Shown piece by piece: positions 1 through 36,737 of a stretch of 36,737 nt of DNA. Each line of letters begins with the position of its first letter. Positions within the stretch are counted from its first letter, which is position 1. The DNA lies in contig JACZSJ010000010.1 of the NCBI GenBank assembly GCA_022574295.1, positions 1 to 36,737 on the forward strand, in the 5' to 3' direction. The DNA is from Pseudomonadota bacterium (GTDB lineage: Bacteria > Pseudomonadota > Gammaproteobacteria > Eutrophobiales > Eutrophobiaceae). The notes below the pieces were generated by a model. It was not told the DNA's origin. It did no database searches and saw only the letters and a list, made by a program, of their open reading frames with translations. The position numbers were made by a program, and so were the translations under genes.

Positions 1-1688
1 TAAGTCTGGGGGACCGTAGCAAAGTCTCACCACAGCAGTGGCGGACATTGACACAAACAGGGACGAGTCATCTATTGGCAATTTCTGGCTTACATATTGG
101 CCTGGTGTCCGGCCTGTTTTTCATATTGGGTCGGTGGTTGTGGGCGCTTTCAGGTTCATTACCGCTTTATCTGGCATCCCAGAGATTTGCTGCCTTGTCA
201 GGCTTATTTGGCGCGCTGATGTACGCAGCGTTAGCAGGCTTCGCGATTCCGACACAACGTGCATTGATCATGCTTTCTGTTTGGATGTTGTCACACTTTT
301 TTTATCGAAAAATCGCAATTACCGATATTATTGCTACTTCATTACTGGCGGTACTGATCATCGATCCATTTGCTGCAATGGATGTCAGTTTTTGGCTATC
401 ATTTGTGGCGATATCAATCATTGCCTACGGTATGACATGCCGTGTTAATGGAAACATATCATGGTGGCGTAGCGGCTGGTGGAAATGGGGCAGGGTGCAA
501 TATCTGATCGCTGTTGGTTTGTTTCCATTGCTGGTTTTATGGTTTCAGCAGGTTCCATTGGTGGGTATTTTCGCCAATATCGTCGCAGTCCCGTATATCA
601 GCCTGCTTGTCATCCCCCTGGTGTTACTTGGTATTATTTTGCTTGTGTTTGTGTTTCCGGCCGGTGAATTTGTATTACAGCTTGCAGGGCAGGCCTTAAG
701 TGTTTTATGGCCATTTCTCGATTATTGTTCGGGGCTGGAATTCAACCTCTGGCATAGTGCATCTCCATCGACACTGGCATTTTCCTCAGGGATGATAGGT
801 GTGCTCATTATCCTGTTACCTAAGGGGATTCCAGCACGCTGGATTGGTGTTATCTGGTTACTGCCACTGTTATTTCCCCAATCAGAAAAGCCGGAGTTTG
901 GTGATTTCTGGTTGACCCAACTGGATGTAGGGCAGGGATTGGCCTCTGTCATACAGACGCAAAATCATTCGCTCATCTATGATACGGGTGACAGATATAG
1001 TGAACAATTTAACGCAGGTAAGGCAGTGATTATTCCATTTCTCAAATACCAGCATATCCAACATCCAGATCTGCTGATTGTCAGTCATGGAGACAGAGAT
1101 CATATTGGTGGCACCAGTGATATTCTTGCGCAATACTTCGAGATTCATGTGCTCACCAGTGTCAGAGAAAAAATAACACATCCTTATCTGGACAATTGTG
1201 TCGAGGGTCAGAGTTGGCGCTGGGATGGGGTCGATTTTGAAATATTAAATCCTACTTTATCTGCAAGCATGCAGGGTAACATTCAGGGCAATAATGCCTC
1301 CTGTGTTCTTAAGGTAGGTAATGCTCAAGGTTCCGTGCTACTGACAGGAGATATTGAACGTACTGTTGAATCCAGGCTTGTCAGGTCATCCCGATCTAAG
1401 GAAAAACTATCTGCAACAGTGCTCATCGCCCCACATCATGGGAGTAAGACCTCATCCTCAACATTTTTTATTGATGCTGTATCACCGAAATACGTTGTAT
1501 TCCCGGTAGGATATCGGAATCGATTTGGATTCCCGAAACAGGATATAATATCCCGCTATGAATCACGCCAGGTTAAAATGCTTAATACGGCGCGCGATGG
1601 GGCATTAGCATTCAAATTTGAAGCTTCAGGCATTTCTTTTATTCGCCACAGGCAACAGAATTGGCGATTTTGGACTTCAGAATATTGA
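1..1688 (+). CDS. comEC: ComEC/Rec2 DNA-uptake channel protein, 5' end missing
   Basis: This is the C-terminal part of the inner-membrane channel that passes single-stranded DNA into the cytoplasm during natural transformation. The frame is open from the window edge (codons begin at base 3), so the N-terminal OB-type domain lies outside. The visible part starts in the competence domain with the family motif HLLAISGLHIG. Many hydrophobic segments follow to about base 870. After that comes a metallo-beta-lactamase-like domain with SHGDRDHIGG (bases about 1081-1110) and APHHGSKTSS (about 1429-1458). The first ATG in frame (48) is internal and not the start. exbB and exbD follow, as in Pseudomonas-type genomes. 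Whether the cell is competent cannot be told from this gene, because ComEC is kept in many species not known to transform. Confidence 0.93.
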   Translation, partial: SLGDRSKVSPQQWRTLTQTGTSHLLAISGLHIGLVSGLFFILGRWLWALSGSLPLYLASQRFAALSGLFGALMYAALAGFAIPTQRALIMLSVWMLSHFFYRKIAITDIIATSLLAVLIIDPFAAMDVSFWLSFVAISIIAYGMTCRVNGNISWWRSGWWKWGRVQYLIAVGLFPLLVLWFQQVPLVGIFANIVAVPYISLLVIPLVLLGIILLVFVFPAGEFVLQLAGQALSVLWPFLDYCSGLEFNLWHSASPSTLAFSSGMIGVLIILLPKGIPARWIGVIWLLPLLFPQSEKPEFGDFWLTQLDVGQGLASVIQTQNHSLIYDTGDRYSEQFNAGKAVIIPFLKYQHIQHPDLLIVSHGDRDHIGGTSDILAQYFEIHVLTSVREKITHPYLDNCVEGQSWRWDGVDFEILNPTLSASMQGNIQGNNASCVLKVGNAQGSVLLTGDIERTVESRLVRSSRSKEKLSATVLIAPHHGSKTSSSTFFIDAVSPKYVVFPVGYRNRFGFPKQDIISRYESRQVKMLNTARDGALAFKFEASGISFIRHRQQNWRFWTSEY

Positions 1689-1745
1689 ATACCATTATCA
1701 ATAGACTTTATTTATAAAAATATTTTTAAGGGGAGAACGCAAAAG

Positions 1746-2414
1746 GTGCTGGAACTATTCAAAGCAGGCGGGTTACTGATGTGGCCGATATTAATCTGTT
1801 CGGTTATCTCATTAGCGATCATTTTCGAGCGATTCTGGTCTCTGCAGGAAAAACGAATTACACCCAAGCATCTCGTCACCCAGGTTTGGCAATGGGCAAA
1901 AGTAGGCCATCTGAATAATCAACGTATCCGGGATCTACGCGTTGCTTCACCACTGGGCAGGATCCTGGCAGCTGGCCTGGTTAACCGTTCACACGAACGT
2001 GAGGTGATGAAAGAAAGCATTGAAGAGGTCGGACGCCATGTCGCACATACTCTGGAACGTTTCCTGAATACCTTGGGGACAATTGCATCAATTTCACCCT
2101 TGCTGGGTCTATTGGGGACGGTCATCGGCATGATCAAGGTCTTTGCTGTCATTACTACTCATGGTGTCGGTGATGCAAGTATCCTGGCAGAAGGTATTTC
2201 AGAGGCCCTGCTGACAACGGCAGCAGGGTTGTCTGTTGCTATCCCAACACTGATGTTTCATCGCTACTTCAGAGGTAAGGTGGACGCGTTGGTGATGACG
2301 ATGGAGCAAGAAGCATTAAAAATGGTCGAGGTCATGCAAGGATTACGAGAAAATGAATATGCTTCCCATGATAACCCCTCTCAAAAAGATTCGGACGCGG
2401 AAAGTAATCAATGA
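1746..2414 (+). CDS. exbB: ExbB/TolQ/MotA-family proton channel protein
   Basis: This inner-membrane protein would form the proton-channel ring that drives a partner across the periplasm. The 222-residue product has one N-terminal membrane segment (LLMWPILICSVISLAIIFE) and two more around residues 105-170. The TolQ/ExbB hallmark SPLLGLLGTVIGMI lies near residues 118-131. The start is GTG, supported by a purine-rich AGGGGAGA about 9 bases upstream. Its stop overlaps the exbD start (ATGA), so the two are translationally coupled. No tonB or outer-membrane receptor is nearby, and the same comEC-exbB-exbD-lpxK order occurs in Pseudomonas. It may therefore serve envelope maintenance rather than siderophore uptake; that role is inference. 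Confidence 0.9.
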   Translation: MLELFKAGGLLMWPILICSVISLAIIFERFWSLQEKRITPKHLVTQVWQWAKVGHLNNQRIRDLRVASPLGRILAAGLVNRSHEREVMKESIEEVGRHVAHTLERFLNTLGTIASISPLLGLLGTVIGMIKVFAVITTHGVGDASILAEGISEALLTTAAGLSVAIPTLMFHRYFRGKVDALVMTMEQEALKMVEVMQGLRENEYASHDNPSQKDSDAESNQ

Positions 2415-2833
2415 ATTTTCAGCCCAAGCCACGTGAACAACTCGAATTGGATATCACACCACTGATTGATGTAGTGTTCCTGTTGCTCATCTTTTTCATG
2501 GTCTCAACAACCTTCGAACATGATTCAGAATTGAATATCACTTTACCCAAGGCGAGTAAAGAGATCGCTCATGCGAAACCCGATGCAATTAACGTCGCCA
2601 TTGATAACCAATCGCGAATATTTATTAATGAAAAAGAGTTATTAAATTCGCAAATATCAACTATAAAAGAAGCACTTTACGATATCGCCTCGGATCTCGA
2701 GGATGCCCCAATTATCATCAGTGCTGACGAAGAAACACCTTATCAAGTGGTCATAAGAACCATGGATGCAGCTCGTCAGTTGGGTCTGCTCAAAATTACA
2801 TTCGCCACAAGAATTGATGAAGATGATTATTGA
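2411..2833 (+). CDS. exbD: ExbD/TolR-family biopolymer transport protein
   Basis: This is the partner of ExbB: a single-pass inner-membrane protein whose membrane aspartate takes part in proton flow and whose periplasmic domain contacts the cell wall or a TonB-like partner. The 140-residue product has a short cytoplasmic N-terminus, then LDITPLIDVVFLLLIFFMV, the typical ExbD/TolR transmembrane segment with the conserved Asp in PLIDVVF. A small periplasmic domain follows to the C-terminus. It overlaps exbB by four bases. About 25 bases separate it from lpxK, with which it probably shares a transcript. Confidence 0.9.
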   Translation: MNFQPKPREQLELDITPLIDVVFLLLIFFMVSTTFEHDSELNITLPKASKEIAHAKPDAINVAIDNQSRIFINEKELLNSQISTIKEALYDIASDLEDAPIIISADEETPYQVVIRTMDAARQLGLLKITFATRIDEDDY

Positions 2834-2858
2834 TGTACATTGTTGATGTCTATGGTTA

Positions 2859-3875
2859 GTGAGTATGATGCTGGTATCCCCTAAATTCATAGAAGACCTG
2901 TGGTATGGCAAACACCCGTTGTCAATCGCACTAACACCACTTGCATGGTGTTATCAGTTTATGATGACATTACGTCATCTTGTTTATCAAAGTGGCATAT
3001 TACCAATCCAGAGCCTGGATATCCCTGTGATCGTTGTAGGGAACATCGTCGTAGGAGGTACAGGAAAAACACCTCTGGTCATTTGGCTGGCAGAACATTT
3101 AAAAGAGAAAGGCCTTAAACCAGGGATAGTCAGCAGAGGTTATAAAAGCAGGGGCAAGCAATGGCCCCAGCAAGTGCGTAAAGACAGTAATCCGGAATTG
3201 GTTGGTGATGAACCCGTCTTGTTGGCCAGTAGGACAAATTGTCCTGTCGCCATCGCGCCAAACCGTTATATTGCAGCGGAAGCACTGATTGAGCATGAGC
3301 AGGTTGATATTATTATTTGTGATGATGGTTTACAGCATTATGCACTTGCACGGGATATTGAAATTGCCGTCATTGATGGTATTCGTCGGTTTGGTAATGG
3401 GCGTTGTTTACCAGCTGGTCCGTTAAGAGAGTCAGTAAGCCGTCTTAAAAGTGTTGATATGATCGTATGTAATAGTGGTGCAGTTCGTGGTGAATTCGAG
3501 ATGGAATATATTCCTCAGCAACTATGTTCAGTTGTAGATGAGAATAAACAATGTGATATCGAGAAATTGCGTAATAGATCAGTTCACGCAATTGCAGGTA
3601 TTGGAAACCCGACAAAATTCTTTTCCTATTTGCGCGGCAGGGGGATACACACTATAGAGCACAAATTTCCTGACCATTATCAATTTAAAGCAGAAGATAT
3701 TTGTTTTGATGACGGCTTTCCTGTCGTCATGACGGAAAAAGATGCTGTAAAATGTACCGAATTTGCATCCGAGGAACATTGGTTCTTGCCAATAGACGTG
3801 ACGATGTCGAACGCTTTCGAACATCGCCTGACAATATTATTAAAGGACATTACTAATGGACAAAAAGCTGCTTGA
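2859..3875 (+). CDS. lpxK: Tetraacyldisaccharide 4'-kinase LpxK
   Basis: LpxK phosphorylates the 4' position of the tetraacyldisaccharide 1-phosphate precursor to make lipid IVA, on the cytoplasmic face of the inner membrane. The product of up to 338 residues begins with a hydrophobic, membrane-associated N-terminus. Its P-loop is VGGTGKTPL near residues 62-70. The motifs [18 protein letters not shown] and CDDGLQHY (catalytic Asp region) follow, all diagnostic for LpxK. The start is uncertain: GTG at 2859 or ATG at 2865 or 2868, with no strong ribosome site for any. Its 3' end overlaps the next gene by 20 bases. No msbA lies between exbD and lpxK, as in Pseudomonas and unlike E. coli. Confidence 0.94.
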
Positions 3876-4047
3876 AATTCTAGTTTGCCCTGTCACCAAG
3901 GGGCCTTTAATTTATGATAAAAAGAACCAGGAATTGATCTCAAAATCTGCGCGTCTTGCATATGCTATCAAGGACGGAATTCCTGTGATGTTAGAAGAAG
4001 AGGCCAGAACACTTACAGACGAGGAAGTCGAAAATCTTAAAGATTGA
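3856..4047 (+). CDS. Trm112-like / YcaR-type small protein
   Basis: This 63-residue protein of the Trm112 family (UPF0434, E. coli YcaR) is almost always found between lpxK and kdsB. It begins [18 protein letters not shown]. Only one cysteine of the usual zinc-ribbon pair is present (CPVT), so it may not bind zinc by the classical pair. The segment [17 protein letters not shown] is the family signature. Trm112 proteins in eukaryotes and archaea activate methyltransferases; the bacterial role is poorly defined. It begins inside lpxK, and its TGA stop overlaps the probable ATT start of kdsB, suggesting translational coupling of all three genes. Confidence 0.88.
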
Positions 4048-4813
4048 TTTTAAATTTCAGATAATCATACCGGCACGTTACGCATCAACCCGATTACCCG
4101 GTAAGCCATTACTGGAGATTAATAGCAAGTCACTCATCCAGCATGTTTATGAGTCAGCCTGTCAGTGCGGCGCTGAAAACATCTACATTGCCACAGATGA
4201 TTCACGTATTAAAGATAAGGCAGAGTCTTTTGGTGCTGAAGTCATTATGACAGCAACTGACCACATATCGGGCACAGACAGACTTGCAGAAGTGGTTTCA
4301 ATACTAGGATTAAAAGATGAAGAAGTTATCGTAAACCTGCAAGGTGATGAAATTGGTGTGCCAGCAGAATTAGTACATCAGGTCGCAAAAAATTGTCACG
4401 ATCATCCAGATCACAGTATTGCCACAATCTACGAACGGATTGATAATGAAAAAGATATCAACGATCCAAATGTTGTTAAGGTAGTATTTGATAAAAATAA
4501 TACAGCGCTATACTTCAGCAGGTCGACCATTCCACACAGAAAGAAAAGCCAGGCGGAAGGACATGGGCAGCAGCAAAGTTATTTTAAACATATTGGTCTT
4601 TATGCTTACCGGGTTGCTTATCTAAAGAAATTTAGTGCAACACCCGCCTGTGAACTTGAACGCTGTGAATCTCTGGAACAACTCAGAGCCTTATATACTG
4701 GTGAAAAAATATATCTTGAAGAGGCCTGCACATCGGCTGGTATCGGTATTGATACAGAAGAAGATATTTCCATGGCCCGTCAACAGATGGCGCATGAAAA
4801 TACTAGTCTATAA
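4043..4813 (+). CDS. kdsB: 3-deoxy-manno-octulosonate cytidylyltransferase (CMP-KDO synthetase), probable ATT start
   Basis: KdsB activates KDO with CTP for lipopolysaccharide inner-core synthesis. The essential N-terminal nucleotide-binding motif [17 protein letters not shown] is encoded from base 4061. No ATG, GTG or TTG occurs in this frame between the upstream stop (3992-3994) and that motif. The first ATG (4247) would delete about 68 residues, including the CTP-binding loop. The best start is ATT at 4043, which overlaps the TGA of the preceding gene (ATTGA). This gives about 256 residues, close to the usual length of about 250. Downstream motifs SGTDRLAEV and VNLQGDE fit the family. No good ribosome-binding site is seen. 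A sequencing error in an ATGA overlap is the main alternative. Confidence 0.87.
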
Positions 4814-4824
4814 AACTCTGGCAC

Positions 4825-5307
4825 ATGAAAATCTTGTTTGTATGTATGGGTAATATATGTCGCTCACCAACGGCGCATGGTCTGTTTTTATCATTGATCA
4901 AACAGCAAAAAATAGCTGGACACTTTGAAATTGATTCTGCCGGAACACATTCATGGAATATCGGATGGCCGCCAGATATGTCTGCACAAATGGCAGCAAA
5001 AAAACATGGGATAGATATTAGTGAATTGCGCGCGCGCCGAATTAACAGGGAAGATTACGATTATTACGATGTCATTGTGGCAATGGATAATAGTAATCTG
5101 GGAAACATGCTGGCAGTTTGTGAGAGAAAAAACAGGTGCAAGCTCAAGTTATTGCTTGATTATGCAGAAAAAACTGAACTCACTGAAGTGCCAGATCCCT
5201 ATGGCGTAGGAATGAGCGGGTTCGAAACGGTCTATGGGTTAATCGAGCAGGGATGTATAGGATTATTAGATACTTTAAAAAAGGGGATGACTGCAGAAGC
5301 CTCCTAG
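4825..5307 (+). CDS. ptpA: Low-molecular-weight protein-tyrosine phosphatase
   Basis: This is a cytoplasmic phosphatase of the LMW-PTP family. The 160-residue product has the P-loop C-x5-R-S at residues 7-14 (CMGNICRS), giving nucleophile Cys7 and Arg13. The general-acid motif DPY occurs near residue 125. The length matches the family. It follows kdsB by 11 bases, as in P. aeruginosa (kdsB-ptpA). Its TAG stop overlaps the stop of the convergent infA gene, leaving no room for an intergenic terminator. The substrate cannot be told from the sequence; relatives act on tyrosine kinases of polysaccharide export or on stress proteins. murB, which follows ptpA in Pseudomonas, is absent here. Confidence 0.9.
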
Positions 5308-5522
5308 CGCTCTCTGTAGGTAATACGTCCTTTGCTTAAATCGTATGGTGTCATTTCTACGGTCACTTTATCACCTGTCAAAATACGAATGTAGTGCTTG
5401 CGCATTTTTCCGGATATATGGGCAATGATCACATGACCATTTTCCAGTTCAACTCGAAACATGGTGTTCGGAAGGGTTTCGGTGATCGTACCTTCCATCT
5501 CAATTACATCTTCCTTTGCCAT
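5304..5522 (-). CDS. infA: Translation initiation factor IF-1
   Basis: IF-1 is the small OB-fold protein that occupies the A site of the 30S subunit during initiation. The 72-residue product [19 protein letters not shown]... is canonical over its full length and ends with GRITYRER. An AAGGAGA stretch lies about 12 bases before the ATG, slightly far. It is the last gene of the group aat-ate-infA on this strand, but a 264-bp inverted-repeat element fills the gap to ate, so infA may depend on its own promoter. A TATAAA-like box sits just outside the element at about bases 5550-5555 on this strand, with no clear -35 box. Confidence 0.97.
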
Positions 5523-5553
5523 CTATTTATCTTTCTCCTTAATTAGCGGGTTT

Positions 5554-5817
5554 ATACCCAAACTACCTGGAAATGCAGGTTTCAGCAAGACGAGAAGCAA
5601 CCAGATTCAAGGCATAGAGCCGAAGGACTAGTCATTCTAGTCCAAGGTTTTATAACGAAGAAGATGGTTGCTTCCCGTCTTGCCCTGCGGGAGCTTAGCT
5701 AAAAAGCCAGAGCCATGTTGCAACTCTTATGAAGGACTAGTCATTCACTGCAAGTCGCGCCTCGCTCTGACTTTCTAGCTGAACTCTGAATCCTGCATTT
5801 CCAGGTAGTTTGGGTAT
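5554..5817. mobile_element. MITE-like element, type 1 (264 bp, 26-bp perfect terminal inverted repeats)
   Basis: The ends 5554-5579 and 5792-5817 are perfect 26-bp inverted repeats (outer end ATACCCAAACTACCTGG). Inside lie two further imperfect hairpins. Arms 5585-5603 and 5665-5683 match 18 of 19 and enclose a central stem GGACTAG/CTAGTCC. Arms near 5691-5713 and 5764-5786 match about 19 of 23. There is no open reading frame of note. Fragments of the same ends occur at 14292-14312 and 30450-30475. I see no clear target-site duplication. It fills the ate-infA gap (5523-5859, 337 bases), which otherwise holds only the infA ribosome site and flanks. Confidence 0.85.
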
Positions 5818-5859
5818 CAAAGTGGCGCATTGTGCCCTAAATTAGATGTTCTGGCAAAA

Positions 5860-6600
5860 TCAGTCCTCGCTTTGAGGAGGTGTCCCATGCCACGCATCAT
5901 CATAGAAATATTCAAGTGGTTGATATTCATCTTTGTAGCGCATTTTTCTACAATCTGCTATCCAATAGCCAAGATAAAGCCACTGTAAACCCTGATTTCG
6001 TGCTTTTTCAATTTCAACTAAAACTGCATAGCGACCTAAGCTACGATGGGTGATATCCGGGTCGTAAAACGTATAGACCGCGGACAAACCATCAAGCAGC
6101 TTATCGACAACAGCAACAGCTAATAATTTATCTGCTTCCCTGAATTCATAAAAAACTGTTGTCAACCAATCGGTCATAAGAAAATCAATATAATTTTCAG
6201 CTTCAGGGTTATCCATACCGCCATCAGGATGCCTTGCTGCAAGATAACGTTTGTAGAGTTTATAATGTTCATGATTAAATCCAGCGGAAAATTTAATGAT
6301 CTTGAGATCCTTGTTTAGTCTCCAGTTACGCTTCTGATTCCTGTTCATGATAAATTTGTTGACGGGCAAGCGAATGGCAATACAAGCATTACAATGCTGA
6401 CAACGAGGCTTGTAGATATGCCTGCCACTTCGTCGGAAACCGACTCTCGCCAGGGTAGTGTAAATATTTTCATTCATCGGAAACCCAGGATCTGCAAATA
6501 GCGTCCTCGCATCTTTCCCAGGCAAATAACTACACACATGCTCCGGTGTCATGTAGAAATTTAGCTTCTGTTCCTTGATATACTGTTTTGGATTACTCAT
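5860..6600 (-). CDS. ate: Aspartate/glutamate leucyl-transferase (Bpt/Ate family)
   Basis: This N-end-rule enzyme transfers leucine from Leu-tRNA to proteins beginning with Asp or Glu, marking them for ClpS/ClpAP. The 246-residue product shows the family motifs: YMTPEHVCSYLPG near the start, FRRSGRHIYKPRCQHCNAC (Cys-rich ATE N-terminal domain), and the C-terminal WLYLGYWI.DCRKMRYK typical of arginyl/leucyl transferases. It lies directly downstream of aat, the other N-degron transferase, in the usual aat-ate-infA order. The 208-base gap to aat contains an inverted pair of REP-like units. Confidence 0.92.
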   Translation of the reverse strand: MSNPKQYIKEQKLNFYMTPEHVCSYLPGKDARTLFADPGFPMNENIYTTLARVGFRRSGRHIYKPRCQHCNACIAIRLPVNKFIMNRNQKRNWRLNKDLKIIKFSAGFNHEHYKLYKRYLAARHPDGGMDNPEAENYIDFLMTDWLTTVFYEFREADKLLAVAVVDKLLDGLSAVYTFYDPDITHRSLGRYAVLVEIEKARNQGLQWLYLGYWIADCRKMRYKDEYQPLEYFYDDAWHGTPPQSED

Positions 6601-6649
6601 GAATCAACCATAATGTATTTTTCCAACAAGCTTATGTGACAGCGTAACT

Positions 6650-6719
6650 GTCATCCCCGCGAAGGCGGGGATCCAGTCATTCAATTACCCTTCTGGATTC
6701 TCTCCTTCGCGGAAATAAC
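6650..6719. repeat. Inverted pair of REP-like palindromic units
   Basis: Unit one (6650-6676) contains CCCCGCGAAGGCGGGG and ends GATCCAG. Unit two (6693-6719) is its degenerate reverse complement, beginning CTGGATTC and containing CCTTCGCGG. A 16-base spacer separates them. The pattern GTCATYCCCGCGAAGGCGGGRATCCAG is a widespread extragenic palindrome in proteobacteria. It lies in the aat-ate gap and would fold in the shared transcript. Confidence 0.85.
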
Positions 6720-6808
6720 GTAAGAAGAGGGGACGAATATACCCATTGAGCTATGCAATTATGCCAGATACTTACGCCATAAATAATCAAACTATTTGCC
6801 TTGTGATA

Positions 6809-7543
6809 TCAGATTTCAAAGTCAATATTTTCGGGCCACAAAAGAGCATTTCCTGGGGCCTTATGTTTTAAGCTACAATATTGATTCAGTATTCTGGAAA
6901 ATTCATCTCGTGGAATTAACCTTGCGCCAAGACTTGCCAGATGTTCACTATAGACCTGACAGTCTATCAGTTCGACTCCCCGTTCCTTAAGAAGTTGAAC
7001 CAGGTGGGCAAAACATATTTTTGATGTGTCTGTTCTATGACTAAACATGGATTCACCAAAAAATATTTTGCCGATAGAGATACCATAAAGTCCTCCCACC
7101 AATGTCCCCCGGTACCAACATTCGACTGAGTGCGCATGCCCTGATTCATGAAGTAATTGATAATTTATTATGATCGCAGACGTAATCCATGTGTCGGAGC
7201 TACCCAGCCTGGGTTCGGCACAGGATTTCACCACATCCAAAAATGCCTGATCAAAGGTCACCCGATAACCGGTTTTGCGTAATGATTTTCTAAGACTTTT
7301 GGATATTTTTAAATCATCGGGAAATAAGACACATCGGGGATCGGGAGACCACCACATAATGGGTTGGCCCTCACTGTACCAGGGAAAGATGCCTTTTTTG
7401 TATGCGTCTAATAAGCGGTCCGGATTTAATTCACCACCAATGGCCAGCAAGCCATCTGGTTCGGTCAGTGCATGGCTGACATCAGGAAATTCATTGGAAA
7501 TAATGTTATCGGCAATCCAGTAGAGCTTGTTATTTGTAATCAT
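6809..7543 (-). CDS. aat: Leucyl/phenylalanyl-tRNA-protein transferase
   Basis: Aat adds Leu or Phe to proteins with N-terminal Arg or Lys, creating N-degrons read by ClpS. The 244-residue product contains the diagnostic WWSPDPRCVLFPDDL, the central GLYGISIGKIFFGESMFSH, and CQVYSEHLASLGARLIPRDEF near the C-terminus, all standard for the GNAT-like fold of this family. It is followed by ate and infA on the same strand. The gene upstream on this strand encodes a small secreted protein and ends about 22 bases away. Confidence 0.95.
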   Translation of the reverse strand: MITNNKLYWIADNIISNEFPDVSHALTEPDGLLAIGGELNPDRLLDAYKKGIFPWYSEGQPIMWWSPDPRCVLFPDDLKISKSLRKSLRKTGYRVTFDQAFLDVVKSCAEPRLGSSDTWITSAIIINYQLLHESGHAHSVECWYRGTLVGGLYGISIGKIFFGESMFSHRTDTSKICFAHLVQLLKERGVELIDCQVYSEHLASLGARLIPRDEFSRILNQYCSLKHKAPGNALLWPENIDFEI

Positions 7544-7565
7544 TTCCCAAAATTATTACCCGTCA

Positions 7566-8093
7566 TCATTGTCCTGGTTTTGTAGTGACAACAAGGTTCT
7601 TGCCGAGCGCGGTATTCAAAATGTCTTTTGAGCCGGATAAAGAGAAGGATGTCTCGCCATAGGTTCCGTTCTTCAAAAGAAAGCGATAATAAATTACATT
7701 TCCATTCATCAGGTTATGCAAGGGTAGTGACAATACCCTGTCATCAGTAATGTAGCCTATCACGTATTCAGCCCAACGTGGCTGTAAAATGCAGGTGGCA
7801 TCATTAATTGATCGATTGCTTAATACGCGCTCGTCAACCTGAGAAGTCGGGCATTGTTTGACTGCAATAAGATCATAGCTGTTTCGTATGCTGAACCTTG
7901 AACGTACGACATCGTTGGCATCTCGATATATCTCCAGCTTGTATCCTTCCTCATTTTCAATGGTAGCAACGCGTGTCTGTACCCCAGAATCCGTGTCTGT
8001 ATGCGACATGACATTCCACTGGCTCTGTGCCAGTAACTGGATCGGCACGGACACACTCAGCAAAAACAGGAAAAGAGTTAATTTTCGTTTCAT
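7566..8093 (-). CDS. Exported protein of unknown function
   Basis: I do not recognise a family. Starting at 8093, the product is about 175 residues with a clear Sec signal peptide (MKRKLTLFLFLLSVSVPIQLLAQ), cleaved near residue 22. The ORF extends upstream to 8135, but the extra residues would sit before the signal peptide, so I chose 8093. The mature part is rich in beta-type sequence and has two cysteines (in KQCPTSQ and ATCILQP) that could form a disulphide in the periplasm. It lies upstream of aat and is divergent from the exported deacetylase-like gene, with an AT-rich 114-base gap that must carry both promoters. A periplasmic role is inferred only from the signal. Confidence 0.72.
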   Translation of the reverse strand: MKRKLTLFLFLLSVSVPIQLLAQSQWNVMSHTDTDSGVQTRVATIENEEGYKLEIYRDANDVVRSRFSIRNSYDLIAVKQCPTSQVDERVLSNRSINDATCILQPRWAEYVIGYITDDRVLSLPLHNLMNGNVIYYRFLLKNGTYGETSFSLSGSKDILNTALGKNLVVTTKPGQ

Positions 8094-8207
8094 CTTATCT
8101 ATAATATTAGCAAGAATAATACTTATTACAAACATTAAATATACGACATATATAATTGATTTATATGATATTAATCAAATTTTAATAGCGAACCTCAGTC
8201 AGAAGAT

Positions 8208-9209
8208 ATGAATCGTAGAGTCTTTCTTAAGCTAATACAAACGGCCATTTTGTTATTTGGCCCATTCAGAACAACACTGGCTGCTCTGAAGAAGCAGCCG
8301 ACAGGGCTTGTTTACGATGATTTTTTTCTTCAGTACTGGCTGGAGGAAGGGCATCCTGAGTCGCCGGATCGGCTTCGCAGCATCATGAAACTGATGAAGC
8401 ATTCAGGCTTGCTTTCACATTTAACACAAATACAAACCAGGGTGGATGTCCTGGCCGATCTTTCCCGAATTCATACTGCAGCACATGTGCATGCACTTAA
8501 AATAGAATACGGAAAATCAAATGATGTCGCACTGGCGGTTGTTGCTGGCATCCTGGCTGCAACTGATGAGGTTTGTCGTGGCAGCTTGAGGAATGCATTT
8601 TGTGTAACTCGACCACCAGGGCATCATGCGAGAAATACGGGCAAAGTCGAAGGCTTCTGTTTTTACAATGGTGTTGCTGTTGCTGCCCGCTACGCCCAGG
8701 AAAAATACGGCTTAAAGAAAATATTGATCGTCGATTGGGATTATCATCATGGCAATGGGACAGAGGCATTCTTTTATTCAGATCCCAGCGTACTTTATTT
8801 CTCCACCCATGATTATTTTGCCTATCCAGGCACGGGTGATCCAGCCAAAGTGGGTGAGGGTGCTGGCAAAGGATTTAATATTAATGTCCATCTTGATTGC
8901 AAATCGACTGATGAAGATATAATTGCGGCCTTTAATGAAAAATTATTGCCTGCCGCAAACCGCTTTAAACCAGATTTGATACTGATATCGGCGGGTTTTG
9001 ACAGCCGTCAGGATGATCTGCTTGGTTGTTTCGATATTACTGATGAAGGTTATCAGCAAATTACGATGATGGTCATGCAACTGGCGGGTCAATATTGCGA
9101 TGGTCGACTCGTTTCAGTCCTGGAGGGTGGCTATAACCTGGATGGGCTTGCCAGTGCAGTCAAAGTCCATGTTGAAACACTCCACTCAGGAACACAAACA
9201 AAAAACTGA
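8208..9209 (+). CDS. Histone-deacetylase-family zinc hydrolase with Tat-like signal
   Basis: This is an arginase/deacetylase-fold enzyme, related to acetoin-utilisation protein AcuC, acetylpolyamine amidohydrolases and class II HDACs. The 333-residue product has PPGHHA (His139, His140), DWDYHHGNGT with zinc ligands Asp178 and His180, the third ligand Asp265 in AGFDSRQDD, and the transition-state Tyr309 in LEGGYN, so all catalytic residues are kept. Unusually, the N-terminus is MNRRVFLKLIQTAILLFGPF, which fits a twin-arginine signal (RRxFLK then a hydrophobic run) with possible cleavage near residues 24-26. That would place a folded zinc enzyme in the periplasm. A membrane anchor is the alternative. 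The substrate is unknown; an acetylated polyamine or small amide is a guess from the family. Confidence 0.88.
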   Translation: MNRRVFLKLIQTAILLFGPFRTTLAALKKQPTGLVYDDFFLQYWLEEGHPESPDRLRSIMKLMKHSGLLSHLTQIQTRVDVLADLSRIHTAAHVHALKIEYGKSNDVALAVVAGILAATDEVCRGSLRNAFCVTRPPGHHARNTGKVEGFCFYNGVAVAARYAQEKYGLKKILIVDWDYHHGNGTEAFFYSDPSVLYFSTHDYFAYPGTGDPAKVGEGAGKGFNINVHLDCKSTDEDIIAAFNEKLLPAANRFKPDLILISAGFDSRQDDLLGCFDITDEGYQQITMMVMQLAGQYCDGRLVSVLEGGYNLDGLASAVKVHVETLHSGTQTKN

Positions 9210-9225
9210 TTTGGTAATGCCTTAA

Positions 9226-9564
9226 TCAGGTTTTACTGGTGTCTTTTCCTGAGGTGTATACTGGAAATGGGGCAATATTACTACCGCTTTCTGATATATT
9301 CGTAATTTTTGCGGCACCTTCCTTTTTTACCTCATCAATACGAATGACTGAGTGCATAGGAATATAGGTACGTGAAACCTCCTTAAATTCTGATTTCAGG
9401 TTCTCTTCAGAGGGATCGACCACAACCGCTGACCTTTCACCAAAGACGATTTCTTCAACCACAATAAAGCCGAACATCTCACCTTCATGGACGCTACGAG
9501 CAAAAATTTCATAAACCTTGTCCTGATTCTGAAAGATTACTTTGTAAATGATTTTTTTCGACAT
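9226..9564 (-). CDS. DUF1820 family protein
   Basis: The 112-residue protein begins MSKKIIYKVIFQNQDKVYEI and matches my memory of the DUF1820 family found in many gammaproteobacteria, typically about 110 residues with a conserved Glu-Met-Phe-Gly-Phe segment (EGEMFGFIVVEEI). Its function is unknown. It has no signal peptide or membrane segment and is probably cytoplasmic. It converges with the deacetylase gene, only 16 bases away. A TAGAAT box with GC-rich discriminator lies upstream, so it probably has its own promoter. Confidence 0.75.
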   Translation of the reverse strand: MSKKIIYKVIFQNQDKVYEIFARSVHEGEMFGFIVVEEIVFGERSAVVVDPSEENLKSEFKEVSRTYIPMHSVIRIDEVKKEGAAKITNISESGSNIAPFPVYTSGKDTSKT

Positions 9565-9632
9565 CTATCTAAAATCCTGCTTTTCCAGCTTTTTTGTGGT
9601 GGTTAAGATCCAGTCCTATTTTCTGAGCGCGG

Positions 9633-9660
9633 ATTCTAACATAAATCTTTCCTGGCACAA
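9633..9660 (-). promoter_or_regulatory. Candidate sigma-70 promoter for the DUF1820 gene
   Basis: On the minus strand a -35-like TTGTGC (9655-9660) is followed after 16 bases by TAGAAT (9633-9638), then a GC-rich CCGCGC. The same TAGAAT plus GC-rich discriminator occurs before lepA and pdxJ in this window. The -35 match is only partial. Confidence 0.4.
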
Positions 9661-9727
9661 TTTTCCCCGGGCACAATTTCTTCTGACCATTATTATCTCC
9701 GGTGCGTAACTCTAGTCATAAAGCTAA

Positions 9728-11230
9728 TTATAGACTGATAAAGAGGCTCCCACCGGGACCAAGTGGTAGTCCAGTATTTATCCAGATTAGAAGCATGACT
9801 ATCCAGATAAGACTGAATATCACCGTGTACGGCAGCATCAGGGCTATCAGGGTGCCAAAACCTGCATTTTTCCTGTGTCTCTGCAATTCCACCAGAATAA
9901 TAATCATGTAGGGATTCATCGGGGTAATCACATTAGTGACTGAATCACCGATACGATAAGCAACCTGCGTTAATTCAGGTGAAAAACCAACTTGCATCAG
10001 CATGGGGACAAATACGGGCGCTAAAAAGGCGTATTTAGCTGAAGCAGATCCTATCAATAGATTAGCTGACATTACCATCAGAATAAAACCGGTAATCAAC
10101 ATCGAAGCATCAAATTGCATGGCCACCAGCCATTGTCCACCGGTGATGGCCAACATTTTCCCCAGACCGGTGTATTTGAAACATTCAATAAACTGTGCAG
10201 CAAAAAAAGCCATGACAATGTAGGGCGACAGGCGAGAGATAGTTTCGCTTAACATCACAATGACTTGCTTATCATTTTTGATAACGCCTGCTGACAGGCC
10301 GAAGACAATGCCCGGCACAAAAAACAAAATAAACAATAATGGGACAGTGGCTTCAACCCAACGGGAAAAATGGGAGCCGGTGCCATATAAGGGTGCACCG
10401 GGAATGCTTATCAATAGACCAACAATAATAAGTGCAACACTCAGAGCCACGAATGCATGTATTAAAGCCTTTTTTTCATTCGCATATTCAAGCTGACTAT
10501 CAACGCGTTTCTCTGGTTCATCATTGGTAATCAAATCCTGGGCTGGATCAAGACGGGGCTCAACAAACCATGCAGTCACCGCCCAACCAAGCAGGGTCAG
10601 CAATACGGTTGAAACCAGCATGAACCACCAGTTGGCAGTGACAGCAACCTGATAATCCGGAACTAATATTTGTGCAGCGGTTTGTGTCAGCCCTGAGAGT
10701 AGGGGGTCAAGTGCAGTGACCAACAGATTCGCACTGAATCCAGCAGAAATTCCTGCGAATACAGCAGCAATCCCTGCCAGCGGTGAACGTCCTGCGGCAA
10801 TGTAGAGAGCAGCAGCAATGGGGGGTAAGACGACGTATCCTGCATCCAGCGCCATTGACGACATGATGCCTAAAAATATTGTTGCTGGGGTCAATAATGA
10901 TTGGGGGACCAGCAGGATAGAATGACGTAATAGTGCAGGCAGGAACCCTGATTTTTCTGCCAGACCAATCCCCAACATACCAACCAGAACAATGGCTAAT
11001 GGTGGAAATTTTATAAAATTTTCTACCATATGACTTAATAGCCACCAGATCCCATCTGATGAAAGTAAATTTTGTGTGGTGAGTGTGCCCGTCAATTCAC
11101 TGTAAACTCTCCAGTCCATAGAAGTGGCCAACCATGACAAAAACATCACGATGCCTGTGCCGATGACAAATAAAGTTGCCGGATCGGGCAATCGATTGCC
11201 AGTTGCTTCAATCCGATCAAGCAGTATCAT
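9728..11230 (-). CDS. AbgT-family transporter
   Basis: This polytopic inner-membrane transporter belongs to the AbgT family, whose members move p-aminobenzoyl-glutamate or export sulfonamides. The 500-residue length and N-terminus (LLDRIEATGNRLPDPATLFVIG) are typical. Family-typical segments include LVGMLGIGLAEKSG, MSSMALDAGYVVLPPIAAA and GDSVTNVITPMNPYMIIIL. Roughly a dozen hydrophobic helices are visible. Its ATG overlaps the stop of the upstream alpha/beta hydrolase (ATGA), so the two are co-translated. No abgA/abgB hydrolase pair is present, so p-aminobenzoyl-glutamate use is not supported by context. The transported compound remains open. Confidence 0.92.
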   Translation of the reverse strand: MILLDRIEATGNRLPDPATLFVIGTGIVMFLSWLATSMDWRVYSELTGTLTTQNLLSSDGIWWLLSHMVENFIKFPPLAIVLVGMLGIGLAEKSGFLPALLRHSILLVPQSLLTPATIFLGIMSSMALDAGYVVLPPIAAALYIAAGRSPLAGIAAVFAGISAGFSANLLVTALDPLLSGLTQTAAQILVPDYQVAVTANWWFMLVSTVLLTLLGWAVTAWFVEPRLDPAQDLITNDEPEKRVDSQLEYANEKKALIHAFVALSVALIIVGLLISIPGAPLYGTGSHFSRWVEATVPLLFILFFVPGIVFGLSAGVIKNDKQVIVMLSETISRLSPYIVMAFFAAQFIECFKYTGLGKMLAITGGQWLVAMQFDASMLITGFILMVMSANLLIGSASAKYAFLAPVFVPMLMQVGFSPELTQVAYRIGDSVTNVITPMNPYMIIILVELQRHRKNAGFGTLIALMLPYTVIFSLIWIVMLLIWINTGLPLGPGGSLFISL

Positions 11231-12087
11231 TTATTATTCTCGCCATAAGCGTTTATAAAGTTCTCGATACCATCAATATACGAACGGCCACTAATAATAA
11301 AGCCATCATTGTGACCGCCCTTTAATTCAAGAAAACTCTTTGGCGCTCGTGCTTTCTCAAACAACTCCCGGCCATATTTATAAGGGATAATTTCGTCCGT
11401 TTGACTATGTGAGATCAGGATGGGGCAATGAATATATTCGATCCGGTCAATAGATGCATATTTTATGCGAACAAGTAAATGTGTTGGCAAATAAGGATAA
11501 TAATGCTTTGCCATGTCCGCGACAGAAGTGAATGCTGATTCCAGTATCAATAAATTCGGTGTGTGTTTGCCGGCAAGCCAGATTGCAACGGCACCGCCCA
11601 TTGATCGACCAAAGATAATAATATTTTCATCTGAAATACCACGTGTTTCCGTCAGAAACTGCCAGGCAGCTTCAGCATCTCGATAGGTCCCTTGCTCACT
11701 GGTCGTTCCCTGACTTTGACCGTAACCACGATAATCGATAATAAAAACAGACAGCCCCATTTCGTGAAAGATTTTCAGGCTTTCAAGCCGATGGGAAATA
11801 TTACCGCCGTTACCGTGAAAAAATAACAGCGTTTTTCTTGCATTGTCTACCGGGACAAACCAGCCATTTAATAAAACATCATCTTCAGTTTTAAAATAAA
11901 CATCTTCATAGGGAAGTCCTGCCATATCAGGTGTGTAATCAATTTCTGAATGTGGGAAATAAATAAATCTTGGCTGGAATATATACAACAAAAGGGAAAG
12001 TAATACCCAAACTGAAACAAGAATAAAGAGAATTGAATGTAACATGCGCCGGGCTAGTTTTTTGAACTGTTGTGTTGATGTTGGCAT
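11227..12087 (-). CDS. Membrane-anchored alpha/beta hydrolase (BEM46/YfhR-like)
   Basis: A serine hydrolase of 286 residues with an N-terminal membrane anchor (about residues 16-37). The fold shows the oxyanion region FFHGNGGN, nucleophile Ser162 in GRSMGG, Asp231 in SQTDEIIP and His259 in GGHND, forming a complete triad. This pattern matches the BEM46/YfhR group (often annotated as DUF1749- or lipase-like), whose substrates are mostly unknown. It is coupled to the AbgT-type transporter gene by a four-base overlap and follows the quinone oxidoreductase gene by 27 bases. A shared role with the transporter (processing an ester or amide) is only inference. Confidence 0.85.
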   Translation of the reverse strand: MPTSTQQFKKLARRMLHSILFILVSVWVLLSLLLYIFQPRFIYFPHSEIDYTPDMAGLPYEDVYFKTEDDVLLNGWFVPVDNARKTLLFFHGNGGNISHRLESLKIFHEMGLSVFIIDYRGYGQSQGTTSEQGTYRDAEAAWQFLTETRGISDENIIIFGRSMGGAVAIWLAGKHTPNLLILESAFTSVADMAKHYYPYLPTHLLVRIKYASIDRIEYIHCPILISHSQTDEIIPYKYGRELFEKARAPKSFLELKGGHNDGFIISGRSYIDGIENFINAYGENNK

Positions 12088-12114
12088 GCGAGCCTGGAGA
12101 ATATCAATTTTGAA

Positions 12115-13110
12115 TCACATGGTTAATACTATTTTGCCAGTGGTTGTGCCGCTTTCTATCTCAACATGCGCCCTGGCGGCTTCTGCCAATGGCATTGATT
12201 GACTAATATGAATGGTCAGTTTCCCCGCATCAAAATACCTGGCGCATTCTTCAAGAATAAAAGTCTGGTGTTTTTGTGCATCTTTTAATCCAAAGAGCAG
12301 AGGAGACAACATGATCTCAAGATGAATACCAATATTGCGTTGACGAGCAACGATCCAATCAGTTTCCTTATCTGGCTGTAAGAGTGTAACGAAATGTCCG
12401 TAGTGCGCAATAGCAGGAAAAGAGGCCTCGATCAATTTGCTACCGACATTATCCATCACAATATCGACACCGTTACCATCTGTCCAATCCAGCACGGCTT
12501 CTACAAAATTCTGTTCCTTGTAGTTGATCGTCATGTCTGCACCAAGTGAACGAACAAAGTCGGCCTTTTCATCAGAACTTATCGTGGTGCATACATTGGC
12601 CCCTGCTATTTTAGCTAATTGTATCGCGACATGACCAACACCACCTGCACCTGCATGAATCAGCACGTTTTGATCAGCTTTGATATGGGCACGGTCATAC
12701 AATGCTTCCCAAGCGGTAATTAATACCAGAGGTGCAGCAGCAGCTTCTATAAAACTCAAACTTTCTGGTTTGTGTGCAACAAAGCGTTCATCGATTGTTC
12801 TGAATTCCGCGTAGTTACCCTGAATAGTGCCTATCCCTCCATGAAAGAAATAAACTTCGTCACCAGTTTGAAACCTGTTTACAGCTGATCCGACTTCTTC
12901 AACGATGCCACTACCATCACATCCCAATACGGCAGGTAGATTATCCATTGGATATAAACCTTGTCGTAATTTTGTGTCAATGGGGTTAATCCCCGCAGCA
13001 TGTATGCGAATTAACAGATCGGATGGTGATGACATCTCTGGTTTTTCAATTTCACACAGTTCGAGCACATCCGGAGCACCGACTTTTGTCATTAAAACTG
13101 ATCGCATCAT
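12115..13110 (-). CDS. Zinc-independent quinone oxidoreductase (MDR superfamily)
   Basis: An NAD(P)H-dependent reductase of the medium-chain dehydrogenase/reductase superfamily, zeta-crystallin / quinone oxidoreductase type. The 331-residue product has the GroES-like N-terminal domain (GINPIDTKLRQGLYP, LGCDGSGIVEEVG) and the nucleotide-binding motif AGAGGVGHVAIQLAK. The catalytic-zinc Gly-His-Glu signature is replaced by GCDGSG, so it should not bind catalytic zinc. Two adjacent ATG codons make the exact start 13110 or 13107. The repeat element at 13144-13311 separates it from trxB. The substrate cannot be predicted beyond a quinone or activated alkene. Confidence 0.87.
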   Translation of the reverse strand: MMRSVLMTKVGAPDVLELCEIEKPEMSSPSDLLIRIHAAGINPIDTKLRQGLYPMDNLPAVLGCDGSGIVEEVGSAVNRFQTGDEVYFFHGGIGTIQGNYAEFRTIDERFVAHKPESLSFIEAAAAPLVLITAWEALYDRAHIKADQNVLIHAGAGGVGHVAIQLAKIAGANVCTTISSDEKADFVRSLGADMTINYKEQNFVEAVLDWTDGNGVDIVMDNVGSKLIEASFPAIAHYGHFVTLLQPDKETDWIVARQRNIGIHLEIMLSPLLFGLKDAQKHQTFILEECARYFDAGKLTIHISQSMPLAEAARAHVEIESGTTTGKIVLTM

Positions 13111-13143
13111 TCAGACCTTTGATCTATTCCCCTTGAATATTAT

Positions 13144-14278
<1,135 letters not shown>

Positions 14279-14291
14279 TTACAGGGCGGTT

Positions 14292-14312
14292 ATACCCAAA
14301 CTACTTGGGTAT
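14292..14312. repeat. Collapsed copy of the type 1 element ends
   Basis: ATACCCAA-ACTAC-TTGGGTAT: 13 bases identical to the left end of the type 1 element are fused to 8 bases of its right end, giving a perfect 8-bp hairpin with a 5-base loop. It lies between the divergent trxB and ftsK genes. It looks like an internal-deletion product or excision footprint. Confidence 0.65.
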
Positions 14313-14478
14313 TAAAGAGGCGGTATGTTACGTTAATCCATGACGGCTGGCAAAATAGCTGAAATCTGCTTCTAATTCACAAAAAATTAACTTTTAATAT
14401 GGAAATAATTCTTATTAAACATGATAATAGGGCAGTTTTTGATTAATCAGGTTTAAGAGTAGTAAATAGCGAGATCAA

Positions 14479-16782
14479 ATGGCACAAGCCCAGCGTAAAC
14501 GAAGCCCAGGAAGACCACTCAGTAGCCAATTACTGAAAAATATCAGGGAAGCCAGTGTTATTTGTCTGGCGGCCGTTTCATTGTATTTATTGATCGCGCT
14601 TTCAAGTTTTTACCCGGGAGATCCTGCATGGTCCCACTCAGTCTCAGTCGAGGTGATTCAGAATAATGCCGGGAGGGTGGGGGCATGGGTTGCAGATATC
14701 CTGTTATATCTGTTTGGTTATATTGCATATACCTTTCCATTTATTCTGGCCTACAGTGGCTGGAGAATTTTTAAATCCATTCAAAATGAAGCGCCCGTCA
14801 ATTATGGACATTACGCCATTCGCGCAGTGGGTTTCATTCTGGCGCTTATGGGTACATGTGGGCTGGCATGGCTACACTTTCATGCTAGCGGAGGCTTGCC
14901 ACTGGAAATAAGGGGTGCCGGAGGAATCCTTGGTGATGCACTTGGTTCTAACCTGAGTACAACATTTGGAACTACGGGTGGCACACTAATTCTATTGACC
15001 ATGTCATTAATCGGCTTGACGCTATTTACTGACCTTTCCTGGTTGTGGGTCATGGACGCCACGGGGTACTGGACCTTTAAGTTGCTGGACTTGTTATCGG
15101 GTTTACGTGAACTGAGACAGGACCATGAATTGGGGAAACAGGCAAAGCGTGAAAGGGAAGCTGTATTAGAAATCGAAAAAGAAAAAATCGAGGGCAGGAA
15201 ACCCGTCAAGATTGAACCCATAATTTCAGAATTTGAGATCAGTGCCAGGGAAGAAAAAGAAAAACAGGTGAACTTATTCGAACTCCCGTTTGATACTGCC
15301 TTGCCTCCACTCGATTTACTTGATGTAGCACCAACACCTAAAGGACAGTACTCTCGTGAATCGCTGGAGGCCATCTCACGTCAGGTCGAGCTCAAACTAA
15401 AAGACTTTGGTATCGAAGCACAGGTCGTTGAGGTATTACCAGGACCTGTCATTACTCGCTTTGAAATACAGCCAGCACCGGGGGTCAAAGGCAGCCAGAT
15501 TATCAGTCTGGCCAAGGACATGGCACGTTCTTTATCTGTCGTCAGTGTACGTGTTGTGGATGTTATTCCCGGTAAATCCGTGATTGGCCTGGAAATTCCG
15601 AATGAATACCGGGAACTGGTCGCATTGAGCGATATACTCAGATCAAAAGAATACGACGCAATGAAATCGAGCCTGACGATAGGGCTTGGTAAAAATATTA
15701 GTGGTCAGCCGGTCGTCGCAGATCTAGGCAAAATGCCACATCTATTGGTTGCCGGGACAACAGGCTCTGGTAAATCGGTTGCCCTGAACGCCATGATCTT
15801 AAGCTTGCTTTATAAAGCCACGCCAAAAGACATTCGCTTGATCATGATCGATCCCAAGATGCTTGAGTTATCTGTTTATGAAGGGATTCCTCATTTATTG
15901 GCACCCGTTGTGACCGACATGAAAGAGGCATCAAACGCATTGCGTTGGTGTGTCGCCGAGATGGAACGTCGCTACAAATTGATGGCCTCGATTGGTGTGA
16001 GGAACATCTCCGGATATAACCGTAAAATTGAAGAGGCCAATGGACGTGGAGAACCTCTACCCGATCCAACCTACAAACCAGTTAATGAAGATGATCCAGA
16101 ACATTATTTAGAGCATCTGCCTTTTATTGTCGTGATTGTTGATGAACTCGCTGACATGATGATGACAACGGGCAAAAAGGTTGAAGAACTGATAGCCAGA
16201 TTGGCACAAAAGGCCAGAGCATCAGGTATACACCTGATTCTGGCAACACAGAGACCTTCTGTTGATGTTATCACCGGTTTAATCAAGGCAAATATTCCAA
16301 GCCGTATTGCTTTTCAGGTTTCATCAAAGGTTGATTCGAGGACGATACTGGATCAAATGGGTGCAGAGACCCTTCTGGGACATGGTGACATGCTTTATCT
16401 TCCCGCAGGTACCAGCATTCCGGAAAGAATACATGGCGCCTTTGTCGATGACCATGAAGTTCATGCTGTTGTCGAGAACATCAAATCCAGAGGTGAAGCT
16501 GATTATAACAATGACATTCTCAAGGCTGCTGCAGAAGGTGTGGCGGGGGCGATTGCTGGTATCGACAGGGCAACGGATGAAATGGATCCACTTTACGATG
16601 AAGCAGTGCAAATTGTGACTGAAACACGTAAAGCATCCATTTCCTATGTACAACGCCGTTTAAAAATTGGATATAACCGCGCAGCAAGGATCATTGAAGA
16701 AATGGAACGAAGTGGTTTGGTGAGTCAAACCGGTTCAAATGGCAGTCGGGAAGTTTTGGCAGCGCCGCCGCCTATTGACTAG
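14479..16782 (+). CDS. ftsK: DNA translocase FtsK
   Basis: A septal DNA pump that moves chromosome termini apart and activates XerCD at dif. The 767-residue product has an N-terminal domain with about four transmembrane segments (residues about 25-200), a short charged linker (about 215-265), then the alpha/beta motor with Walker A GTTGSGKS near residue 430 and Walker [26 protein letters not shown] is also present. A winged-helix gamma domain follows at the end ([23 protein letters not shown]), which reads KOPS-type guides. The linker is far shorter than in E. coli and like that of Pseudomonas. lolA follows closely, the conserved order. Confidence 0.97.
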
Positions 16783-16826
16783 CCCGCATGTTGCAACTTC
16801 AGGAAAGCATTCTGTCAAACGTCACT

Positions 16827-17447
16827 ATGAAACTGATAAAATTATTGTTATTTCTGTTGTTTGCAACTTCCGCTTATGCGGAAAACAAAGCCGAAGATCG
16901 CCTGATCCGCTTTCTTGACAATATGCAAACACTACAGGCCAATTTCAAACAGACACTCGTCGATGATCAGGGAATGGAATTAGAAAGTTCTTCCGGTGTT
17001 GTTTACTTAAAACGTCCGAATAAATTTCGTTGGGATTACAAACATCCCTATCAACAAACAATTGTCACCAATGGTGAAGTGTTATGGTTTTACGATGAGG
17101 ATCTCGAACAGGTAATAATAAGAGAAGCTTCATCATCCGTAGAGGGTACGCCTGTAGCTATATTGGGAAGTTATGAAGATATTGACAAACAATTCATCAT
17201 TATCGATATGGGAAATATTGAAGGATTCGACTGGGTAGAGCTGACACCCCGAGATATAGAAAATCAGTACAATAGTATTCGGCTTGGTTTCGATAAAGAA
17301 AAATTGGGCATGATGGTGATGTTTGATAACCTTGGCCAGGTGACACGTATCGATTTTACAGAAGAAGTCATTAACGAAAAACTGGACAATGGTACCTTTG
17401 ATTTCGAGCCACCTGAGGGGATTGATGTGATTGATGACCGAGGTTAG
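16827..17447 (+). CDS. lolA: Outer-membrane lipoprotein carrier protein LolA
   Basis: The periplasmic chaperone that carries lipoproteins from LolCDE to LolB. I place the start at ATG 16827 because it begins a clean signal peptide MKLIKLLLFLLFATSAYA, cleaved before ENKAED. An upstream ATG at 16788 would add 13 residues before it. The mature part has LQANFKQTLVDDQG, SSGVVYLKRPNKFRWDY and the C-terminal FDFEPPEGIDVIDD, all typical. It sits directly after ftsK, as expected, but the usual rarA and serS neighbours are missing. Instead a decayed insert follows, and its stop TAG lies inside GTTAG. Confidence 0.93.
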   Translation: MKLIKLLLFLLFATSAYAENKAEDRLIRFLDNMQTLQANFKQTLVDDQGMELESSSGVVYLKRPNKFRWDYKHPYQQTIVTNGEVLWFYDEDLEQVIIREASSSVEGTPVAILGSYEDIDKQFIIIDMGNIEGFDWVELTPRDIENQYNSIRLGFDKEKLGMMVMFDNLGQVTRIDFTEEVINEKLDNGTFDFEPPEGIDVIDDRG

Positions 17448-17453
17448 CTCAAG

Positions 17454-17479
17454 CCCTGACTTAATCAGAGCTTCCCTGG
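17454..17479 (-). repeat. Solo degenerate end of the type 2 element
   Basis: The 26 bases match the reverse complement of the left end of the element at 13144 at 21 of 26 positions, including the block GACTTAATCAGAG. No matching second end is visible nearby, so it appears to be a remnant. Confidence 0.55.
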
Positions 17480-17557
17480 TTACCTTTCAAGGTGTCTGAA
17501 TGCGCCTTCTTGTGAAAAATAATAAAGGTTCTAATCCAGTACTGGTATGTTTCAATG

Positions 17558-17689
17558 GTGCGCAAACTTCGCTCAGTTGGTTATCGTTTAGTTTACGAAG
17601 TAAATGACAAAGAAATTATTGTATACGTTATTGCTGTTGGCAAGAGGGAGCGTGGTATCGTTTACAGTAAGGCGGAAACAAGAAAATAG
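17558..17689 (+). pseudogene. relE: RelE/ParE-superfamily toxin, 3' fragment
   Basis: The frame reads KLRSVGYRLVYEV then NDKEIIVYVIAVGKRERGIVY and stops at TAG 17687-17689. This is the C-terminal half of RelE, with the conserved KLRSxGYRLVYxV and VGKRER segments that carry RNA-binding and catalytic basic residues. The family is about 85-95 residues and only about 42 remain. Upstream in frame a stop is reached within about 45 bases and the N-terminal half cannot be found. No relB antitoxin gene is present. It is therefore a non-functional remnant. The stop codon abuts the attC-like site, as in integron cassettes that carry toxin-antitoxin modules. Confidence 0.78.
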
Positions 17690-17752
17690 GTATAACAATT
17701 CGTTTAAGTTTGACCTCCGCTTCGCTACGGCATTTTAACTCAGTCGTTAGTA
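17690..17752 (+). repeat. attC-like integron cassette recombination site
   Basis: TATAACAATTCGTTTAAG at the left (R'' and L'' boxes), TTTTAACTCAGTCGTTAG at the right (L' and R' boxes), and a central hairpin-forming CCGCTTCGCTACGG. The spacing of about 60 bp and the AACAATTCGTT and CGTTAG blocks match the short attC sites of many cassettes. Outer boxes are imperfect (GTTAGTA). No integrase gene or second attC lies in the window. Confidence 0.72.
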
Positions 17753-17762
17753 ATAATAAATA

Positions 17763-19004
17763 TTAGTTATTAGAAGTTTCAACCCGGTTACGGCCTTTTT
17801 TCTTTGCTTTATACAAGGCATCGTCGGCCGATTTCATGATGTCCTGAGTTGAATTATATTTTGCCTGTTTTTCTGCCACACCGATACTGACAGTAACATT
17901 CAGTTTTTTTGTATTATCAGATTTTGTCATTTTTTGACTGGGTTTGTCTTTAGGGCGTTGTTTATTTCGCACGACGAAAGGTTTGCAGGCAATATTATTT
18001 CTTAGCGCCTCCAGGTAGATAGTTGCACTGCCGATATCTTTTCCCGGAAAGACAATTGTGAATTCTTCGCCGCCATATCTAAAGGCTTTACCCCCGCCTT
18101 CAACACGTTGTAGATGCGCAGCCAGCATCTTCAAGACTTCATCCCCGATATCGTGTCCATGATTGTCATTCAGCTTTTTAAAATGATCGACATCAACCAT
18201 CGCCAGTGAGTAGGTCTTACCAAGTGATGCGAGTTGCTGCTTCAGTGCGCGTCGAGAAGGCAATTGGGTCAATTCATCTTTGTAAGCAAGATGATATGCG
18301 TTAATGACGATAGCGCTGAGCAAAATTAATCCGGCAATAATAAAATAGACTGTCGCAAGTTGTGTATTGAGTACAAAATGTAATGCGATAACCACGGAGA
18401 TAAGCGACAGAATCCATGCACCGCGTAGTTGATTAGGGCGCAATAACCAGTGTGCACATAAAACCGTGAGTGAAATGGCAATTATTAATTGTCCCGGTTG
18501 CTTGATGATGGTTTTTATTGCCAATGGATGTTGGATTATGTCCATAGATAGGTAAGTAGAAAGTCCAAATTGATTGGTTTTGATCAGCCAAAAAGCACCT
18601 ATCATCTGAGCAACAACAAATATGAGACGTTTTGTACCGTGCTGGTTGAGGATGCCACGTTCCTTCAGAAAATTAAAAATCAGAAAATTTAATGGGATTA
18701 AAATACAAAGTAGATTAAAGAGGAGTTCTTTTTGAAATCCTGGCAGACCTTTGGCCCAGAAGAATTGGCTTAATGCGCCAAAAGAAGCAACAAGGACGAT
18801 AATCAGATTAAATTCACGGCTGTTGTAGAACAACCAGCACAGTATCAGCCCAACGCCATAAACCACGTACGGGATCATGTGCAAATTGGCATCTAGCCAT
18901 GGGTGTCCTTGAAATTCGAGCCAGCCAACGGTGGTGGCGATTGCTGGCAGTAATAATGCCAATAGCAAACAACACGCTGTGAGAAGACGTGTCTTATTAT
19001 TCAA
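17763..19004 (-). CDS. Membrane diguanylate cyclase (GGDEF domain)
   Basis: Makes cyclic di-GMP from two GTP. The 413-residue product has about seven to eight hydrophobic segments over residues 1-235, with no named sensor domain that I recognise. A GGDEF domain follows, opening with AYKDELTQLPSRRAL. The active-site loop is GGEEF in FRYGGEEFTIVFPG near residue 310, so it should be active. The inhibitory RxxD motif expected five residues before it is missing (EGGG there), so product inhibition at that site is unlikely. A basic insertion (KQRPKDKPSQKMTKSDNTKK) lies within the domain before the final VSIGVAE. It stands alone and convergent with lolA; the signal it senses is unknown. Confidence 0.92.
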   Translation of the reverse strand: MNNKTRLLTACCLLLALLLPAIATTVGWLEFQGHPWLDANLHMIPYVVYGVGLILCWLFYNSREFNLIIVLVASFGALSQFFWAKGLPGFQKELLFNLLCILIPLNFLIFNFLKERGILNQHGTKRLIFVVAQMIGAFWLIKTNQFGLSTYLSMDIIQHPLAIKTIIKQPGQLIIAISLTVLCAHWLLRPNQLRGAWILSLISVVIALHFVLNTQLATVYFIIAGLILLSAIVINAYHLAYKDELTQLPSRRALKQQLASLGKTYSLAMVDVDHFKKLNDNHGHDIGDEVLKMLAAHLQRVEGGGKAFRYGGEEFTIVFPGKDIGSATIYLEALRNNIACKPFVVRNKQRPKDKPSQKMTKSDNTKKLNVTVSIGVAEKQAKYNSTQDIMKSADDALYKAKKKGRNRVETSNN

Positions 19005-19103
19005 GCTAACACTCGCACAATGTTATAATAAACATTAATTATATAGTATAACTTATTGTTTATAAAAGTATAATATGTGGTACTTGTTGAAATGAGTCAG
19101 GTT

Positions 19104-20738
19104 TTAGGCAGCGAAGTCTTTTTGGCGTTCGTGCGTGGGGACAAGGATCGTATTCTGGGGTGGTTTGCCGTGCTCAGGTTCAGGATAATCAAGCGAATAA
19201 TGAAGTCCTCGGCTTTCCTTGCGTTGCAATGCAGACTGAATAATTAAATCCGCCACGGTGACCAGATTACGTAGTTCGATGAGGTCATTGGTGACACGAA
19301 AATTACCGTAATATTCCATGATTTCTTTTTGCAGAAGACTCACGCGACTTTGAGCCCTGTGTAGCCGCTTAGTTGTCCTGACAATGCCCACATAATCCCA
19401 CATAAAGCGTCGGAGCTCGTCCCAATTATGTGATACCACCACTTCTTCATCAGAATTTGTGACCTGGCTTTCGTCCCACTCAGGGACTTCCGGGGACATG
19501 CTTACCACTGATAATCTGGCCTTTATATCCTGGAAGGCAGAATGAGCGAAGACCACACATTCAAGCAGCGAATTACTGGCCATGCGATTTGCACCGTGTA
19601 GGCCAGAATTTGTGACCTCACCAATCGCATATAAGCGCGAAATATCTGTTCTACCATGTTTATCGATCATGACACCACCGCAGGTATAGTGTGCAGCGGG
19701 GACAACAGGAACAGCTTGTTTGGCCAAATCGAAGCCAAAACATAAACATTTTTGATAGATGTTAGGAAAGTGAGTAATGATGAAATCTTTTGATCGATGA
19801 CTGATATCCAGATATACGCATTCACCGCCTAGCCTTTTCATCTCATGGTCAATGGCACGTGCAACGATATCTCTTGGTGCGAGCTCAGCCCGTTGGTCAA
19901 AGCGATGCATAAAGGGTTCACCATTTGAGAGTAATAATCTGGCACCTTCCCCGCGTAATGCCTCCGAAATAAGAAAGGATTTAGCATCCGGGTGATACAG
20001 GCAGGTCGGATGAAACTGAATAAATTCCATATTGGCAATCCTGCAGCCTGCACGCCAGGCCATGGCGATGCCGTCACCGGTGCATATATCAGGGTTACTT
20101 GTGTAGAGGTAAACTTTACCAACACCACCTGTCGCCAGAATCACAAAGCGGGCCTTGAATACTTCTACTGATAATTTTTCTTCGTTATAGACATACGCGC
20201 CCAGGCACCTGTTGATATGTGTCGACTGAGCAGATTTGTCACTGGTGATCAGGTCAATGGCAGTTCGATATTCGAACAACTCGATGTTTGAATGTGCGCG
20301 AACTTTGTTTTCCAGAGTCGTTTCGATAGCACGTCCTGTGGAATCCAGGGCATGGATGATCCTATGATGCGTATGGCCGCCTTCCTTGTGCAGGTGGAAG
20401 TCCATGCTGCCATCAGCATCGGCAGTCCTGGTAAAATTTACGCCTAGATCTGTCAGCCATTGAATACTTTCACGTCCATGTTCTACGACAAAGCGGACTA
20501 TCCTCTCATCACAAAGCCCCGCACCTGTTTGTAAAGTATCCTGGACATGTGAATCGATTGAATCACACGTGTCGAGGACAGCCGAAACACCGCCTTGCGC
20601 ATAAAAAGTAGCACCTTCTGTCAATTCACTTTTAGACAAAACGGCGACGTTTGCATGATCTGCCAATTGCAGCGCGAGACTTAGACCGGAAGCCCCACTG
20701 CCTATAATCAGTACATCATGTTGGTATTGGTGTGTCAT
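19104..20738 (-). CDS. nadB: L-aspartate oxidase
   Basis: The FAD enzyme that oxidises L-aspartate to iminoaspartate in de novo NAD synthesis, working with NadA. The 544-residue product starts with the FAD-binding [19 protein letters not shown] and continues with [14 protein letters not shown]. The active-site region [13 protein letters not shown] ([12 protein letters not shown]) and [31 protein letters not shown] all match NadB. The fumarate-reductase C-terminal domain follows. nadA and nadC are not in the window. It is divergent from rpoE, the arrangement seen in E. coli and Pseudomonas. Confidence 0.96.
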
Positions 20739-20809
20739 GTATCTTAAGATAGTATACGCGGAAATAAATGTAAGCTATTGATTGGGATTTACTCCTGGAA
20801 ATTAGCTTG

Positions 20810-20837
20810 GGAACTCAGGTTTCTGATTTGGGTCAAT
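20810..20837 (+). promoter_or_regulatory. Candidate sigma-E-type promoter upstream of rpoE
   Basis: GGAACTC (20810-20816), then 16 bases, then TCAAT (20833-20837), close to the RpoE/AlgU consensus GGAACTT-N15-17-TCnAA. It lies about 60 bases before the rpoE start and fits the autoregulation known for this operon. Confidence 0.55.
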
Positions 20838-20895
20838 AAATAAAAATTAAAAACAATATTTTATCCACGGATCATAACACATGGGGTTTGCCTGA

Positions 20896-21477
20896 ATGGG
20901 CGAAAGCGTTACTGACAAGCAACTGGTAGAAAGAGTACAAAATGGTGACAAGAAAGCTTTTGATCTTCTGGTGCTTAAATACCAGCAGCGCATTATCAAT
21001 CTGGTCTCAAGATTTGTACACAATCCCAGTGATGCACAGGATATTACTCAGGAGGCCTTTATCAAGGCCTATCGGGCGTTGCCGAACTTTCGTGGTGAGA
21101 GCGCCTTTTACACGTGGATGTACCGTATAGCGGTCAATACGGCGAAGAATTATCTGGCAGTCAAGTCCAGAAGGCCACTTGAGTCCGCACAAGATATTGA
21201 TGACGTGGAACAAATCGAGGGTGATCACACTCTAAGACATCAGGAAACCCCTGAACACTTGTTGTTAAGGGATGAGATACAGGAGACTATCCTCAATTCG
21301 ATTGAGGCATTGCCTGAGGATTTGAAGATTGCAATCACTTTACGCGAGGCAGAAGGATTGAGTTATGAGGACATTGCGAACGCCATGGACTGTCCGATTG
21401 GTACGGTCAGATCACGTATCTTCCGGGCCCGTGAGGCGATAGATAGAGAGTTAAAACCATTACTTGAAAATGAGTGA
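20896..21477 (+). CDS. rpoE: Extracytoplasmic sigma factor RpoE/AlgU
   Basis: The ECF sigma factor that directs the envelope-stress regulon. The 193-residue product has region 2 (DLLVLKYQQRIINLVSRFV, DAQDITQEAFIKAYRALPNFRG) for -10 recognition and core binding, and region 4 with a helix-turn-helix (GLSYEDIANAMDCPIGTVRSRIFRARE) for -35 binding. It is followed by rseA (six bases), rseB and degP, so the regulator, its brake and its main protease target form one operon. A sigma-E-like promoter upstream suggests positive autoregulation. Confidence 0.97.
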   Translation: MGESVTDKQLVERVQNGDKKAFDLLVLKYQQRIINLVSRFVHNPSDAQDITQEAFIKAYRALPNFRGESAFYTWMYRIAVNTAKNYLAVKSRRPLESAQDIDDVEQIEGDHTLRHQETPEHLLLRDEIQETILNSIEALPEDLKIAITLREAEGLSYEDIANAMDCPIGTVRSRIFRAREAIDRELKPLLENE

Positions 21478-21483
21478 AATGAG

Positions 21484-22071
21484 ATGAACGAGCAGAAGCG
21501 TGAACAATTATCGGCACTGGTAGATGATGAACTAAGCCATGAAACATCGTCTGCGATTAATACCCTGTTAGAAGATAATGAGGCCAAAGAGACATGGACA
21601 AGATACCACTTGATTGGTGATTCAATGCGTGGCCATTTACCGGAACGTATCGAAGATATTGCAGATAATGTGAGTCAGGCCATTGCTTTACAACCGATTA
21701 TTCTTGCTCCCCAAAAGGAATCACCCAATCGGAAATCTCCTGGCCTGATGAAACCTGTGATGGGGTTTGCCATTGCCGCTTCAGTTGCTGCCGTTGCTAT
21801 TTTTAATGTTCAGCAAGCCAACCAGAGTCCTGTAAGAGGGCAACAAGTGATTGCACAGTCCAGCATAGCCACGACCCCACCATCTTTGGCGCTGACACCA
21901 CAATTTGCAATACAGCAAAAAGAACCAACTCAGGCTCAGCAATATCGAAGCCTGGATCCTCGGTTGAGCCGATATATGGTTAATTATAATGAATATCGGG
22001 TAAATGCAGGCGTCCGGAGTATGCCGCCACATGTGAGACTGGTTGCCAACGAAACAGGAACAAAGAAATAA
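21484..22071 (+). CDS. rseA: Anti-sigma-E factor RseA/MucA
   Basis: An inner-membrane protein that holds RpoE inactive until cut by DegS/AlgW and RseP. The 195-residue product has the cytoplasmic RseA N-terminal domain (QLSALVDDELSHE, WTRYHLIGDSMRG), one transmembrane segment at about residues 87-104 (PVMGFAIAASVAAVAIF), and a periplasmic tail rich in Gln that ends near RLVANETGTKK. Domain order and length match MucA. The periplasmic part would bind RseB, encoded next. Confidence 0.93.
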   Translation: MNEQKREQLSALVDDELSHETSSAINTLLEDNEAKETWTRYHLIGDSMRGHLPERIEDIADNVSQAIALQPIILAPQKESPNRKSPGLMKPVMGFAIAASVAAVAIFNVQQANQSPVRGQQVIAQSSIATTPPSLALTPQFAIQQKEPTQAQQYRSLDPRLSRYMVNYNEYRVNAGVRSMPPHVRLVANETGTKK

Positions 22072-22080
22072 GTAAAACTA

Positions 22081-23094
22081 ATGGGTTTGGATAAAATTTT
22101 GTTGCCACGTTTTCTACCTCCGGATCCTCTGTTTCAGGGTTTCCTGTTTCTACCTTTAATGCTGCTTTCAGCAGCTTTGTTTGCTGCGGATCGAATGCCA
22201 CCGGCCCAACAGCTGATTAATCAAATGTCGCAAGCAAATCATGAGCTCAATTACGAAGGTATTTTTATTTATCGTCGTCACGGGAAGATGGACACGATGC
22301 GCATTATTCACAAAGTCGATGAAGATGGTGTCCAGGAAAGGATTGTTTCATTAACAGGCTTTGCTCGTGAAGTCATACGCAATAAAAATTCTGTGATCTG
22401 TATTCTGCCGGATAGCGAATCGGTGATGGTAGAAAAAAGTAATCCAGGGCAATTCAAAATTAGTCAATTGCCTGAACAAATAGGAAAGGCCTCCGAGTAT
22501 TACAATTTTTCAATTGCCGGACAGGATCGTGTTGCGAACAGACCTGCATGGATAGTGAATATCGTGCCCAAAGACAAATATCGTTATGGGTATCAGCTAT
22601 GGATCGACCTGGAGACGAAGCTACTTCTTAAATCTGAATTGAAAAACAAAGAAGGAGAGCTAATTGAACAATTCTCATTTGCAAAACTTCAGATTATGGA
22701 AGATATTCCTGATGAGTGGTTGAAGCCTGAAATTTCGGGTGTAGGTTACACCTGGTATGATAATTCCTCAGATGAATTGCCTGTAGATAAGGGAGATGTG
22801 TCCTGGAAGGCAACGTGGATGCCCGATGGTTTTGCGATGAGTGATTGGGGGAAACAAGCCGTTGATGAAAGCCAGATGCCTGTTGAACACCTGATGTATT
22901 CGGATGGTTTGGCATTGGTATCAGTGTTTGTAGAAAAACTTGATGGCCCTGTAAACATTGTAACAGGCCCTTCCAGCATGGGAGGCGTCAATACCTTTTC
23001 AACAATGACAGATAGCTACCTGATTACTGCCGTTGGTGAAGTTCCCCAAGACACGGTCAAATTGATTGCTAAATCTGTTGTTTCAAGCAAGTAA
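22081..23094 (+). CDS. rseB: Sigma-E regulatory protein RseB/MucB
   Basis: A periplasmic protein that shields RseA from cleavage and senses mislocalised lipopolysaccharide or lipoproteins. The 337-residue product has a long N-terminal region ending in a hydrophobic stretch with likely cleavage at LFA-ADRMPP (near residue 36). The LolA-like domain follows (NYEGIFIYRRHGKMDTMRIIH) and then the C-terminal MucB domain (VSWKATWMPDGFAM, YSDGLALVSVFVEKL). The gene starts nine bases after rseA. rseC (mucC), which usually follows, is missing; degP comes directly next. Confidence 0.94.
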   Translation: MGLDKILLPRFLPPDPLFQGFLFLPLMLLSAALFAADRMPPAQQLINQMSQANHELNYEGIFIYRRHGKMDTMRIIHKVDEDGVQERIVSLTGFAREVIRNKNSVICILPDSESVMVEKSNPGQFKISQLPEQIGKASEYYNFSIAGQDRVANRPAWIVNIVPKDKYRYGYQLWIDLETKLLLKSELKNKEGELIEQFSFAKLQIMEDIPDEWLKPEISGVGYTWYDNSSDELPVDKGDVSWKATWMPDGFAMSDWGKQAVDESQMPVEHLMYSDGLALVSVFVEKLDGPVNIVTGPSSMGGVNTFSTMTDSYLITAVGEVPQDTVKLIAKSVVSSK

Positions 23095-23117
23095 TTAATT
23101 CGCGAATATTAATCAAT

Positions 23118-23133
23118 TTTCTACATGTAGAAA
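23118..23133. promoter_or_regulatory. 16-bp perfect palindrome in the rseB-degP gap
   Basis: TTTCTACATGTAGAAA is a perfect palindrome 55 bases before the degP start. It could be an operator half-site pair or a chance palindrome in AT-rich DNA. No known binding motif is recognised. Confidence 0.3.
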
Positions 23134-23187
23134 CACCTGTTCGCCTAAAATATTATCAGTTAAAATTTCTATTTTTATGGAGTAACT

Positions 23188-24627
23188 ATGAACTACGGAA
23201 TCCTGTTATCAAAACGAGCATTGAGTCTTGTTTTTATCTGTATGGTTTTATCAATTCAATCTCTGCAGGCACGTTCGCTACCGGATTTTACGCCGTTGGT
23301 GGAAAAAAATGCTGCTGCAGTCGTGAATATCAGTACGACCATCAAAAAGGGCAATGGGAGGTCACGGATTCAGGGGCATAATTTTCCTGATGTTCCAAAA
23401 GATAGCCCGCTCTATGATTTCTTTAACAAGTTTTTCGGAGAAGTCCCCAAAGGCATGGCGCCTAACCAGCAGAGAACATCGCTTGGTTCCGGGTTTATTA
23501 TGTCTGCTGATGGTTACATCATCACCAATAACCATGTCGTGAAAGATGCGGATGAAGTCATCGTTCGTCTCAACGATCGAAGAGAGTTTGTGGCCAAAGT
23601 CATTGGCACTGATGAACGCAGCGATATTGCTGTATTAAAAATTGATGCTAAAAGCTTGCCAATATTAAAAATAGGTGACTCTTCAAAGCTAAAAGTTGGT
23701 GAATGGGTACTGGCGATTGGCTCGCCTTTTGGTTTTGATCATTCTGTAACACAAGGCATTATAAGTGCGATGGGGAGAAGTTTGCCGAACGAAAATTATG
23801 TGCCTTTTATTCAAACTGATGTTGCGATCAACCCAGGGAATTCAGGTGGTCCATTATTTAACCTGCAAGGTGAAGTCATAGGCGTTAATTCCCAAATTTA
23901 TAGCCGTACAGGCGGTTATATGGGTATGTCTTTTGCGATTCCTATCAATGTTGTCAAGGATATTTATCAACAGTTAAGAGAACATGGTCATGTGTCTCGT
24001 GGTTGGTTAGGTGTTTTGATACAGGATGTTACCAGAGAATTGGCTGAATCCTTTGCCATGAAAAAACCACACGGGGCGCTAGTTGCAAAAATTATGTCAG
24101 ACAGTCCCGCTGAAGATGCTGGATTTAAGGTTGGTGATGTTATCGTTAGTTTTAATGGAGATGAAATAGGTGTCTCATCCGATCTGCCACCTATTGTGGG
24201 CACTACAAAAGTTGGCAAAAATGTCCCCGTAGAGGTGATTCGACATGGAAAAACGGTCAATCTAAGAGTGAAAATTGCGGAATTGCCGGTTGATGACAGT
24301 GTCAAGCTTTCTGCAACAGGGAAAAATGGAAGTGCAGGACAAAACGCTCTGAATATTATCGTTGATGATTTAACGAAAGAACAACGTGAGGAACTGGAAA
24401 TAAAAGATCATGGAGTCATTGTTAGTCAGATATCATCTGGCCCTGCATATAAAGCAGGGGTAAGAAATGGTGATGTCATGCTGATGCTCAATAACATTAA
24501 AATCAAAGATACGAAACATTTTGAAGAATTGATCAAGTCATTACCAAAAGACAAATCGGTTCCCATATTGATCCAGAGAAGGGGTGGGCCGATATTCCTT
24601 GCTTTAAGACTGGAAGAAGATTCCTGA
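23188..24627 (+). CDS. degP: Periplasmic serine endoprotease DegP/MucD
   Basis: An HtrA protease and chaperone that degrades misfolded envelope proteins. The 479-residue product has a signal peptide (to about residue 28), a trypsin-like domain with the triad His116 (TNNHVV), Asp146 (RSDIAVL) and Ser219 (NPGNSGGPL), and two PDZ domains (about 275-365 and 385-475). Length and operon position match MucD. It has an SD-like GGAG six bases before the ATG. It is encoded in the rpoE operon and is a standard RpoE target. Confidence 0.96.
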   Translation: MNYGILLSKRALSLVFICMVLSIQSLQARSLPDFTPLVEKNAAAVVNISTTIKKGNGRSRIQGHNFPDVPKDSPLYDFFNKFFGEVPKGMAPNQQRTSLGSGFIMSADGYIITNNHVVKDADEVIVRLNDRREFVAKVIGTDERSDIAVLKIDAKSLPILKIGDSSKLKVGEWVLAIGSPFGFDHSVTQGIISAMGRSLPNENYVPFIQTDVAINPGNSGGPLFNLQGEVIGVNSQIYSRTGGYMGMSFAIPINVVKDIYQQLREHGHVSRGWLGVLIQDVTRELAESFAMKKPHGALVAKIMSDSPAEDAGFKVGDVIVSFNGDEIGVSSDLPPIVGTTKVGKNVPVEVIRHGKTVNLRVKIAELPVDDSVKLSATGKNGSAGQNALNIIVDDLTKEQREELEIKDHGVIVSQISSGPAYKAGVRNGDVMLMLNNIKIKDTKHFEELIKSLPKDKSVPILIQRRGGPIFLALRLEEDS

Positions 24628-24655
24628 TCGATCAAGCTCAGCTTGTTATCGAACA

Positions 24656-24934
24656 ATGGAATTGATCATATACAGCAAGCAGGGATGCCATTTATGCGAG
24701 GTGATGAAACAGGAGCTGGAAGCCATGAACCTGGGAAAATCGGGTATAGGCCAATCAGGTGATAGTAGGCCAGACACCATAAAGGTCATAGATATAGATA
24801 ATGACTCTGACCTGATGAAGCGTTATCACGATAAAATCCCTGTGTTATTCGTCAATGATGTAGAGATCTGTCACCACAGGTTAAACAAAAAGAGACTTGT
24901 TAGCTTTCTGAACTCTGAAAAGAAGCATCCCTAG
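24656..24934 (+). CDS. Glutaredoxin-like thiol-disulphide protein (DUF836 type)
   Basis: A 92-residue thioredoxin-fold protein beginning MELIIYSKQGCHLCEVMKQEL. The redox pair CHLC is at residues 11-14, and a cis-Pro-type segment KIPVLFVNDVEI follows, with a C-terminal helix. This is the glutaredoxin-like DUF836 pattern. It lies between degP and lepA, where similar genes are found in other gammaproteobacteria. An insert rich in Gly and Ser (NLGKSGIGQSGDSRPD) sits before the second strand. Partner and substrate are unknown; no signal peptide, so probably cytoplasmic. Confidence 0.85.
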   Translation: MELIIYSKQGCHLCEVMKQELEAMNLGKSGIGQSGDSRPDTIKVIDIDNDSDLMKRYHDKIPVLFVNDVEICHHRLNKKRLVSFLNSEKKHP

Positions 24935-25001
24935 ATTCAGGCTGACTAAGTTCAGGCTATTTAGATGTAACTGATGGCTGTATATAGGTACTTATATAAG
25001 C

Positions 25002-25007
25002 TAGAAT
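25002..25007 (+). promoter_or_regulatory. Candidate -10 box for the lepA operon
   Basis: TAGAAT followed by CGCCCGCC about 77 bases before lepA. The same -10 plus GC-rich discriminator appears before pdxJ and the DUF1820 gene. The -35 region (TGTATA at 17 bases) is poor. Confidence 0.4.
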
Positions 25008-25083
25008 CGCCCGCCGTTAGCATTGATTAAGGATAGCAAACCTGTCTGCTTATCAAGCTCTCATACATTGAACTCATAAAATT

Positions 25084-26880
25084 ATGCAAAATATTCGCAA
25101 TTTCTCGATCATCGCACACATAGATCACGGCAAATCAACATTGGCCGATCGGTTTATACAGCACTGTGGTGCGTTGACAGAACGCGAAATGGCTGATCAG
25201 GTGCTTGATTCTATGGATCTGGAACGTGAACGAGGGATTACCATTAAATCTCAGAGTGTCAGCCTGGATTACAAAGCTAAAAATGGAGCAAGTTATCAGT
25301 TAAATCTCATTGATACACCGGGGCATGTTGATTTTGGCTATGAGGTATCACGCTCACTCGCTGCATGTGATGGTGCATTATTGGTGGTGGATGCATCCCA
25401 GGGGGTTGAAGCGCAGAGCGTTGCGAATTGTTTGACAGCGGTCGATCTGGACCTGGAAATATTACCGGTGCTGAATAAGATTGATCTGCCATCTTCTGAT
25501 CCTGAACGTGTGTTACAGGAGATTGAGGAGATCATTGGCATTGATACCACTAATACAGTGCAGGTAAGTGCCAAAACCGGTCTGGGTGTGGAGGCCTTGC
25601 TTGAGCAGATTATTGAGGTGATTCCACCCCCCTCAGGAAGTGAAGATGCGCCTCTGAGGGCACTGATTATTGATTCCTGGTTTGATAATTACCTGGGCGT
25701 TGTTTCACTGGTAAGAGTCGTCGACGGTTGTTTGCCAGCAGGGAAGAAAATGCGTGTCATGTCCACGGGGAGGGACCACCTGGTTGATGAAGTGGGTGTG
25801 TTCACACCAAAACGACATGCGCAGAAGGTATTGAAAACGGGGCAAGTCGGTTATGTTATTTCCGGTATTAAAGATCTTGGTGGTGCACCCGTCGGTGATA
25901 CATTAACGCTGGTCGAAGATCCCGCATCTGAGGCGTTAACAGGGTTCCAGGAGATAAAACCCAAAGTATTCGCAGGAATGTACCCTGTTGATTCCAGTGA
26001 TTATGAAGCTTTTCGGGACGCGTTGACGAAACTAAAATTGAATGATGCGTCACTTCATTTTGAACCCGAAACATCTCAGGCGCTAGGGTTTGGTTTTCGT
26101 TGTGGCTTCCTGGGAATGTTGCATATGGAAATCATTCAGGAACGGCTTGAGCGTGAGTATGACATGAGTCTGATAATCACTGCGCCAACCGTTGTTTATG
26201 AAGTCGAAACCACCAATGGAGAGGTGTTGACAGTTGATAATCCAGCGAAATTACCCCCAAGCGATAAAATTAAAGAGATCCGAGAGCCCATTATTTATGC
26301 TGATATTCTTGTGCCGCAGGATTACCTGGGGAATGTGATTTCATTGTGTATCGAGAAACGTGGTGTACAAAAGAAATTGCAATATCTTGGTAATCAGATT
26401 TCCCTCGGATTTGAATTACCCATGAGCGAAGTCGTTCTGGACTTTTTTGATCGTCTAAAATCGGCGAGTCGTGGATATGCGTCTTTTGATTATAACTTTC
26501 TACGGTTTCAGGCGTCATCACTGGTAAAACTCGATATATTAATTAATGGTGATCGTGTAGATGCTTTATCAATTATTACGCATCAGGAACAATCTCGAAA
26601 TAGAGGGCACGAATTGACAGCTAAAATTAAAGAATTTATTCCCAGACAAATGTTTGATGTTGCCATTCAGGCCGCTATCGGTTCTAAAATTTTATCGAGA
26701 CATTCAGTCAAGGCATTGCGTAAAAATGTAACAGCAAAATGCTATGGTGGAGATATTTCGCGCAAGCGCAAGTTGCTGGAAAAACAAAAGGCAGGTAAAA
26801 AGAGAATGAAAAAATTTGGTTCAGTAGAAATACCGCAAGATGCCTTTATGGCTATATTGCATGTGGGGAGAAACAGGTGA
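25084..26880 (+). CDS. lepA: Elongation factor 4 (LepA)
   Basis: A ribosome-dependent GTPase that aids 30S assembly or back-translocation. The 598-residue product has G1 HIDHGKST, the effector region [11 protein letters not shown]3 DTPGH, G4 NKID, then domains II, III, V and the LepA-specific C-terminal domain ([43 protein letters not shown] in part; [22 protein letters not shown]). Length is typical. The stop overlaps the GTG start of lepB, so the two are translationally coupled. Confidence 0.97.
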
Positions 26881-27677
26881 ATATAGATTTTTCAGCCGTA
26901 CTGGTATTTTTAACATTTGTCAGCGGCATTATCTGGCTGCTTGGGGTACTTTTTTTTATTGATAAAGATAATCTGGACGAGAGTGGCGAAGTTATGTTAC
27001 CTACCATTGTCGATTTTGCCAGATCGTTTTTCCCTGTATTTTTTATCGTATTGATATTGCGTTCATTTATTGTAGAACCTTTCAAAATACCCTCCGCCTC
27101 GATGATGCCAACATTATTAATTGGGGATTTTATTCTGGTCAATAAATATGATTACGGTATTCGTTTACCCGTGCTCAATATAAAAATAGTCGACAACAAG
27201 ACTCCAAAACGCGGAGATATCGTCGTTTTTCGTTACCCAGAAGATCCAAGTATTCCTTTTATCAAGCGAGTTGTAGGCTTGCCGGGTGATAAATTCCACT
27301 ATCAGGATAAGATCTTGACTATCAATGGTGAGCCTGTTGAGCAGCTCGAGATTGGCGTTTATAGCGCAGTTGGATCAGGTAAAATGATGGATGGAGCAAT
27401 ATTAAGCACAGAATTACTGGAAAATGCACAACATGAAATCCTGCGCATGCCATTCAGACCTTCACAAAATGTTGAAGGTATTGTCCCAAAAGGGCACTAT
27501 TTTGTCCTGGGAGATAATCGCGATAATAGTAAAGACAGTCGTTATTGGGGTTATGTGCCGGATGAGAATCTCGTTGGCAGGGCATTTATGATCTGGATGA
27601 ACTGGGACAGCAAAAACGGTGGCATTGACTGGGGAAGAATTGGTACGATGATAAGTAATACAAATGAAAAGGGGTAA
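26877..27677 (+). CDS. lepB: Signal peptidase I
   Basis: The inner-membrane protease that removes Sec and Tat signal peptides. The 266-residue product has two N-terminal membrane segments (about residues 6-28 and 50-64). The catalytic Ser75 is in PSASMMPTL and the general base Lys130 in [11 protein letters not shown]. The C-terminal [14 protein letters not shown] box is canonical. The start is GTG within the lepA stop (GTGA). It is followed by a DUF4845 gene, the usual order. Confidence 0.95.
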
Positions 27678-27680
27678 GTG

Positions 27681-28091
27681 ATGAAGAATATGAGAAACAA
27701 GCAGCGTGGGATTGGGGCCCTTGGTTGGGTTAGTATTTTGGGCGTTCTTGCTTTTTTTGTCCTTTTCGGGCTTAGAATATTTCCGTTATACACCGAGAAA
27801 TTGACGGTCATTAATGCGATGGAAAGTGTGGCAAGTAAACCAGGTGCTGAAAAATTGTCCAAAGCCGAGGTACGTAAATATTATCGAATAAATTTTGAAC
27901 TCTCCTCGAATTCGGGTCGTTTTAGTAAAGCCACGGAGCTTAAAAAATTAGTCAACGTCGTTACAGACAGAAAGACGAAAAAAAGATATATACATGTTGC
28001 CTATGAAGCCAAAAATGTGTTTGTTAAGGATCTAAAATTTTTGCTTGAATTTGATCGCCAAATTGAGTTGGGTGGATCAGGTGGTAAATGA
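27681..28091 (+). CDS. DUF4845 family membrane protein
   Basis: A small protein of about 136 residues with one N-terminal membrane segment (RGIGALGWVSILGVLAFFVLFGLRIFPLY) followed by a soluble domain with VINAMESVASKPG. This is the DUF4845 family, regularly found between lepB and rnc in gamma- and betaproteobacteria, with no known function. I prefer ATG 27681 because AGGGG lies seven bases upstream; GTG 27678 is possible. Its stop overlaps the rnc start (ATGA), suggesting coupling to RNase III. The N-terminus resembles a prepilin-like segment, but I see no clear prepilin cleavage motif. Confidence 0.85.
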   Translation: MKNMRNKQRGIGALGWVSILGVLAFFVLFGLRIFPLYTEKLTVINAMESVASKPGAEKLSKAEVRKYYRINFELSSNSGRFSKATELKKLVNVVTDRKTKKRYIHVAYEAKNVFVKDLKFLLEFDRQIELGGSGGK

Positions 28092-28780
28092 GTGAATTGC
28101 TATCTAATTTAGAAAAAGCAATTGATTATAAATTCAGGGATGAGGCCCTCTTAGAAGCTGCATTGACGCATCGCAGTATTGGCCAGGGCAACAATGAACG
28201 ACTTGAATATCTTGGCGATGCTGCGCTTGGCTTTATCATTGCCGATGAAATATTTCGGAAATATCCTCAGGCCACAGAAGGTGAACTCACACGTCTGAGG
28301 GCTTTGTTAGTCAAGGGTGAAACCCTGGCTATGCTAGGTCGAGAATTAAATCTTGGTGATTATATAAAACTGGGGCCTGGCGAAAGGAAAAGTGGTGGCT
28401 GGCGTCGTGATTCAATTCTTGCTAATACACTTGAAGCAATCATTGGAGCGGTTTACCTTGATGCCGATGTTGAAGCCTGTCGAAAGTGTGTCAATTCTCT
28501 TTATCAACAATTACTGTCCGAAGTTTCTCCTGACACGTTAAAAAAAGATCCCAAAACTACACTCCAGGAATTATTACAATCACGCAAGCAGGAATTACCC
28601 GTATATCACGTGATATCAGAAAGTGGTGGAGCACATGAACGGCTTTTTAAAATTGAATGTGTGATAAAAAAACAGGATATTTCGGTGCAGGCTGAAGGCC
28701 GTAGCAAACGTGTCGCTGAGCAATCTGCGGCGGAAAAAGCTCTGTTCGTACTGGAAAAGCAATTTAAGGAACTTAAATAA
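28088..28780 (+). CDS. rnc: Ribonuclease III
   Basis: Cuts double-stranded RNA in rRNA precursors and some mRNAs. The 230-residue product has the signature NERLEYLGDAALGFIIADEIF with catalytic acidic residues, the second acidic site in TLEAIIGAVYLD, and a C-terminal double-stranded RNA-binding domain (DPKTTLQELLQS ... AEGRSKRVAEQSAAEKAL). It sits between the DUF4845 gene and era, the standard order. The era start is very near its stop. Confidence 0.97.
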   Translation: MSELLSNLEKAIDYKFRDEALLEAALTHRSIGQGNNERLEYLGDAALGFIIADEIFRKYPQATEGELTRLRALLVKGETLAMLGRELNLGDYIKLGPGERKSGGWRRDSILANTLEAIIGAVYLDADVEACRKCVNSLYQQLLSEVSPDTLKKDPKTTLQELLQSRKQELPVYHVISESGGAHERLFKIECVIKKQDISVQAEGRSKRVAEQSAAEKALFVLEKQFKELK

Positions 28781-28783
28781 GCC

Positions 28784-29695
28784 TTGCCTGAAAACAATTC
28801 CAAAAATGATCGAACATATTGTGGCTATGTCACGATCATTGGTCGACCAAATGTTGGCAAGTCAACATTATTGAATAATCTAATTGGTCAAAAAATAAGT
28901 ATCACCTCAAGAAAACCCCAAACAACCAGATGGCATACCATTGGTGTAAATACAGACGAAAAATATCAAATCATTTATATCGATACTCCAGGAGTGCAGG
29001 ATTCACCAGTAAATGCAATCAACAGACACATGAACAAAGAAGCAATCAATGCAATTGCCGGAATCGATCTGTTGATTTATATGGTTGAAGCACTGAAATG
29101 GACTGCGCCTGATGAGCATGTGCTGAAGCTGATTCAGAATCAGGCCGTTCCGATCATTTTGGTGGTCAATAAAATTGACAAGGTCAAGGATAAGGAACCA
29201 ATTCTGCCTTACTTAAAAGAATTATCAGAAAAAATGAATTTCAAAGAGATTATTCCACTATGTGCATTGTCCAGAAATAGCTTAAGACCATTAGAGCAAT
29301 GCATAAAGGATTTGTTGCCCGAAGGCCCATTTCAATATCCGCATGATCAGGTGACGGATAAATCCCAACGTTTCTTTGCGGCAGAATTTATCCGGGAAAA
29401 ATTAATAAAAAGATTGGGCGATGAACTCCCCTACAGTCTGACTGTTACTATTGATTCTTTTGTCGAGAAAGAAAAAATAACTCATATTGATGCAATTATC
29501 TGGGTTGCAACTCGGGGACAAAAAGCAATTGTGATCGGACAGCAAGGTGAAGGATTAAAAGCTGTCGGTTCGCAGGCGCGCCGGGACATGGAGCGCATGT
29601 TCGATTGTAAGGTGTTTCTAAGGACATGGGTCAAGGTCAAGGATAAATGGATGGATAATGAGCTTGCAATGAAACAATTAGGTTTCGATTCATGA
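28784..29695 (+). CDS. era: GTPase Era
   Basis: A GTPase that binds 16S rRNA near its 3' end and helps 30S maturation. The 303-residue product has G1 GRPNVGKST, G2 TTRW, G3 DTPG, G4 NKID and a C-terminal KH domain with GQQGEGLKAVGSQARRDMERMF. The start must be TTG at 28784, because no ATG or GTG precedes the YCGYVTIIGRPNVGKS start of the G domain, and TTG gives the expected short leader. Four bases separate it from rnc. Confidence 0.95.
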   Translation: MPENNSKNDRTYCGYVTIIGRPNVGKSTLLNNLIGQKISITSRKPQTTRWHTIGVNTDEKYQIIYIDTPGVQDSPVNAINRHMNKEAINAIAGIDLLIYMVEALKWTAPDEHVLKLIQNQAVPIILVVNKIDKVKDKEPILPYLKELSEKMNFKEIIPLCALSRNSLRPLEQCIKDLLPEGPFQYPHDQVTDKSQRFFAAEFIREKLIKRLGDELPYSLTVTIDSFVEKEKITHIDAIIWVATRGQKAIVIGQQGEGLKAVGSQARRDMERMFDCKVFLRTWVKVKDKWMDNELAMKQLGFDS

Positions 29696-29705
29696 ACCTG
29701 TTTTC

Positions 29706-30422
29706 ATGAAGGTGGAACTAACACCCTGTTTTATCCTTCATTCCCGGCCTTACCTTGAGTCTAGTTTGATACTCGATATATTTTCGAGAGAGCATGGCAG
29801 GCTGCACTTGATTGCAAAGGGTGCCAAACGGGAGAAATCCAGGTTTTCAGGGCTCTTGCAACCCTACCAGCGATTACTGATGGCATGGCGCGGTAAAAAT
29901 GAACTGATGACGCTAACAGATGTTGAAGCTGACATCGAAGCATATGAGTTGCAGGATGCGAGATTAATCGCCGGGTTTTACGTGAATGAATTATTGCTGA
30001 GACTCTTGCATCAGCATGAATCACATTCGGAACTGTTTGATTTGTATGGGAAAGCAATATTCGATCTCTCAGAATTAGAAAACGTCGATACGATTTTGAG
30101 GATCTTTGAGAAAGGTTTATTGCAATCACTTGGTTATGGCCTGGTGTTGGATCATGAGATTCATGATGAGCAAGCAATAGCAGCAAATAAAAATTATTAT
30201 TATCTTATTGATGCCGGACCAGTGAAGGAAGTTCCAGCAACTGGAGACTATGTCGAGATTTCAGGAAATAGCTTACTCGCATTGGCAAAAGGGATCCTTG
30301 AAAATAGACAGGAGCTTGAGGAAACAAAGCGTTTGATGCGTTTTATATTACAGCATCATCTTGGTAGTAAACCATTATCCAGCAGGGTCTTATATAAAGC
30401 CTATGTGGATAATATGGGTTAG
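29706..30422 (+). CDS. recO: DNA repair protein RecO
   Basis: Works with RecR to load RecA on gapped DNA. The 238-residue product has the N-terminal OB fold (FILHSRPYLESSLILDIFSREHG, LIAKGAKREKSRFSGLLQPYQRL) and the helical C-terminal domain (YVNELLLRLLHQHESHSELFDLY). It lacks the four-cysteine zinc finger of some RecO proteins, as is common in gammaproteobacteria. The position after era and before pdxJ is conserved. Confidence 0.93.
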   Translation: MKVELTPCFILHSRPYLESSLILDIFSREHGRLHLIAKGAKREKSRFSGLLQPYQRLLMAWRGKNELMTLTDVEADIEAYELQDARLIAGFYVNELLLRLLHQHESHSELFDLYGKAIFDLSELENVDTILRIFEKGLLQSLGYGLVLDHEIHDEQAIAANKNYYYLIDAGPVKEVPATGDYVEISGNSLLALAKGILENRQELEETKRLMRFILQHHLGSKPLSSRVLYKAYVDNMG

Positions 30423-30449
30423 GTCGAAACCACAGGCGTAAGTCACAAA

Positions 30450-30475
30450 CCTGCACTTCCAGGTAGTTTGGATAT
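30450..30475 (+). repeat. Solo right end of the type 1 element, upstream of pdxJ
   Basis: The 26 bases match the right terminal repeat at 5792-5817 at 24 of 26 positions. No left end is visible nearby. It directly precedes the candidate pdxJ -10 box. Confidence 0.75.
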
Positions 30476-30483
30476 AAATACGG

Positions 30484-30489
30484 TAGAAT
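30484..30489 (+). promoter_or_regulatory. Candidate -10 box for pdxJ
   Basis: TAGAAT followed by GCGCC, 48 bases before pdxJ. The -35 region would fall inside the repeat end just upstream; no good -35 hexamer is seen at 16-18 bases. Confidence 0.4.
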
Positions 30490-30536
30490 GCGCCGTTTTC
30501 ATCACCAGATAGTCAGGGAAAAAGCACGAGGGAAGC

Positions 30537-31259
30537 ATGTTATTAGGTGTAAACATTGATCATATTGCTACGTTGAGACAAGCACGATTAACGCGCTATC
30601 CCGATCCTGTGCAAGCTGCATTCCTGGCAGAACAGGCGGGTGCGGATTCAATTACCGTTCATTTGCGAGAGGATCGAAGGCATATCCAGGAAAGGGATAT
30701 CGACCTGCTTCGACAATCGATGTTGACCCCGATGAATCTGGAAATGGCTGTCACAGAAAACATGCTGGAGTTTGCTGAAAAAGTAAACCCTGAATTTTGT
30801 TGTCTGGTACCAGAAAGCAGGGAAGAACTGACAACCGAGGGTGGACTGGATGTGGCCGGGCAAATAAGCCGCGTGAGTGAAACATGTGCAAGATTAAAAA
30901 AAGCAGGTATCCGCGTGTCTTTATTTATAGATGCAGACGACAGGCAAATTACTGCAGCCCAGGAAACAGGTGCAGAAGTAGTCGAATTACATACAGGGCA
31001 TTATGCTGATGCTGCTTTTGGTAGAGAAACTGAAATCGAGTTGAAAAAAATTGTCGCTGGTGTAGAACAGGCAAAATCACTGGGACTGAAAGTGAATGCA
31101 GGGCATGGCCTGAATTACCAAAATGTGAGGCATATCGCCCAAATTCCAGATATTGAGGAACTGAATATCGGTCATGGCATTATCGCCAGGGCAGTATTTA
31201 CTGGATTGGAAGAGGCTGTCCGGGAAATAAAAAGAATCATGCAAGAAGAAGGTGTGTAG
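30537..31259 (+). CDS. pdxJ: Pyridoxine 5'-phosphate synthase
   Basis: Condenses 1-deoxyxylulose 5-phosphate with 3-amino-2-oxopropyl phosphate to make pyridoxine 5'-phosphate (DXP-dependent vitamin B6 route). The 240-residue TIM barrel opens with [23 protein letters not shown] and has [13 protein letters not shown], the [11 protein letters not shown] loop, and C-terminal [11 protein letters not shown] and [14 protein letters not shown], which line the active site. The gene follows recO and precedes prfC. Unlike many genomes, acpS does not follow. Confidence 0.97.
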
Positions 31260-31267
31260 CTTTCCCT

Positions 31268-32851
31268 ATGAGTGATTTGAGTTCAGAGATATCCAGACGC
31301 CGCACTTTTGCCATTATTTCCCATCCGGATGCAGGCAAGACAACTGTCACCGAGCAAATACTATTATCCGGTGGGGCGATACAAATAGCAGGAACAGTGA
31401 AGGCGAGGAAATCCTCCAGATACGCGACCTCAGACTGGATGGAAATGGAAAAAGAAAGAGGTATCTCTATTACCAGTTCTGTGATGCAATTTGAATACAA
31501 GGACAAAATAATCAATCTGCTTGATACCCCAGGTCATGCTGATTTCTCTGAAGATACCTACAGGACATTAACGGCTGTCGATTCTGCGTTGATGGTTATC
31601 GATGTCAGTAAAGGCGTAGAAGAACGTACACTTAAATTGATGGAAGTATGTCGTCTGCGAAATACTCCCATCATCACCTTCATCAATAAACTCGATAGAG
31701 AAGGCAAGGAACCTATTGCATTACTGGACGAAATAGAAAGTGAGCTGAATATCAGGTGTGCACCCGTGACCTGGCCAATTGGTATGGGTAGTCGTTTAAA
31801 AGGGATCTATCATCTCGACAGCGACAAAATCCGTGTTTATAACAAAACAGATAAAGAGGAACATGGAAAAATCATCGAAGGTTTAAATTCGGCAGAGGGC
31901 AAAGCATTGTTTGCCGGAGGTTTTGATGAATTCCATGAGGAAATTGAATTAGTTCGTGGAGCATGTGAAGAATTTAATCTAGCGGATTTTCTGCAAGGCA
32001 AGCAAACCCCTGTTTTTTTCGGTTCAGCCCTGAATAATTTTGGTATCGTTGAATTTCTCGATTGTCTATGTCGTTGTTCACCAGCGCCTCAATCAAGGAC
32101 AGCAGTTCAGCGAGAGGTGAAATCTGACGAGCAACAGTTCAGCGGTTTCATCTTCAAGATTCAGGCAAATATGGATCCTGCACATAGAGATAGAATTGCA
32201 TTTTTGAGGATATGTTCAGGTCAATATCAAAAAGGCATGAAGATGAGGCATGTCAGAATAGAGCGCGACATACAGGTGTCGAATGCCCTGACCTTTATGG
32301 CGGGTAGTCGCAGTCAGGCCGAAGTTGCATGGGCGGGTGATATTATTGGTTTACATAACCATGGCACAATTCAAATTGGTGATACCTTTACCCAGGGTGA
32401 GCCGCTATCATTTAAAGGCATCCCATTTTTTGCGCCTGAATTATTTCGCAGAGTTCAGCTCAAGGATCCACTTAAATCGAAAGCTTTGCTGAAAGGATTA
32501 ATCCAACTGGGTGAAGAAGGGGCAACACAGGTATTCAGACCTCTGGATAATAATGACCTGATCGTTGGCGCCATAGGCGTACTGCAATTTGACGTGGTCG
32601 AAGCGCGATTGAAACAGGAATATGGTGTCGAATGTGTTTATGACAATGTACCAGTAGCGACGGCCAGATGGATATCCTGTCCTGATGAAAAGATCATGCA
32701 GAAATTCAAAACCAAAACATCATCCAATCTAGCGATGGATGGAGGCGATCGCTTAACCTACCTGGCCCCATCATTGGTAAATCTCAACCTTGCGATCGAA
32801 AAGTGGCCGGAAATAACTTTCAGGGCCACTATCGAGCATGCTGCTACCTAG
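31268..32851 (+). CDS. prfC: Peptide chain release factor 3
   Basis: A GTPase that recycles RF1/RF2 after termination. The 527-residue product has G1 HPDAGKTT, the effector region [10 protein letters not shown]3 [11 protein letters not shown] and G4 NKLDREGK, followed by EF-G-like domains II and III and the RF3-specific C-terminus ([23 protein letters not shown]). Length is typical (about 527-529). It follows pdxJ by eight bases and is convergent with rne; three bases separate their ends, so no terminator is visible between them. Confidence 0.97.
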
Positions 32852-32854
32852 TCT

Positions 32855-35791
32855 CTAATTCTTGCTATCCTCTGTTTCAGACTGCATTGCCTGGCGAACC
32901 TGGGTACTTGTCTTAGTGGTATTGTTGTCCGGGATATTGCCATCATTTGAATCTGCCTCACTCCCTTCAGAAGCGCCGATTTCAAGAAATGTTCTCTCAT
33001 CATCTGTCGCATCGATGCTCAGGTTAATGTGGGTCTTGCCAGCTTCTTCCTGTTTCGATGAGTTGGTATTAGTATTCTCTGTCTTAGGCAAGTTTTGCAC
33101 ATTATCTGGATGTGGTGCGATAATTTGTGTTTTCACTTCTACTTGTCCGGGCATCTGATCTTGATTCCCCGAACCTGCAGTGGATTGCACACCAGCAACA
33201 CTTGTGCTGTCATCAGCTAATGACGATTGCGAATTATTTTCATCGTCACTTGTTGCTGATGATTTCTCTAAGACTCTATCAGGATGTGGCATGACCTCAA
33301 TTATTTTTACATCAGTCTTAGAAACCGGTGATGATTCTTTCACACCCTGTTCACTGATGTCTTCAGAGGGTGTCTGTGTAGTGACAGGACTATGTGTAGC
33401 AATGGGACTGTCATTAGTTTGCTGATCAATCAGTGTTGGCTTATCCTGAGAACCAGTATTTATTTTATCAGGCTCCTTTTTGGAGGCTTCTAAAACCCGA
33501 TCAGGGTGTGGTGCAACAATCTGAATATCTGCTACTGCATCTGCCTGATTATTTTGTGGCAATTGTTTATCAGCTACCTGGCTATCCTGTTGGGATGTGG
33601 TCTCTGCTGGTGACGTCGACTCTTTTTCCTGAAACGATTCAGGTTGGGGTAATTCAGCCTGATGTACATCAGGTTCTGAAGTCGCTTGCTTGGGCGACTC
33701 TATACCCTGTGTTTGGTCTCGATCTGTATTGCGAGAACGTCTGCGTCCACCTCTTCTCCCACGGCGGGATGATCCGGTATTACTCCTTGTATCAGGACTT
33801 TTAGCATCGCTTGAACTAGCGTTTGATGTAGTCTCTAATTTTATATTTTGATCCGCGTCAGTATTTGTATTCGTTTTTGTTCCCTGTTCATCCTTTCTAT
33901 CGGGATTGTTTTTTTTATTGGCATTACGCTGCCGGTTTCCCGGTCGATTTCCCGGTCGATTTCCTTGTCGGTTTCCTTGTCGGTTTTCTGAGCGAACGTT
34001 TCTGTTTGTTCTATTTTGATTACCACCACGGTTACGGCCTGAACGAATATTATTTCTCTTCCTGTGTCTGGTTTTTTCTGTTCCCTTGTTGTCTTCTTTA
34101 GCGGAGCCAAATAATCGTTTAATTAATCTTGAAATAAATCCGGCGCTCTCAGCAGATTTTCTTTTAACCACAACAGGTTTTTCAGGAATAATTTGTTTAA
34201 CGGCAGGTTGCTCAACGACTGTCTTATGGGTGCGCAAGTCCAGGCCCTTTACATCATTTTCTATCTCGGTAACAAGCTTATAACTTGCTTGTTGGTGTTG
34301 TGTATTACTCGCCTCAGATAAACGAACTCTTTGTACCTGATATTGTGGAGTTTCCATGGAAGGCGATGGAATAATAACGATTTCAACATCGAGCCTTTGT
34401 TGTAATTCATTGATTGGCTCACGTTTTTCATTCAGGAGGAAGGTTGCGGCAGACACGGGTAAATTAACAATCACCTTGGCTGTAGAGTCTTTCATGGCTT
34501 CTTCTTCAATAATTCTCAGAACAGCCAATGAAATTGATTCAATGTCCCGGATAGTTCCTTGACCATCACAACGTGGACAGGGTAAATGACGGGATTCTCC
34601 CAATGAAGGACGTAACCTTTGTCGTGACATCTCTAACAAACCAAAGCGGGATATTTTTCCTACCTGAACTCTTGCCCGGTCAACACGCAGACATCCCTTA
34701 ATACGATTTTCCACTTCACGTTGGTTTTTGCTGACCATCATATCGATAAAGTCAATCACAATAAGCCCGCCCAAATCACGTAACCTTAATTGTCTGGCTA
34801 TTTCTTCGGCGGCCTCCATGTTTGTGTTGAGTGCAGTTTCCTCAATATCACTGCCCTTGGTTGCACGGGCTGAATTGATATCAATACTGACGAGGGCTTC
34901 GGTATGGTCAATGATCAATGAGCCACCAGAAGGTAGACGGACTTCCCTTGAGAAGGCCGTTTCAATCTGGCTTTCTATCTGATATCTTGTAAAAAGAGGA
35001 TCATTCTCTTCGTATAATTTAAGCTTATGGAGATTATGCGGCATGACCTGTTGCATAAATTCACGGCTTCGCTGATAAACTTCCTTGTCATCTACCCAGA
35101 TTTCTGCGATATCTGTACGCAGATAGTCTCGAATCGCCCGGATAATCACCTCGCTTTCCTGATAGATGAGAAAAGGAGCCGGGCGTTCGCCGGCCGCTTT
35201 TTCAATGGCCTGCCATAAGGTAGTGAGATAATCAGCATCCCATTGCAATTCTTCTTTAACTTTGCCAATTCCAGCGGTTCTGAGAATGAGTGCTGTATTT
35301 TGTGGGATATCAAGTTGACCCATGACTTCACGTGCCTCAGCACGATCAGCACCTTCAATCTGACGTGAGATGCCACCAGATTTGGGGTTATCAGGCATCA
35401 ACACCAGATATCGGCCTGCCAGGCTGACCATTGTGGTCAGGGCTGCACCTTTATTCCCGCGTTCTTCCTTTTCAATCTGGACGATGAATTCCTGACCTTC
35501 TTCGATCGCATCTTTGATGTTAACGCGACCACGCTGACCGGAATCAGGCTTATTTTTGAACAGACTACGGGAAATTTCCTTGAGTGGTAAAAAACCATGG
35601 CGATTGCCACCGTAATCTATAAAGGCAGCCTCCAGGCTTGGTTCGATGCGAACCACACGACCCTTGTAGATATTTGATTTTTTTTGAGTACGATTTGTGG
35701 ATTCAATATTCAGATCGTATAACTTTTGGCCATCAACAAGCGCCACACGCACCTCTTCAGGCTGAGTTGCGTTAATCAGCATTCTCTTCAT
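32855..35791 (-). CDS. rne: Ribonuclease E
   Basis: The endonuclease at the centre of the RNA degradosome, also needed for rRNA and tRNA processing. I set the start at 35791 (MKRMLINATQ, the family N-terminus) with AAGGA eight bases upstream; the reading frame extends ten codons further. The 978-residue product has the S1 domain (about 35-120), the 5' sensor region, catalytic Asp304 and Asp347, and the zinc link CPRCDGQG (Cys405, Cys408). After about residue 520 the protein is disordered. It carries a basic RNA-binding tract (RSGRNRGG, repeated GNRQ/GNRP and GSSRRGRRGGRRRSR) and three copies of a PHPD-V motif. No classical membrane helix is obvious before the tail. Confidence 0.96.
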   Translation of the reverse strand: MKRMLINATQPEEVRVALVDGQKLYDLNIESTNRTQKKSNIYKGRVVRIEPSLEAAFIDYGGNRHGFLPLKEISRSLFKNKPDSGQRGRVNIKDAIEEGQEFIVQIEKEERGNKGAALTTMVSLAGRYLVLMPDNPKSGGISRQIEGADRAEAREVMGQLDIPQNTALILRTAGIGKVKEELQWDADYLTTLWQAIEKAAGERPAPFLIYQESEVIIRAIRDYLRTDIAEIWVDDKEVYQRSREFMQQVMPHNLHKLKLYEENDPLFTRYQIESQIETAFSREVRLPSGGSLIIDHTEALVSIDINSARATKGSDIEETALNTNMEAAEEIARQLRLRDLGGLIVIDFIDMMVSKNQREVENRIKGCLRVDRARVQVGKISRFGLLEMSRQRLRPSLGESRHLPCPRCDGQGTIRDIESISLAVLRIIEEEAMKDSTAKVIVNLPVSAATFLLNEKREPINELQQRLDVEIVIIPSPSMETPQYQVQRVRLSEASNTQHQQASYKLVTEIENDVKGLDLRTHKTVVEQPAVKQIIPEKPVVVKRKSAESAGFISRLIKRLFGSAKEDNKGTEKTRHRKRNNIRSGRNRGGNQNRTNRNVRSENRQGNRQGNRPGNRPGNRQRNANKKNNPDRKDEQGTKTNTNTDADQNIKLETTSNASSSDAKSPDTRSNTGSSRRGRRGGRRRSRNTDRDQTQGIESPKQATSEPDVHQAELPQPESFQEKESTSPAETTSQQDSQVADKQLPQNNQADAVADIQIVAPHPDRVLEASKKEPDKINTGSQDKPTLIDQQTNDSPIATHSPVTTQTPSEDISEQGVKESSPVSKTDVKIIEVMPHPDRVLEKSSATSDDENNSQSSLADDSTSVAGVQSTAGSGNQDQMPGQVEVKTQIIAPHPDNVQNLPKTENTNTNSSKQEEAGKTHINLSIDATDDERTFLEIGASEGSEADSNDGNIPDNNTTKTSTQVRQAMQSETEDSKN
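33089..33530 (-). repeat. Three PHPD-V motif repeats in the RNase E tail
   Basis: The tail encodes IVAPHPDRVLEASKK, IEVMPHPDRVLEKSS and IIAPHPDNVQNLPK at about 33530-33484, 33314-33271 and 33129-33089. They are spaced by acidic/Ser/Thr/Gln-rich linkers, a layout typical of short linear binding motifs in a disordered scaffold. Confidence 0.75.
33933..33987 (-). repeat. Tandem 12-bp repeat within rne (GNR repeats)
   Basis: Four to five copies of a 12-bp unit (CGGTCGATTTCC and variants TTGTCGGTTTCC on the + strand) encode repeated Q/P-G-N-R in the basic RNA-binding tract of RNase E. The length is a multiple of three, so copy-number change would keep the frame. Confidence 0.8.
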
Positions 35792-36346
35792 TTTTGTATT
35801 CCTTTGTATGCGCTCTACCATTACCGGCGTCAGACAGGTTCTTCATTCTTATGTCTGATGCGACGAACGTTTTACCGGGAAGCTTTTACCAGGTAACGTC
35901 CATCAGGCTATTGGGAGCGCCTGTTATCACTCATTACATCGGGTAGAGTGATATTTAAACCCTTATGTTTATGAGGTTGTTTGCGGTATTCATGCAAATA
36001 TCTCAGATATCGGAAAATTTTCAGACACTGGCAAATTCGCAGGGACTGAAAAATTCTCGAATACTGGCGCAAAACCTCTGCTCTTTGGAATATTCAAGCC
36101 AGAATATTAAAATAATCTAGCCGGTTCATTTTTCGGGCATTTGCTGGCTATGAAGGGATGGGGAGGCAATAAAATTATGACTCAGTTGCCATCAACACCA
36201 CTGTTGCTACCGGCTTCACAACATCAGCTAGTGCGTTTGTCGTTACTAAACACCTCCAAAATATACCTCATGGCGGTTCAAAATATCCGAAAATGTCCGT
36301 ATTCCAGAGACTAATATAACAATGTTGATATACTCCCGCAATTATG
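35792..36346. promoter_or_regulatory. Divergent rne-rluC intergenic region with hairpin-rich rne leader
   Basis: This 555-base gap holds no convincing gene. On the rne side three consecutive stem-loops lie within 165 bases of its start: 35830-35858 (TCAGACA/TGTCTGA), 35867-35899 (ACGTT(TT)ACC/GGTAACGT) and 35925-35953 (TATCACTC/GAGTGATA, eight perfect pairs). A fourth stem is at 36089-36108 (AATATTC/GAATATT). A long structured leader is known in E. coli rne, where RNase E cuts its own mRNA to control its level; a similar role here is inference. Around 35980-36080 the sequence is loosely repetitive (ACTG and AAATTC blocks). I could not place either promoter with confidence; TAATAT at about 36312 may serve rluC. 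Confidence 0.5.
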
Positions 36347-36737
36347 ATGGCAACAAATGTTTAACAGCATCAGGTTTCTTTCCTTACAGTAAATGAAGAA
36401 CACGCTGAAAGACGTCTGGATAACTTCCTCATAGGCCATTTTGGCAGTGTCCCCAAGACCCGAATCTCTCAGATGATTAGAAAAGGTGAAGTTCGGGTCA
36501 ATAAAGGCAGGATTAAGCAAAATTATCGCCTGCAGCTCGGTGATATGGTCAGAATTCCTCCTGTATACATTACTCCGCGGGAAAATCTTTCCAAACCACC
36601 AGAAGCCCTGTCCAGGCTAATTAAAAACAGCATTATATATGAAGATGAATATTTGCTAGCCATCAATAAACCTTCAAACATTGCGGTACATAGTGGCAGT
36701 GGTGTGCCATATGGCGTGATTGAAATTCTGCGTGCGC
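36347..36737 (+). CDS. rluC: 23S rRNA pseudouridine synthase RluC, 3' end missing and in-frame TAA at codon 6
   Basis: RluC makes pseudouridines 955, 2504 and 2580 in 23S rRNA. The readable frame gives LTVNEEHAERRLDNFL, then an S4 domain (ISQMIRKGEVRVNKGRIK, LQLGDMVRIPPV) and the start of the catalytic domain (IIYEDEYLLAINKPSNIAVHSG) up to the window end. The natural N-terminus would be ATG 36347, reading MATNV, but codon 6 is TAA (36362-36364), followed in frame by QHQVSFLTVNEE. No ATG, GTG or TTG occurs after this TAA until ATG near 36473, inside the S4 domain. Either the copy is inactivated, the start is non-standard, or there is a sequence error. Divergent from rne, as in E. coli and Pseudomonas. 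Confidence 0.85.

Follow-up and report, generated by a model that had tools for sequence, protein, structure and literature searches.

A histone deacetylase-family enzyme with a predicted twin-arginine leader and a deleted L2 loop in a gammaproteobacterial genome

The gene, its product and its neighbours

The stretch of DNA analysed here (36,737 nucleotides, hereafter the window) carries an intact open reading frame with an ATG start at positions 8208 to 9209 of the plus strand. Its product of 333 amino acids is a predicted zinc deacetylase of the histone deacetylase (HDAC) family, which bears a leader of the twin-arginine (Tat) type and lacks the L2 loop. A Pfam search with the product gave a match to PF00850 over residues 49–325 (E 7.6e-87), and an NCBIfam search returned no model at an E value of 0.001 or better. 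The RPPGHH motif (residues 135–140, positions 8610 to 8627) contains His139 and His140, the DWDYHHGNGT motif (residues 176–185, positions 8733 to 8762) the zinc ligands Asp178 and His180, and the EGGY motif (residues 306–309, positions 9123 to 9134) the catalytic Tyr309. The segment GFDSRQDDLL (residues 263–272, positions 8994 to 9023) provides the zinc ligand Asp265, the subfamily-specific Arg267 and the gatekeeper position Leu272; all of these motifs are read from the plus strand. The original prediction had named the three ligands, the histidine pair and the tyrosine correctly at every position, and this catalytic set is conserved to 100% across the alignment of the subfamily defined below. 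The PF00850 match together with the Asp-His-Asp ligands, the His pair and the Tyr points to a classical Zn-dependent deacetylase with an arginase-deacetylase fold, and the enzyme very probably acts as a deacetylase or amidohydrolase. From what is established for such enzymes, the mechanism would involve a zinc-activated water, the His139/His140 pair and Tyr309.

An AlphaFold2 model computed with 66 family sequences reached a mean pLDDT of 90.2 and a pTM of 0.88, with low confidence chiefly at the leader and the C-terminal tail. The solved structures closest to the window protein are of the class II type and include the HDAC6 domains, HDAC4, the B. phymatum HDAC and the Alcaligenes/Pseudomonas HDAH. 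Structural alignment of the model gave Z scores of about 42 (rmsd 1.5 over about 290–298 residues) with P. aeruginosa HDAH and B. phymatum HDAC, nearly tied with HDAC6 and HDA15 (Z about 41); Foldseek ranked HDAC6 CD1 first. The evidence presented here consists of sequences and this one predicted structure, and the relatives compared stem mostly from metagenome-assembled genomes (MAGs).

On the minus strand a divergent gene (positions 7566 to 8093) encodes, when read from an inner ATG, a protein of 175 amino acids that begins with MKRKLTLFLFLLSVSVPIQLLAQ and has a Sec-like signal peptide as judged by eye. It belongs to no known family, since no Pfam, NCBIfam or PHROG match was obtained. Downstream of the HDAC gene follow a convergent DUF1820 gene (9226 to 9564, minus strand) and a gene for an AbgT-family transporter (9728 to 11230, minus strand). 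This context is conserved within the bacterial family, where the order is infA, ate, aat, a FemAB-like gene (PF04339), the gene for the small exported protein, the divergent HDAC gene, DUF1820, AbgT and an alpha/beta hydrolase; infA was identified from its sequence alone, and the FemAB-like gene is missing from the window. The conserved order makes it less likely that the gene stems from contig contamination. A promoter scan detected fewer sites than in shuffled sequences and none within the divergent gap.

The divergent neighbour had been proposed to be exported too, and it does look exported. Nevertheless, it is no obligate partner of the enzyme: of the 53 genomes examined from the bacterial family, 40 encode the small protein, and several of these lack the Tat enzyme (among them G002, G003 and G007–G011). 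The proximity of the AbgT gene was considered as a hint at amide uptake, a weak one since its synteny is conserved almost only within this bacterial family.

Definition and distribution of the subfamily

Two sources supplied relatives of the enzyme, namely named genomes and a set of 53 from the bacterial family to which the window belongs; duplicates were removed. The subfamily comprises 83 proteins with at least 49% identity over the domain; two of these are cut at contig ends, so that 81 were scored for a leader. Its members come from Gammaproteobacteria, Gemmatimonadota, Chitinivibrionales, Acidobacteriota, Lentisphaerota and others. In a quick maximum-likelihood tree based on the domain columns only, the proteins with at least 49% identity formed one branch apart from the paralogues, with moderate support (82–88 SH-aLRT). 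RPPGHH and EGGY are found in 100% of the 83 members, His180 is invariant, and the gatekeeper position is occupied by Leu in 99%. Further residues, among them His93, Tyr179, Arg267, Cys274 and Asp279, are invariant or near-invariant in the subfamily yet different in close paralogues. Among these, Tyr179 is invariant within the subfamily and replaced by Val in every comparison group.

Eleven of 274 sampled gammaproteobacterial genomes contained a match at an E value of 1e-90 or better, and thus the trait is sparse but distributed over several families. Ten of the eleven matches scored at least 495 bits, which is the range of the subfamily, and had an RR leader wherever the start was read. The eleventh (G265, 365 bits) is an HDAC that contains the L2 loop and has a signal-like N-terminus of its own. 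This protein (L143, G265:C73; 47% identity) begins with QVRRILALTLLSGVMNAWGQS, which resembles an export signal, and possibly represents a third exported HDAC lineage. In genomes of the genus g15 (1.0–1.5 Mb) that carry the Tat-type enzyme, no other HDAC was detected. As a separate observation, protein L121 (G037:C14) has a PF00850-type domain behind a long N-terminal region which by sequence impression resembles a GNAT-type acetyltransferase, a possible acetyltransferase-deacetylase fusion.

The twin-arginine leader

Residues 1–30 (positions 8208 to 8297, plus strand) make up the predicted twin-arginine leader, with the n-region MNRRVFLK, the h-region LIQTAILLFGPF and a subsequent RTTLAALKKQ. 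The whole N-terminus reads MNRRVFLKLIQTAILLFGPFRTTLAALKKQ and the domain starts at about residue 32; the n-region MNRRVFLK is exactly as first quoted. Its NRRVFLK corresponds to the (S/T)RRxFLK motif that Tat substrates carry close to the N-terminus. Leaders of the relatives were scored by simple sequence rules, with the pattern RRx[FLIM][LIVMFY] searched upstream of the domain. It was found in 74 of the 81 untruncated relatives (at least 49% identity) from several phyla. Both arginines are invariant in these 74 by construction of the pattern. The uniformity of the following positions, with Phe at +3 in 68 and Leu or Ile at +4 in 70 of the 74, is informative because the pattern permits other residues there. 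The RR lies 22 to 43 residues ahead of the domain, and the nearest upstream start codon precedes it by 2–5 codons in 71 of 74 cases. Between RR+7 and RR+16, 72 of the 74 leaders have no or one charged residue, and 71 pass a simple h-region rule.

None of 15 leaderless paralogues from the bacterial family of the window has an RR leader. The same holds for 40 PF00850 proteins sampled phylum-wide (0/40), which agrees with the original statement that bacterial members of this enzyme family are generally cytoplasmic. A loose version of the leader rule was met by 24 of 499 neighbouring ORFs, many of these being matches inside ferrochelatase-like ORFs and no leaders. Fisher tests of the leader against the controls yielded p < 1e-29, a value that overstates the case because the relatives share descent and are not independent. 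By these sequence rules the RR leader is present in the subfamily beyond chance. A phylogeny of family members with RRxFLK leaders had been suggested as a check; on the tree described above, the branch formed by the subfamily is the one in which 74 of 81 untruncated proteins carry the motif. Mapped on the tree, the leader changes at least six times, including in one separate clade of class I-like HDACs, and gains are indistinguishable from losses. In a second species of the genus (G028), whose contig ends at residue 25, four codons of the leader are different, three of them silently and one with an amino acid exchange.

The arginines might be no signal at all, either because the true start lies downstream or because they belong to the folded domain, as they do in cluster 1b enzymes, and either case would leave the enzyme in the cytoplasm. 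A precedent is the P. aeruginosa HDAC PA3774 (MTRRTAFFFDELC...), which was listed among in-silico Tat candidates and has no clear hydrophobic core in the segment displayed there (PMC6085387). In the window protein, however, the distance from the RR to the domain is 29 residues, and the stretch behind the RR is hydrophobic and uncharged. A scan for ATG, GTG and TTG found no start codon after codon 15, a TTG still inside the leader, until codon 60, an ATG that already belongs to the domain; a leaderless product beginning near residue 30 is therefore impossible. The upstream start 2–5 codons from the RR and the preservation of the leader across phyla likewise speak against this explanation, which we regard as most improbable. 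Relatives starting downstream of the RR had been named as a possible argument against export; no such case appeared, since the relatives without the motif (7/81) have no such leader at all.

Export by the Sec pathway, with a Sec-type signal or with an RR that is incidental, was also considered. The alphaproteobacterial member L091 starts with MIKRVFLKK and a long hydrophobic stretch and looks more Sec-like, and Sec and Tat signals are known to overlap (PMC5539426). Against this, 68 of the 81 members retain an RR with Phe at +3. Such a combination is a constraint not imposed by Sec, and typical Tat cargo includes zinc enzymes whose folding takes place in the cytoplasm. Export by Sec is thus very unlikely.

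The genome of the window (G000) encodes TatC (C139) and two TatA/B-type proteins (C139, C86), as well as a leaderless HDAC (C103). TatC is present in 12 of 13 tested genomes of leader-bearing relatives, the exception being one Acidobacteriota MAG. Three findings support the export that had been proposed from the single sequence: the motif persists in several phyla, the genome has Tat genes, and there is no other start that could be used. It is highly likely that the enzyme of the window is a Tat substrate.

The seven members without a leader indicate that export is not essential to this type of enzyme. The idea that they belong to genomes without Tat holds for the two from Cloacimonadota, in which TatC is missing, but fails for those from Aminicenantes, Fibrobacterota and Neomarinimicrobiota, the other five genomes having TatC. 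A link between absence of the leader and absence of Tat is therefore only suggestive. The two proteins from Candidatus Cloacimonadota (L102 and L109), leaderless members of the subfamily with no TatC found in their genomes, would fit either disappearance of the leader from genomes that lack Tat or incompleteness of the MAGs.

While the predicted leader is well supported at the sequence level, its cleavage point is uncertain. An AxA motif occurs in the c-region of 19 of the 74 leaders, against a mean of 17.8 in shuffled sequences, and RTTLAALKK in the window protein is a weak cleavage site. As AxA is not enriched, the leader may stay uncleaved and serve as an N-terminal membrane anchor that holds the Tat-targeted enzyme on the periplasmic face of the inner membrane. 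On the other side, signal peptidase motifs are degenerate and a permissive small-x-small triplet is found in 74 of 74 leaders; moreover, the h-regions are short and moderately hydrophobic (median hydropathy of the best 12-residue stretch 1.7). Retention as an anchor is the less likely option.

Loss of the L2 loop

Codons 89–123 (positions 8472 to 8576, plus strand) encode one continuous long helix, residues 91–123 in the model, at the site where other HDACs have the L2 loop of the active-site rim. Between the HTxxH helix (HxxxY/H) and the RPPGHH motif, 15–16 residues of L2 are missing in all 83 members. The spacing from helix to RPP, determined by a simple rule with which 20 of the 40 proteins of the phylum-wide sample were not measurable, amounts to 44–46 residues in 83 of 83 members and to at least 58 in all measurable others. 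An L2 loop of usual length is a common feature of the HDACs sampled here and no published criterion for cluster 1 of Graf et al. This deletion is a second hallmark of the subfamily and was absent from the original prediction. It is also found in the leaderless members, and hence loss of L2 defines the subfamily and not export.

The L2 residue that holds the peptide backbone is Asp101 in HDAC8, with a counterpart in HDAC6. Loss of the loop removes this residue, and we infer that the active-site rim is open and the substrate range relaxed or unusual.

Substrate and probable role

According to Graf et al. 2024 (PMC11532494), RPPXHH combined with EGGY marks robust, acetyl-preferring deacetylases whose foot pocket is small; a preference of the window enzyme for acetyl groups would follow. 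The original prediction was a periplasmic deacetylase or amidase acting on acetylated polyamines or amides. Export by Tat is supported at the sequence level, as set out above; the acetylpolyamine part is not supported.

Exported acetylpolyamine amidohydrolases that deacetylate acetylated polyamines ahead of uptake are conceivable, since polyamine deacetylases exist among HDAC-fold enzymes. In HDAC10 a Glu gatekeeper favours polyamines, and its exchange for Leu raises lysine deacetylase activity (PMC11532494). The window enzyme has Leu272 at this position, as do 99% of the members, and residues 49–55 read HPESPDR, without the N-terminal PECE motif of HDAC10. Absence of the Glu does not exclude activity on polyamines, because bacterial polyamine deacetylases (ApaH) also lack it (PMC11532494). 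However, L2 is the polyamine-specificity loop of these bacterial enzymes (PMC11532494) and is deleted in all 83 members, and polyamine genes are absent among the identified neighbours. With both the specificity loop gone and Leu at the gatekeeper position, a dedicated acetylpolyamine amidohydrolase is improbable. Polyamines could nonetheless be among the substrates of a broad acetamide hydrolase.

Deacetylation of lysines in envelope proteins or in imported proteins and peptides would fit the HDAC6-type gatekeeper Leu272, the RPP and EGGY motifs and the fact that the nearest eukaryotic relatives are class II enzymes. On the other hand, we know of no periplasmic acetyltransferase or acetyl donor, the L2 loop with the backbone-holding residue of HDAC8 and HDAC6 is missing, and our literature search, which covered few subscription papers, gave no periplasmic deacetylation system. 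A periplasmic protein deacetylase therefore seems rather unlikely. Still more doubtful is a two-compartment deacetylation, in which a leaderless HDAC would serve the cytoplasm and the open-rimmed, Tat-exported HDAC would act on periplasmic or surface proteins; if true, this would be an acetyl-group chemistry outside the cytoplasm that has not yet been described.

The gene context in other lineages was inspected for hints at a role. In Gemmatimonadota (L092, L096–L100, L104 and L106) the HDAC gene lies beside genes for PF01425 amidases with Tat- or Sec-like leaders, and five of these eight loci also encode TIGR01891-type amidohydrolases whose leaders are again Tat- or Sec-like. These loci are candidates for an amide-degradation cluster outside the cytoplasm and provide the best contextual hint that the enzyme takes part in extracytoplasmic amide breakdown. 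In Methylophaga (L054, L057, L061, L066, L073, L078, L080, L086, L094, L095 and L105) the HDAC gene precedes a co-oriented gene for a crotonase that is related to the DSF synthase RpfF and scores below the cut-off of the RpfF model. A hybrid sensor kinase gene adjoins, in several loci together with an HD-GYP-like gene, and the arrangement resembles a DSF signalling locus. As contexts differ by lineage (infA-ate-aat, RpfF-like crotonase, amidases), no single pathway is indicated.

We consider it likely, taking all evidence together, that the window gene encodes a Tat-exported, zinc-dependent acetamide hydrolase acting in the periplasm. The enzyme would fold and bind its zinc in the cytoplasm, and the Tat translocase would then carry it, already folded, into the periplasm or, through an uncleaved leader, to the outer face of the inner membrane. 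There it would hydrolyse N-acetyl groups from small or peptide-borne amines as a general deacetylase or amidase, leaving cytoplasmic deacetylation to the leaderless paralogue. A catabolic role, the use or detoxification of acetylated environmental compounds, is put forward tentatively. As roughly 90% of the close relatives, from several phyla, retain the leader, bacteria carrying it probably remove acetyl groups outside the cytoplasm. The subfamily offers a defined set of proteins for asking what is deacetylated in the envelope. Inhibitors of the HDAC type would reach periplasmic enzymes more readily, owing to their greater exposure.

Comparison with known deacetylases

Bacterial HDAC-type enzymes have so far been treated as cytoplasmic. 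A literature search for periplasmic or Tat-exported HDACs, with subscription papers mostly outside its coverage, yielded the listing of PA3774 and nothing else. The main survey of bacterial classical deacylases mentions neither the periplasm nor signal sequences (PMC11532494). Its secreted example is Legionella LphD, a type IV secretion substrate in which the RPP motif is absent (PMC11532494).

The cluster 1 bacterial HDACs (KpHdaH, P. aeruginosa HDAH and Bordetella/Alcaligenes HDAH; Graf et al. 2024) share with the window protein the fold (Z 41–42), the zinc ligands, RPPGHH, EGGY and a class II-like core. In contrast to the Tat subfamily, they have no signal leader and retain the L2 loop, and the Tat subfamily has its own conserved Tyr179, His93, Arg267 and Asp279. 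The catalytic domains of HDAC6 are the best sequence and Foldseek matches (34–40% identity), and the Leu gatekeeper is as in CD2. Unlike the window protein, HDAC6 is a cytoplasmic two-domain enzyme with an L2 loop and without an export leader. Acetylpolyamine amidohydrolases (cluster 4, Mycoplana ramosa ApaH) and HDAC10 have the arginase-deacetylase fold and the catalytic set in common with the window protein, which possesses neither the polyamine-specificity L2 loop of ApaH nor the Glu gatekeeper of HDAC10.

Legionella LphD/Smh1 (cluster 3) likewise combines an HDAC fold with a route out of the bacterial cytoplasm, as predicted here for the window protein. That route is type IV secretion, however, and the effector LphD carries GLPSHH and additional helices, with Asn replacing the His that binds zinc (PMC11532494); the window protein instead contains RPPGHH and His180, and its leader is of the Tat type. 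Within the same bacterial family, the g7 HDACs (L116–L120) also combine an HDAC fold with an RR leader. They are class I-like (GGLHH, GGGGYD), have RPD3 and HDLP as their best single-domain matches, are 25–27% identical to the window protein and keep the L2 loop; judging from sequence, their leader was gained or kept separately from that of the Tat subfamily. A conserved exported branch with a reshaped rim and this second, class I-like case would together imply repeated relocation of deacetylase chemistry out of the cytoplasm.
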